Shown: piece after piece, positions 1 to 64,000 of the stretch | Layout: the number at the start of each line of letters is the position of its first letter | Numbering within the stretch: position 1 is the stretch's first letter | Source of the DNA: Sycon ciliatum | Taxonomy: Eukaryota; Porifera; Calcarea; Leucosolenida; Sycettidae | Length of the DNA: 64,000 nucleotides | Direction: 5' to 3' | Assembly (NCBI RefSeq): GCF_964019385.1 | Contig: NC_088645.1 | Coordinates: 42,238,331-42,302,330, forward strand | Notes under the pieces: generated by a model | The model's database searches: none | The model's input: the letters and a program-made list of their open reading frames with translations, nothing else | Told to the model about the DNA's origin: nothing | Made by a program: the position numbers and the translations under genes

Positions 1-788
1 CTGTGCCTTCCTGCATGAGGGGTTACATGGGGGATGCTAAAGATTATTTCACATTCGACGGGGCGCGTCGGAACACGCCTTTAGAAGCGACAGGACCCTC
101 ATGACGCTGATTGACGGCGTCCAATATGATTGCCAGAAACGGGAATGCAACCGTGCTACCGTACAAATCGGGAAGAGTAAGACAATTTCCCGGTTGACAT
201 GGAATCATAGAAGAAAAAGCATCAAGATCGAGGTGAAAATCACATGGTGTGAACTCCGTTGTCACACAGGATTCTGACAAATCTGCTACGATTTTCTCAT
301 CATACGATTTTTGTACCAAGTATCGCAGGGTCAATATTTGACCCAAAGGTGGGCTGACTTTTAGTGCTTTCACATGTTGGAGCGGGCCTCCAACAAGGAA
401 TTTCACCATGACAGCAGAGAGAGAGCCCTTTCATGCTTTTGACCCTGTAGCTTATGTATATAGAAACTATCACATCTCCGCTCTGGTATCTACCACTCTC
501 TAGTGTGGCTGTGTACAACTTGTATGTGTGAACACAGTCAGGTCTACAAGTGAAATACCTCACTGTTGAGTGTGTGAACAGGTAGTTTGACTCATCCAAC
601 ACAGTCAGCAGATTTCATGTCGGAGGCGGGTTTCGAAGCATTGGACGATAAACTGGCCTAGTGTGAAACCGGCATTACAGACAAAAAATGTTGTTCAACT
701 TACCGTAGCTGTTGTAGCAGAGGACATGGCAGAAGCAGAACTTGACAGGCTTTCTGGCGCAGTGGTAGGCCTTACCTGCAGCTGATGG

Positions 789-844
<56 letters not shown>

Positions 845-859
845 ATACACACACACTGT
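1..859. repeat. R1 dispersed repeat, copy 1, left part (starts with a SINE edge)
   Basis: The first ~13 bases match the head of the tRNA-SINE whose complete copy lies at 4171-4528. The 14-mer ATGAGGGGTTACAT that flanks that SINE follows directly. From there to about 560 the sequence aligns with 4529-5110, and the 490-790 part aligns with 6010-6110 and 6508-6682. The SINE/R1 junction is the same here and at 4.5 kb, so SINE and R1 were copied together as a segmental duplication. A minus-strand open frame at 44-409 has a counterpart at 4502-4999, but the two peptides differ mostly by replacement changes, so it is not called as a gene. R1 is not recognised as a named family. Confidence 0.7.
790..858. 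repeat. (CA)n microsatellite
   Basis: Near-perfect CA dinucleotide run. Comparison with R1 copy 3, where one CA run joins the same flanks, suggests this run and the one at 1629-1790 were originally a single tract. Confidence 0.95.
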
Positions 860-1625
860 ACTGTACTGTATTGACAGCTACCCTAACGGGTCACTCCGCC
901 CTCCACCCAAGCATGGGTATGATGAGGGACAGTGGCAACAAAAACAAAACAAAAAGCAAGCAGAGAGAGATAGCAGGAGAAAGACAGCGATAGTAGTACA
1001 TCTGGTGTGCGACGTCTAGAAAAAGAGAGATGACAAGAAATACGCACAAAAAGGAAACAATAATTATTTGAACCTGTATTATTGCAGTTCCGAAACAATC
1101 AACCAGGTGATGGAGTGTGGGCACCCGAAGTCCCACCTGGACTCCACTGGAAGAACATCCCATGCACGGATATCAGCAATAGGCCAAGCATTGAAAAACA
1201 GCCATGAGGACATATCGTCTAGAAGTCCACCGCGCTCGAAATGAAATTGCAGGATCAAACAATTTCCCACGCGTTGTCAGGCAGCGTAACCCTTCTCCCT
1301 GCATCACCATCCGCCTCCAGGAACCGTCTCCACTCACAGCTCATGCCTCTGCCACCACTGTACTCCGAGCTTCGCAGTTTGAAACCATTCGGGGGTCAGC
1401 TACACCACCACGAATGGAGAGACAAGGACGACAACGGTCGTGACAGAAAAGACACTACCCTTGCGACCGCGTCGCGAAACCCTCGGCTCAGCAAATTCAT
1501 AAACACGCCAGGGGCGACTCTGGTGGACCCAGAGCCACCCCGTGGCCTGAGACTAGTAAGAGGAACGACTGAAAACTCAGATAAAAAAGATGCTACAAAA
1601 AGTGCAACCGTCCCCTTCAAGCACA
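860..1625 (+). mobile_element. LINE 3' fragment inserted in a (CA)n tract
   Basis: A plus-strand frame near 1081-1150 reads CSSETINQVMEC. This is the cysteine-containing tail motif (C-x-x-ET-hV-x-EC pattern) found at the C terminus of many Jockey/CR1/I-type LINE polyproteins. Downstream to 1625 is A/C-rich sequence without a long frame, consistent with a 3' UTR. The block is bounded by (CA)n on both sides and is absent from the matching position of R1 copy 3, so it looks like an insertion. The 860-1080 part is not recognised. The 5' end is truncated and the coding remnant is frameshifted. Confidence 0.5.
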
Positions 1626-1628
1626 GTG

Positions 1629-1629
1629 C

Positions 1630-1722
<93 letters not shown>

Positions 1723-1724
1723 AA

Positions 1725-1767
<43 letters not shown>

Positions 1768-1790
1768 CACACACACACCAACACACATCA
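1629..1790. repeat. (CA)n microsatellite
   Basis: About 160 bp of CA repeats with a few interruptions (TCA, TACA, TGCA). Confidence 0.95.
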
Positions 1791-1980
1791 TGCGAGTGTG
1801 TGCACATGCAGACAGTCACTCAAACATTCGTACACGCGATCACCAAAAAACATCAACGTCAGCAGTTCGTCGTACATCAATCTCCTTCAAGCCAAGTTAC
1901 AGAAAAGCTCAGTACACTTTGGGCAAACCCTGCACAATAGGGCTTGAAAGTGATAGCGTCAAAACGGCCAGTGAGTAGTA
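1791..1980. repeat. R1 repeat, copy 1, right part
   Basis: Aligns with 6756-6935 over the region downstream of the CA tract; shared landmarks include a ~20-bp AAGCCAAGTTACAGAAAAG block. Together with the left part and the intervening CA/LINE block it reconstructs one R1 copy. Confidence 0.65.
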
Positions 1981-2058
1981 AGTTCACTTTATATTTCTAG
2001 GTTTGAATCCACTAAGTGTGACTTTGCTATTGCCTACAGTGTGTGGGTGCATAGCAAC

Positions 2059-2340
2059 TAGTGCTGTGCACGGATAATCGGGTACCCGAGCTACCCGTGA
2101 GAACCTCGGGTAAACGGGCATAGAATAGTACCCGAAACCCGAAGTCGCAGATGACATCATGTACAGCGTGAGTGTACAAATTCATGTAATACTCCGCATG
2201 TCTACCCAGTGTGTAAGGGAAGGGGTGCATTGTGATGTTACCATGGAAACATTACCCGATCGGGTACCCGTGCTACCCGTTGAAAACTACCCGAACCCGA
2301 AACCGGAAGAAAATGGTTCCCGACTCAGCCCTAATAAGTA
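2059..2340. mobile_element. Candidate hAT-like MITE rich in GGGTACCCG motifs
   Basis: Starts TAGTGCTGTGC and contains repeated ACCCG/CGGGT blocks in opposite orientations near both ends (2078-2140 and 2258-2310). An 8-bp near-duplicate, ATAGCAAC (2051-2058) and ATAGCAAA (2341-2348), brackets it, which suits the 8-bp target duplication of hAT elements. The terminal inverted repeat is imperfect, so the right boundary is uncertain. No coding capacity. Confidence 0.4.
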
Positions 2341-2639
2341 ATAGCAAACCACTCATGTATGATGCAAGTGTGACTTTTTCTTCGCCACCAGTTGTCACCC
2401 CATCCTCATTAGCCAACCCAGTAAATTTTACCGGCTATATCACCTTGCTGTGAATAAGACAGTGACTAGATCCATCCATATTGCTGTTTTTTTGTGAAAG
2501 CCTGAGCGCGCCTTTGGGCACGCATGAACCACAAGCGTACCACGTCCACACACCAGTTGGGAACACAGCTTAACAATCTAGGTTATGTCGTTCAACTCAC
2601 TGTCGTTGCTGTAGGCAGGGGCAGGGGTAGTGGCAGGGA

Positions 2640-2767
2640 GTCAGGGGCAGGGGTAGTGGCAGAAGCTGAACTTAAGCGGCTGTCTTGTGCAGCAATGGGA
2701 CTAGAAACAGGTACCTGCAGTTTATCACACCAGCACAGACACGCACACACACACACACACACACACT
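2640..2767. repeat. R1 block with adjoining (CA)n
   Basis: The segment 2652-2740 is a diverged copy of the R1 block found at 725-790 and 6615-6682, again ending in a (CA)n run (2743-2767). The zinc-finger LINE starts directly afterwards. 2341-2640 holds nothing recognisable. Confidence 0.6.
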
Positions 2768-2886
2768 ACTACTACTATGTACAACTGCCACAAAATGGCC
2801 ACGTCGCTCCCAGAAGCGGGAGACAACAGCGAGAAAAAAGAAACAAGGAGAATAATTGAGGTGAAAGGGGACCGTTCTACACTTAG

Positions 2887-3873
2887 CTAGTGTTTCTGTC
2901 TTCGGTGGCGGGTGAGGTCCTGCGGGCGGGAGAATCGTTCGTTACATATGCTGCATTGAATGGGCAGATTAGTCCTCTGGTCCTTTCGCAGTCGTTTGCC
3001 TCGAGTACAATTATGGCGGTTAAAACCAGCCTGACTCTTCATGCAGCGATCACAGATCGAGCAATGGTGCTGGCAGCAGTCCAAATTCAGGCTGCATCTC
3101 GTTGAAACAGCTGGTATTTCGTCCGATGTCTGACGCTCCACACAACGATGAACTGCAAAACCGCCAGCGCTTTGAAACCAGCGGTCACAAACTCCACAGT
3201 GACGGGCCCCAGGCTGCTGGGCAACAGGTAAGGACCGTACAGCTGAGCACTTGTGACGGTGAATCCCACGAGCAGTGAATGATCGGTTGCAAACCTTGCA
3301 GGTGACTTTGTTGTTGTTACACTCCACGAGATCATCCGGAGTCTTTGCAATTGCCTCGCGCCATGCTGGGCGATCCTGAGCCAAAGTGAGCCAATTCACT
3401 ATGCCACCGAAACGAAGATCACGTGCGACGAGGTCTTTCCATCGCAGTCGTGGCCCACAGGCTGGGCGTGGATCTGAGAAGAAGCTAAACAGTATCAGCT
3501 TCGGAAGCCGGTTATCTGGCATTCTGGCGACATGCCCAAGCCACTGCAGACGGCGGTGTCTGACGGTATCAGATGGCAGTGCCATATCACCCCAGCGTCT
3601 TCGCAGCTCCTGGTTGTTGACATGCTGCAGCTGTTGATCGAGCCGGGATACACCCAGAATGAACCTGAGGGAGCGGTGGTGGAAGTTGTTGATGGCAACC
3701 ATGTCTCTCTTCAGCGGAGTCCAGCACTCACAGGCATAGAGCAATGTGGACAGAACGCAAACATCGTAAAGATGGCGCTTGGTGGCGATGGAAAGGTTTC
3801 GGTCAAGAAAGACACGGCGCATAAGGTCGAAAGCTGCCGCTGCCTTACCGAGTCTTCTGGCCACATCTGCAGA
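2887..3873 (-). CDS. Zinc-finger LINE, C-terminal RT region (5'-truncated)
   Basis: Reads from the thumb region after the reverse transcriptase catalytic core to a natural stop. The frame contains a YACECWTPLKRD-type motif and an LRFILGVSR motif typical of the RT connection region in Jockey-superfamily LINEs. These are followed by LQWLGHVARM, a DRPAWR motif, and then four C2H2-like fingers (C-x2-C ... H-x3-4-H/C) in the last ~130 residues. Such fingers are taken to be nucleic-acid-binding modules for target recognition in some LINEs. The RT active site is missing because the copy is 5' truncated at a (CA)n tract. Any open frame continuing across that tract is spurious. No internal stop is seen over ~330 codons, so the copy is fairly young. 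2768-2886 is its 3' UTR, ending at another CA run. Confidence 0.75.
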   Translation of the reverse strand, partial: SADVARRLGKAAAAFDLMRRVFLDRNLSIATKRHLYDVCVLSTLLYACECWTPLKRDMVAINNFHHRSLRFILGVSRLDQQLQHVNNQELRRRWGDMALPSDTVRHRRLQWLGHVARMPDNRLPKLILFSFFSDPRPACGPRLRWKDLVARDLRFGGIVNWLTLAQDRPAWREAIAKTPDDLVECNNNKVTCKVCNRSFTARGIHRHKCSAVRSLPVAQQPGARHCGVCDRWFQSAGGFAVHRCVERQTSDEIPAVSTRCSLNLDCCQHHCSICDRCMKSQAGFNRHNCTRGKRLRKDQRTNLPIQCSICNERFSRPQDLTRHRRQKH

Positions 3874-3918
3874 TGACACACACACACACACACACACACC
3901 CACACACACACACACAAC

Positions 3919-3952
<34 letters not shown>

Positions 3953-3953
3953 T
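3874..3953. repeat. (CA)n microsatellite abutting a LINE 5' truncation
   Basis: CA run with a few CCA interruptions, immediately upstream (in element sense) of the zinc-finger LINE. In LINE orientation the tract is (TG)n. Confidence 0.9.
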
Positions 3954-4170
3954 CATTCGCATGATTATACAAGTAAATAATACAATAACATATAGGATAT
4001 AATATGTTCACATAAAAGTGTGATACCTGTCAGTGATCGGATATCGGAGTGGATTTTAGAGGATATCCGGTTATGTGAAAGTTGTATTGGTATAATTATA
4101 GGGTGGTGTATGTCAGAGAGGGCATTATGAATTTTTATTATTTAACCGATATCAGGATGAGGGGTTACAT

Positions 4171-4528
4171 AATAAAAATAATAATAAATTCGACGGGTTC
4201 GCGTATCAGGCAGGTCAAGAACAAGGAGTCGTACAACTCCCTGGTCAAGAACCACCTTTCCGATTCCGTGGGACGCCACCACTCCATGATCCGGTGTCAG
4301 ATGCGGCTCCTAAACGGTGGGGAGGGTAGATCAGATCCACCAACCAGAGGCCAAAGGCCTAAATCCCATTTGCCACATCCATGTATTACTCATGCCAGGC
4401 CAAGAGTTCCCAATTAACTGTGGGTCGCAGCACGATTGGAAAAATCCTTCCACTTCCAAGCAGAACTTGAACCTGGTACCTCGCGTTTCTCAATCATGGT
4501 CTTAGACCAACCCACTGTGCCTGCCTGC
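4171..4528 (-). mobile_element. tRNA-derived SINE with 14-bp TSD
   Basis: Near full-length copy of the SINE at 27178-27520, read on the minus strand. The head has a pol III A-box-like segment (GGCACAGTGGGTTGG on the minus strand, 4505-4519) and a B box (GGTTCAAGTTC, minus, 4463-4473) at tRNA-like spacing. The tail ends in A/T-rich trinucleotides. A perfect 14-bp direct repeat, ATGAGGGGTTACAT, lies at 4157-4170 and 4529-4542, the signature of LINE-assisted retroposition. The tRNA head plus non-tRNA body defines a SINE; the partner LINE is unknown. Confidence 0.85.
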
Positions 4529-5130
4529 ATGAGGGGTTACATGGGGGATGCTAAAGACTTGTTCACATTCGACGGGCGCGTCGGAAGACGCGTTTAGAAG
4601 CGACAGAACCCTCATGACGCTGATTGACGGCGTCCAATTGATTGCAAGAAACGGGAATGCAACCGTGCTACCGTACAAATCGGGAAACGTAAGACAATTT
4701 CCCGGTTGACATGGAATCATACGAGAAAATGCGTCAAGATGGAGATGAAAATCACCTGGTGTGAACTCCGTTGTCACACAGGATTCTGACAAATCTGCTA
4801 CGATTTTCTTATGATACGATTTTTGGATCAAGTATCGCAGGGTCAATATTTGACCCAAAGGTCGGCTGACGTTTAGTGCTTTCACATGTTGGAGCGTGTG
4901 TCCAGCAAGAAATACCACAGTGACAGCAGAGAGAGTCAGTGCAGATTGTGAACTAGCCCTTTCATGCTTTTGACCCTGTACTTGTGTATATAGAAACAAT
5001 CACATATCTCCTCTGACATCTACCACTCTCCATTGTGGCTGTGTACAATGTACAGTGTATATATGTGAGTACAGCCAGGCCTACAACTGAAATAGCTCAC
5101 ACTAGTGTGTTGTGTATGTAAACAGCTACT
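4529..5130. repeat. R1 repeat, copy 2 (truncated)
   Basis: Aligns with 14-600. The minus-strand frame at 4502-4999 corresponds to the one at 44-409 but shows many replacement differences and is probably non-coding. 5131-5960 is not repetitive within the window and shows no convincing gene. A 54-codon plus-strand frame at 5669-5833 ending in an acidic tail is the only small ORF there, and it has no supporting evidence. Confidence 0.65.
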
Positions 5131-5969
5131 ACCTCCGACAAGCGAAACTTGGCGTTTTTTAGGTATTTTGAACATTCTTGTGGTGGTACCACAAGGCTGC
5201 GCATGCGAGGTACGACCTACTTTTAGCTCGATGCATCCAAGTGCAGGAAGCCAAGCGACTAGCTGGTGAGTGGCACGTAGCTCAGAGGAGGACGGTTTGC
5301 TGAGGTAGGCCAGTCTCTCCTGTACCAACACACCGTTTCCGGTTCCATTCTGCGAAGGGGAATTTGCGCGCTTTCTCGTGTCAAAGCACAACCAAGGAAT
5401 TGTCGCTCTCCATGTGGTAACTCAGCCAGCACAGAGTCCAGGCATCGATGTTAACCACCTGGCGTCTTTCAATAGCGTCCACAGCGATGCGTCTCTGGTT
5501 GCAAAAGAAAATCGCCAGGAATTGCTGCAGGCAATTTTGGGTATTTAATTATAATTTTTATACTATGTGATTGTTGGCGAGAATACCGGGCTAAAAATGG
5601 TCAAGTCTAGGCGCGTGTGGAGGTATTTCACAGTTCTTACCACGGTATCCTAGAGAGTGGCGGCAGAAATGACTACCCTTGAGCACAGCACACAGGAGCG
5701 ATATCGAGATTTCCAGGGCAAGGTACTTGCTGCAACTCAATCCGCTCGAGTCACACATTCGTCTGACTACAATGACAATCCTTGTCCACAAGACGCTGCG
5801 ATCTTTGAATCAGAGGAGAGTGATTCAGACTAACTGATGTCTCTAATATCCTTCCTGAGCGATACAAAGTTGTATTTTGCTGAGTCAATCATTATTTTCG
5901 ATTGTAAAGTGGGAGTTATTTCGAGTAGTTTGAGGCCAAAAAAACGTGCCAAGTTTCCCTTGTTGGAGG

Positions 5970-6098
5970 TAGTAGTTCGGCACTGTCGGCCGATTTCGTG
6001 TCGGAGTCGGTAACGAAGCGTCTACCACACTCTAGTGTGGCTGTGTACAATTTGTATGTGTGTGCACAGTCAGGTCTACAAGTGAAATAGCTCACTCT

Positions 6099-6151
<53 letters not shown>

Positions 6152-6679
6152 CGAGTTTTGTTTGGGGAGCTCCCTGCAACGCGCCCTTGCCATGGTCCAC
6201 GCAAGCGGTAACGAGACATCATCGTGGATGACCTCCGCTCCATCAGCCCCCTATGCCTTCTGACTGTTGGTTTGCTGCTGCCCAAGATAGCTCTGCCTGG
6301 AGACAGATTGCTCATCGTCGTCCTCCCGCACGTGCTCCCCCTGATCCTGACTGTAGCTTCCGCTGCGCATGTGGAAAGGTCTGCCGTCGTCCCGGGGATC
6401 TCAAGTGCCACGCTCCGTACTGCAAAGCTAGCAGATAGTCCGTTCGCAATCATTGCCATCGGCAATGGGCACGTCCAAGGTTAAAGGTGTGTGTGAACAG
6501 CTTGTCCGCCACAGTCGGCCGATTTCGTATCTGATTCAGTGTCGAAGCATTGGCCCGTAATTCTGCCTAGTGTGAAAGAGACAATAATGTTGCTTCACTT
6601 ACCCTAACTGTTGTAGTGGCAGAAGCAGAACTTGACAGGCTTTTTGGTGCAGCGGTAGGCCTCACCTGCAGCCGACATA

Positions 6680-6753
<74 letters not shown>

Positions 6754-6935
6754 GAGACATGCATTATGCGAGTGCGTGCATACACAAACAGGTACGCACA
6801 CACACACGCACACATACTTTACAAGCGAACACAAAAACATCAACCCCTGTAGTCTGTCACACATCAATTTTCGTCAAGCCAAGTTACAGAAAAGTTCAAA
6901 ACACTATGGGCAAGCCCGCCACAATTATAAATCTG
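5970..6935. repeat. R1 repeat, copy 3, carrying a LINE insertion
   Basis: Left flank 6010-6104 matches 488-570. Right blocks 6508-6682 and 6756-6935 match 600-790 and 1764-1950. Between them lie (TG)n 6105-6148, a LINE fragment 6150-6470, and (CA)n 6683-6751. Copy 1 has only a short GTGTGTG at the place where this copy has the (TG)n-LINE block, so copy 1 serves as an empty site. Confidence 0.7.
6150..6470 (+). mobile_element. Zinc-finger LINE 3' fragment in a (TG)n tract
   Basis: Frame 6253-6437 contains AQDSSAWRQIA (the conserved DR-x-x-WR motif of LINE C termini) and then CACGKVCRRPGDLKCHAPYC, a C2H2-like finger directly before the stop. The reading frame is disrupted upstream. Its 5' end abuts (TG)n at 6105-6148 and its 3' end runs into GTGTGTG at ~6487. 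Architecture resembles the 2.9-kb element, though the two are not closely similar. Confidence 0.6.
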
Positions 6936-7202
6936 ATTGCTGGTACGGACTGGAGTTGCCTAATTTCCTTATCCTTCAAAACAGGTCCGGTATGGTCTCA
7001 TATTTGGCTTGCTGTCCAGCTCGACAAACTTTTCATCATCCATTAGGAGCCCCCATCAATTCACATTGACTGCCTGAAGGAACTATATCTTAATATTTAT
7101 TGTAAAATTTCATTGGTCCATATGAGGTTGAAGAATCGAAAGCATCGGAAACATGGGAAATATGCTGCAACCAGTTTTTTTATCACTATAAACGGAGTGT
7201 CC
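6936..7202. other. No recognisable feature; ends in the LTR element TSD
   Basis: A/T-rich sequence with no convincing gene. Its last four bases (GTCC, 7199-7202) are repeated at 12151-12154, just beyond the other end of the LTR retrotransposon. Confidence 0.5.
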
Positions 7203-7623
7203 TGTAAAATAATTCCCCTACTCCGGTTCCCCACGCCGTCAAGCACAGACCAGCCAACTGGAACACGCACTTAGGTGTAGAAGAAGTTAGAATACATTTA
7301 AATTAGTAAAATTGGTGGAAGAACCAAGTGACCATCCTGTCACGGCAATCTCCACACGAAAAATCCAACAGGCCAGAGCTTCGGCCGCTAGAACTAGCAA
7401 AGCCAACTCGCCAAAAACACGTGTACACTCAGGACAACCGAGGCGCACTCACACCACTAGCCATGTATTTGGCGGGTTCATACAAATGATACAAAACATG
7501 TCACGGCGCGCGTGCACGCCGGATGCTAACACCTACATGTGAAGAAAAGGAATACTGCTGCATGCAGACAACACGCTAGGGAGATAGGGAGAGGCACAGT
7601 CAGAAGGCATGCATTATATTTCA
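7203..7623 (-). repeat. 3' LTR
   Basis: 421-bp terminal repeat, TG...CA ends, paired with 11731-12150. It is the downstream LTR relative to the minus-strand coding order. Confidence 0.85.
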
Positions 7624-7881
7624 GCGCGTCGCCTGTTGACTTGCAGGTAGCAGTGCAATGGTAGCAATAATCACTCAGTGTAACAGACGGGTCGCCGAAT
7701 TGTAGTGCGGTCGCGGAGTTCATAGCCAGCATGTAGGTGGGCATTCTTGCCAACAGGCTCCCAGACCATATCGAGACCGGGTGCGTTCTGCTCTTAGTTA
7801 TCCGGAACGTTGTGCTGCGGAACCGGCGGCTCAGCAGCCAGCGCAGAACCAGGCACATTGCGCTTTAGCAGGTCAATGATG

Positions 7882-8730
7882 TTAACGGTCAATGATGTCA
7901 CGTACACGTGCGACTCGAGCGTGTAACTGAGTCGTCCACTGGCTCAGTGTGCAAGCTTCCTCGGCCATGCCGACAATGAGGTGCTGAGGCTGCCAGCCAA
8001 CCATGGCTTGCATTGGCGACAACTGGGTGGTACTATGGGGCCTGTTCCGATAATAGAAAAGGAGGACGTCAAGATCGGCTCGCCAATCCGAGGAGTCGTC
8101 CAGAACCTTGCGAATCAGCCCGAGCAGGGTCCTGTTAAATCTCTCCGCACCCCCCTGGAACTGAGGGTGACGGACGGCGCCGGTGCGAACACGGACTCCT
8201 AGCAGGCGGAACAGGGACTCCACTACAGCGTCCCGAAATTCCGTGCCGTTGTCCACCCGGACCACATCAGGAGCACCCCACCGCAGGCACAGGGTAGAAA
8301 AGGGGGATACCATGCTGACAGCATCATGCTGACGAAGTGGACACACCTCCACCCACTTGGTGAACGAGTCGACACACACGAGCACGCAGTGATACTGGCC
8401 GCTGCGTTCGGTGCCGAGCTCCAGGGTGTCGATCTCAATTTCGCTCCAGGGACGGCCAGGGAGGTCTGCGCAAGTCGGTGGGACAGTTTCGACCTTCTGT
8501 GGGTTGGCAGCCTGACAAGTGTGGCACTCTTTGACCAATTCGGAACAGGCTGTTGCGATACCGGGAAAGAAGCAGCGACTACGGAGCAAACAGTACATAG
8601 CCTCCCAGCCTCTGTGCCCAGAGACTTCGTGCGCACACCGGACGACATCCGCAAACCAGCGGTCCAGGCACAATCGGCACTTGGAAAACGCCCTCCAGCG
8701 GAAGCTTAAGGCTCCGGCACAGTATGCCAT
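7882..8730 (-). pseudogene. Integrase domain of the LTR element
   Basis: The 282-residue frame begins with an H2C2 zinc-binding module (H-x3-H ... C-x2-C, seen as HEVSGH and CHTC). The core follows with the three acidic catalytic positions: D in IDTLELG, D in VRVDNGTEF and E in GGAERFN. This is the retroviral/retrotransposon integrase fold (rve). The frame runs on for ~90 residues past the core and ends without a chromodomain. It is out of frame with the upstream RNase H region; 8731-9050 holds linker and N-terminal integrase sequence split over two frames. Confidence 0.85.
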
Positions 8731-9050
8731 CGCTGACTGCTAGCTGCGAACGCACTGCCGAGTAACGCCCTGAGACGGGGAGACCCTGCTGTATTTGCAA
8801 TATCACGGTCTGAGTATCCCCATCAACGCGCTGCTCCTTGACGATGCGTTCCGTCGCGACTGGGCCAGGAATGGTGAGCTGCGGCTGCTGTGACATCAGT
8901 GTCACCATCTCCTTTTAGGACATGACAGTACTTAATCCATGCGGCGGGGTTGCCAGTGAGAGCGTCGACACAGTTCCGGGCTGTTGGAACCCACTCGATA
9001 GAGACGTCGATCCCTGCAGTGACGATCATGTCGCTCACGTTCGGTAGACG

Positions 9051-9713
9051 TCACTGGACGAGCACTTCGTGCAGGCCCTTTGTTCTTGTCCGACGCACAT
9101 TGCCGATGACATCGCCAAGCCAACTGGCGACGGTTTGAGAGTCCGTCATCAGTCGGACGCGCTTGATCTGCCAGTTGGCGGCAAGCGAGAGACCTCGAAT
9201 CGTCGCCTCCAACTCTGAAATGTTGATATGACGCTTGTCGTCGTACGGCCTCAGCCAAGAGCGATCCTCCAGAATTGAACCGTTCACCTCAATGGCAACT
9301 CCGATGTCGATGTCAGACGCATCGGCCCAGACCGTGCAGCCAGTAGACTCATCAATCCCTCTGGCAGCGCTCCACTGACCACGAACCGGATCACCTTCGC
9401 GGGCGAGCCGATCCTCCACTTTGTCGCAGATCTTCAGGAGAGGTTCGGACACTTGCTGATCCAAAGTGGCTTCAGCATTGACCGTGCGCTTGATAAAGCT
9501 GCAGGCGGGTCGCAGCCAGCCACACACCGGGACATGGCCGGTCAGCCGGCCACACCAGCTGAAGACGTCACGTTTCATTGCCGGTCGAGGTAACTTCAGG
9601 TTGATGTCGCCACAGCGCGACCTCTGGACCTGATGGTCCTCATCCTTCTGCAGCTGCAGGCCGAGGACTCCGGATGAGGCAACGGCTCGGCCTGCTGTGT
9701 TGGGAGGCCACAC
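9051..9713 (-). pseudogene. RNase H domain of the LTR element
   Basis: Shows WADASD, the ISELEA helix and LMTDSQT, matching the D-E-D carboxylates of RNase H. An upstream GRLTGHVPVCGWLR segment is the RT-RNase H connection. The first ~40 codons overlap the RT frame (9596-9713), marking a frameshift. Confidence 0.8.
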
Positions 9714-10210
9714 TCGAGCATCCTTGCAGCTACGGCGTCGACCTTGTTGGCAGGCGTTTTCACATCGTCAACGTAATTATCGACCGGTGGAAAGTCTCGC
9801 GTCCCCAAGCGGATGATGATATCCATAAATTTCGGTGCGACACCCAACCTGAAACCCATGCGCGTCATCACGTAGGCCATTTCCTGCCAGACGACCGTCT
9901 GGTAGCGCTGCAGCTCGGAGGCCAGGTGCACTTGGAGATAGGCCTTCTTGATATCGAGAAATCGCAGGCCCTCCGGGTCACCTTTGCGTCTCCACTTCCG
10001 CAATGTCTCCTCGCAGACAAGTGCTTCTCGACCAGGTTGCGACACTAGCAGGCTGCGGTGGTCCAGACATGGACGAACTGGGGTACTCGCCTTGTGTTCT
10101 TGCATCTGTGCTAGGAGCGGCAGCACAGGAGCTGGTGAGCCGTGGAGAGCATCATTGTCAGGCACAAGCCAGCTTGCGTCGATCCACTTCATCACTTCGC
10201 CAACGAACAT
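9596..10210 (-). pseudogene. Reverse transcriptase domain of the LTR element
   Basis: Contains FLDIKKAYLQVHL (first catalytic Asp) and NYVDDV (YxDD box), in the order and spacing of LTR-retrotransposon RT. The N-terminal fingers region is only partly preserved upstream of 10210. The frame is lost shortly after YVDD, where the next domain resumes in another frame. Confidence 0.85.
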
Positions 10211-10468
10211 GCAATCCTGCTCATGGGCGAGTTACGAGCGTGAGTACTCGCCAGCGCCGGGGCCAACAGGATCGGGCGGAGGACTGCCATCTTTCCACTT
10301 CCATGACAGCACCTGACGATGGGCTGTACAGTCCCATGTGACTTCCCCATCGTCCGTAGAGAGAACTGTGGCGTTGCCTCGCTGCTCGCCTCGCACGTGC
10401 GGCAGTGGATGACTGTTCGACGCTGCTGCAGCGACCACCTCGGCTCTCCCGAATGTCACGCCGGACAG

Positions 10469-10780
10469 CTAGTGGTCGTCATCGTATTCCAGGCGCACTC
10501 TGCCAGCAATAGCAATGACATCAGCTCCTATCAAGAGCCACGACGCCACAGTGCCAAGATTATCCACGAACACGGCAGTTACTCTGCAGTAAGGCAGATG
10601 CACTGGTCCTTCCAGCCTCTGCAGCTGTACAATAGCCGTACCTCTCACATTGAGTGGTTTCCCGTCCAGGGCCACCAGACTCTCCATGGTTCGGTCATGC
10701 TCGACAGTCAATCCCATGGACTCTGCACATCCGGTGTCCATCAGTGTACGCGTAGAGCAGCTGTCGACGACCGAACGTAG
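10469..10780 (-). pseudogene. Aspartic protease region of the LTR element
   Basis: A 90-codon frame starting MDTGCAESM has the DTG active-site triad. The LLIGADVI motif near its end fits the hydrophobic-Gly motif of retropepsins. 10211-10468 continues as the pol leader without a clear domain. Confidence 0.65.
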
Positions 10781-10818
10781 CCGCTCCTATTGCTCCTGCG
10801 ATCCAGGGCGGCGTACGT

Positions 10819-11699
10819 CTAAAACGATGCGTGGCAGGGCACCTGTTGAAGTAACGCTGATCGTGCAGACGCACTTCTCACCAGTACCACATTACTGACA
10901 CCGGCAGACTTGCCTTGCCTGCTGGACTGCCAGGCTCGTCGTTCTGGGCATTCGGCCTTGACATGCCCCTCCTGATCGCAGAAATAGCAAGTGGCTCTGC
11001 GAGGTTTGCCATGGCTTGACTGCTGCATACCAGAGTTCTGCTGTGGGCAGTTCCTAGGCATGTGTCCAATTTTTCCGCACCTAAAACACGGCACGGAGCC
11101 CCTGGACTGGTTACGATCACCACTGGTTGCTGCTGCAGAAATGCCGCTGCTGCTCTGGGTCACCAGACAATCTGCAATGGCAGATCGGAGAGCTCGCACA
11201 ACATCCAGGCAGCCTCTCACGGTCATCTTCTTCGATGCCATGGACAGTCGCAGCTCGCGAGCAAACTCGGGCTACAAGCCAAAGATCAGCTGCTCCAGGA
11301 TCATTGCATCTTCGTCGCCAGTCACGTTGTGGCCTGATAGGCCAGCCAACCTCTGCAGATCGGCCACGTAGGAATCAGCCGAGTCATCCACCTTCAATCG
11401 TCGACTCACAAATGCTCGGTACGCTGAAGACTTGGTCATGCTGAACGACAGACTCGTGCTCTTCACGACTTTGATTTTTTCTTCTTATCGTCTTCCTTCA
11501 TCTTGCTGTAAACAAGGAGCGCGACGCCATCCAAAAACAACGGAAAATTCTTCATAAGTTTCTCCTCACTATCCCAAACCTGAATATTCGCCAGTACTAG
11601 AAACTTCTCCCAAAACTGTTCCCAGCTTTGGCCGGCTCTACTGCCAAACGGCTTCACAAAGTTGTCCACTTTCATAGAAGCCATTGCACACGACTCCAA
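10819..11699 (-). pseudogene. Gag of the LTR element, interrupted
   Basis: The ATG near 11699 opens a capsid-like frame that shifts near 11463. It then meets a TAG (about 11272) and continues to two CCHC zinc knuckles, CFRCGKIGHMPRNC and CYFCDQEGHVKAEC. Two tandem knuckles are usual for Gypsy-type nucleocapsid. The stop and the frameshift show decay. Confidence 0.75.
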
Positions 11700-11709
11700 C
11701 CTAATTTAG

Positions 11710-11727
11710 TCCCGGGTTTCGGCACCA
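11710..11727 (-). other. tRNA primer-binding site
   Basis: Three nucleotides inside the 5' LTR, the minus strand reads TGGTGCCGAAACCCGGGA. This is complementary to a tRNA 3' terminus including CCA. The exact tRNA was not identified. Confidence 0.8.
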
Positions 11728-11730
11728 CGC

Positions 11731-12150
11731 TGCAAACTAATTCCCCTACTCTGGTTCCCGACGCCGTCACGCACAGACCAGCCAACTGAAACACACACTT
11801 AGGTGTAGAAGAAGTTAGAATACATTTAAATTAGTAAAATTGGTGGAACAACCAAGTGACCATCCTGTCACGGCAATCTCCAAACGAAAAATCCAACAGG
11901 CCAGAGCTAAGGCCGCTGGAACTAGCAAAGCCAACCCGCCAAAAACACATGTACACTCGGGACAACCGAGGCGCACTCACACCACTAGCCATGTATTTGG
12001 CGGGTTTATACAAGTGATACAAAACATGTCACGGCACGCGTGCCCGCCGAATGCTAACACCTTCATGTGAAAAAAAAGAATACTGCTGCATGCAGACAAC
12101 AACTAGGGAGATAGGGAGAGGGACTGTCAGAAGGCATGCATTATATTTCA
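11731..12150 (-). repeat. 5' LTR
   Basis: 420-bp partner of 7203-7623. It should hold the promoter for minus-strand transcription. Small indels and scattered substitutions separate the two LTRs. Confidence 0.85.
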
Positions 12151-12154
12151 GTCC

Positions 12155-13281
12155 GGTTCAAAATTTTCATTCAAGGTGAACAGTCTTGGAGATTCCCTAC
12201 ATAGGACAGCACGGAACCCAGCACACATCTATGCTGTTCCCATGGTAATCGGGACACGTGAATCAAAACTTTGTGTCGCGTCCGAAGAAGATGAACATAT
12301 CGCACCCAAAACAAACGCAACGAAGGCCTTTCGTCTCAAAAGTTGTCGTTCTCCTGGCGGCTTCCCTCAAGCGAGTCGAGATTCGTATCTTGCCTCTTGC
12401 CTTCACGAATATTATTTTCCTCATTGTGAAGTACGCCTAGACGAAGGAACTGGCAAGGGAATCGTTTTGGTCGCATTGAAAATTGCCAGTGCACAAGAGG
12501 ATTGGCGAAGCAATTTGTGTTCGCACTTTCAGCAGAACAGTAGCTGCTGCTGCGATGAAGTTTTTACTTTCGGCATTGGTTTCAGGCAGCAGAAGGGTCA
12601 GGCTGAAAGCGATGGTGATATGTCCATGACCACCACGCCCAGTGTGGTACGTCCTGGGTTGATGTCCAAGAAAGACCGTCCAAGGTTCAGTTTTAGCCAA
12701 GAGCTGTCGTATCCAAGAAATCAAAATTGCCAACAGCAAGCTTTGGCCAAATAATATCTTCCAGGCAGTAATCTACGGGCCTAGCGCCTGCTGCCTCGTC
12801 TTCCTCCTCTGCATCATGCATGGCAAGGTTTGGGGCGAAATGAATGCACGGGGCGTGAAGAAACATTCCAAAGGCAAATATTCAAAATTAAAACCGATCG
12901 TTTCCAAAGAAGCGCCGCGCGGCTACGAGAAACCCTACATGAAATCCCCAAACGAAAGCGGCCATTCGGTCGGGTATTCGATGGCGAATCGAATATACAC
13001 TACCTCAATCCCTGCCGATCTCTGATATTCTCCGCCTACTCCCTCAAACTTGACCAATTCAGAAAGAACCATCGCCATTACGATCGTGCATCCTCCACAT
13101 ACATTCAGAAACGCTCACGCAGCACTTCTTTTCATCGCGTGTGCGCGGCCGACGCTTCCTTGACAACCCTGGGACAGGTGAACAATCAGAGTGCGATGTC
13201 CTAGATAGGATATCTCCCTGACTGGTGAACAGGCAATCTGATAAAGATATTACTTTGCTATCTATTTCTGAGATTTAAGAT
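12155..13281. other. No recognised gene; open frames of unknown meaning
   Basis: A 192-codon plus-strand frame (12176-12754) and a 124-codon frame (12830-13204) lack known motifs and splice context. They sit directly downstream of the kinase gene on the other strand, so further 3' exons of that gene could also lie here. None was recognised. Confidence 0.3.
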
Positions 13282-13287
13282 TCATAC

Positions 13288-15528
13288 CTGATGGGTGGAA
13301 GCAGACATCGTTGACAACTGGTCAGAGAGCGGAGTAACTTGGTCGTTAAATGTTGTGGTCTCTCTGGAAGTCTGTGCCAGGCCCTGGTTTTGTGCAATGG
13401 TCTCCAGATGTTCAGTTAGCCGTTGCGTTGCTGAACTCTGTTCGTCTTGAACTGCGGATACTTGATCACGTGTAGCAGTCAGTTGTTGTTGTGTATCAGT
13501 AAGTTGTTGTTGTGTTGCAGTCAGTTGTTGTTGCGTATCAGTCAGTTGTTGTTGTGTCGTTGCCTGGTTGTTGGTGATGACCGTAAGTTGTTGCTGTGTC
13601 GTTGCCTGGTTGGTGGTAATGGCCACTTCAAGTTGTTGTTGTGTTATGGTCTGGTTGTTGGTAATGGCCGCTGTAAGCTGTTCCTCTAGCGTATCACTCC
13701 GTGCGGACAGTGCTGTGATGGACGAAGCTTGCTGGGTTAGCTGTTCAGAGATAGAGTCCAGTCGCCGTACAACAGCTGGTAGTACGTTGGAAAGATGAGG
13801 CTGTAATGATCACACACAGTGTAGCAAAAACAGCCACACCACACACACCATACCAACACAGTCACACCACACACACCATACCAACACAGCCACAGCACAC
13901 ACACCATACCAACACAGTCACAGCACACACACCATACCAACACAACCACACCACACACACCATACCAACACAGTCACAGCACACACAATGTACCATCACA
14001 GCCACACCACACACACCATACCAACACAACCACAGCACACACACCATACCAACACAGTCACAGCACACACAACGTACCAACACAGCCACAGCACACACAA
14101 CGTACCAACACAGCCACAGCACACACAACGTACCAACACAGCCACAGCACACACAACGTACCAACACAGCCACAGCACATACAACGTACCAACACAACAA
14201 GACAACACACAGAGAAAACCAGTACAGTCATTGGATAGCACTGATCATGGACCTGACAGTTACAACAAACAAGCCTTGTTTCTTTGTTAACTAACATTTA
14301 CTAGTAAGCACTAGGCTCTGCCTTTGCGGCATTCAGTTATTCTCAGCATACTGGGCGCATCTTTCCGTAAAACATTCCGTTACAAAGATAAACAAATTTG
14401 GGTCGATCAAATAATTGATTTGTTGAACGACGTATTACCGATAAGCCAGAGAGTACGGATTATGTGTTGGGTTTGAAAATAATAATCAATCCCTCCTTCA
14501 CTACAAACTTGACAATCAAAATAATTTTTATCTACATGGACAAAAACCCAACACCCTGTTGAAAAATACGACTTGGCACTTACCGAAGACTCTTTGGCGA
14601 GACGTGCCACCTCCTTCACTTGCGTGTGCATCTCTGCAGCCGTTGGGCGATCAATGGCACGGTTAGCGAGACAACGCTGAATTGACGCTTTGAGTGGATG
14701 TCCATTCCGCACTTGTTCTAAGGCCGACCGACGACGTTCCACTTCAGCAATCTCTTGTTTCTCGCTCGTTCCATCAGGGCGCTGAACCAGCCGTGAGCGA
14801 GGTGCGCCGAACAGTTCTCGTGAGGGATTAGCGCCAACTAAAACGCTCAGGGACAGAACACCAAAGGAAAATATGTCGAGAGACCGATCATATACGGCAG
14901 GCTCTTTCAAGGCTTCGGGCGGCATGTACAGCATCGTGCCGGGGCAAGTGGTCAGGTCTTCCAGCAAAAGAGCAAAACTCCTTTGCATCGCGCGTGCCAC
15001 GCCAAGATCACAGACCTTGGCGGTTTGGCCTTTGATGAGGATGTTTTTCAAGGTCAAGTCGCGATGAATAATAGGAGGTTTTCTGCTGTGTAAGTAGCGG
15101 ACACCGGCTATTGCGTCGGACAGGAAACCCAACAGGGTGGCATCGTCAAGCCGGCCATCGCCAACACTACAATCCTGCAGAGTCGAATCCAGGAGCTCCA
15201 TTGCCAGAGCTGGCAAGCCGCGATCAGCGGTTACACCAACACCCAATATTTGGCAGAGATTCGGGTGTCGCAAACCGGAGAGGGTGGAAATTTCTCCACC
15301 AAACCGCTTTAGTTTCTCGCGCCTACCCTGGATACCTGGCTCAACGAGAAGATGATGTAAGACCTTGGCAGCTACGGGTATTCCTTGCCATTCTACTCGA
15401 AACACAGCGGCATCACCACCTTTGCCAGCCTGACTGTCCTCACTGACGGAGAAAACACCAAGATAGGCTATTTGACCTCTAACCAATCCAAGGTCTCGAA
15501 GAAGCGAGTCTTCCGACGATCGCTCCAT
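13288..15528 (-). CDS. TKL-type protein kinase gene with heptad-repeat second exon (partial model)
   Basis: Exon 1 (15528-14584, 315 codons) encodes a full kinase domain: Gly-rich loop GKGGDA (35-40), VAAK lysine 55, IIHRDLTLKN catalytic loop (HRD 155-157), DLG in place of DFG (174-176), MPPEAL (APE equivalent, 202-207), and DIFSFGV helix F. It ends at a consensus donor (G|GTAAGT). Exon 2 (13800-13288, 171 codons) starts after TTACAG, keeps phase 0, and ends CAG|GTATGA in phase 0. It encodes a Gln/Thr-rich coiled coil with 7-residue repeats of the type TATQQQL/TDTQQQL, a likely oligomerisation segment. The intron (14583-13801) carries a 28-bp minisatellite. The start ATG at 15528 is the first in frame. 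A serine/threonine-type signalling kinase is likely. Later exons were not found, so the C terminus is missing. A decayed paralogue lies at 35754-36667. Confidence 0.8.
13806..14205. repeat. 28-bp minisatellite inside the kinase intron
   Basis: About 14 tandem copies of a 28-bp unit (GCCACAGCACACACAACGTA core), with ACCATACC and AACGTACC subtypes. It starts just inside the intron acceptor end. Confidence 0.9.
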
Positions 15529-15816
15529 AGCTGATCCAACTAACCAGCACTTCGTCTACGCTAAACTCACTGTACACACTCTACCATCCGCAGTGCAGTG
15601 GGGTTTTGTTGAAACTGACTCAAGTTTGTTTCGCCTTGGTATGATATTCAGTTGGCTCCTCATCAACAACAATGACTGGCCACTAGCGTAGCCAGCCAAA
15701 CCAGGCGACATGTCGCAGATAGGCAGCTGAAGAATCGGAGAAGGCGCTAGCGCTGCTGCCTCGGACCACACATGTACTCCGTCTTCCAGACTACAGTCGT
15801 AACTGAGTCTGTGCTA
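15529..15816 (-). promoter_or_regulatory. Probable 5' flank of the kinase gene
   Basis: Unique sequence between the kinase ATG and the foldback element. It presumably holds the transcription start; no TATA box or other motif stands out, so this rests on position alone. Confidence 0.3.
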
Positions 15817-15820
15817 TTAA

Positions 15821-16669
15821 AGGGGAAGTATACCCTAAAATCAAATTTTCACCAGTTGTAGTCTTCGGGTGCTGAGTCGAATGGTCTTGATCCGAGGAAG
15901 CTGAGACGCTCCCTTCCTACTTGAATCCCAATCGAACTCGCGCACTTCCACCGAAACTGGGTGACTGCGCCCTACTAGATGGGGATTTGTATGCAAAATG
16001 TCACTAAAAGCGCCATTTCGTTCTTATAAAAGCACGGACGACCGCGATTGGCCCATATGTTGTAGTCTTTTGGACGCTGAGTCGACTGGTTTTGGTCCGA
16101 AAAGGCTGCGATGCAGCGTTCCTCCTTTATTCCCAATCGAACATGGTTGAACAAGCGGTCACGTGCTCCTGCGTACACCAGTCACCTGGTCACCGTGCCT
16201 GCAGGGTACAACTTACTAGCCTGTTTGACCTTTTTTGGGTGCAGTCCTGTCACTCGAGTTGAACCTTGGTGTGAAAGTTGTCGCCTGCTGGCGCGGTGTC
16301 CAGGTGATTTGGGCACCCAGGACCACGTGACCGCTTGTTCAACCATGTTCGATTGGGAATAAAGGAGGAACGCTGCATCGCAGCCTTTTCGGACCAAAAC
16401 CAGTCGACTCAGCGTCCAAAAGACTACAACATATGGGCCAATCGCGGTCATCCGTGCTTTTATAAGAACGAAATGGCGCTTTTAGTGACATTTTGCATAC
16501 AAATCCCCATCTAGTAGGGCGCAGTCACCCAGTTTCGGTGGAAGTGCGCGAGTTCGATTGGGATTCAAGTAGGAAGGGAGCGTCGCAGCTTCCTCGGACC
16601 AAGACCATTCGACTCAGCACCCCGAAGACTACAACTGGTGAAAATTTGATTTTAGGGTATACTTCCCCT
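15821..16669. mobile_element. Large foldback (TIR) element flanked by TTAA
   Basis: Arms 15821-16171 and 16318-16669 are near-perfect inverted repeats of about 350 bp around a ~145-bp centre. TTAA lies immediately outside both ends (15817-15820, 16670-16673), as expected for a piggyBac-type non-autonomous element. No transposase is encoded. The short frames in the two arms are mirror images and not genes. Confidence 0.85.
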
Positions 16670-16673
16670 TTAA

Positions 16674-17896
16674 TTATTATGCCGCGCATTAGCGTGGAAT
16701 AGCTACTGGCTGGGACCATCAACACAGACGTGTTGACAGATATGATCTCTGATATTCATACATGTAGGTAAAAAATGAGGGATCTGACGATGCCCACCAA
16801 GTATGGCCAGTTACTGCTATTCAACAAGATGGATAAGTTATTTTTAGTTTCGGACCCTATCATGCACGTTCCTGTGGCGTGTTGTGAGCTTCTTTCTGGC
16901 GCCAATAGGTGTTGTACGGCAGACAACTTGCCTATAGGGCACAGGCAGCATAATTATGTCATGTGAATTATCACGTCTCAATAAAGCGGGCATGGAAGGA
17001 ATACGGTCGCCCAATGCATGTGTTGGACGTCCTGCGATGCCGATTATTGTTGTCGCTAATCCGCGTGGTTGTGCTGGACATGAGCACACCTGCCATCCTG
17101 TACAAACCTGAGACAGGGACAATGATATACATTCTACCTACATGTATGTATGAACATGTATCAAATGTATCCAATGTAGCCGTAAGGCATGCGACAAATG
17201 CACTTTTGGGTGCATATCACCACCATTCGAAACGCAGCTTCGGCAGCCGATCGAACAATGCCAGTTTTTGGTCTTTGGGAGAGATGTCGAACTCCCACAA
17301 CGATATTGGGACGGTCCCGGCCAAATCAGGATGGTTGGTATGCATCAGCGATTTCCAATCCTTGAATTACCCAACAAGGCACTGATTCCTCGGACAACTT
17401 TTGTGCTCGTGCTCCCCTGCCGTCATCTGCACCATTGGCAGATGTCACCTCCGTAAAGAATTGGTAGAAATTGGTGATCCCGTGATCTCGTGATGGCTCA
17501 GCAACCACACGCAGAGTCGACAGTCACTGCTACTCGAAAAGGTCGTGCCCTCTCTTTCTGCGAGCTTTTTCCTCGCTCGATCTCGCGCCGATAGCTTCGG
17601 CCCAACACGGCAACAGTCAACACTCATGTACACATCAACATGCACATAATACAAGTTATACAAGTAATACATGTACACAACGCTCGTGCAGCAATGACAC
17701 CACCAAGTCATTTCCTGACGTCACTCAGAGTCTCATCAGACACAGCATGACATGACCTAGACTGGTATTCACGGAGTTTCTTGAGAGAAGAGGGCAGAGG
17801 TGACCGAGGTACTTATTTCAGTAGCGCATCATAATTACTTGAGTATTATTATGCTTTTCTAAGCACTCGCAGACTCCTTTGCAGCCACTCACACAT
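16674..17896. other. No recognisable gene
   Basis: Mixed-composition sequence; frames up to 140 codons have no motif or splice support. Nothing repetitive within the window. Confidence 0.4.
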
Positions 17897-17898
17897 TA

Positions 17899-18173
17899 CA
17901 GGGTACCTCACTTCAAACTCTCCAACTACGGTCTCTTCGCTGCATAAGTTCACTTCACTTCCAAAAAAAAAAAAAAATAGATACAAATGGAATGCACCAA
18001 ATTTTCGGGCATGGCCCATCTTCAGGGTGAAAAACCATTTGAATGGTTTTTCACCCTGAAATTTGGTGCATTCCATTTGTATCTAATATTATTATTATTT
18101 ATTTATTTTGGAAGTGAAGTGAACTTATGCAGCGAAGAGACCGTAGTTGGAGAGTTTGAAGTGAGGTACCCTG
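17899..18173. mobile_element. Palindromic MITE with TA target site
   Basis: 275-bp near-complete palindrome. It starts CAGGGTACCTCACTTC and ends with the complement, with TA on each side (17897-17898, 18174-18175). The inner arms share a GGTGAAAAACCATT stem. The left arm has an extra ~20 nt and a poly(A) run where the right arm has TTATTATT. TA duplication suits Tc1/mariner-type mobilisation. Confidence 0.75.
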
Positions 18174-18276
18174 TAATATTGATATGCTGTCTGATGAGTA
18201 ACTGTGAGAACTGGCAGAAAATGACTTGGTTGTGTCATTGCTGTCTGAGTATTGAATTACCGGCTCTGTTCATTGG

Positions 18277-18423
18277 ACACAGCGCACTGTACACAGAGCA
18301 CTGTACACAGCGCACTGTAATATACAGCGCACTGTACACAGCGCACTGTATGTAGATCTACACAGCGCACTGTACACAGCGCACTGTACACAGCGCACTG
18401 TACACAGCGCACTGTGCACAGCC
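18277..18423. repeat. 14-bp tandem repeat (ACAGCGCACTGTAC)
   Basis: About nine units, each itself nearly palindromic (GTACAGTGCGC), so either strand could form serial hairpins. 18424-18675 has no gene, only a short poly(C) run near 18649. Confidence 0.85.
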
Positions 18424-18675
18424 TGAGAATCTCGGACAACTGTCTACATGTACAAGACTGCAGGTGTCTAAAATCCGCAGGCTGCGTATAGTGCCCTATG
18501 ACCAGTGGGCAGAGCCAGTACATGTAATACAAACAGCAATAGCGCAACCAGGTCCTTCCTTGCCATTACTCGGAGTTCTGTGTCTGAAAATACTCATCAG
18601 ATGGGGGAGATGCCCAGTCATGTAACTGATTACACACACCTCCCCGCCCCCCCCCCCCCCACACACACCATTAGA

Positions 18676-19045
18676 CCATTTGACGCCCATCGCCAAAGGC
18701 GGTGATAGCGATGCTACAGCAGAAGCCATAGCATCTTGTGCGGGGATTGCACCCGGTTCCATAACTTGCAAAGCTGGAGACTTGAGCGCCACTATTCAGC
18801 CTGGTCTACATTACACAGCTATGAAGTGGCTTTTCTTGGCCAGGGAATCCCTACTTGTTTGGTCTTTTTTTCTTTTTTCCCCGCACACACATCACACCAC
18901 ATACTCCGGCAAGCACTGGCTGTTGGTAACCACCCAGGAGAATGAATGAAAAGTCAGGAGGAGTCGGAGAAAGAGAAGAAAGACGTGTGGGATCATAATC
19001 GTCGAGGATCGAACCCGCAGCCGCTCGATTGGAAATCACTGCACA
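18676..19045 (-). mobile_element. R2 SINE-like repeat
   Basis: Minus-strand copy of a repeat also seen at 19094, 37.96-39.0 kb, 59157 and 59612. A pol III B-box-like GGTTCGATCC lies on the minus strand at 19006-19015. The body follows, and the 3' end is a CA/TG run. No good A box is seen, so the tRNA head may be truncated. Confidence 0.6.
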
Positions 19046-19093
19046 CACACATACAAACACAAACACACACACACACCCACACCCACACACCAT

Positions 19094-19285
19094 TGGACCA
19101 TAGGACGCCCATCGCCGAAGGCGGTGATAGCGAAGCTACAACAGAAGCCATAGCAACTTGTACTGGGATTGCAACATTCAACAGCTTGCAAGGCTGAAGA
19201 ATTGGCCGCGACTATTCAGCCTGGTCTACACCACACAGCTATGAAGTGGCTTTTTCTGGCCAGTGAATCCCTACTTTTTGGCCTA
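19094..19285 (-). mobile_element. R2 SINE-like repeat, partial
   Basis: Carries only the 3' half of R2, up to the TGGCCAGTGAATCCCTACTT block, then joins a LINE fragment. Confidence 0.6.
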
Positions 19286-20343
<1,058 letters not shown>

Positions 20344-20375
20344 GGCATAAAGCGGCCAAGACAGTTACCTATGCA

Positions 20376-20510
20376 CACTAGGCACCGGCGGATTATGCCG
20401 GCATAATTATTGGCATAATTTGGTGGTTGAAAATTTAGAGCATAATTTGGCATCCTCTCGGAGGTAGGAGCATAAAACACGATTATACCACAGTTCTTGT
20501 ATGTAGGCTA
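20376..20510. repeat. Fragment related to the 60-kb hAT MITE end
   Basis: Begins TAGGCACCGGCGGATTATGCC and carries several GGCATAATT motifs, resembling the TIR and sub-terminal region of the element at 60058-60537. No second end found. 20510-21540 contains no recognised gene. Confidence 0.4.
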
Positions 20511-21559
20511 TACAATTGTGTACAATGCACCTGATCAGTGCTGGTGGTCTGCATGGTAAAGAGTTCAGAGGTCATGCAGATAGTGTTTTCAATGAAAAGC
20601 AGGGTAGAAATCATGGCAATACAGTCACGGTATTGTATGCTAGAACTCGTCTTCTTCAAAGTTCTTTCTCACACTGATACAGTACATGTAGCAGAAGATG
20701 CGAGTGAATCGTGAACCCACCAGAAGATGGTGGGTGAGGAGGCACCCACCATTGTCCTGGCATTGTGCAGTCCCTTGATGGCAGACAGGCACTCCTCCTT
20801 GGACCCCATGCGTGCAAATGCACACGACGAGTGAAAGGTTTATCTAATACTAGTATTGAACTAGTACAGTATTGGGTTATACATGTAGAATACTATACTC
20901 AGTACATGTACAGTCATACACAGTATTACATGTAGATAAACGTTGTTTTAGTTCACACATGTTGTTAGTTTGACAGCATGAAACAAGGTGGAGGACACTG
21001 TGTTCGGAAACAGTGACCCTACTACAACCATCCAAGGTTGGTAGAGCCCCGGTCCGTTGGGACCATCTGAACGGTATGGGTGTTAAACCCGGTTCTGACC
21101 CTCATTCTCCTAGCCCTTTCAGCCCTGACCGGAAAATCACCTGCCATTGGGCCAAAAATGGTGATTTTTGAAAATGCATATTCTGGTCCAAAATTCAAAA
21201 AGATTGGAGATGTTGGGTATGGACACATGCACTGTGAATCCGTAGGATTTCATTGTACGAGACTCATAACACCATTATTTGGATATGCGACTTTTGGCGA
21301 TTTTTCCTCAAAATTTATTCAATCTAGGCAATTGACGACAAAGATCAGACGAGCAATATCAAGCAGTGCTACAGCAGGTCATTGTTGACTTCAGATTGGA
21401 GAAATGTCATAAAACATAACTTACCGGTACTTGATATGATCCTGGTGTTCTAGGGGAACCTAGACTAGAGTACAGCCACTCGATTCATACGCCGCTTGCA
21501 TCATATGCAACTTCGCGGTCCGGTATTTTATTTTGTTTTATTTATTTATTTCTGCACCT

Positions 21560-22840
21560 CGTGGCATGTCAAGACAGCGAATTGAATTGAGGAGAGGGTG
21601 AGGCCAACCACCGAAGAAGAGAAAAAAGAAAATGAAGAGCACGTACACAAAGTGGGAAGGGATTAGCAACTTACAAAGCAATGGGATGCTCAGCGAGCTA
21701 TGCAGCGGAAGTGGTGACTGTGACTTTGTTTACTGGGAGATACTGAAGTGCTGTCTGACGACGGTACGGAATTTGGTCATATCTGGAGCTTGTCTAACAC
21801 TGGGAGGCAGTTGGAGCCAGGTGGAGGAGGAGGAAAAAGAAAGGGGAATTTACGAATAGGGTATACCTAGCTAGGGGGAGACGAACGTAGCTTCGGGTGG
21901 TGCCACCTGAATTGAACCAATTAAGGGACTGTAAATGAGCAGGCCGCTGGTCAAGAAAAATTGTATGTGCCAGGGTGCACTTGGAAGCATCAAGGTAATG
22001 TTGCAGAGTGGTAGTGGATGCAGCAGCATACAAGTCTAGATTTGAGACATAACGATCTGTACGAAATATGATGCGCAGTATACGGCGATGGAGAACTTCT
22101 AATTTACCTATGTGGGTTTTGTTAATGGTGGACCAGGCAGGGAAGCCGTACGTGAAGAGGGGGAAGAATGTATGATTTATAAAAATTGATCTCACAATTT
22201 TGGGGCAAATGGGACAAGTGACTTGGCATTATGCCGACAGATCGGCATACTTTGGACGACACATGATCAGCATGGTGAGACCAGGAGAGGGCTGAATTTA
22301 TGACAATGCCAAGGAGTTTATGGTGGGGCGCTACAGGGATAGGGTGACCGGGATCATCGGGAAAGTGGAAGATGGGCACTGGATCTGTGGGAGGGGAAAA
22401 AGGAGGAGCTCGGTTTTGGTCACATTTGGCTTAGGTACCAAGTGCTCATCCAGTGAACAATGTCGTTGATACAGGTCTGAACTTTGGGGTACAGGGTGGC
22501 GTGAGATGGGGAGGAAGCAAGGACAGTGGTATCACCTGCAAACAAAGAAATATTGGGAATTGAATAGGGGAGGTCATTAACGTATGTGAGGAAGAGCAGG
22601 GGAGCTAAGATGGAGCCCTGGGGCACTCCGGATGTCACAGACTCGGGGTCAGATAAGGTTCCATTTACTGTGACGCACTGATTTCGGTCCAAGAGGTAGC
22701 TAGTTATCCAGGCGAGTAGGGAGCCGGAGACACCATGGGCACGAAGTTTGGTGATCAGGCCCTTGTGCCACACGGTGTCGAAGGCCTTGGAGAGGTCGAA
22801 GAAACAGATGCAGGAGACCTGCCGCTGGTCTTGGGTCTTT
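21560..22840 (-). mobile_element. LINE RT fragment (LINE-C-like), frameshifted
   Basis: Minus-strand frames (22773-22420, 22379-22122, 22195-21794) give FFDLSKAFDTVWHKGL, SGVPQGSILAPLLFLTYVNDLP and LFAGDTTV. The last is a FADD box with Asp changed to Gly, so the active site is lost. C-terminal LINE sequence follows. At least two frameshifts. 5'-truncated within the RT at ~22840; 3' end near 21560. Confidence 0.8.
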
Positions 22841-22916
22841 CTTTTTCTTGGGCGCCTCGTAAAGCTTGAATCCTCCAGCAGCCCTACCTACTTCTAGTCA
22901 AAACATGTGATGGACA

Positions 22917-23907
22917 GCTGCTATTCTGTCAGGTAGTGATATCTTCTCACCATGCTCACACTGTACTTAGCTGCTATTCTGTCAGGTAGTGAAATCTTCA
23001 CACCATACTCACACTGTACTTAGCTGCTATTCTGTCAGGTAGTGATATCTTCTCACCATGCTCACACTGTACTTAGCTGGTATTCTGTCAGGTAGTGATA
23101 TCTTCACACCATACTCACACTGTACTTAGCTGGTATTCTGTCAGGTAGTGATATCTTCACACCATACTCACACTGTACTTAGCTGCTATTCTGTCAGGTA
23201 GTGATATCTTCTCACCATGCTCACACTGTACTTAGCTGCTATTCTGTCAGGTAGTGATATCTTCTCACCATGCTCACACTGTACTTAGCTGCTATTCTGT
23301 CAGGTAGTGATATCTTCTCACCATGCTCACACTGTACTTAGCTGCTATTCTGTCAGGTAGTGATATCTTCTCACCATGCTCACACTGTACTTAGCTGCTA
23401 TTCTGTCAGGTAGTGATATCTTCTCACCATGATTACACTGTACTTAGCTGCTATTCTGTCAGGTAGGGATATCTTCTCACCATGCTCACACTGTACTTAG
23501 CTGCTATTCTGTCAGGTAGTGATATCTTCTCACCATGCTCACACTGTACTTAGCTGCTATTCTGTCAGGTAGTGATATCTTCACACCATACTCACACTGT
23601 ACTTAGCTGCTATTCTGTCAGGTAGTGATATCTTCTCACCATGCTCACACTGTACTTAGCTGCTATTCTGTCAGGTAGTGATATCTTCTCACCATGCTCA
23701 CACTGTACTTAGCTGGTATTCTGTCAGGTAGTGATATCTTCACACCATACTCACACTGTACTTAGCTGCTATTCTGTCAGGTAGTGATATCTTCTCACCA
23801 TGCTCACACTGTGCTTAGCTGCTATTCTGTCAGGTAGTGATATCTTCTCACCATGCTCACACTGTACTTAGCTGCTATTCTGTCAGGTAGTGATATCTTC
23901 TCACCAT
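22917..23907. repeat. 53-bp satellite array, first block
   Basis: About 18.7 tandem monomers of exactly 53 bp (e.g. 23235 to 23288). Two monomer types differ at CTTCTCACCATGCTCAC versus CTTCACACCATACTCAC. The array continues at 25171 after a LINE. Confidence 0.98.
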
Positions 23908-25170
23908 CCCCCAGGGAAGCATCCTTGGACCAACGCTTTTCCCGGCCTACGTCAATGATGCGCCAGATGTTCTCGCTGACGGCGCCAGCTTGGAAGCCTA
24001 TGCTGATGATACAACTTTGTACAGCTTAGTCACCTCCCAGCAGACCCCAACAGTAGCCGCGCAGTCACTGCAGGTGTCCGTTGACCGACTGCACGAGTGG
24101 GGTCGTACATGGAAAGTGATGTTTGAACCGACCAAATCCCAGGCCCTGACAGCCACCCTCAGACGCACCGGCTTAGATCTCCCCCCACTCCTGTTTGGTG
24201 GCACACTGGTGCCCGAGACAACCACCATCACCCTCCTTGGTGTGAAGGTGGACGCAAAGTTGACCTTCAGCGATCACCTACGCTCCGTAGCCACCCGTGC
24301 ACGCCAACGGCTTGGGGTCCTAAACAGAGCCGCCCACATACTCACCCCCGCCGGCCGGACGACCGTATACAAGGCGTTCGTATGACCGGTCATGGAGTAT
24401 GCGCCTCTTGTATGGATGGGAGCTGCGCAGAGTCACCTCCAGCGTCTGAACAATGTTCAGCGCCGTGCGCTTCATGCTATCGGCCCTGGGGCACACCTAC
24501 CCAGCCTGGCCATTCGCCGCACTGTTGCCTCGCTTGCCTGCCTGTACAAGCTGCACTACTTGCCTGGTCCTCCGCAGCTGCTCTCTGTGTTGCCACCGCG
24601 CCACATCATCTCTACCAACCCCAGAACTCGCAGCGAGCACGGTGCTGTCAGTGGCCATGACCACCAGCTCCAACACCAGCTGCCTGCATCTGCCCCGCTG
24701 GCACTGAAGCGCTCGTTCCCACACTGCAGCATCAGCGATTGGAACTCCCTCCCTGCCGCTCTCCTATCCCAGCCTCCCCACAGCAAGAGAATGCAATCAT
24801 TCAAAACGAATGTTTACCGCCATCTTCGCAGCACAAACTGGCTCTGGGCAGTCGATTCCCTATGAATAGTATGATGCTAAGACAGTTTCTCCCCCCCAAT
24901 TGCTCGTGTTAAGCCTTGGGTTTTTGCATCTTTCTCACCTGTACAGCTCTATCTTCTTCTTTTTTCATTGTTTTTGGTGCGTGTTTTTGGCCGTGACGCC
25001 GAGACCTCAGGTCGGCAGAGTCATCAATGCCCCACCATCACTGCTGCGTCTCGGTGTAGCGCCTGCTCATTAGTTGTCACGTTTGTCCTAGTCTCCGTAC
25101 CATTGTCTTTCCTTATTCTTTTCGAGCTGGTTATGTGAACGAAGTAAAAAAAAAAAAAAAAAAAAAAAAA
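23908..25170 (+). mobile_element. LINE-A insertion in the satellite (5'-truncated)
   Basis: Starts inside the RT at PQGSILGPTLF, includes AYADDTTLYS (active site), and runs to the natural end NWLWAVDSL. A 3' UTR and a ~25-nt poly(A) at 25146-25170 follow. Protein sequence is almost identical to the copy at 41.3-44.3 kb, apart from one CGA-to-TGA stop near 24382. The satellite resumes at the next base of the monomer, so there is at most 1-2 bp of target duplication. Recent insertion. Confidence 0.93.
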
Positions 25171-25464
25171 TGCTCACACTGTACTTAGCTGCTATTCTGT
25201 CAGGTAGTGATATCTTCTCACCATGCTCACACTGTACTTAGCTGCTATTCTGTCAGGTAGTGATATCTTCTCACCATGCTCACACTGTACTTAGCTGCTA
25301 TTCTGTCAGGTAGTGATATCTTCTCACCATGCTCACACTGTACTTAGCTGCTATTCTGTCAGGTAGTGATATCTTCTCACCATGCTCACACTGTACTTAG
25401 CTGCTATTCTGTCAGGTAGTGATATCTTCTCACCATGCTCACACTGTACTTAGCTGCTATTCTG
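25171..25464. repeat. 53-bp satellite array, second block
   Basis: About 5.5 monomers, nearly all of the TCTCACCATGC type, continuing the phase of the first block. Confidence 0.97.
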
Positions 25465-25528
25465 CTTCTGTGTCCACAGTCTAGTACTACATCACAATTT
25501 TCCCATTCCTTTATTTGTGTTTTGTCAG

Positions 25529-28500
25529 ATAAAGATAGATATCGGGCACTTCATGCGCAGGATGGCACGTGGCTGCACGTCTGAAAGCCACCCATCCTAT
25601 GGAGCTTTTCATGACTGGCCTCTCCGATGCCATTTTTGAGTGGGATGGTGCTGACCGGATGCGGTTTGCCACTGCCAAGAAGGTTGAGTTCGAAGCTGGA
25701 GGTAAGTTTCTAAGATTGATTAAGGAAGCATTGTCATGGACACATAATGCAGATTGTATTTTTGTATTTTGTATTTGGGTTTTTTCATCTGAAGTCAAAC
25801 GAGCAATCATGCCCAATTTCCTAAAATTACTGAGCCTAATAGATGAGTAAAAGGGTCAAGGTCTTGAAAATGTCGCACTTATAGATATATCTGATCATCT
25901 TCTACTGTTGTTTTCTGTGTCACATTTGTGGTGCTTCAATTCAGGGGTGGAATGGGTGATGTGGAAAGGGCTTTGACCAAGAAAGAGATGTCCACTCATT
26001 GTCGCCGACAAACAAAGCCTGCAAGCAGGATCAAAGCGGGTATAGAATCCCTGATCTTGCAGCTCCCAAACTCCACTGATGCTGTAGGGTTTCCACTGCT
26101 CACAGACCAGAGTAGTAGGCCTACCGACGTCACGGCCATGCTCCGTCCTACAGTTTACTTACTACATGAAAAGTCATCATAGTAGATACTGGTGTTTGCG
26201 ACAATCCATCCTACACTACGTCTACAGTATACAGTACACAGTCAGCTCAGTGCAACAAGCGTACATCTATGAAAGTCACTGGAGCAAAACAAATTACGAA
26301 AAAGCAAAAAATTAAATTCCGCCAGCACTCTTGACCACCCACCCCCTTTTTGCCTGAGGACGGATTTGAAAAATACGGACGACCCCTAACGGGCAATATT
26401 ACTTAGCACATGACTGATTCATTTTTCTGTTTCCTTGTCAGGGATGCGGTGGGTTTTATACAGTGAATATCTCTATGTTCTCTGCTGACTAGATCGTTCA
26501 TGATCGCACGCGTACCCGCCTCATCTCCATCACTGACCCGTATCATGGAGGCAATTTGCCTCCATCTTTGCAGGACATATCCAGACGGCAAACGAGAAGT
26601 GGCGTCCAAGCGCTTGCAATTCATATCAAGGTAAGCTGCCTACTGTAAACTGCGTAATGTTTGCGAATTTTGCGAGAAGAGCGTAACGCGAATATCAAAC
26701 ATCGTGAGGTCAAACTTCGACAGTAGTTGTATGTGTGTGGCCACGATGTTCTGCGAAAATTTGCCATGGTAAACTCGCTGGTTATGAGGAATCGCGAAAA
26801 TTAAGTGACGCGAATATTGGGAGGTTTACAGCATGCATCATTTCCTATGTAGCGAATCGCTAAGGACGGCATCTTGAATTGCACATTAAGCGTCATTTTT
26901 CAATGCTTCACGATAGTACTCCTATCCATTCTTCATGTGTAATTGCAAATTTCAATCCTAACTTTTCCCATGCCTTGTCTGTTGCTGCAGATGGAAGTTG
27001 ATCTGCCAACACTACTCGGAGATTTGTGGTCGGCTAGTGATCGCGAATACACTGGAGTTGCCACTGGCTCCCATTTTAATGAGGCCACACTCCGCAAGTG
27101 GTGAGTGGAAATCATAGACTTGATATTCCAAGATAATTGTTGTAGCTTGCTATTCTCGTGATCTTTCTAACAATAGCAGCCAGGCACAGTGGGTTGGTAT
27201 AAGACAATGATTCAGAAACGAGAGGTACCAGGTTCAAGTCCTGCTTGGAAGCGAAAGGATTTTTTTTCAACCGTGCTGCGACCCACAGTTAATTGGGAAC
27301 TCGTGCCCTGGCATGAGTAAAACATGGATGTGGCAAATGGGATTTAGGCCTTTGGCCTTTGGTTGGTGGATATGATCTATACTCCCCACCGATTAGGAGC
27401 CGCACCTGACGCCTGATCATGGGGTGGTGGCGTCCCAAAGAAGTGGAAAGGTGGTTCTTGACCAGGGAGTTGTACGACTCCTTGTTCTTGACCTGCTCGG
27501 TACGCTAACCCGTCGAATTTTTTCTAACAATAGCGTATTTACGATACCTAGTGCTGTTTGATGTTGTTGCACTGCGGTGATCAAGGCACTACACGGAGGG
27601 AGGAAATTGGCCTCCTCCCGAAGGGTAAAATTCTTCCTCCCCCCCTACTGTGGCCAGTGCTGCACTGCAACCACCATCCACTCTACCTCTCCAGACAGGG
27701 ATGGGACAACATGTAGAGATTGAAGTGCTGGAAGACACCAGTGGTGAGTCACTTGCTTCAGATATCCATGTGATAAAGAAAAGAAAAGACAGGTGCTCAG
27801 CTAGGTGCTTAGCTACTGCACCTAAATAGTGAGCATAGGGAGATGGGTAGATGGGTCATGGGTGGACGGCAGTTCTTTGCGCGGTTGCCAGACTATAGCA
27901 GCCTGGGTTTTTTTGTGGTTTACAAACAACCCTTTCTATTCAGGGTGCTATCCTCAATAGTGTAGTGAAGGTCGGGCAGGATTTATTGCACTTGTATGGA
28001 CATGTGGGTGCAGGCACCAGACCTTTAATAATTGCTTTCTTTATGTGAAGTTGTTCTCTGCTTCTAGTATTAAAGGCCAACTTGCACGGATGCAGCAAGA
28101 CTCCCAACAACAAACTCCTTGCCACTTTGTGCTGCACCAGACACACAACTCATGTCCAACCACAGTACAGGGATAGCTGATACTTCGTGCTTGTCTAGCA
28201 CTGGGCAAGGATCTGAGTCCAGAAGGGTGCGCATGAGGATATTCAGCTGCACTTTCAGGCAGTTTCAGTCCTCGCAGGCATTGCGGTATGATCTTGCACT
28301 CTTGCAGACTCTCCTTGTTGCCTGCATACTTAATGTATACGTATGTGATATTTCTGCATTTTTGGTCTCTGCTTTCATAGTGTCCAGGACAACAATGTGG
28401 CGCCGTAAAAGAAAGGCACTGGCTGAGGCAGACAGCAGAGCAAGTACGCTGCAGCCAGCACTGCTTTCACTGCAGCCAGCACCACTGCAGCCAGCACCAC

Positions 28501-29668
28501 AGCAGCCAGACCACTGCAACTAGCACCACTGAAGCCGGCACCACTGCAGCCAGCACCTCTGCAGCCAGCACCGCTTCAGCCAGCACCACTGCAGCCAGCA
28601 CCGCTTCAGCCAGCACCGCTGCAGCCAGCACCTCTGCAGCCAGCACCGCTTCAGCCAGCACCACTGCAGCCAGCACCACTGCAGCCAGCACCGCTGCAGC
28701 CAGAACCGCTGCAGCCAGCACCACCGCAGCCAGCACCACTGCAGCCAGCACCGCTGCAGCCAGCACCGCTGCAGCCAGCACCGCTGCAGCCAGCACCACT
28801 GCAGCCAGCACCACTGCAGCTAACACCACTGCAGCCAGCACCAGCACTAAACGCATGAGTGTCACTGGTAAGCATGAAGCATAACAGATGATATTCACCT
28901 GAATTTATTGATAACATGCGTAAAGTACTGTTGCATGTGTGCTATCATACATACCGTACTGTATTGCATACAGGCCTGTCTCATATAGAAGCCTGTTTTG
29001 GAATACAGGCCTGATTTTTCGAGATGCACTGTCGGCACATAAGCCTGGTTTTAGTGTTGACATACATAGAAATACATGTCTTGTATAGAAATACCTGTCT
29101 CATATAGAAGCCTGCAAAATTCCCCCAAAATGTCATACAAGCACCGTACGGTACCTTTTACGGTTTTGTCCATTTCTTTCTTATGCTCTAACTTTGTTAA
29201 TTTTGTCCAGGAAAGTCGAGTACACAGACCGAGACGCATGGGGAGAACGAATGCATTACGGGTGGTCATAGACTTTGGGAAACAGTTGTGAATCATGAGT
29301 TGGGTACGTTGGCAGCCGCAATAATTTCTTATGTGAAAGCATCTGCAAGCTGTGCAGCATCTTCAACCAGTTATTCGGAAAAATAAGCATTCTTGGAAAT
29401 GGCAATTGGTAATGGTGTGAACTGATGTTTCGGCTTATCAAATTTGCTTTTGATGTGTTTCTTGCAGTCTTAAAATGATGTGCATGTCTTTGTTTCTTGT
29501 TCTTCTGCTGACCTCGTAGACAGAAGAATTTACATATGTGGAAAATGTGGGAAGGCTGCGGCCTTGAAAGGCCACACACAATTCCGAGGTCAAAGGTACT
29601 GCTCCAACGTGGAGGGGCAGATCCCCAAAGGACAGTGGCTGAAGGAAAAAAAGAAGAGCTTCAATTGA
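25529..29668 (+). CDS. Candidate multi-exon gene of unknown function (possibly transposon-derived)
   Basis: Blocks with splice-like borders: A 25529-25701 (after TTTTGTCAG, ends GGAG|GTAAGT; includes LSDAIFEWDGADRMRFATAKK), and B from 25945 (after TTCAATTCAG; TKKEMSTHCRRQTKPASR). C is 26493-26630 (138 bp, after CTGACTAG, ends AAG|GTAAGC; ITDPYHGGNLPPSLQD). D is 26991-27100 (after GCTGCAG, ends AAGTG|GTGAGT; LPTLLGDLWSASDREYTGV). The terminal block is 29520-29668 (after CTCGTAG), encoding YICGKCGKAAALKGHTQFRGQRYC and a stop. C to D joins in phase 0. The last block has a Cys-rich C-x2-C ... H ... C pattern. The A/B junction does not keep frame and block A switches frame, so the model may be wrong or pseudogenic. 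Similar blocks are recalled from large uncharacterised proteins of fish and invertebrates, but this was not checked. Confidence 0.4.
26643..26831. mobile_element. Short MITE (CTGTAAAC ... GTTTACAG)
   Basis: Inverted ends CTGTAAAC/GTTTACAG, with AATATTCGCG-like sub-terminal matches. TA precedes the left end but CA follows the right. Lies in the intron between blocks C and D of the candidate gene. Confidence 0.45.
27178..27520 (+). mobile_element. tRNA-derived SINE with 14-bp TSD (intact)
   Basis: Perfect 14-bp duplication TTTCTAACAATAGC at 27164-27177 and 27521-27534. A-box-like GGCACAGTGGGTTGG just after the start and B box GGTTCAAGTCC at 27231-27241. Same family as 4171-4528. Lies in a presumed intron of the candidate gene. 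Confidence 0.9.
28440..28850. repeat. 15-bp minisatellite (GCAGCCAGCACCACT)
   Basis: About 26 units with AC-C, GC-T and T-C variants. A one-base deletion at ~28511 breaks all long frames across it, so it is treated as non-coding. 28905-29120 has several CAGGCCTG/ATATAGAAGCCTG repeats without further structure. Confidence 0.9.
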
Positions 29669-29756
29669 AGAAGAAAGAGAAAGAGTAGGAACACTTATGT
29701 TGTTTGCATCAAACTTTTCTCTCTTTCTAAGTTGGCATTGCATATTGCAGCCCGCA

Positions 29757-29850
29757 GTGTATGTATGTGTGTGCGTGTGTATGTGTGTGTGTGCGTGTGT
29801 GTGTGTGTGGTGTGTGTTTTTGTGTATGTGTATGTGTGTGTGTGTGCACA
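29757..29850. repeat. (TG)n microsatellite, interrupted
   Basis: TG run with TATG and TTTT interruptions. 29851-30067 shows nothing recognisable. Confidence 0.85.
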
Positions 29851-30067
29851 TTTATGCTCTGCTAATCAGGTCGTAATAATGTCGCATCTTACAGGAATAT
29901 TGTGTTCTGTTAGAATTTATCTTCATATAATGAGTTGCGTGTGGTGCGGCAGGCAATAAGTGTTGCATTCCTTTCTTCAAACGGATTTCTTTTTCAACAT
30001 ATTTCTGATCGATCGTGTGAATTTGCAGTGTGACTGAGTGTTAAAAATTGTTAACAAATGTTGGAAT

Positions 30068-30306
30068 ATAGTGTAACTCATCCACTCTTTCGCGCTCCCC
30101 TCTCTTTATTGCTTATTCGGTTTGGCTCACTCTACCCAGAGAAGTTAAGGATCTGACCTCACTCCGCCTGTTTAAGATCCGTGCTGCCCCTTATTTACTA
30201 CGACAGAAATAGCTCATTATCCACATGTCCTTTGCGTCTCTGTGTTTTTCACTGTTTTTACTTGACATTATCTTTCTTTACGGAGTTGTTGTTGCTGTTG
30301 TAGTAT
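30068..30306 (+). mobile_element. LINE-C 3' end, left fragment
   Basis: Aligns with 57893-58100 (LINE-C C terminus and 3' UTR start). The matching remainder resumes at 35205, so LINE-D and other sequence inserted here. A run of four 11-bp TAATACGGAAC units follows at 30319-30362. Confidence 0.75.
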
Positions 30307-30791
30307 CTCTGCCTGGCTAATACGGAACTAATACAGAAGTAATACGGAAGTAATACGGAACTTTACCTGATGTATATTTAATGTATCTCCGTATGTAAGC
30401 AAACGGCGTCTGTTGCATTTTATATTTTTTTTATTTTTTTATTGGGAACACAGCCCTACAAAGAGACATGTGGAGACAAACACAAGACAAGACACAGGGG
30501 ATGTAGGGACGACGTGCCGATGTACAGGGAGCAACTCGACCGACCAGGGGTCTCGGCGTTAGCGTTGCAACCTGGCATCGAAAAAAAAAGGGGGGGGGTG
30601 CATGGTCAGGTAGCAAAAATAATAATTTGGTGCGAGAAGGGGGCGCTAGTATTGCACCAAATAATAATTATAAATACGTGTAATGACTAAACCAGAAGGG
30701 AAAATGAAGAAAGAGAACAATAATCATAACAAGCAAGTAGTAGTAGAGAGGTAAAATAATACTAAATGGATCTCAAATCTCAATATCATCG

Positions 30792-33685
30792 TCACAGATA
30801 CTGTGTGGACCACAGCCATCTCTTTCGGATTAGATCCTTACATACGTTGACCTTGAAGGTTTGGAGGTGTCTTGAATGAGGCTCGTGAAGCAGGAGGTCC
30901 GCAGGCAGGTTGTTCCAGGGTGTGATGGCGATGAAGGGGAAGGATCGCAGGAGGTAGTCAGGGGCTGTGCAAGGGGGTGTCCACTTCAGCTGACAGGCAT
31001 GGTGCGTCTGACGTTTTTGCCGTGTGCACATGCTAGCTACGGCAGGGGGCTTGGTTGGTGGCAGCATGGCCTTTACCTGGGGAGGCCCTGGAATGTAGTG
31101 CAGCTTGAACAAGTATGACAGGGCTGCCACCATCCGACGAAGCTGAAGACTTTGGAGGATGGTTCCAGGTCCCAGGAAATGCAGGGCACGTTGCTGAACC
31201 TTGTCCAGCTGGGCCATGTTAGTTGCGGCTGCGCTCGACCAGGCCAGTGGGGAATATTCAAGTAGGGGTCGCACGAATCCCTTGTAGACCGTCACTCGAC
31301 CATGGTCGTCCAGGATGGGTGCTGCCTTTCGTAGGAAACCCAGCCTTTGGGAGGCGCGCAGTGCAACACTGCGAGTGTGCGCTCTGTAGGAGAGAGTAGG
31401 GTCGAGCATGACTCCCAGCAGCTTCAGGGTACCTGTCTCCTGGAGTGCTTCACCTCCAAAGGTGACTGGTGGAGTGCAGGGGGGGACGTGCTTGCGATGT
31501 AGAGTCATGCGCTGTGTCTTGGCTGGCTCAAAACAGATACGCCACTTGCGGCCCCACTCCTCAAGACTGTTGAGGGACCCTTGGAGGGAGGCGGTGGACT
31601 GTTGGAGATCGTCAGTTGGCTGTACTAAGCTGTAGAGTGTGGTGTCGTCTGCAAAGCTGCTCAGCTGCGTTCCTGGAGTTAAACATTGTTCAATGTCACA
31701 GGTGTATAGAAGGAAGAGGCTGGGTCCTAGGATGCTGCCTTGGGGGACACCAGCCTGGATGGGTTGAGCATTTGACGTCTGGCCTCCAATCACAACGCGG
31801 ATGTTTCGGTTGGTGAGGTAGTCCTGCAGCCAAACAAGCAGGCGTCCGTCGACGCCGGCCTGCTTTGCTTTGTACAGCACTCCTGTGTGCGATACCCGGT
31901 CAAACGCACCGGCAATATCCACGGCGAGGACCTGGACACAACCGCCAGTACTTATGGTGTGGACCCATTCATGTTGGAGAGCTGTTAAGATATCTGCGGT
32001 TCCTCTTCCACGTCGGAATCCAAACTGGCTGTTTGGCAACACCTCATGCTTCTCTAGGTAGTTAACCAGTTGCGTGTTTACAATGCCCTCCATGACTTTA
32101 GACATGATCGTTAGCAGTGATATTGGTCGGTAGTTAGATGCCAAAGATCTGGAGGACCGTTTGTGAACTGGGACTACATGGGCAAGTTTCCATGCCCCAG
32201 GTTGCACACCGGCTAAGAAGCAGAGGGCGAAGAGCTTTGCCAGTGGGTCTGCAAGTTCAGATGAGCACATCTTGAGCACACGAGCAGAGATGCCATCCGG
32301 TCCAGTTGCTTTTGATACAGCCAAGTTCGCCAAGTGCCGTTTGACCGTTGCAGCGCGGAAGTGAATGTGCTTTAGCGTGGCATAGGCAGGTCGTTGCAGG
32401 TCAGGCAGGTCAGCAGCACAGAGGTCGTTATTGCCAAGGCTACACTTGTTCGCAAAATGCGCTGCAAAGCACTCGGCTTTCTCACGAGAAGAGTGGAACT
32501 TTTGTCCTGCAGGGTTGGTCAGCAGGGGGATGTCAGAGCAACGTCCCTTGCCTGCTGCGCTCTTGATGGTTGACCACCACTCTTTGTCCCGGAGGGAACC
32601 TGCAGTAAGCTTGTTGCGAATTCTACGTTGATGTGCTAATCGCGCTGCATGACACGCTTCCACTTCGTGGTTAACAGTTGTGATGTACTGGACCTTGTGG
32701 TTATCGTTGCGGGGATTGCGTCGCCACAGCTTCCATGCCCGCTCCTTGGCATGATTGGCGTTAGAACAGTCCGGTGTCCACCATACAGGGTTGGATTGGT
32801 GCACCACAAGCTCTTTGGATGGTATGAACTGTTTCATTCCATGCATGATGACATCAGTTACGCGCTGACAGGACTGCTCCGCACACCCATGGATCTTGGC
32901 GGGCCAGTCTATGTTGCGGAGGTAGGCTCTCAGGCGGTGCCAGTCAGCAAGGGCGTATTTCCAAACCTGTCGAACAGCAGGATCTTCGCGTCGTGGATGC
33001 TGTTGGAGAAACTCGGCAATGATAACGGCATGATCAGATCGTCCAAGTGGTGCATAGGCTGTGGTGCATACGGGGTGTGGGAAATCGGAGATGATAAGAT
33101 CGAGAGTATTGTTGCCGCGGGTTGGCTGGGTGACATGCGGGACAAGATGATGTGGTGCGCAGACTTCCTCCAGGCATTCACCGGCTCGAGTAGTATAGTC
33201 TTGCTACTCTGTAGCCAGGCTGAATTATGCACGTTGAAGTCCCCTGCAATTATCACATTGCTGCCAAGACGGCGGACATCATCCAAAGTGTTGTCTAGGT
33301 AGTCCATCAGGCTGGTGTCTGTCTCTGCACAAGAGCCAGGCCGGTAGAGCGCACCCAGAACAGTCTTTGTTCCGGAGTGCATTGCCAGGGAAATCCATAA
33401 GAGCTCGTGATCACGGCAATCTATATCGTCGTGGTGGGTAATGGATAGTTCACTCCTAGCCCACACTGCCACACCGCCACCATGGGCATCTCGATCCTTC
33501 CTTATAGGGGGTGAGTATCCTGGGATTGTCAACTCATGGGAGGAATTATCTGAGCAGAGCTTCGTTTCTGTTACTATTGCCACGTCTACATTATACTGCA
33601 GGATTGCATGCTGCAGGGCACCTATCTTGTTGCTCAGGCTGAATGCATTAGTCACTAGCAGTCGCAGAGGTCTGGAATCCATCAT
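30792..33685 (-). pseudogene. LINE-D ORF2: endonuclease plus reverse transcriptase, one frameshift
   Basis: The N-terminal AP-endonuclease domain has VTNAFSLSNK, VTETKL, AHGGGVAVWA, YRPGS and IAGDFNVHN. The frame slips near 33200. The downstream frame restores GRSDHAV (the endonuclease SDH motif) and then the RT: SKATGPDGISARVLK, VPVHKRSSR, NYRPISLL, FGFRRGRGT, DIAGAFDRV, GVPQGSILGPSLF and FADDTTLYS (active site ~31640-31665). It ends with WLWSTQYL. The catalytic residues are kept, so only the frameshift blocks full-length translation. Confidence 0.85.
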
Positions 33686-34851
33686 TGGGCATGAGAGGAC
33701 TGGGCATCCTGCTGGGGTGGCTGCGCATCATGCTGGTCATGTTGTGGCGCAGATCCGTTTGATCTCTTCAGGTCTCCAGCCTCTGGTGGGGAGAGGTGGG
33801 AGTTTCTCCGTTTTTGGCCACTGTGTAGTGGAGTGGAGATGAAGTCTGCCGGTGGTGGTGGCGTCGGTGGTGGTGGCGGCGGGGAGGAGGAGGACGTTGA
33901 ACCCGGCTGCTGTTGTTGCTGTTGCTGTTTAGTCAGAACACTGGCAGAGGTGCTGTTTCTGCTGCTGTGGCTGCGACTGCTGGTGCTGCCCTCAGGGCTG
34001 GTTTCTAAGAACCTCCATGGCCTGCAGTATACGGGCCTTGGCCAGAAGTTGGGCGCTGTCACTGTGGAGAGTGAAGTGGCATCGATGGTCACTCTTGCGG
34101 AAAGACGCCCACTTTCTGACAGCCATATACTGCAGGTGTGGACAGGAATGGAGGCGCCCAGAAACTCACTCCTGGTTTTGATAAATTGTCTGAAGTGGCT
34201 CTCAGTGCTATCTGTGGCGATATTGCCCACATACACCACAGCACGCTTGTTTTTCGGTCGTTCTGAGGAGACAAGCTTCCATGAGTCATCCTCAATAACA
34301 TGGAAGATTGGCTTGGATTCTGTCACATCTGTCTGGGACTTGGTGGGGATGGCATCTTGGTCGCCATCCCCTTCACACTCGTCACTGCTAAGGGAGATGT
34401 TGCAGGGGACGCTGCCATCCTCTTCACACTCGTCACCGCTACGGGAAATGTTGCTGGGGACGCTACGGGACATCGTGGTGTCATGCTTTCGAGTACCTGT
34501 ACCCGCACTGCCTGCTTTGGTACGCCTACGGGAAGGTTGATCCGCACCCGTACCCTGCTGTGTTTGAACTGGCCTTGGAGTAGCTTTTCGCAAGGCAATG
34601 GCGGATTCTCGGAGAGACACTAACTCTTCATTCACATCTTTGAGCTGCCTTGACAGCTCGTCAACCCGTTTGTTTAGGCGCGTCTCCCGATCAGCCGATT
34701 CCGAGACAAATGCGGCCAATGTTTTCAGGATTTCTACTACAGATACCTCAATGCCCGGCAACGACGCCATCAGCCTCAGCTCTTCATCACTCAGGACAGT
34801 CGCGCGAGTGTTTGTTCTCGTGGTGGCCCCAGGCATGGCGGAGGTCACCAA
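33682..34851 (-). CDS. LINE-D ORF1 protein
   Basis: 389 codons, intact. Residues ~55-95 form a probable coiled coil (NKRVDELSRQLKDVNEELVSL). A charged Ser/Thr-rich middle follows, then an RRM-like segment beginning VVYVGNIATD and ending PRPVYCRPWRF at ~200-290. The tail is rich in Pro and Gln (poly-Gln, poly-Pro). Such ORF1 proteins bind RNA and act as chaperones in Jockey/CR1-type elements. The stop codon overlaps the ORF2 start as ATGA (33682-33685), suggesting termination-reinitiation coupling. Confidence 0.75.
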   Translation of the reverse strand: MVTSAMPGATTRTNTRATVLSDEELRLMASLPGIEVSVVEILKTLAAFVSESADRETRLNKRVDELSRQLKDVNEELVSLRESAIALRKATPRPVQTQQGTGADQPSRRRTKAGSAGTGTRKHDTTMSRSVPSNISRSGDECEEDGSVPCNISLSSDECEGDGDQDAIPTKSQTDVTESKPIFHVIEDDSWKLVSSERPKNKRAVVYVGNIATDSTESHFRQFIKTRSEFLGASIPVHTCSIWLSESGRLSARVTIDATSLSTVTAPNFWPRPVYCRPWRFLETSPEGSTSSRSHSSRNSTSASVLTKQQQQQQQPGSTSSSSPPPPPPTPPPPADFISTPLHSGQKRRNSHLSPPEAGDLKRSNGSAPQHDQHDAQPPQQDAQSSHAQ

Positions 34852-35204
34852 TTTCTACGAGCACTACTAAAAAAACTTACTGATACCCTACGGAAACTGC
34901 CTCCAGTCCGGCCTGATGCCGGCTGGGCTCTACCAAGAAAGATTTACGGGAGCTTCAAAAAGTGCAACCTACCCCTACTGAACTACATAGTGTGGTCGTC
35001 GGGCATAAAAGCTGCTGCGCATTGCTGATTTCATTAGATTTTATAGCATCGACAAAACCTAGAAGAAGAAGTATTCAACGTTCAGGTGTGCACCGGAGAG
35101 GAAATCCTATTTATTTGCCGCTTCTTCTTTTACTAATAATAATATCGCAGGTGTGTACCTGAGCGAATAATAATAAAACCTAACTCTTGTTGATTGCACC
35201 GCGC

Positions 35205-35318
35205 CTACCTTCTTTTTCCCTCCCCTTACTTTTATTTATCGCCGTGGTTGGCAATCACCCACTCTCTTAACATTGGCCAGTGTTGTCACCGAGTCTTGAG
35301 ATGTTGTAATAAATATAT
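35205..35318 (+). mobile_element. LINE-C 3' end, right fragment
   Basis: Aligns with 58115-58225, ending TTGAGATGTTGTAATAAATA. Partner of 30068-30306. Confidence 0.75.
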
Positions 35319-35753
35319 ATAGTATGTACCAGCTTTGTTCCTTCACGTACATAGCATCTGTTTACTTTAAATCGTTTTCCTACAAAAATCCTTTTTCAGC
35401 TTTTCGGCATAAAAGAGCTCTTTCATAAACTGAGAATCTTTTCGTGCGCATCCTGTTCAGGCAATGGCATCGTTTGTAATTATAGAATACGTCAGAACTA
35501 TGGACAAGACCCACATTTTGTGTGATGGGGGGGGGGGGGGGTGGTGCTGGGGAGGAGGGACTGGTGCAGAACCTGGAAATAGCCTCACTTTAGATGGATG
35601 CACATTCAAACGTGGATGCTTCCCGCCATCCTTCCCCCTCCCCCCTCTTTTCCCTTTTCTCGCTCTTCTTTTCCCCCTCTTTTTCCCGCTTTTTCTCCAC
35701 TTTCCTCCTTTTCTGCCAAAAGATTAGCCCCCTCCTTGCGCAATGGTGAATAG
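35319..35753. other. No recognisable gene; poly(G) and pyrimidine-rich run
   Basis: G run near 35526-35541, then a T/C-rich stretch 35625-35720. Confidence 0.5.
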
Positions 35754-36667
35754 CTAAAACACTCGCTTCATCTCCTCGTGTACTTCCTCGGCAGTCGCTC
35801 GTTTGCTCGGTTCATTGGAGTGGCAGTGAATTGCCAGCGGCTTCAGTGGGTGATCATCAGGGAGTCGCCGCAAATAAGCAGCACGCCGTCTTATCTCCGC
35901 CACCACCTGCGTCGTTTCCCGTCCACTGGCGGCGTCGCGCACGATTACAACGGACGGAGCATTGATCAGGTCGATCCCTGGCATAACACCAGTGATAACA
36001 GCCAGTAGCGTAACTTCGAACGAGAAGATATCCAGTGGACGATCATAGTCAGGTTGCTCTACCAGGGCCTCCGGCGGCATGAAGGCCAACGTTCCGGGGC
36101 AACGGGTCATGTCCATTCGAGCCGCCTGGACCTGTTGCTGCTGCCGACGAGGGCATGCCAAACGTACGAATTTCGCCATACCAAAATCGCATACCTTTGC
36201 GACGCCGTTGTTGATCATCACATTTTTCGGGGCGAGGTACCGATGGAGAATACCACGAACGTGCAGGTATCTGATACCAGCAGACGTGTCGCAGAGGTAG
36301 CCGATCAGCATCAAGCCATCATCCCGACCCTCACCGATACTCAACTCTTCCAACGTCGAAGTCAGTAACCCCAACGCAAGAGCAGCGTTTCGCCCAACTC
36401 TGGCAATGCCCAACAATTGGCACAGGTTCGGATGGTGTATGCGACTGAGACGGAATACCTCTTGGCCGAAAGAACGGATTTTCCTCTCTTGGTCCTGAAC
36501 ACCAGGCTCAAAATGGGATGCAGAACTTTCAGGGCGATATCTATACCCTGCCAGTTCAGCCGATACACGAGTGCATCAGAGCCACGACCTAGTTCATCTT
36601 CTTGTCTCACTCGTACGTCTCCCAAGAAAACAATAACCTGATTTGTCAAGCCTAACTCTCTCATCAA
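35754..36667 (-). pseudogene. TKL kinase pseudogene, paralogue of the 13-15 kb gene
   Basis: Starts MMRELGLTNQVIVFLGDV, with a GRGSDALVY loop and IALKVLHP. A short deletion near 36515 (about 4 nt relative to the paralogue) shifts the frame. The second frame continues HHPNLCQLLGIAR, YLHVRGILHRYLAPKN, VCDFGMAKF, PGTLAFMPPEAL and RPLDIFSFEV. The catalytic Asp of HRD is Tyr (HRY), which should abolish activity even without the shift. It ends EEMKRVF just before the position where the paralogue's intron begins, and no exon-2-like sequence follows. Alternatively a sequencing indel plus a true pseudokinase. Confidence 0.8.
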
Positions 36668-37260
36668 TGGCTAAGCTTCCCGCTCCATGCCACTAGAGAA
36701 ATATGAACATTGGACGCACTGAGTAACCGAGGCAAGGACGGACGATGAACTTCGAGACGTGTTGAAGTGGACAATAGTTTTACAAACTCGGTAACTCCGT
36801 AAATGATACCAGTACTGGCAGTAGTTCAATTGTTGTTTTTGATCGTAGAGTGTATCCTGCAAACACACAATGTCTTCTACTACTGTCGTGGACATGGAAA
36901 TCCGGTCGCACGTCTAGCGGCCCCAGGGCGCTGGCCATGCAAACAGGGGTAAGCGGTACACACATGCATTTATAAAAATTATATACGCTGCAGCGCACTG
37001 GTCCCATCGGATCAACATGTGCACTGCACGCAGCGTTCTGTACGCGCTGAGGGCGCCGGCCCCGGTCAATTGACTGAATTTCCATGTCCGCTACAGCAGG
37101 TTAGGTGACCGTGACGCGAAAGCCGTTATGCCAGGTCCTCGTGTGGTCCGTTCCAGCGTGCGTCATCCCTGGATCGTTGTCAGCAACTGCTAGCGCTGTG
37201 CATTGGGAATTTGTGGCCATGGCGAAATCTCGTGATAACCTGTCATCATGGTCTAGCCAA
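36668..37260. other. No recognisable gene
   Basis: 5' flank of the kinase pseudogene and unique sequence; nothing seen. Confidence 0.4.
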
Positions 37261-37378
37261 CTCGGTCTACATTGCACTCTTTACTCGGTCTACACTGCAC
37301 TCTTTACTCGGTCTACATTGCACTCTTTACTCGGTCTACATTGCACTCTTTACTCGGTCTACATTGCACTCTTTACTT
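37261..37378. repeat. 23-bp tandem repeat, five units
   Basis: Unit CTCGGTCTACATTGCACTCT plus TTA, nearly perfect. Confidence 0.95.
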
Positions 37379-37479
37379 ACTAGTAGCTTACCTATGCTTA
37401 TTCACCCGGGACTTCTTGTTGACGCTAACCCGTCACGTGATGACCTTTATCAGATCTCTACTTCACTCAGTCTTCAGTT

Positions 37480-37655
37480 GTCTTTTTATTTTTTTATTTT
37501 TTACTATTGACACAGCCCTACTGGAAAACAGGTGGAGAACAAAAAAAAAGGAAAAGGACAAAACATAGGGGATGTAGGGACGACGTGCTGATGTGCTGGG
37601 AGCAACTCAACCGACCAGAGGTCTCGGCGTCAGCGTTGCAACTAGGCATCGAAAA
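37480..37655 (-). mobile_element. LINE-D-type 3' end fragment
   Basis: Aligns with 30421-30590: T-rich end, CACAGCCCTAC, GGGGATGTAGGGACGACGTG and GTCTCGGCGT blocks. 5' part missing. Confidence 0.75.
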
Positions 37656-37959
37656 ATGTGTGTGTGTCTGCACACTCTACTTCGTAACCGTGACACTCAG
37701 ACCCAGTGTGTAAGGCTGAATATCACTTATCAGTACAAGAAAAAGGGTCACCGTAGAATCCCGCGGACTGGCTGCAACCAATATTCCGCACAAATCTCCT
37801 GCCCAGGGTTGTGGTTTAGCTTTAGGGCATGGATATTATACGGTTTGCCGAAAATCAGTCCAACCGATTACCGGTATGATCGGCACCTGGAGAACGGCTG
37901 AACGCCACCTCCCTCAAGCCGCGATCGAGTCATGGATGCTGCATCTCCTACCGTTACTA

Positions 37960-39003
37960 CTGTTTTCTTTCATTCTCTTGGATGGTTACCAACAGCCAGT
38001 GCATGCCGGAGTATGTGGTGTGATGTGTGCGGGGAAAAAATTTGAGAAAGACCAAAAAGTAGGGATTCACTGGCCAGAAAAAGCCACTTCATAGCTAAGT
38101 GGGGTAGACCAGGCTGAATAGTGGCGCTCAATTCTTCAGCCTTGCAAGCTGTTGAATGGTGCAATCCCAGCACAAGCTGCTATGGCTTCTGCTGTAGCAT
38201 CGCTATCATCGACTCCGGCGATGGGCGTCAAAAGGTAGAACGAGTAAACAGAACAACAAGGGTATTACCCCCGCGTCATGCATGCCTTTGAGTCAGTATT
38301 TTATGACTTGGACGATGCGATCACCACGGCAAGTAACGAGTTACGTTAGTTATGAGACACTGGACGAAAATGAAAAAGACCAAAAAATTGGGATTCACTG
38401 GCCAGAAAAAGCCACTTCATAGCTGTGTGGTGTAGACCAGGCTGAATAGTGGTGATCAATTCTTCAGTCTTGCAAGCTGTTGTATGGTGCAATCCCAGCA
38501 CAAGCTGCTATGGCTTCTGCTGTAGCATCGTTATCATCGACTCCGGAGATGGGCGTCAAAAGGTAGAACGAGTAAACAGAACAACAAGGGTATTACCCCC
38601 GCGTCATGCATGCCTTTATGACTTGGACGATGCGATCACCACGGCAAGTAACGAGTTACGTTAGTTATGAGATACTGGACGAAAATGAAAAAGACCAAAA
38701 AATTGGGATTCACTGGCCAGAAAAAGCCACTTCATAGCTGTGTGGTGTAGACCAGGCTGAATAGTGGTGATCAATTCTTCAGTCTTGCAAGCTGTTGTAT
38801 GGTGCAATCCCAGCACAAGCTGCTATAGCTTCTGCTGTAGCATCGTTATCATCGACTCCGGCGATGGGCGTCAAAAGGTAGAACGAGCAAACAGAACAAC
38901 AAGGGTATTACCCCCGCGTCATGCATGCCTTTGAGTCAGTATTTTATGACTTGGACTATCCTATCACCACGGCAAGTAACGAGTTACGTTAGTTATGAGA
39001 TAT
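37960..39003 (+). repeat. R2 repeat followed by tandem triplication of about 320 bp
   Basis: One R2 copy in plus orientation begins near 37960. From 38044 a unit (R2 3' half plus a unique ~130-bp segment ending GTAACGAGTTACGTTAGTTATGAGA) occurs three times: 38044-38372, 38373-38688, 38689-39003. Units differ by small indels, e.g. loss of GAGTCAGTATTT in unit 2. Confidence 0.9.
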
Positions 39004-40450
39004 GATAGTACCGTAGTGACGCACATAAAGGCACATGCGCTTATGCGCTGGTATGAGTAAATTTTTGCGTTATAATAATGCTATTTTTGCGGGTCGTTTT
39101 GTCTCACACATAGGCGCATGCGCTTGAGTTGCTAGCATATCGGTACCTTGCATAAATATGCACATAGTGCAATACCGCAAAGTATGTGAACATGGTGTTT
39201 TGTGGTGCCTGTGTGTCGCGGATAGAATTGCATTTAGGTTTACTAATAAGCCCATTCGCTTATTTGTGAGGGTGCGCGTATGCCCGGGTATATGCACATG
39301 CGCCGATATGCACGTCACTACCGTACTGATGAGAATCGCTACTTTACACTCTGTAGTACAGGACGTTGGCGACTTTTCTTCTATGTTCACAAAATTAATA
39401 ATGTCTTCTGAATTGGTCGAGAACTCACAAATCTAGCGCATTTAAATTTGGATAAAATAGTCGAAATAATCGGATGCTCGAGGAGAAGTAGCGACGGCCG
39501 GGCCATTATGGTTTGGATCGGCCAAGAGCGCAATGTGGTGGTGTGGTGTATTGGAATCGGATCATCAATCGAATATTATGAATGAGTGCATCAATTGGTC
39601 ACAATAGATACTTGTTTCGCCTCTAAACAAGAGGCAAGGCTAGGCTATTGCAACTCTGAGTTTTACGCTATGCTATCATCAGGCAACATAAGGGTGTTGA
39701 TTTTGGCCACACCGGTATCTATGTCAGGAGAAATATTGGTGTTTGTTTATTGTGGTGCTCTGCACTGGATGTTGATTTTGTACTCCGAGCATGCAGCGTG
39801 GGAAAAACTGTGTATGCTGCATGTAGGTCATGGGTTAGTGGCAGGGCTAGCAGTTTTGTGTTAGTGCAAAGTACCTCTGTGTGTCTGATCTCTCTAGTGT
39901 GAGCAGCCTCCAATATATTCTCTCGCGTGACCAGCAGAGAACATAATTGAAGCCAGCCCAATAATAATGGTACGCATACAACAGAAAAGAATGATAAAAT
40001 GACAACAAAGGGATTTCTTGAAGAAATCATATTTTACTGCATATGCTGGAGGATATTTACCCAGAATATGCTGAGAGAGCTCCATACCGCGGAGTCGAGC
40101 GTATTACACACAATGCTAGCTTGTTGCTACTCTGAGATTCATACTTTGCAACCACAACCACAACCAAGCAACTATTCATTAGCTGAGATAGTGAGCCAAG
40201 GATATTATTCGATGAAAATGAGGAAAACAGTCATGAATTATTAAATCTGAAGAAATAAGGACACTGAGTTCCAGCGAAAGCAAAAGTATCAAGTTCAGTC
40301 AGTTTCCATGGTAACGTGGTTTGTGTAGCTAAGTAAGATAAACACGCACCCATATATAATGTGTAGATATGAGCAGGATTAGTACTGCCATCAGCCGCAC
40401 TCCGTACCAGAGTACAGAAAAATTGAGCTTGAACGATGATATAATGATAT
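39004..40450. other. No recognised gene; one short dispersed repeat
   Basis: 39505-39552 matches 58490-58537 (GGATCGGCCAAGAG, then GCAATGTGGTGGTGTGGTGT). Otherwise no gene-like frame. Confidence 0.4.
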
Positions 40451-40454
40451 AATT

Positions 40455-41235
40455 ATCTCTGCCTCAATCCGGACAAGACTCAGTTCATAATCTTCAGGTC
40501 GAAGTCCACACCTTTGACCCCTGACGTCAGCCTTCAACTGAACAACACCTCAGTTGCCCCTTTGCCTGAAGTGAAGTACCTTGGAATCGTTTTGGATGAA
40601 CACCTTACTTTTGGTGCCCACATCGCCCACCTTGAGCGCAAGATTGGAAACAAGATCGCTGTGTTCAGGAAGATACGACACCAACTCACGGAGCACGCCA
40701 AGAAAACATTCTACATATCGTCCATCCAATCAGTTCTCGAGTATGGGTCAAATGCGTTTGCTCACTGCCTTCGTGAGGGTCAATATGAGCGCCTGGTTCG
40801 CTTGAGTAGACGTGCCTTGCGCACGGTGTTCAACCTCACTCGCTTCAACAGCATCAGTGCACTACAAAAACGCAACCATTTACTCCCACTGGTCGCTCGC
40901 TATCAGCTCAGACTTTTTGTTCTTATTTTTCGTTCACTAAATGATCTAGCAAGCCCCTACTCTCTAGTTGTTTTTTTCGTTGCGCAGTGCATCGTCACAC
41001 ACAAACTCCCGCACACGCTCTCAAGTTTCTAAAGCCCTTACTCTTCCCGCTGCTTTAAATCGGTATGGTCTTTTTTCTCTTAGTTTTCTAGGCTCAGATC
41101 GTTGGAACTCTCTACCTGCTGACATTCGCCTTTGCACATCTGTTTCTCGCTTCCGTTATTGGCACATTTAGGGTACCCTGTAAGAAGGCCTTAGGCCTGT
41201 GGGGATTGCCCTATCAAAAATTTTATAATAATAAT
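40455..41235 (+). mobile_element. LINE-B-related RT C-terminal fragment
   Basis: Frame 40514-40990 gives VKYLGIVLDEHLTFGAHI and FYISSIQSVLEYGS. After a shift, 40968-41171 gives SFLGSDRWNSLPADIR. The 3' end ACCCTGTAAGAAGGCCTTAG parallels the end of LINE-B at 49600-49625. 5'-truncated after the RT active site. Confidence 0.75.
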
Positions 41236-41270
41236 GCGTGTGCTTTCTTGCAGGTTTGCCGAGTCGAAGG

Positions 41271-44200
41271 GTTTTTTTTTTTTTTTTACTACGTTCACAT
41301 AACCAGCTCGAAAAGAATAAGGAAAGACAATGGTACGGAGACTAGGACAAACGTGACAACTAATGAGCAGGCGCTGCACCGAGACGCAGCAGTGATGGTG
41401 GGGCATTGATGACTCTGCCGACCTGAGGTCTCGGCGTCACGGCCAAAAACACGCACCAAAAACAATGAAAAAAGAAGAAGATAGAGCTGTACAGGTGAGA
41501 AAGATGCAAAAACCCAAGGCTTAACACGAGCGATTGTGGGGGAGAAACTGTCTTAGCGTCATACTATTCATAGGGAATCGACTGCCCAGAGCCAGTTTGT
41601 GCTGCGAAGATGGCGGTAAACATTCGTTTTGAATGATTGCATTCTCTTGCTGTGTGGAGGCTGGGATAGGAGAGCGGCAGGGAGGGAGTTCCAATCGCTG
41701 ATGCTGCAGTGTGGGAACGAGCGCTTCAGTGCCAGCGGGGCAGATGCAGGCAGCTGGTGTTGGAGCTGGTGGTCATGGCCACTGACAGCACCGTGCTCGC
41801 TGCGAGTTCTGGGGTTGGTAGAGATGATGTGGCGCGGTGGAAACACAGAGAGCAGCTGCGAAGGACCAGGCAAGTAGTGCAGCTTGTACAGGCAGGCAAG
41901 CGAGGCAACAGTGCGGCGGATGGCCAGGCTGGGTAGGTGTGCCCCAGGGCCGATAGCATGAAGCGCGCGGCGCTGAACATTGTTCAGACGCTGGAGGTGA
42001 CTCAGCGCAGCTCCCATCCATACAAGAGGCGCATACTCCATGACTGGTCGTACGAACGCCTTGTATACGGTCGTCCGGCCGGCGGGGGTGAGTATGTGGG
42101 CGGCTTTGTTTAGGACCCCAAGCCGTTGGCGTGCACGGGTGGCTACGGAGCGTAGGTGATCGCTGAAGGTCAACTTGGCGTCCACCTTCACACCAAGGAG
42201 GGTGATGGTAGTTGTCTCGGGCACCAGTGTGCCACCAAACAGGAGTGGGGGGAGATCTAAGCCGGTGCGTCTGAGGGTGGCTGTCATGGCCTGGGATTTG
42301 GTCGGTTCAAACATCACTTTCCATGTACGACCCCACTCGTGCAGTCGGTCAACGGACACCTGCAGTGACTGCGCGGCGACTGTTGGGGTCTGCTGGGAGG
42401 TGACTAAGCTGTACAAAGTTGTATCATCAGCATAGGCTTCTAAGCTGGCGCCGTCAGCGAGAACATCTGGCGCGTCGTTGACGTAGGCCAGGAAAAGCGT
42501 TGGTCCAAGGATGCTTCCCTGGGGGACTCCAGCGGAGGTCGTATACCTAGATGACGTCCGCCCTCCAACGAGGCACTGTAGGGAACGGGTGTCCAGGTAC
42601 GACGCCAGCCATCTCTGAAGCGGACCATCTATGCCTAGGCTACGTACCTTGTGGAGGAGGCCGACATGCGAGACACGATCAAACGCTCCTGCGATGTCCA
42701 CAGCAAGGATACGAGCCGCCCCTCCACAGCCCACAGCGCTTGCCCAGGCAGTTTGGAGAGCTTGCAAAGCGTCCGATGTTCCGAGGCCTCTGCGAAATCC
42801 AAACTGGTGGGACGTGAGCAGATGATGGTCTTCAAAATAGTTTACGATGTGTCTGTTTACAAGAGTTTCCATTACTTTCGAGATTATGCACAGTAAGGAT
42901 ACGGGCCTGTAGTTCTTAAGGGTTGAGCGGGAAGACCGCTTGTGGATCGGAACCACGTTGGCCGTCTTCCACATCCTAGGTTGCACTCCAGACCGGAAGC
43001 ATAAAGCAAATAACTTGGACAGTGGCTCTGCGAGCTCATGAGCACATTCCTTAAGGACGCGAGCAGAAATACCGTCAGGCCCGGTAGCCTTGGAGACGTT
43101 GAGCCTTGCCAGGAGGCGGCGTACAGCCTGTGGGCGGAAGCGGATGGTGCGAAGAGGTGGAGCCTCTGAGGGAGCAGGGTCCGGTAGGTCAGCCTCCACA
43201 AGGTCCGGACCGGCAACGCTACATTTCTTCGAGAAGAAGCGAGCGAATGCCTCTGCTTTCTCTGAGCTCGTTGCCCACTCGCGGCCGTCAGAGTCGACAA
43301 CTAGGGGAATTTCGGGCTGTGTGCCAGCAGCGTTCTTCAACTTCGTCCACCACTGTTTGTCTCTGAGGGACCCAGTTGAGAGGCTGTGACGGAGGCTGTC
43401 CTCCTTTGCACGTCGTGATCGGAACTGGGTGGCGATCGCTACAGTCACGGAATCGGTGAATGCCTGCTGAAGTGCTGGGTCATAAGGGTGTTTTCTCCAG
43501 TCGCGCCAGCGCTTCTCCTTCTCCCTCTCGGTCTGGGTGCATTCAGGCGTCCACCATACCGGATCGGAAGGCCTCGTTTCCAGGACTTTGGATGGGACAA
43601 ACTGTGCAACAGCTGCAGTAATGGAAGCGGTAACCTGCTCACAGGAAGTTTCTGGGTCCTCCGTGATGATATCACCCCATTCCACGTTGCGAAGGTGCGC
43701 CCTGAGGCGATCCCAGTCTGCCCTGTTGTAGCGAAATACTGTTCGCTTAACAGGGGGTTCATGTCTGGGGAGCACGGAAGAAAAGTCTGACAGTACAACT
43801 GCATGGTCAGATCGACCGAGGGGCGGAAGTATACGTGTAGTTACTGGGGACGTGAACGTTGACATTATGAGATCTAGCGGGTTGTCTCCACGAGTCGGTA
43901 CTGTGACATGCTGGACAAGAAGATGGGCAGCGCAGGTATCTTCGAGAGCCTCGCCTGCAGGCGTAGTTTTCGAGCTGTTCAGCCAAGCCCGGTTGTGCAC
44001 GTTGAAATCGCCAGCTAGGATGATGTGGGAGCCCTGGTGTCTAGCTTCTGGGAGGATGTTGTCGAGATGATCGATTAAGGTAAGGTCGCCAGGGGCACAG
44101 GACCCCGGCCGATACACTGCTCTCAAGACGGTGCGGAGACCTGGGGCCAGCTGGAGAGAAACCCAGATGATCTCATGTGCGGGGGACATGAGTTCAGGGA

Positions 44201-44300
44201 TGAGCAAGGAGGGGAGTGACGACTTCACCCAGATGGCTACCCCTCCCCCATGTGCCGTTCTGTCCAACCGAAGTGGTGAGCTGTATCCAGGGAAGCTAAT
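41271..44300 (-). mobile_element. LINE-A insertion in the hammerhead element
   Basis: Poly(T) at 41272-41287 marks the 3' end. The 5' end is truncated within the endonuclease domain at 44300. The sequence GAAGGTTCG, intact at 44776-44784, is split here with GG on both sides, so target duplication is 2 bp at most. Nearly identical to 23908-25170. Confidence 0.92.
41568..44300 (-). CDS. LINE-A ORF2 (endonuclease-RT), 5'-truncated but open
   Basis: About 910 codons without a stop. Endonuclease: GYSSPLRLDRTAHGGG, YRPGSCAP, LAGDFNVHNRAW, GRSDHAVVL. RT: SKATGPDGISARVLK, VPIHKRSSR, FGFRRGLGT, DIAGAFDRV, GVPQGSILGPTLF, AYADDTTLYS (active-site Asp pair ~42424-42435). Thumb motifs LLGVKVDAKLTF and SDWNSLPAALL follow, then the end NWLWAVDSL. 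It reverse-transcribes LINE RNA at a nicked target. Only the N-terminal part of the endonuclease is lost, so RT could still be functional if expressed. Confidence 0.9.
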   Translation of the reverse strand: MSFPGYSSPLRLDRTAHGGGVAIWVKSSLPSLLIPELMSPAHEIIWVSLQLAPGLRTVLRAVYRPGSCAPGDLTLIDHLDNILPEARHQGSHIILAGDFNVHNRAWLNSSKTTPAGEALEDTCAAHLLVQHVTVPTRGDNPLDLIMSTFTSPVTTRILPPLGRSDHAVVLSDFSSVLPRHEPPVKRTVFRYNRADWDRLRAHLRNVEWGDIITEDPETSCEQVTASITAAVAQFVPSKVLETRPSDPVWWTPECTQTEREKEKRWRDWRKHPYDPALQQAFTDSVTVAIATQFRSRRAKEDSLRHSLSTGSLRDKQWWTKLKNAAGTQPEIPLVVDSDGREWATSSEKAEAFARFFSKKCSVAGPDLVEADLPDPAPSEAPPLRTIRFRPQAVRRLLARLNVSKATGPDGISARVLKECAHELAEPLSKLFALCFRSGVQPRMWKTANVVPIHKRSSRSTLKNYRPVSLLCIISKVMETLVNRHIVNYFEDHHLLTSHQFGFRRGLGTSDALQALQTAWASAVGCGGAARILAVDIAGAFDRVSHVGLLHKVRSLGIDGPLQRWLASYLDTRSLQCLVGGRTSSRYTTSAGVPQGSILGPTLFLAYVNDAPDVLADGASLEAYADDTTLYSLVTSQQTPTVAAQSLQVSVDRLHEWGRTWKVMFEPTKSQAMTATLRRTGLDLPPLLFGGTLVPETTTITLLGVKVDAKLTFSDHLRSVATRARQRLGVLNKAAHILTPAGRTTVYKAFVRPVMEYAPLVWMGAALSHLQRLNNVQRRALHAIGPGAHLPSLAIRRTVASLACLYKLHYLPGPSQLLSVFPPRHIISTNPRTRSEHGAVSGHDHQLQHQLPASAPLALKRSFPHCSISDWNSLPAALLSQPPHSKRMQSFKTNVYRHLRSTNWLWAVDSL

Positions 44301-44649
44301 GGTTCGATGGACTTCTCGTGTGCTCTGGATGGCAGTCGTGAGTCAGTCAAGTGTCAAGTAAAGTCGGCGGAATAGCGCGAGCTCCGGTGTGGGGAGCAAA
44401 CCTTTTCTTACAAATCATCGCCGAAGTCGCAACCACTACTTCGTACAGTTGTGCCCAGCGCGGGCTTGCGACTAGTTGGTTTGGAGGTGACAGCGTTGCG
44501 AATGACCGAGGGTCCTCGACGTCTGTCTCACCGTCCAGGAGCGACACTGACTCACGCTGCTATCTGGTGTTCACGAGGTGTTTGTCGCGCTGGAAACGGA
44601 GCGTCTCTGTAAGTTTGTATCCCTGGTGATGTTGGTGCCTGGAGAGCAC

Positions 44650-44656
44650 TATATAA
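44650..44656 (+). promoter_or_regulatory. TATA-like box upstream of the hammerhead
   Basis: TATATAA, 40 nt before the first ribozyme stem. It sits in the loop of the hairpin formed by CCTGGAGAGCAC and GTGCTCTTCAGG (one G-U pair), so it may alternatively be an RNA structural element. Confidence 0.4.
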
Positions 44657-44695
44657 GTGGTGCTCTTCAGGCACAATCTTCCTCAGCCTACTCAA

Positions 44696-44741
44696 GCTCA
44701 ACTGATGAGGGGTGAATTCCCCGAAACACTGTGTATTGAGC
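44696..44741 (+). ncRNA. Hammerhead ribozyme, type I, minimal stem III
   Basis: Stem I GCTCAA (44696-44701) pairs perfectly with TTGAGC (44736-44741). CTGATGA is at 44702-44708. Stem II GGGG/CCCC (44709-44712, 44719-44722) has loop TGAATT. GAAA is at 44723-44726. Stem III is two base pairs (CA/TG, 44727-44728 with 44732-44733) with a CTG loop. GTA at 44733-44735 is the NUH cleavage triplet; predicted cut after 44735. All invariant core nucleotides are present. Very short stem III is known from Penelope-element and retrozyme hammerheads, which often act as dimers. Activity is inferred, not shown. Confidence 0.85.
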
Positions 44742-44921
44742 AGGGAGTGGTGCTTTCTTGCAGGTTTGCCGAGTCGAAGGTTCGATGGACTTCTCGTGTG
44801 CTCTGGATGGCAGTCGTGAGTCAGTCAAGTGTCAAGTAAAGTCGGCGAAATAGCGCGAGCTCCGGTGTGGGGAGCAAACCTTTTCTTACAAATCATCGCC
44901 GAAGTCGCAACCACTACTTCG

Positions 44922-45508
44922 TAATAATAATAATAATTATTTTTATCTATTATACAATGTAGCTCATGGGTGTTGAAGATATGTCATTTATGAATATGTC
45001 TATATGTCATTTATGAATATGTCTATAATGTCATTTATGAATATGTCTTTAATGTCATTGAATATTGCAGCCTGAGTGATAATAATAGTGCTATTTCCTG
45101 AGTTTGACTGTTTCAGGATCTGTCGGAATGTCACGATGCACAGATCTTCATGCATAGATCTCGCCATGCGGGTCGGTCATGGGCAATGGCTCGCAGGCTC
45201 TGCAGAGCGTCTAGGTTCCCGAGCAATCCAGCATTGGCTTGGTGCATACCTCCCACCAATGAAACCCCAATAAACCCCATTAGTAAATAAAAATCTGAAA
45301 TCCCCTGGCGAAACGTGGTCTATACAACTGTTTACACGTCCGGTTACCACATGTAATTCACTCAGCAGAGTCGAGTCCAGCGAGCTGTAACTCCTGGTGC
45401 CGAAATGCGGGCTCACACCCGGTGACCCCTACATGGCTACGTCCCCTTGTCTATCCCCAAAGAATAAAATTGATAGTAGCCGACTGGCAGAAATTAAAAA
45501 AATCAATC
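44922..45508. other. No gene; 28-bp tandem repeat at 44984-45060
   Basis: Three units of GTCATTTATGAATATGTCTA plus a short linker. The rest (45061-45508) is unrecognised. Confidence 0.6.
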
Positions 45509-45520
45509 AAGGCTTAAATA

Positions 45521-45965
45521 GGAATGGGTTTGCTCCCACACTGGAGTTCGCGCTATTCCACCCACTTGACACTTCACTGAATCACGACTGCCATCCAGAG
45601 AACACGAGAAGTCAATCGAACCTTCGACTCAGCAAAACCTGCAAGAAAGCACCACTTCCTGCTCAATACACAGTGTTTCGGGGAATACACCCCTGATCAG
45701 TTGAGCTTGAGTGGGCTGAGGAAGATTGTGCCTGAAGAGCACCACTTATATAGTGCTCTTCAGGGACAAACATCACCAGGGATACAAACTTACAGAGACA
45801 CTCCGTTTCCAGCGCGACAAACACCTCGTGAACACCAGATAGCGGCGTGAGCCAGTGTCGCTCCTGGACGGTGATAACAGACGTAGAGGACTCTCGGTCA
45901 TTCACAACGCTGTCATATCCAAACCAGCTAGTCGCACGCCCGCGCTGGGCACAACAGTACGAAAT
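45521..45965 (-). mobile_element. Hammerhead-ribozyme retroelement B, about one unit, 12-bp TSD
   Basis: Inverted relative to element A and aligned with unit positions ~44436-44880. AAGGCTTAAATA occurs directly outside both ends (45509-45520 and 45966-45977), a perfect 12-bp duplication. The element starts a few bases before the unit boundary used by element A (CTTCG|TAC) and stops ~40 nt short of the unit's end. Independent retroposition rather than local duplication is implied. Confidence 0.8.
45661..45706 (-). ncRNA. Hammerhead ribozyme motif with mutated core
   Basis: Same helices as the 44.7-kb motif (stem I GCTCAA/TTGAGC, stem II GGGG/CCCC, GAAA, GTA), but the core reads CTGATCA (plus strand 45694-45700) instead of CTGATGA. 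In standard numbering this changes G8, a catalytic guanosine, so this copy is predicted to be inactive. Confidence 0.75.
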
Positions 45966-46139
45966 AAGGCTTAAATACACCAAGCATAGAGGTGTCCGGT
46001 TTTTGACATGACTGTACTAAGTACATTGTAGTACATTGACATCCTGCGCAACTCAATCCAATCTGGTAACCCCGTAAACGTAAATGACCACAGCGCTCAC
46101 TGTCGCCGCATCACTAGCCAAATCAGCAGGGAACGAGAT

Positions 46140-46955
46140 GTGATTTCCGCTGAAATCAGCCAATCAATTCTCAGTGACCTGCCACAGCTTGAGGAGCGCA
46201 CCCTCTCCCGCATCGTACGGGGAAATGCCTCCGGATGGCTTACGGTGTTGCCCCTGAAGCGCGAGGGGTATGATCTGTCGAGTACAGAATTCCGCGATCA
46301 ACTTGCCATCCGCTATGGTCGGCAGCCGCTTGCCCTGCCAGCGCATTGTGATGGTTGCGGGAAGCCTTTCTCTCTCCAGCATGGCCTTGACTGCCCGAAA
46401 GGTGGACTTATCAAGCGAGGCCACAATGATCTGCGTGATAGCGATGCAAAGCTAGCTGATATGGCATTCGGTGGTGTTGTCGTCGAGCCGATCATGGTGC
46501 CGGAGGGTGATCGGACGGGGCAGCCTGCTCTTCGGGCAGATTGGCTTGCCCGGGGTGTGTGGGAGGATAACAGGGTGGCGTTTTTTGATAATCGCATCAT
46601 TGATGCCAACGCACCCAGTTACTCCCATTCATCCTGGGAAGCTACTTCCAACCGCGCTGCTAACGCGAAGAAAAAGAAGTGTCGTCAGGCCTCCGAGGAC
46701 CTCCGTGGGTCGTTCACACCACTGGTTTGTTCCACGGATGGGGTGCTACATCGCGAATACGCCAGCTACCAGAAGCGACTTGCTGGTCGCCTCGCCCTCA
46801 AGTGGGACAAGCCATTTTCTATCATCATGGCTTGGGTGCGAGTTCGCAGCCAGTTTGCAGTGATCCATGCAGTCGACCTCCTGCTACGCGGGTCTAGAAG
46901 GCGCCTGACAGGCCTGTCGACGCAGGATGGTGCTGGGGTAGGCACCGGCCATTGA
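46140..46955 (+). CDS. Retroelement-type protein with Cys-rich and nuclease-like domains (partial)
   Basis: 271 residues. ASGWLTVLPL and STEFRDQLAIRYGRQPL lead into a CDGC ... H ... C zinc-binding pattern and a GGLIKRGHNDLRD motif (residues ~65-105). Then VEPIMVPEG, ALRADWLARGVWED and VAFFDNRIIDANAPSY follow, a PD-(D/E)XK-like acid pattern, then FTPLVCSTDGVLHREY and LLLRGSRRR. This block is a recurrent C-terminal module of reverse-transcriptase-bearing elements in invertebrate genomes (from memory, not searched). The frame is open a little upstream of the ATG and no RT precedes it, so the copy is 5'-truncated. AATAAA at 47016-47021 could be its poly(A) signal. Confidence 0.55.
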   Translation: MISAEISQSILSDLPQLEERTLSRIVRGNASGWLTVLPLKREGYDLSSTEFRDQLAIRYGRQPLALPAHCDGCGKPFSLQHGLDCPKGGLIKRGHNDLRDSDAKLADMAFGGVVVEPIMVPEGDRTGQPALRADWLARGVWEDNRVAFFDNRIIDANAPSYSHSSWEATSNRAANAKKKKCRQASEDLRGSFTPLVCSTDGVLHREYASYQKRLAGRLALKWDKPFSIIMAWVRVRSQFAVIHAVDLLLRGSRRRLTGLSTQDGAGVGTGH

Positions 46956-46959
46956 AATC

Positions 46960-48040
46960 TGAATTCCGTCCGTTTTCCGTGGAATTTCTTGGAGTTTCCC
47001 AATGTATTGTACTTGAATAAAATTCTATTTTAACTTTCATGGTATCTCAATTTTTTTCATGTCTACATGACTTTATTTTGCCCGTAAAAGAGGCCGTTAC
47101 CCCGTAAAAAAAAAAAAAGTATACAACTATCACATGAAGAAAAAGACATTAGGCGACACAGCTTCCAATCTCTCTCTTGTGTTGTGGACTGTCGACATTA
47201 CATTATTGGTAAAACTGGAGTTTGGGTACTTGTGTATCTAGTACATTGTAGTTGGACATTTGGAAGTACTTCTAATTTTTATTATTTACATTAGCCTGTA
47301 TTTACAGCCATTTTATGACATTAGACTGTAGTACTAGACTGCAGTACTAGACTGTAGTACTAGACGGTTTTCACAGCCAGTTTTGCTCTCTCGACTGTTT
47401 TCACAGCCATTTTTGCTCGTTTTTCTTCCGGTGCTGTTGAGGTTGCACTCGTAATAATTATTATTATGTTTATTTTGCCCGTACAAGAGGCTTGGTTGCA
47501 ATGAAAAAAATGAAAAAAAATATAGAGGTGTACTGGACACATGTACATGTATGCATTTGGCGATTTCACTACGTCCCACATGATACCATCATAATTATCA
47601 CATCCACCTATCCGAGCGCTGGTGCCATGTGTCAACCCAACGTTTGATGCTCCGCACTCATTGCCTGCGTGTTGATTGACTGACACCATTGCTCTTTAAA
47701 ACCCACTGGTCTTCTCCATCAACTGTAAGATAAGACTCTGCTGCATGGATTCGACTACCCCTGCTCTTACGTCATAGTACTTACTAGAGGTCTTACTGTA
47801 CGCTTCACGTTTCTTTCAAATTAGAAAGTGATATCTCACGATCAAAATGGCGCATGTCACGTTGCAACTCGAGATTTCAACTCGACAGAGGGCCATCTCA
47901 GCTCATTGATCACAGTGAAAAAATGCCATTCTGCACACGCTTTTCCTCACGTTGGAAAGTGAAAAAACCTGAAGCGTAAACTCTCTATTTCAGCACATCA
48001 CACACCTTGTCCCAGCCATGAGCGCGTGTCGTTATCACCT
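46960..48040. other. No gene; short repeat pair
   Basis: TTTATTTTGCCCGTA-AAGAGGC occurs at 47072-47092 and again near 47467, each followed by A-rich sequence, probably LINE tails. Three GTAGTACTAGACTG units lie at 47325-47365. Confidence 0.5.
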
Positions 48041-48190
48041 GACCTTGTGTGGACTCTGTTGGCATCGTAAATGCAGACCACCTCATGAAACAGTTCCGCA
48101 CCTGTATGAGAGATCTTTTAGAAGAGCGCATGGAAACGGTTCTAGATTCCATTGCTCATATCCGTGAGGAGGTGTCAGCCGTTCCATCTT
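48041..48190 (+). mobile_element. LINE-C ORF1, N-terminal piece
   Basis: Frame includes HLMKQFRTCMRDLLEERMET, then helical DSIAHIREEVSAV up to 48190. The ORF resumes after LINE-B at 49675 with FNGLDTRLNILERRLEK. The combined segment is a coiled coil typical of LINE ORF1. The start codon was not resolved. Confidence 0.6.
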
Positions 48191-49671
48191 CAACCAGTCA
48201 TTGTCTAGCGGAAAGGTACCGTCAGCCTACAAACTAGCGTCTGTGTGTCCAGTGTTTAAGAAAGGCGACCCCTACGACAGTTCCAACTATCGCCCAGTCT
48301 CGCTACTGCCCATTATCTCCAAAGTCTTGGAATCACTAGTGCTCCAGCAGCTTCACGACCATCTGGACATCACACCCGGAGCAATTCCAAATGAACAGTT
48401 TGCATACAGGCGGAACCACAGTACTGAGGACCTTTTAACACTTGCCATCAACAACTGGCAGAGAAGCATGGATACCGGAGACTATACGGCCGTACTGCTG
48501 CTCGATATGAGCAAAGCCTTTGACCGCGTCCACCATCAAACGCTAATAGATGACCTTCACAATCTGAAGATCCGTGGAAATGCTCTTGAGTGGTTCAAGT
48601 CGTATCTGTCTCACCGACAGCAACGCGTAGAAGTGAACGGAACCTCAAGTGACTGTAGAACCTGCACTAGGGGCGTTCCCCAGGGTTCCGTCCTAGGCCC
48701 TACCCTCTTCAGCATCTACACTCGACTTGTCCCCACTCTGCCATTGCGTTCCCAATGCCTTCTTTATGCAGACGACACCACCATGTATGCCTCTGGAAAG
48801 TGTCCACGAATTCTCATGTCTTACTTAGAAGACGATTTTTCAGTGGTTAAGCAGCACCTCACAGATCGCGGCCTGCTCCTGAACTCCAGCAAGAGCCAAG
48901 TACTACTGATCCACAGCAGACGCTCACATCCCCCACCTAACCTGAGCATTGTCTGTGGTTCGACTGTTATTGCCCCGTCTGACGAAGTTAAGTATCTAGG
49001 ACTGACTCTCGATTCAACTTTAAGTTTCAGTGCCCACGTTAACTCCCTCAGGGAAGACATCGGAAAGAAACTAGGTGCTTTTCGACGTGGAAGGAGGAAC
49101 CTTGCTGTCCAGGCCAGAAGGCAGTTCTACTTGTCAGTAGTCCAGAGCAAGCTCGAGTACGCCAGCACTGCCTATGTCCACTGCCTCGCTGACAATGTGA
49201 GAGATCAGCTGCTACGCATAAGTAAGAGAGCCCTTAGATGCATATTTGAGCATGACACATTCACGCGGACATCATACTTGCTTGAGCGATACCACATAAT
49301 TAGCTTAGACAAAAGATATCATACTAAGTCCATATTCTTCGTGTTCCGTTGCATCCACAATATCTGCAGTTCACTCCTCTCTGACATGTTCTCCCTTCGC
49401 CGTGACTGCGCTCACACAGACAGAGTAACCCGCGGCCAAGTCAATTATTCCCTTTCCTTACCCATTGTGCAAGCCCAAGCTGGATACAGATCTATTTCAT
49501 TCCTTGGTGCTGACCGCTTTAATGCGCTTCCCGAATCCCTTCGCACAAATCATATCCCCAATTCATTTCGCCAGGAACTTAACAATTTCATTCATCTTGG
49601 GCACCCTGTAAGAAGACCTTAGGGTCTGTTGGGAATGCCCAAGTAAAATAATAAAATACAATACAAAAAAA
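48191..49671 (+). mobile_element. LINE-B insertion, 5'-truncated, inside LINE-C ORF1
   Basis: Begins at RT motif SGKVPSAYKLASVCPVFKKG and ends with an A-rich TAAAATAATAAAATACA tail. No clear target duplication; TACCGTCAG occurs near both ends, possibly by chance. Confidence 0.85.
48201..49622 (+). CDS. LINE-B reverse transcriptase (5'-truncated, intact frame)
   Basis: 473 codons. RT motifs: NYRPVSLLPIISKVLE, EQFAYRRNHSTEDLL, LLLDMSKAFDRVHH, RGVPQGSVLGPTLF, LLYADDTTMYA (catalytic Asp pair), LLLNSSKSQVLL and VKYLGLTLDSTLSF. The C-terminal thumb has SFLGADRFNALPESLR and the last residues are GHPVRRP. Endonuclease and N-terminal RT are absent. It lacks internal stops, so the insertion is recent. 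Confidence 0.88.
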   Translation: MSSGKVPSAYKLASVCPVFKKGDPYDSSNYRPVSLLPIISKVLESLVLQQLHDHLDITPGAIPNEQFAYRRNHSTEDLLTLAINNWQRSMDTGDYTAVLLLDMSKAFDRVHHQTLIDDLHNLKIRGNALEWFKSYLSHRQQRVEVNGTSSDCRTCTRGVPQGSVLGPTLFSIYTRLVPTLPLRSQCLLYADDTTMYASGKCPRILMSYLEDDFSVVKQHLTDRGLLLNSSKSQVLLIHSRRSHPPPNLSIVCGSTVIAPSDEVKYLGLTLDSTLSFSAHVNSLREDIGKKLGAFRRGRRNLAVQARRQFYLSVVQSKLEYASTAYVHCLADNVRDQLLRISKRALRCIFEHDTFTRTSYLLERYHIISLDKRYHTKSIFFVFRCIHNICSSLLSDMFSLRRDCAHTDRVTRGQVNYSLSLPIVQAQAGYRSISFLGADRFNALPESLRTNHIPNSFRQELNNFIHLGHPVRRP

Positions 49672-50383
49672 TACCGTCAGTAACTCGTTCAATGGCTTGG
49701 ATACTCGACTCAATATTCTTGAAAGAAGGCTTGAGAAGACGGATACCGGACCCTTGGAGCAAGCGATCAGGTCGCAAGGCGAAGAAATCCGACGTGTGGC
49801 TGCTAGCGCGGACGTAACTTGCAGTCGAGTAAGGAAGCTGGAGGGGTGCCTGGCCGGCACCCAACCAGCCTGTACCAGTCCTTCACCGCGGGTACATCCA
49901 CGGCCCGCGCAGGCTGTGGGTGCGTGCCAGGCGCAGATGCACCCCCACTCCTACTCCAGGGCTGCGGCTGCGCCGGCTACCGATGGCTGTCGTGCCAAGG
50001 CTGCCCAGGCTGCACCAGACAGGACGAATGCAGGCTCAGTAACGGAGCCCGCACTTCAGGCAACGGTGACATCTTGCTATCAGCGCCCTGCACGCAAGCA
50101 CGACCGGTTAAGGGGTGCCAGTCGGCTAAGGTGCAAGGCCGTCTACGTTGGCCGTGTTGATGTCGGTTGCTCGGCAAGTTCAATCGCTAAATGGTGCGAG
50201 GACCGCAGTGTGACTGTAATCAAATGCTCAGTATCTGCGGCACGGTATTTTGGTCTGGCGTATGCCCACCTTGTTATTTCGGAGGAGCATTGGCAGAAGG
50301 TCCAGAGTCTAGACTTCTGGCCAAGTGGCATTTCGGTTCGTGAATGGCGCTTCAAATCAGACCGCGTCACTCAAGAGAACTGA
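49672..50383 (+). CDS. LINE-C ORF1, C-terminal piece
   Basis: 228 codons from 49697 (open from 49675). Residues ~1-50 coiled coil, then an Ala/Pro-rich middle. The last ~80 residues begin AVYVGRVDVG and end FWPSGISVREW, an RRM-like fold shared with LINE-D ORF1. Likely RNA-binding ORF1. ORF2 begins in another frame overlapping its end. Confidence 0.7.
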
Positions 50384-52296
50384 GTGCGTCGCTCAATCCA
50401 CTTGCGCCACCATTCCTTCCTGATTCTGGACGACAAACTAATAAAACTCCCAATCAACCTGCCCAATTACCTTCATCCTTCTCAGTGCTCTCACTTAACT
50501 GCCGCTCCATAGTTAATAAGTTAGCTGAGCTTATTCAAGTCTGTGAGCAGTATTCTCCAGACATAATCTGCCTATGTGAAACGTGGCTGACAGCTGCCAT
50601 AGACGTCTCAATTCCAGGCTACACGTCATACCGCCTGGACCGCCCACCCACGACCAGCTCTGATAACCTGCCAGCAAGAGGCTATGGCGGTGTTGCTACT
50701 CTTGTAGCTGACAGATCGTTCATGTCCATCAAGCGCCGCTTCGACCTTGAGCGCTGTGGACTGGAGGCGGTTTGGCTCGAATTGCGGCCAGTGATCCTTC
50801 CCTCACTCCCCCTCATCATCTGCTCTGTTTACAGACCCCCTGGAGACAGCATCTCCCAAGTCCAGGCATTTAGTGACCTCCTAGAGGACTGTCTGTCCAA
50901 TATTAGCCTCCCCAATTCGGCGATTGTACTTGCAGGAGACTTGAATGCTCGCCACTCTGACTGGTCTCCTAGTGACACCACGAATCGTGCTGGAAGGGAG
51001 TTCCGTAACCTCTTCTCTTGTTTTGGCCTTGAGCAAATGGTGACATTCCCCACACACTTTACCCCCCACGGCTCAACATCGTGTATTGACGTTGTACTCA
51101 CGGATCATCCTCACCTACTACTCTCTGTTACATCTGTTGCTCCTCTTGGTGCATCTGACCACGCACAGATCCTCAGTAATTTCCTACTGCCTACTGATGC
51201 TGTTTACCGTGAGGAACCTGCTGCAAGCGGACATCCCGCTGCTGCACCCCGAAGCCACTTCAGCAATGTTCCTGCAAAGCCGGAATATGACTTTAAATCC
51301 GTGCCATCTTCCGTCTGGGATAGTGTGAATGCAGAGCTCTCTGATATTGACTGGAGCTGGCACCTGCGTGCCAGCAACGTCAATGATGCGCTTTCGCACT
51401 TTTCTTCCATTCTCAACAGTGCCCTTGAGAAGCACCTCTGGCCATTCGGAAAGCAGCCGTATTCTCACCGCTGCCCACGGCCCAGTCAGCCACCCTGGGT
51501 TGATGCCCATCTCCGCACAGCAATCAAGTGGAAATATGATCTCTATAGCATTTTTAAGAAGTACCCAACACAACAAAACAAACAAGCATACCAACAGCAG
51601 CGAAATATAGTGAAAACCCTGACGCGGACAAAGTACAGAGCTTATATCCGCTCAGTGCAAACTACTTTGCAGGGTAGACACCGTCCATCGCTTCACCAGT
51701 TTGTGAGACAAGCAAGAATTCGAAACGTATCACGGGAAATTCCGTCACTCACAACAGGGACTCAGCAGGCGGCTGACCCTTTGGCCAAAGCTACGGCACT
51801 AAACGCCCAGTTTGCCTCTGTGACTCGGCCAGATGACCCGTTGCTCTCTATTCCCCCTATTCTCACCCCCTCGGAGCCCTCAGCTTGTTTCACGTCCGTC
51901 ATCACCACAACTGCCACTGTCCGGCGTCATCTGAAGAAGCTTCCGACGTGCAAGGCGTCTGGTCCTGACGGCATCCCCAACCGGGTCCTCAAGGCCCTGG
52001 CACCATCCATAGCATTCCCTTTGTGCCATATTTTCAACATGTCATTTACCACGGGCATATTCCCTTCCGCATGGAAAACAGCGAAAGTCATACCTGTATT
52101 CAAGAAAGGTTCCCGCCACGAACCTGCAAACTACCGCCCTATCTCTCTTCTTCCCTGCGTGTCCAAAGTATGTGAACGCATCTTTTATGACCACTTATAC
52201 AGACATGTTTCGCCGTTTCTGAGTCCCGCACAATCTGGGTTTCGTAAAGGCGACTCCACCTCCCTTCAACTGACCCGCATCGTGCAGCAGGTTTGC
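50344..52296 (+). CDS. LINE-C ORF2, endonuclease and N-terminal RT (interrupted)
   Basis: Endonuclease: LSLNCRSIVNKLAEL, ICLCETWL, YGGVATLVADRS, SVYRPPGDS, LAGDLNARHSDW, GASDHAQIL (~50490-51180). RT start: CKASGPDGIPNRVLK, VIPVFKKGSRHEPANYRPIS, FRKGDSTSLQL (~51950-52270). LINE-A then interrupts at ~52297; the open frame continuing to 53559 is an accidental fusion with LINE-A ORF1. RT resumes at 56936. Start uncertain: the ATG at 50344 overlaps ORF1. Confidence 0.85.
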
Positions 52297-52401
52297 CAGC
52301 ATTTTTTTTTTGTCTCAGTGACGTGTGGTAAAGCTTTTTTTAGCTCTGAAAAAAATCTCGTGGTTGGGCGTTTTAGCCCCTCATATGCCCGTTCCGGGAT
52401 C

Positions 52402-53559
52402 ATGGAGACCACTGATACATCTCGGGAACCAGCTGAAGTCGACCCATGGCGGAAAGTAAGCGCCAGGGACCTGATGGCCCGAACTGTGATATTTCCAGCT
52501 CCAAAGGATTTGAAACTCGCCGAGTACGTGAGCTGCCTCGAGCAACACGGAATAGGAGCTGAGCTCATCCTATCTATCCAGGTCAGTTCGGTAGGCCAAT
52601 GCAGATTAACGTTCACAGATATCCAGCTTGCCCAGTTAGTCGTGAAGAATGGTTTCCATATCAATGGACAACATATCCTTCCAAAATCCTTGACAGAAAA
52701 CACTCATGTTCAGTTGCACATTCACGATGTTCCTGTGTGGGTGTCGGATGGCGCCATTACAGCCGCACTTGCTCCATACGGTACCGTGCAGGGCGCCATC
52801 CGCCACGGTAAACTTAAGGTACGGGACAACGTTGTTATTGCAACCGGAGTCCGTTTTGCAACCTTTGTACTGGGGTCGAATAAAGCCGTACCTTCGTACG
52901 TGAAATCCAGAGACGGGAAAGGCACTTTCCGCGTACATTATAGTGGCCAAAAGCCCACGTGTCGGATTTGCAGCAAGCCAGAGCACCTTGCCAAGGACTG
53001 CCCTGAGGCCCGCAGTACCACTGCCAGTACCGGTAGTACACAGCAGTCACGGCATTCAACGTCACCTACATGTACAGACACTGAACGCACACGTCGACTC
53101 CTGTCTGATGTGGTCGCAAACCCAGCCCAGACAGAGCAGCAAAGTAAAGCCCAATCACAATGCCCAACATCCAAGTCTAAGCAGGATCTCCCAGCAGCTG
53201 ACAAGAGCGACTCCAGCTCCTCTGAGTCTGAAGAGTTGCTTCTTTCTGCTGATACTGAATCATTGGTCGACAACGAAAGCTTATCCAAGCCAGAAAACCA
53301 GCAGCTGTCTAACTTGCCCTGCGACTGCGACAGAGAGGCCAAGAAGGCAGACAGCGATGCATGTACAGCCCTAGGCCCACAGTTGGGAGGCCACAGCGAC
53401 GATGATCCTGATTCTGGCGGGTGGGAAGTCAACCGATCCAAGCGTTCACGCCATAGCGTCACACCTGATCGGGACCAGAGTGCCACCACCACTGGATCCA
53501 AGCAACGGAAAAAACGGAAACGAAAATCTCCTGAGAGTGGCCAACAAGTCCTGCAGTAA
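52402..53559 (+). CDS. LINE-A ORF1 (Gag-like, CCHC knuckle)
   Basis: 385 codons from an ATG preceded by a short leader. N-terminal two-thirds (to ~residue 180) resembles Gag-like ORF1 proteins: VQLHIHDVPVWVSDGAI, LAPYGTVQGAIRHGK, RVHYSGQKPTCRICSKPEHLAKDC. The last is a single CCHC zinc knuckle at ~195. The C-terminal half is Ser/Glu-rich and low complexity with a basic tail (KQRKKRKRKSPE), a possible nuclear signal. Expected role: binding LINE RNA. Intact. Confidence 0.8.
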   Translation: METTDTSREPAEVDPWRKVSARDLMARTVIFPAPKDLKLAEYVSCLEQHGIGAELILSIQVSSVGQCRLTFTDIQLAQLVVKNGFHINGQHILPKSLTENTHVQLHIHDVPVWVSDGAITAALAPYGTVQGAIRHGKLKVRDNVVIATGVRFATFVLGSNKAVPSYVKSRDGKGTFRVHYSGQKPTCRICSKPEHLAKDCPEARSTTASTGSTQQSRHSTSPTCTDTERTRRLLSDVVANPAQTEQQSKAQSQCPTSKSKQDLPAADKSDSSSSESEELLLSADTESLVDNESLSKPENQQLSNLPCDCDREAKKADSDACTALGPQLGGHSDDDPDSGGWEVNRSKRSRHSVTPDRDQSATTTGSKQRKKRKRKSPESGQQVLQ

Positions 53560-53613
53560 GTCACTTCAGAAACTTACCGCTTTAATACACATTTACCTTT
53601 CATTTTTACACCC

Positions 53614-56533
53614 ATGCCTAGTTCTGTCATTCATCACAATACCGTTAAATGTTCACTCAGACTCCTTTGCACCAATGCATTTAGCTTAGGAAACAAGCTA
53701 GCTGAGTTCCAGCACACACTGTACCAACATAATCCCGACATAGCAGTAGTGACGGAAACAAAGTTTTCCTCTGAAACCGTTCCACCATCCGACTCCACAT
53801 TCCCTGGCTACACCACCTTCCGGCTGGATCGAACAGCACGCGGTGGCGGAGTGGCCGTATGGATCAGGTCTACACTCCCAGCCATGGTAATTGATGAGTT
53901 ATTTTCTCCACATCACGAACTCATTTGGCTATCCATTCAATTGTCCCCTGGACAAAAGATAGTCTTGGGCGCTGCTTACAGGCCAGGTTCGACGAGGCCC
54001 AGTGACCTTACGCTCATTAACCATCTCGATGACATCCTTCCCTCTGCTCGTGCACTTGGTGCCAACCTCATACTCGCCGGTGATTTTAACGTGCATAACC
54101 GCAATTGGCTCCATAGCTCGAAGACCACACCTGCGGGGGAAGCCCTCGAAGACACATGCACAGCCCACTTTCTCACGCAGCACGTTCAGAGTCCTACTCG
54201 CGGGGATAACACACTCGACCTGGTGATGTCCACGTTCAACTCTCCAGTGACCACGCAGATAATGTCCCCTATTGGTCGATCTGACCACGCTGTAATTCTT
54301 TCGGACTTCACAGGTGTTCTTCCTACCCATGAAGCGGCGGTGCAACGAACTGTCTGGCGCTATGAAAAGGCAGACTGGAACCGCCTCCGATCCTTTTTCC
54401 GCCAGGTTGATTGGTCAACCGTCATTACTGCCAACCCAGAAACTTCGTGTGAGCACGTTACTGCCACAATCATGAAAGCCGTTTCCCAGTTCGTTCCGTC
54501 CAAGACACTGACAGTGAAGTCAACGGATCCGAAATGGTGGACACCTGAGTGTGCAGCCGCCATGAAGGAGAAGGACAAACGCTGGCGCACTTGGAGGAAG
54601 CACCCTCACGATTTTGCACTGAAACATGAGTTTACCCGTTCTGTAAACAATGCATGCTATCGCAGTCCTTGCTAGATCTAGAGTTTCCAAAGAGAACAGC
54701 CTCAGACATAGCTTGTCGAATGGGTCCCTGAAGGAGAAGGAATGGTGGACGAAGCTAAAGTGCGCTTGTGGCGAGGGTCGGAACACTGACATTCCCCTGC
54801 TGGTTGATAGTGAAGGTTGCGAGAGGGCCACAAGCTATGAGAAATCGGAGGCTTTCGCACGTTTCTTTTCCCGCAAGTGCAGTGTGCAAGGCCGCGACCT
54901 TACCACGATGGACTTACCGGACACGGCATTCGCTGACGCACCTGCACTAACGACAGTCCACTTTCGCCCGGATGCAGTCCACCGGCTTTTAGCTCGCCTG
55001 GATGCCTCAAAGGCGACTGGACCCGACGGTATTTCCGCTCGTGTCTTGAAGGAATGCGCCAGAGAACTTGCCAAGCCACTGTGTCAGCTCTTTGCTCTTT
55101 GCTTCCAGCACGGAGTCCAGCCACAAATGTGGAAGACTGCCAGCGTGGTTCCAATCCACAAGCGATCTTCACGATCCGCCCTAAGGAATTATCGTCCAGT
55201 TTCACTGCTGAGCATAATCTCTAAGATCATGGAGAGCGTTATCAATCGTCAGCTCATGAATCACCTTGAGCGTTACAAACTCCTGACACCCCACCAGTTC
55301 GGGTTTCGTCGCCGCCTCGGGACCTCAGATGCGCTACAGGCTCTACACCACGCCTGGATCACAGCCGTCGGCCGAGGCGGTGCAGCACGTATTCTAGCCG
55401 TGGATATTGCCGGAGCATTCGACCGTGTGTCCCATGCTGGCCTCCTCCACAAAGTCCGCCATCTTGGCATTGGCGGCCCCCTGCATACCTGGCTCTCTTC
55501 CTACCTAGGTGGACGGTCCATTCAATGCTTGGTGGGCGGCCAAACCTCATCGCTGTATACCATATCAGCAGGAGTTCCCCAAGGGAGCATACTCGGCCCT
55601 ACACTCTTCCTGATTTACGTGAACGACGCCTCAGAGACCCTGTCACCCGGAGCCCACCTAGAGGCGTACGCCGACGATACTACCTTGTACAGCCTGATAT
55701 CCCTCGACACATCCCCAGCCGACGCAGCATTGAGCCTCCAGACTTCTGTTGATCGCTTGCATCAGTGGGGCCGCAGATGGCGCATCTCCTTCGAACCGTC
55801 GAAGTCCCAAGCCATGACCGCCACTCTCCGCAGAACCCCCATCAATTTGCCTCGCATTGTCTTCGGCGGCACTCCTGTCCTTGAGGAGAAGGCTCTCTCT
55901 TTACTTGGAGTGACCTTTGACTCGAAGCTGTCATTCAGCACTCATCTCCGGAAGGTTGCCACTCGAGCCAAACAACGCCTGGGCTTCCTGCGCCGTGCAG
56001 CGCACATTCTCTCTCCAGCCGGCCGCACCACAGTATACAAGGCATTTGTTCGACCAGTTATGGAGTATGCCCCCCTCATCTGGATAGGTGCTCCGCCCAG
56101 CTACCTGCAACGCCTGGATCATATCCAACGCTGTGCTCTGCGAATCATCGGTCCAGGTGCACTATTACCTAGCCTGGCCATCCGTCGTACTGTTGCCTCG
56201 CTTGCCTGCCTATACAAGCTGCATTACCTGCCTGGCCCTCCGCAGCTGCTCTCTGTTTTGCCACCGCGCTATTTCCCCTCATCCAGCCCCAGAACTCGCA
56301 GCGAGCATGGTAGCGTCATTGGCCATGACCACCAGCTCCAACACCAGCTGCTTGCATCTGTCCCGCTGGCATTAAAGCGCTCGTTCCCACACTGCAGTAT
56401 TAGTGACTGGAACTCCCTCCCCGCCGCTCTTCTGTCCCAGCCTCCCCACAGCAAGGGAATGCAAGCATTCAAAACTAATGTTTATCGCCATCTGCGAAGC
56501 ACAAACTGGCTCTGGGCGGTCGACTCGCTATGA
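53614..56533 (+). pseudogene. LINE-A ORF2 (endonuclease-RT) with one frameshift
   Basis: Frame 1 (53614-54675) holds the endonuclease: LLCTNAFSLGNKLAEF, VTETKFSS, ARGGGVAVWI, YRPGS, LAGDFNVHNRNW, GRSDHAVIL. A single-base shift near 54650 moves to frame 2 (to 56533). That frame holds the RT: SKATGPDGISARVLK, VPIHKRSSR, FGFRRRLGT, DIAGAFDRVSH, GVPQGSILGPTLF, AYADDTTLYS, and the end NWLWAVDSL. All catalytic motifs are kept. The start ATG lies 54 nt after the ORF1 stop. About 80% similar to the 41-44 kb copy by eye, so an older subfamily. Confidence 0.87.
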
Positions 56534-56903
56534 TGATGCTCTCGTCGTTCTCCTCTATCCCTATCTATGCACCACAACTGGCTCAGAAAACCGACTCGCC
56601 ATGATCAGCCATGATGATGCTCCTCTCAGTAACAGCCCTTGTAATTTGTTAATAGTCTCACAGTTTCTCCCGCACACTCGCTGATGTTAACCCTTCCTTT
56701 CTTTTCATTTTGCTGACTCGTACAGCTCTATCTTTTGTTTTTGGTGCGTGTTTTTGGCCGTGATGCCGAGACCTCAGGTCGGCAGAGCCATCAATGCCCC
56801 ACCATCACTGCTGCGTCTCGGTGCAGCCCCTGCTCAATAGTTGTCACGTTCGTCTCAGTATCATTGTCTTTCTTTATTATTTTCGAGCTGGGAATGTGAA
56901 CAT

Positions 56904-56934
<31 letters not shown>

Positions 56935-56935
<1 letters not shown>

Positions 56936-58240
56936 AGGGATAACAGAGCGCTTGCTGGCATTTGCTTCTTTGACTTGGCCAAGGCTTTTGATACCGTCTG
57001 GCATCGAGGACTTTTGGCAAAGCTCAAGCATGCATTCAGGGTACGCAAACAACCACTCTCCTGGCTGAAATCTTATCTCTCTGGGCGTTATCAGTACGTA
57101 ACTGTGCTTGGCACATCCTCGGCTGCAGAGCCAGTATTGTCAGGCGTTCCTCAAGGATCAATTCTTGGTCCCCTACTATTTATAATTTACGTAAACGACT
57201 TACCTGCAGTCTTCCCTGGAACGTCTCTGTTTGCTGACGACACGACCCTTCTCACCTCATCAGCTTCCCTCACTGGCCTGAAAAACAACTTGCGTGCTGG
57301 CATTCAGGAAGTTCTTTCCTGGATGTCGTCCTGGAGGTTGTCCCCAAATCTATCAAAAACAAAAATCGTGCTCTTCCCGCCCCAGCCGGAGTTCACAACC
57401 CTCATCCATGCCAACTTTCCAAATCCAATTGACATAGTTACTTCTCACAAACACCTTGGCATTGTGATTGACTCTGCACTCTCTTGGGTACCTCACATCG
57501 AATATATATGTAAAAAATCAAGTAAATCCTTAGGAATTCTCTCCCCCCACTGCTCCTACCTCCCACTTTCTTGCAAGCTTCTTTTTTATTTAGCCTACCT
57601 TCGCCCAATATTTCATTATGCAGATACGTCTTGGGTTGGGTTATCCTCTTCCGCTGCTGCAAAGCTTGAAATACATCACAAGAAAATACTTAAAATTCTC
57701 CTCCGTCAACCCCGCATGCTCTGATCATCCGCCCTTTATAAAATCGCTCACACAACCCCGTTATCACATGGACGCAGTGCACACATGGCTTCTCTTGTCC
57801 ATTCTATTAAGCTTGAGTTGTGCCCACCTCATCTCATGTGTTTTAATTGGTTCTCTTCTCTAAGAACTAGAAACTCGCTCTTACTCCCTAAGTGTAACTC
57901 ATCCACTCTGTTGCGCTCCCCTCTCTTTATTGCTTATTCTGTTTGGCTCACTCTACCCAGAGAAGTTAAGGACCTGACCTCACTCCGCCCCTTATTTACT
58001 ACGACATGCATAGCTCATCATCCACATGTCCTTTGCGTCTCTGTGTTTTTCACTGTTTTTTTTGACATTATCTTTCTTTACGGAGTTGTTGTTGCTGTTC
58101 GTTTTGCTACTCTTTCTTTCTTTTTCCCTCCCCTCATTTCTATTAATTTTATCGCCGTGGTTGGCAATCACCCACTCTCGTAACATTGGCCGGTGTTTCC
58201 GCCGAGTCTTGAGATGTTGTAATAAATAATAATAATAATA
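56935..58240 (+). mobile_element. LINE-C ORF2, C-terminal RT, and 3' UTR
   Basis: Resumes with RALAGICFFDLAKAFDTVW, then SGVPQGSILGPLLF, LFADDTTLLTSS (active site), LSPNLSKTKIVLF and HLGIVIDSALSW. Frame to 57724, then a shift. The 3' UTR ends in GTTGTAATAAATAATAATAA. Tails of the same family are at 30068 and 35205. Confidence 0.85.
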
Positions 58241-58323
58241 ATCACATTAATTTTGTCACTTTTGTAACTTAGGGTGTGCCACGTTTCTATGCAGAATGAG
58301 CGCAATTGCGCCAATTTAGCCCT

Positions 58324-58330
58324 ATAAAAG
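58324..58330 (+). promoter_or_regulatory. TATA-like box upstream of the second hammerhead
   Basis: TATAAAA, 48 nt before stem I of the 58.4-kb hammerhead, close to the spacing seen in element A. Confidence 0.4.
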
Positions 58331-58378
58331 TCAGTCTAACCTTATTATTCTGAAAGAGTTTCATTCAACATCATATGC

Positions 58379-58422
58379 CTCCACTGATGAGCTCAGGAGG
58401 AGCGAAACAGCTGTCTGGAGGG
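58379..58422 (+). ncRNA. Hammerhead ribozyme, type I, palindromic stem III
   Basis: Stem I CCTCCA (58379-58384) pairs perfectly with TGGAGG (58417-58422). CTGATGA 58385-58391. Stem II GCTC/GAGC (58392-58395, 58401-58404), loop AGGAG. GAAA 58405-58408. Stem III is the palindrome CAGCTG (58409-58414). The cleavage triplet is GTC (58414-58416). Core invariant and all helices complementary. A palindromic stem III with no loop would favour a dimeric ribozyme. Helices are unrelated in sequence to the 44.7-kb motif, so this is a second family. Confidence 0.8.
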
Positions 58423-59042
58423 TCAATGTCAATATCAATCTATATACCGGAATTGTCCTCGCTGTTGTGATGGTGATGTGAGTGCAGAGTTTGGATCGGC
58501 CAAGAGGGCAATGTGGTGGTGTGGTGTATTGAGATGCATGCAGTGTCAACAAAGTGAGGCACGGTCCCAGCATGTACACAAGGTATGGGAAGGGGGGGGG
58601 GGGGGTGCTGGGCATACTGCACGATACATATATGCGTAACAGGGATGTCACTTGTCTCACATGTTTCCTTCGCCGAACTGTTTACATTGAAACCAAGGGA
58701 AGGCAGTGAGAGGAGCACAAAGACTATCCATGCAGCCACTGCACTAGTGTATACAGAGCAGCACGTTTACGGCTTTAGGAATACATGTCTGAAGTCACAT
58801 TACCAATGATTTATGAATACATGACCAATGTGACCATGACCAATGAGAATGTACCCAGTGTGATGACAGTGCTCAATATCGGAGGCAGAGTGTAGCACAG
58901 AACAGAACAACAAGGACAAACAAGGCTTCTTTGCTGCGACTTCAAGTTTCATGCTGTCGCAATTATCAGGCAACGGTTGCGTTCTGTTCTGACTAATGAT
59001 TATAAAGTCAACCCTGTTAACGATCTATGTGTAGCATTCAAA
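58423..59042. other. No gene; probable body of the hammerhead element
   Basis: Contains the 48-bp repeat shared with 39505 and a G run near 58592-58605. Element boundaries were not found. Confidence 0.4.
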
Positions 59043-59112
59043 CAAACACACACACACACACACACATACACACACACACGCATACATACACACATACACA
59101 CATACACACACA

Positions 59113-59152
<40 letters not shown>
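59043..59152. repeat. (CA)n microsatellite
   Basis: CA run with CATA interruptions at the 3' end of an R2 copy. Confidence 0.9.
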
Positions 59153-59153
<1 letters not shown>

Positions 59154-59156
59154 ACC

Positions 59157-59530
59157 TTTTCACCTTTTGACGCCCAACTCCGAAGGTAATGATAGCGATG
59201 CTGCGGCAGAAGCTATAGCAACTTGTGCTGGGATTGCACCATTCAACAGCTTGCAAGACTGAAGAATTGACCACCACTATTCAGCCTGGTCTACACCACA
59301 CAGCTATGAAGTGGCTTCTTCTGGCCAGTGAATCTGTACGTTTGGTCTTTTTCATTTTTTCCCGGACACACATCATACCAGATACTCAGTCATGCACCAT
59401 GCACAGGCTGTTGGCAACCACGCAGGAGAATGAAAGAAAAGTCAGGAGAAATCTGAGAAGGAGAAGAAAGACGTGTGTGACCATAACCGTCGGGAATCCA
59501 ACCCGCCACCTGTCATTTGGAAGTCGCTGC
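59157..59530 (-). mobile_element. R2 SINE-like repeat
   Basis: Same body as the 18.7-kb copy. B-box-like GGTTGGATTCC on the minus strand (59493-59503), one base off consensus. A CA run follows at 59553-59606. Confidence 0.65.
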
Positions 59531-59611
59531 ACATACCACTGTACCATATGGGACACACACACGCACGCACACAGACACACAGACACACACCATCACACAC
59601 CACACCATTGG

Positions 59612-59985
59612 ACCATTGGACGCCCATCGCCGGAGGCGATGATAGCGATGCTACAGCAGAAGCCATAGCAACTTGTGCTGGGATTGCACCATTCAACAGC
59701 TTGCAAGGCTGAAGAATTGACCGCCACTATTCAGCCTGGTCTACACCACACAGCTATTAAGTGGCTTTTTCTGGCCAGTGAATCCCTATTTTTGGTCTTT
59801 TTATTTTTTCCCGCACACACATCACACCACATACTCCAGCATGCACTGGTTGTTGGTAACCACCCAGGAGAATGAAAGAAAAGTCAGGAAGAGTCTGAGA
59901 AAGAGAAGAAAGACGTGTGTGACCATAATCGTCGGGAATCGAACCCGCAACCTATCGATTGGAAATAGCTGCACACACGCACACA
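59612..59985 (-). mobile_element. R2 SINE-like repeat, best B box
   Basis: Perfect pol III B box GGTTCGATTCC on the minus strand (59935-59945). Body and CA tail as in other copies. The upstream tRNA part is short, with no A box seen. Confidence 0.7.
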
Positions 59986-60057
59986 CAGACACACGTACAC
60001 AGACACACATACACACGCACGCACACACACACGCACACACGCACACACACACTACAC

Positions 60058-60537
60058 TAGGCCTTGACGGATTATGCTACTATTTTTGTGAAATTATGCT
60101 TTTAGCATTGCTGAAAAAATTGCCGAATTATGCTATTTTTATGCTAAAAGTTATCATATTATGCCGTATTATGCTCCCGTATGCTGCTAATGCATAACGG
60201 TTCTGTGCAAAATAACAGGGGATTTTTTTTTGTAGAGGGCGTTGTACTGTAGTAGCAAAAGTTCAACGGGGTCAACGCACCGTCCGACCTAGCTACGACC
60301 ATCACTGATTGTAGTGGACTTGACATGTTATCAAGGGAGTCGTAAACCTACAACTTCCTAGTGCATCTACTTGTACTTGTACTTGCAGAACATGTACAAC
60401 TGTATGGAATATGATGCGAACAGGCGGATTATTACAATTTTATGCGATTCGTATGCAATTTGCCTCGAATTATGCGATTATTCGATTTTGGTAGAAATTA
60501 TGCGAAAAATTATGCTAGCATAATCCGTCAAGGCCTA
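60058..60537. mobile_element. hAT-type MITE, 22-bp perfect TIR, 8-bp TSD
   Basis: Starts TAGGCCTTGACGG and ends with the exact complement; 22 terminal bases match perfectly. CACTACAC lies at 60050-60057 and 60538-60545. AT-rich interior with many ATTATGC motifs and no ORF. Inserted in a CA-rich tract. Confidence 0.92.
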
Positions 60538-60545
60538 CACTACAC

Positions 60546-60641
60546 ACACACGCACACACACACACACACACACACGCACACACACACGCACACACACAGA
60601 CCATCACACACCACACACACAGACACACACAGACACACACA

Positions 60642-60679
<38 letters not shown>

Positions 60680-60703
60680 CACACACACACGCACACACAC
60701 ACG
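60546..60703. repeat. CA-rich microsatellite
   Basis: CA with CGCA and CAGA interruptions. 60704-61388 has no recognised gene; 60790-60880 has four imperfect AAAGCAAATGAAAAGAAC repeats. Confidence 0.85.
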
Positions 60704-61388
60704 TTGATCGGATGAGATAAAATACAATCATGTCTTTATCAATGATGGAAATGCAACTAAAAGCCAAAACAGTTTTAAAATGTCAAGAACTCGAAGCAAA
60801 TGCAAAAAAAACCAAAGCAAATGAAAAGAACTCAAAGCAAAATGAAAGAACCCAAAGCAAATGAAAAGAACCCAAAGATAAAGAAATGAACCCAACCAGC
60901 CGTACACGGAGCACACAAGGGGCAAAAGCATAAATATGTAAACTTCCTCAAAAATCGTGTGAATGAAATCCATAGATCTAGACCGGAACCTGAGCCTCCG
61001 ACACAGCTAGTGCTGCAGACGAAGCACCAGCTCCCAGAACCACGGGATGTCCGAACAGCTTCCTGCAACCTCGGAGACACATAATACAAGACATAGTTAG
61101 CGAGAAAGACAACTAATTACTAACATTGAACATAGGCCATGACGTGCCAATACTGCTCGGACTTCTTTGCTGCCAGAAGAGCGGCACCCTTGAGTACATG
61201 AGATTAAATACACCGGTGGCTTTGTCCTTGACACACGCAGGTCCTCCAAAGGCATGGGTCTGTGGAGATGCGCTCCCAGCACTGACCAACGAATATGTTT
61301 CACATCCGATTTTCTCGGAGCCAGGAAATTATTGTTTTAAGTTTATTCACATTGAGATACTGAGTGTACCGCTATACACGTGAACGAT

Positions 61389-61606
61389 ACTTTGTTGACA
61401 CTTGGTCGACACTTTGTTGACACTTTGTTGACACTTGGTCGACACTTTGTTAACACTTTGTTGACACTTGGTCGACACCTTGTTGACACTTTGTTGACAC
61501 TTTGTTGACACTTTGTTGACACTTTGTTGACACTTTGTTGACACTTTGTTGACACTTTGTTAACACTTTGTTGACACTTTGTTAACACTTTGTGGACACT
61601 TTGTTG
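61389..61606. repeat. 11-bp minisatellite (TTTGTTGACAC)
   Basis: About 20 units with GGTCGACAC and GTTAACAC variants. It continues briefly after the MITE (62057-62085), so it was one array. Confidence 0.93.
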
Positions 61607-62056
61607 TAGGCCCAGACAGATCCTGCCGGCAATTCTTTCGCCAAAGTATCGAAGAATTGAAAGAGCGGAAATTGCCGGCAAAATCGGAGCAAAATATAGA
61701 GATGTTGGGTAAAATCGATGCCTGGTACTTGGATTTCCTTGTTTCTTACCCGTTCAGCAGGATCACACTGCCCAGGACGAGATCATGTCACCGAAATATC
61801 ACTGGGATTCACTGTGGATCGAAAATTGATTTTGGAAGAACTTAGGGACACGTGCGTGGACACCCGTGTTGAGAAACCAACCCTGCAATTTTTATGAAAC
61901 ATTGTACGGGATTGTACGGGAAGTGGATAAAATACACGTTTTTCTGGAGCAAAATATCTAGTTTCTTGTGCCAGGCTCGGCAAAATATCGAAGCTTTCTC
62001 AGCAACATTTTGCGGCAACATATCGAGGCGAGCGGAGCAGAATCTGTCTGGGCCTA
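61607..62056. mobile_element. hAT-type MITE in the minisatellite, 8-bp TSD
   Basis: TAGGCCCAGACAGAT at the left and its complement at the right. CTTTGTTG duplicated at 61599-61606 and 62057-62064. No ORF of note. TIR start (TAGGCC) is shared with the 60-kb element. Confidence 0.9.
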
Positions 62057-62299
62057 CTTTGTTGACACTATGTTGACACGTGACCCCATTACCGCCCTAC
62101 TTGCTGAAGCTGTTGACTGGTTTGGAACAACATGCTGACCCCGCCACCCCAATCTACGTGGAGGAGTTCCGCAATTTGCTACTTCGTACTGACTGCGTGT
62201 CCGGCATCGGCCTCGCAATCTGCTCCAAGGAGCCCAATAGGGCTCCGTGATCTGCTCCATCTCCGCCATCGCCAATCTATTGCGCATTAGTTGACCCAG

Positions 62300-62765
62300 G
62301 AATGAACTTACTGGAAGGAATGTTTGCAAGGTGGAAGACGAATAAGAAGAATCGTGGGAATCGGGCGACAATGGCTGGGATGTAAGTCCAACATTGCTGG
62401 TGCTAGAGTTGCCACTGTCTGTTTACAAGGGAATCATGTACATGTATGTTGCCGTTTTGCCTTTTCCCATGTTCTCCATCGACTGTACTCCCATGACTAA
62501 ACTTACGGGAAGGAGTATTAATATTTGCAAGATGGAAGAAGAAGAAGAAGAAGAAGAAGAAGAAGAAGAAGAAGAAGAAGAAGAAGAAGAAGAAGAAGAA
62601 GAAGAAGAAGAAGAAGAAGAAGAAGAAGAAGCGTGGGAATCCGACGGCAATGCCTGGAATGTAAGCCCAACATTTCTGGAACCAGAGTTGCCACTGCTTG
62701 TTTATAAGGACTGCATGTGTGTTGCCTTTTTTGCCTTTTACCATGTTCTCCTCCGACTGTACTGG
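62300..62765. repeat. Tandem duplication with (GAA)32 expansion in one copy
   Basis: 62300-62500 and 62500-62765 align (GGAAGGA...TTTGCAAG-TGGAAGA; GAGTTGCCACTG; CATGTTCTCC-TCGACTGTACT). The first copy has only GAAGACGAATAAGAAGAA where the second has a pure GAA run at 62535-62630. No gene model supported. Confidence 0.85.
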
Positions 62766-63498
62766 TCTGGTGAACGCTCTCACGTGTGTTGCCCTTTTCA
62801 GGCAGTAGAAGGGGGGGGGGAGGGAAGTGTCCAGCACATGCTGGCATCCAGGAATGCTGGGAGGAACTAGGCAAATGTCTGACCCTTCCTCTTACTCCAA
62901 GAAAATTCAGATTTACCATACTGCAGTACCCGGAAGGGCACGTTTGCCCTGGCTTTGGGGCAATGTAATGTGACCCGGATATGCAACATAGGGTAACACC
63001 ACCACTGGTACAAGGCATCACAGTGTAATGGTACCGTAACTTTGTTACTACACGAAGCTACTTACGTGGAATATCCAACATTGGAGTTCATCAACGGCCA
63101 TGTAATAGGTGATGGCCTACGCCTATGGACCAGAGTCCCCAGCTGCATCTAGAGGTAGGAACATCGTGCTACTGCAGGGGCGTCAACGGACCCCTTCACA
63201 GGGGGGTGCACAGGAATTTTGCAGAGGAAAATCTTTGCACAGGAAAACAGGAAAAAGTTCGCTGATAGTGAGCTGGCCAGGCGCTTTCTTTTTTCGAGAA
63301 GACGATATTTTGAGAGGAAACGGCTCCAAAGACTCTTCAAGTGTGGTGACCTGACTAACTTACTTGCGACCACACTGAAATATTATATCTTCTGTTTCAA
63401 ACAAACATCCAGCATGCCGCCGCGCGTGTAGATTCTAGTACAAGGCCAAAGGATGCAGCGCTGCGCACACGTGCACGGGCGTAGTAGTAAAATAATAT
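62766..63498. other. No recognisable gene
   Basis: A G run at 62811-62820; otherwise unique sequence without motif-bearing frames. Confidence 0.4.
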
Positions 63499-63500
63499 TA

Positions 63501-63938
63501 GGGAGGTTTCGTACTACGTAATTACGTATGAAAATCCGTATGTCGTACGTGCCGGGGAGCGAGGGCAACTTACTTTCATACGTAAATCTCTCTACGGATT
63601 TCCGTAGGAAAGCTGTTTCCTATGTTGGGTCCTCCTTAGGACTTTTTGAAATATTTTGTCGCATTTTCCGCATTTGTCCATGGCAACGTTCAAGCCGCGC
63701 GAAACACAAGGTACACACACCGTACACCACGTGCAAAATCTAATGGAAAACGCGGTTTCGGTTCATGGTGCATGCAGTGGGCGCATGCAGCCAACGCGTC
63801 TCCAAAGCAACAACGCATGTTTAGCAGTTGTGGAGAAATCACGTAGAGCGAAACCCAACAGCTCTGATTATTATGTATGAAAATTCCGTGCAGTTCATAC
63901 GTTATTTTCATACGTAATTCCGTAGAGCGAAACCTCCC
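63501..63938. mobile_element. MITE with ~35-bp imperfect TIR, TA target
   Basis: GGGAGGTTTCG at the left and CGAAACCTCCC at the right. The match continues through AATTACGTATGAAAAT with a few mismatches. TA on both outer sides (63499-63500, 63939-63940). Sub-terminal repeats of TACGTA/CATACG. Non-coding. Confidence 0.8.
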
Positions 63939-64000
63939 TATTATAACTTATACTTGTAGTCTTTTCATAACCAGGAGTTTGCAAAAAACAAGGTCGAATT

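Follow-up and report, generated by a model that had tools for sequence, protein, structure and literature searches.

Two fixed insertion ends of a hammerhead retrozyme in Sycon ciliatum point to probable copying by Penelope-like elements

How is a tandemly repeated, hammerhead-bearing DNA that encodes no protein copied and inserted? The question was raised by a locus in a 64,000-nt stretch of the Sycon ciliatum genome (NC_088645.1, positions 42,238,331 to 42,302,330; here the window). According to a review, animal retrozymes carry no conserved motif revealing the retrotransposon that mobilises them, and Penelope-like elements (PLEs) are likely candidates (PMC7761336); elsewhere PLEs are named a strong candidate (PMC7229834). 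The insertion ends described here supply such a motif and tie retrozymes to PLE biochemistry, and the question of the mobilising machinery becomes directly testable in vitro. We read the element, at a probability of about 0.75, as a non-autonomous non-LTR retrozyme: a PLE enzyme would copy it in trans, using both cut strands as primers on one RNA, probably circular. Elements of this kind are already known; the insertion anatomy (termed A+B below) and the PLE link look new, and a full-text search of the open-licence literature found no published account of either.

The complete hammerhead described in the earlier note, with its 6-bp stem I, 4-bp stem II and GTA triplet, is seen in the sequence (HHR1; Table 1): CTGATGA lies at 44702-44708, GAAA starts at 44723, A17 of GTA is at 44735, and the stems are GCTCAA/TTGAGC and GGGG/CCCC. 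A hammerhead descriptor allowing at most one core mismatch found three window sites (44702+, 58384+ and 45700-), whereas 60 second-order Markov windows, searched on both strands, averaged 0.05; with no mismatch allowed, the counts were two and zero. An Rfam match, the lack of which the earlier note had counted against its reading, was not found: nothing in the window reached the gathering threshold and no hammerhead was reported for HHR1 up to E = 10. Of 139 unit pieces taken from the retrieved loci, 133 have an intact core.

The head-to-tail unit proposed earlier was confirmed. The direct copy of 44303-44443 at 44781-44921 runs on to 44923 (143 bp, 99.3%); the spacing of these copies gives a unit of 478 bp. 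The TATA-like box and hairpin placed 40 nt upstream of the hammerhead are also present, TATATAA (44650-44656) lying inside an 18-bp hairpin of -33.1 kcal/mol, possibly a promoter or structural element. The unit is non-coding (frames starting with M reach 44 codons and stop-to-stop frames 95, read as a circle), with a GC content of 53.8%, and its circular RNA is predicted to be strongly self-paired (-194.2 versus -163.4, sd 7.3, for 60 shuffles). The unit had no match in a plasmid collection, and a 26-base piece had no exact match among viral contigs or genome contigs collections.

Table 1. Features of the retrozyme copies and neighbouring elements in the window (sites A and B, outer insertion ends).
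Feature	Position	Strand	Remarks
Retrozyme copy 1	41240-41270 + 44303-44923	+	head-to-tail 478-bp units, later LINE insertion in between
Copy 1, left piece	41240..41270	+	unit 448-478; 100% match to unit
LINE with poly(A) tail	41271..44302	-	Pfam RVT_1, Exo_endo_phos; inserted later into copy 1, not part of retrozyme
Complete 478-bp retrozyme unit	44303..44780	+	at least 177 genome matches
Tail segment, 35 nt	44411..44445	+	site B (unit 108) to site A (unit 143); ends of 28 insertions
18-bp hairpin around TATATAA	44635..44674	+	40 nt 5' of hammerhead; copy 2 has the same
Type I hammerhead HHR1	44696..44741	+	cleavage predicted after A44735; stem III of 3 bp, near-palindromic (ACACTGTGT)
Next unit, beginning only	44781..44923	+	stops at site A (unit 143); (TAA)n follows
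Copy 2 target-site duplication, left	45509..45520		AAGGCTTAAATA
Retrozyme copy 2, single arm	45519..45966	-	unit 135-478 + 1-108, end at site B
Copy 2 target-site duplication, right	45966..45977		AAGGCTTAAATA
HHR2, second unrelated hammerhead element	58251..58531	+	core 58384-58390; predicted cleavage after C58415

The earlier note mentioned neither the nested LINE, nor the second retrozyme copy, nor the HHR2 family at 58384. Within the LINE, a frame at 41568-44267 encodes an APE-type endonuclease and a reverse transcriptase (RT), and a 98% relative lies at 23907-25161; an (AAT)n run and a few bases without match lie left of the 41240-41270 piece. The core of copy 2 reads CTGATCA (G8 to C). 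HHR2 scored 22.9 bits (E=0.0021) against Rfam RF02275, under the gathering threshold of 52, and has at least 48 genome matches (40 scored of 1047 candidates); its window copy carries no tail. HHR2 as the start of a PLE ORF was ruled out, no long frame following it.

Searched across the 538-Mb genome with at most three mismatches, the 46-nt hammerhead gave 4,669 copies (reversed control, 0), which disposes of the earlier concern that no other copies might exist. The description as a retrozyme-like, non-coding, tandem element with a type I hammerhead and tiny stem III holds, with copies dispersed by the thousand. In a sample of exact hammerheads, the first 100 in the list for one contig, neighbours within 1.5 kb were head-to-head in 16 cases, tail-to-tail in none and on the same strand in 25, mostly spaced 477-480 bp; two of the 16 pairs overlap loci of the sample that follows. 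Insertions were mapped at 35 further loci beyond the window, short BLAST matches within the unit's own hairpin being excluded, and 40 of 42 intervals were analysed (left out were L014:2037-2226, a single arm ending at B, and L028:3662-3877, also A+B). The insertions at these loci were mostly head-to-head pairs of tandem arms. This form with two fixed ends is visible only from the rest of the genome.

Both outer ends could be classed in 28 of the 40 intervals, and in all 28 one end was site A (unit ~143) and the other site B (unit ~104-116); A+A and B+B did not occur. The distance between A and B was 26-40 nt (median 32). The other 12 intervals were single-armed (including both window copies), cut, or had other end points. 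The 28 intervals were entered by hand for the target-site test. Insertions at (TAA)n runs were excluded from the duplication test because a target duplication within (TAA)n is uninformative; the remaining 11 A+B insertions all had duplications of 9-14 bp, while flank repeats in 110 mismatched pairs reached at most 8 bp. An empty site for L023 was found at L036:3709-4010, with a single AATAAACAAGAA and 97% identity.

A satellite origin, with DNA recombination or assembly error responsible for the spread and inversion, would suit the tandem 478-bp structure and one array of 17 units (L019) in which 15 variants are each common to subsets of units, which suggests that this array grew by DNA-level expansion. 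Given that copies are dispersed by the thousand over both strands, that insertions diverge little from one another (2.0%), and that there are fixed ends, target duplications and an empty site, this explanation is hardly credible.

A (TAA)n run was present at 17 of the 28 targets versus 134 of 3600 random stretches. R4/Dong-like LINEs prefer TAA repeats. The enzyme of a LINE, for example one of these, rather than of a PLE, could produce the identical insertion form; TAA targets and 12-14-bp duplications fit it, as do the many LINEs in the window, one of which adjoins copy 2 (46140-46955) and by eye has the look of a restriction-like endonuclease, with no Pfam family. However, head-to-head pairs together with two internal starts ~32 nt apart follow the pattern published for PLEs (PMC11167929, PMC3846280), and the retrozyme's end motif recurs in register at the end of a resident PLE, which makes a LINE enzyme unlikely.

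That resident PLE (locus L065) has a GIY-YIG domain (25 bits) and an RT motif recognised by eye, inverted head-to-head pLTRs that are 96% alike and, both read by eye, a one-sided tail of 35 nt and a target duplication of ~11 bp with one mismatch. The terminal motif CTACTTCGT is common to retrozyme site A and this PLE: the PLE end CACGGCTACTTCGT matches retrozyme AACCACTACTTCGT at 11 of 14 positions in register, and 21 of 330,832 other pairs were equally good. Beyond the tail motif, two PLE copies had no clear sequence in common with the retrozyme, and the descriptor with adjacent stem I found no hammerhead in PLE loci L065 and L066; a minimal hammerhead-like stretch was noted in the pLTR, by eye only. 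A local fold of the retrozyme tail segment forms a hairpin at 44422-44443 (AC-rich loop, -5.5 kcal/mol), which does not appear when the whole circle is folded to its energy minimum. As a common structure this hairpin was rejected, being local in the retrozyme, weaker in an older subfamily and the HHR2 tail, and different in the PLE tail.

Partner arms of one insertion differed by 0.37%, versus 1.45% when partners were permuted (none of 2000 permutations reached so low a value), in 24 of 30 two-armed insertions (six dropped for too little overlap; unit 95-146 masked). Both arms of one insertion thus tend to share an RNA variant; the partner was the nearest of all arms in just 7 of the 24, and at L016 it was more distant than 24 of 26 others. 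The 58 inner ends, which include a small number of BLAST artefacts (among them three at unit 1; L040 arm lengths are wrong for the same reason), were spread round the unit (KS versus uniform, p=0.24), and none lay within 3 nt of the 5' end that the hammerhead would make. A linear multimer read from an existing array could also serve as template: arrays exist and might be read through, and in vitro hammerhead mutants left PLE insertion unchanged, uncleaved RNA being the main substrate (PMC11167929). On the other side, the inner ends are scattered over the whole unit and do not cluster at the end that cleavage would make; multimers should also fall apart, because nearly all cores are intact. We consider a linear template somewhat improbable and favour the circle.

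Inner junctions overlapped by at least two bases in 19 of 29 cases (expected 4.5) and held filler in place of overlap in five of 29. A further mechanism, put forward for the head-to-head pairs of rotifer PLEs (PMC3846280), is self-priming on an antisense template, which would invert the arms without priming at both target ends. It would have to account for outer ends that are separate and fixed and sit at the two junctions of a duplicated target, and for inner junctions with short overlaps only, and is quite unlikely.

Under the preferred reading, copying from a circle by a PLE enzyme, tandem units would be transcribed, perhaps from the TATA-hairpin region, and cut by the hammerhead into 478-nt units that are ligated into circles. 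A PLE protein would bind around unit 108-143 and cut the two strands of an AT-rich target at positions about 9-14 bp from each other. Both target 3' ends would then prime on one RNA, one starting at site A and the other at site B ~32 nt off. Each reverse transcription would travel round the circle for a random length, in many cases beyond a full lap, hence the tandem arms, and the two cDNAs would be joined head-to-head, often through microhomology. In vitro, a PLE protein cuts and extends both strands of AT-rich DNA and uses two adjacent internal RNA start sites bounding a 30-40-bp tail, the two strands showing no apparent difference in where synthesis starts (PMC11167929); because of this last point, that study does not predict the strict A+B rule. 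We lean slightly towards a PLE RT dimer on one circular RNA with two fixed sites, one presumably per subunit and always one per target strand; each insertion would therefore arise at a double-strand break through rolling-circle reverse transcription in both directions. On this view an asymmetric dimer would have left its footprint in the genome as the strict A+B rule. The rule also provides genomic evidence on PLE insertion, a poorly known process.

The closest known elements are the animal non-LTR retrozymes described by Cervera and de la Pena 2020 (PMC7229834), which share the type I hammerhead with short stem III, tandem non-coding units, a highly self-paired circular form, multimers, co-existing PLEs and target duplications (>4 bp). 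The unit of 478 nt is slightly larger than their RNAs of 170-400 nt (150-450-bp repeats), and its GC content is higher than their <50%, both being described properties and not definitions; circles of up to >1000 nt are mentioned. The words "inverted" and "head-to-head" are absent from the main text of that paper, and its consulted parts show no fixed-end pair. Plant LTR retrozymes likewise have hammerhead-made RNA circles copied in trans, as proposed here, but differ in their type III hammerhead, LTR, PBS, PPT, 4-bp duplications and Ty3/Gypsy machinery (PMC7761336). Unlike PLEs, the retrozyme consists of laps of one unit; it has no ORF, therefore no RT or endonuclease, and is not itself a PLE. 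Its insertions nevertheless resemble those of PLEs, Poseidon_Ac (Frangieh 2024, PMC11167929) and rotifer Penelope (PMC3846280), in the hammerhead, two internal start sites, head-to-head inverted terminal copies, a one-sided 30-40-bp tail and an AT-rich target, with duplications of 8-10 bp in rotifer Penelope versus 9-14 bp here.

The head-to-tail arrangement of the 478-bp retrozyme unit claimed in the earlier note was confirmed in the window, which is eukaryotic and LINE-rich (table below). Because a LINE with a poly(A) tail separates its two pieces, copy 1 most likely entered as a single ~652-bp insertion and was split afterwards. The hammerhead core of copy 2 is mutated (G8 to C).

Features of the window (forward-strand positions; strand where reported)
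Feature	Position	Strand	Details
31 bp of preceding unit	41240-41270		first piece of copy 1
LINE	between 41240-41270 and the rest of copy 1	minus	poly(A) tail, RT, APE-type endonuclease
Complete 478-bp unit	44303-44780		copy 1
Type I hammerhead HHR1	44696-44741		inside the 478-bp unit
Partial second unit, 143 bp	44781-44923		directly after the complete unit
Copy 2	45519-45966	minus	12-bp target duplication AAGGCTTAAATA
HHR2, hammerhead element unrelated to HHR1	58251-58531		core at 58384

Elsewhere in the window, a frame at 46140-46955 with a CCHC and a RAD/PD-like stretch by eye recalls restriction-like endonuclease LINEs (Pfam assigned it no family), 53-bp tandem repeat arrays (96-100% matches) at 22916-23907 and 25170-25464 flank a truncated LINE copy, and LINE tails in (AAT)n adjoin the hammerheads.

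With up to one core mismatch, the hammerhead descriptor matched 3 window sites (0.05 expected). The Rfam search that the earlier note had proposed did not detect HHR1; the other copies that the note looked for were found in the genome (538 Mb, 313 contigs), where the 46-nt hammerhead occurs 2,381 + 2,288 = 4,669 times at up to 3 mismatches and the reversed control 0 times. It is these copies that place the element beyond chance. The unit gave at least 177 matches, a lower bound from 40 scored of 323 candidates, and full-length ones among the matches listed were 97-100% identical. At the fetched loci, the core is intact in 133 of 139 unit pieces covering HHR1, and unit positions 361-440 vary least (0.4% vs up to 2.5% elsewhere). 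Folded as a circle, the unit reached -194.2 kcal/mol, vs -163.4 (sd 7.3) for 60 shuffles. An older subfamily of the unit, sharing about 83% identity and carrying two hammerheads and an altered tail (CTCTTCTTCACA), was seen at L024:428-1040.

To describe insertions, 35 loci were fetched around the best unit matches and unit pieces mapped. The commonest form has two tandem arms pointing apart, 5′ ends central and 3′ ends outermost. Outer ends were classed as A when at unit 136-150 and as B when at unit 100-118; both could be classed in 28 of 40 intervals, and all 28 were A+B, with A at 139-148, B at 104-116 and an A-B distance of 26-40 (median 32). The remaining 12 have a single arm, are cut, or have ends at other positions. 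Because the 35 loci were picked by high similarity to the full unit, the first 100 exact hammerheads listed on one contig were also examined: neighbours up to 1.5 kb apart were head-to-head in 16 cases, tail-to-tail in 0 and same-strand in 25 (2 of the 16 head-to-head pairs overlap the 35 loci).

A (TAA)n run was present at 17/28 targets, vs 134/3,600 stretches drawn at random from the same loci. A+B insertions at sites lacking the run had 9-14-bp flank repeats in 11/11; among 110 mismatched flank pairs the longest was 8 bp. The L023 insertion and the second L033 insertion share the identical position of one repeat, whose empty site (L036:3709-4010) contains AATAAACAAGAA once. At L037:4361-4500, a tRNA-like SINE with a (TAA)n tail and, by eye, an A and B box hosts a miniature insertion in (TAA)n (L037:4509-4612) that totals only ~100 bp, its B arm being about 30 nt long and joined to an A arm about 75 nt long. 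Many remnants of this kind may have gone unrecognised.

Partner arms, compared in 24 of 30 two-armed insertions, were 0.37% divergent vs 1.45% for permuted partners (0/2,000 permutations that low). The closest arm of all was the partner in 7/24; in several others the partner was indistinguishable from the crowd, and L016 clearly departs from the similarity of partner arms. Over all pieces, divergence was lowest between opposite arms (0.66%), followed by within-arm comparisons (1.2%, a value inflated by L019) and comparisons between insertions (2.0%). Inner ends did not depart from uniformity round the unit (KS p=0.24), 0/58 lay within 3 nt of the predicted hammerhead-made end, and arm length averaged 839 nt (median 705). 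Arm variants, inner ends and arm lengths fit copying round a circle over a random distance. Inner junctions overlapped by at least 2 bases in 19/29 (4.5 expected), with filler in 5/29. Speaking against pure rolling-circle copying, subsets of units share variants in the array of about 17 units at L019:1613-9670, which suggests DNA-level expansion there after insertion; long arrays may thus also grow at the DNA level.

A GIY-YIG family search of the genome reported 13 matches. In the Penelope-like element (PLE) at L065, a frame of 807 codons contains a GIY-YIG domain, which scored 25 bits in a scan of the 602 codons present in L063, together with an RT motif recognised by eye; Pfam reported no RT family. 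The terminal repeats (pLTRs) of this PLE are inverted, head-to-head and 96% alike, and its target duplication of ~11 bp contains one mismatch. Just one side carries a 35-nt tail, which terminates in CACGGCTACTTCGT. The A end of L066 matches that of L065 except at one base, the PLE comparison comprising these two copies. Retrozyme site A terminates in AACCACTACTTCGT, which agrees with the PLE end at 11/14 positions in register, equalled by 21 of 330,832 other pairs.

HHR2 scored 22.9 bits against Rfam HH9 (E=0.0021), under the gathering score, and has a palindromic stem III (ACAGCTGT) with TATAAAA upstream. Its genome search gave 1047 candidate places, 40 of them scored, including several head-to-head pairs. 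The L049 copy has a 14-bp duplication (TTGTTCGCACATAT) and two arms some 400 bp apart, one side ending short and the other ~33 nt longer with CGCTACTTC, a motif not at the very end. Retrozyme, PLE and HHR2 element, otherwise unlike, thus seem to have a common insertion anatomy in one genome, judged for PLE and HHR2 from single well-resolved copies.

In the available excerpts, animal non-LTR retrozymes are defined and PLEs named a strong candidate (PMC7229834), LINEs or PLEs are named (PMC11722881), and no motif is held to indicate the mobilising element (PMC7761336). Excerpts of PMC3846280 describe inverted pLTRs, one with a 31-bp tail, and 8-10-bp duplications. According to those of PMC11167929, in which the word 'retrozyme' is absent, a PLE protein in vitro cuts the two strands and extends each, starting at two adjacent internal RNA sites, which bound the tail. 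From these published features, the retrozyme insertions are interpreted as the outcome of PLE activity on a small RNA, probably a circle; each subunit of a PLE dimer would use one start site. The in vitro data excerpted from PMC11167929 would not predict an A+B rule as strict as that of the retrozyme.
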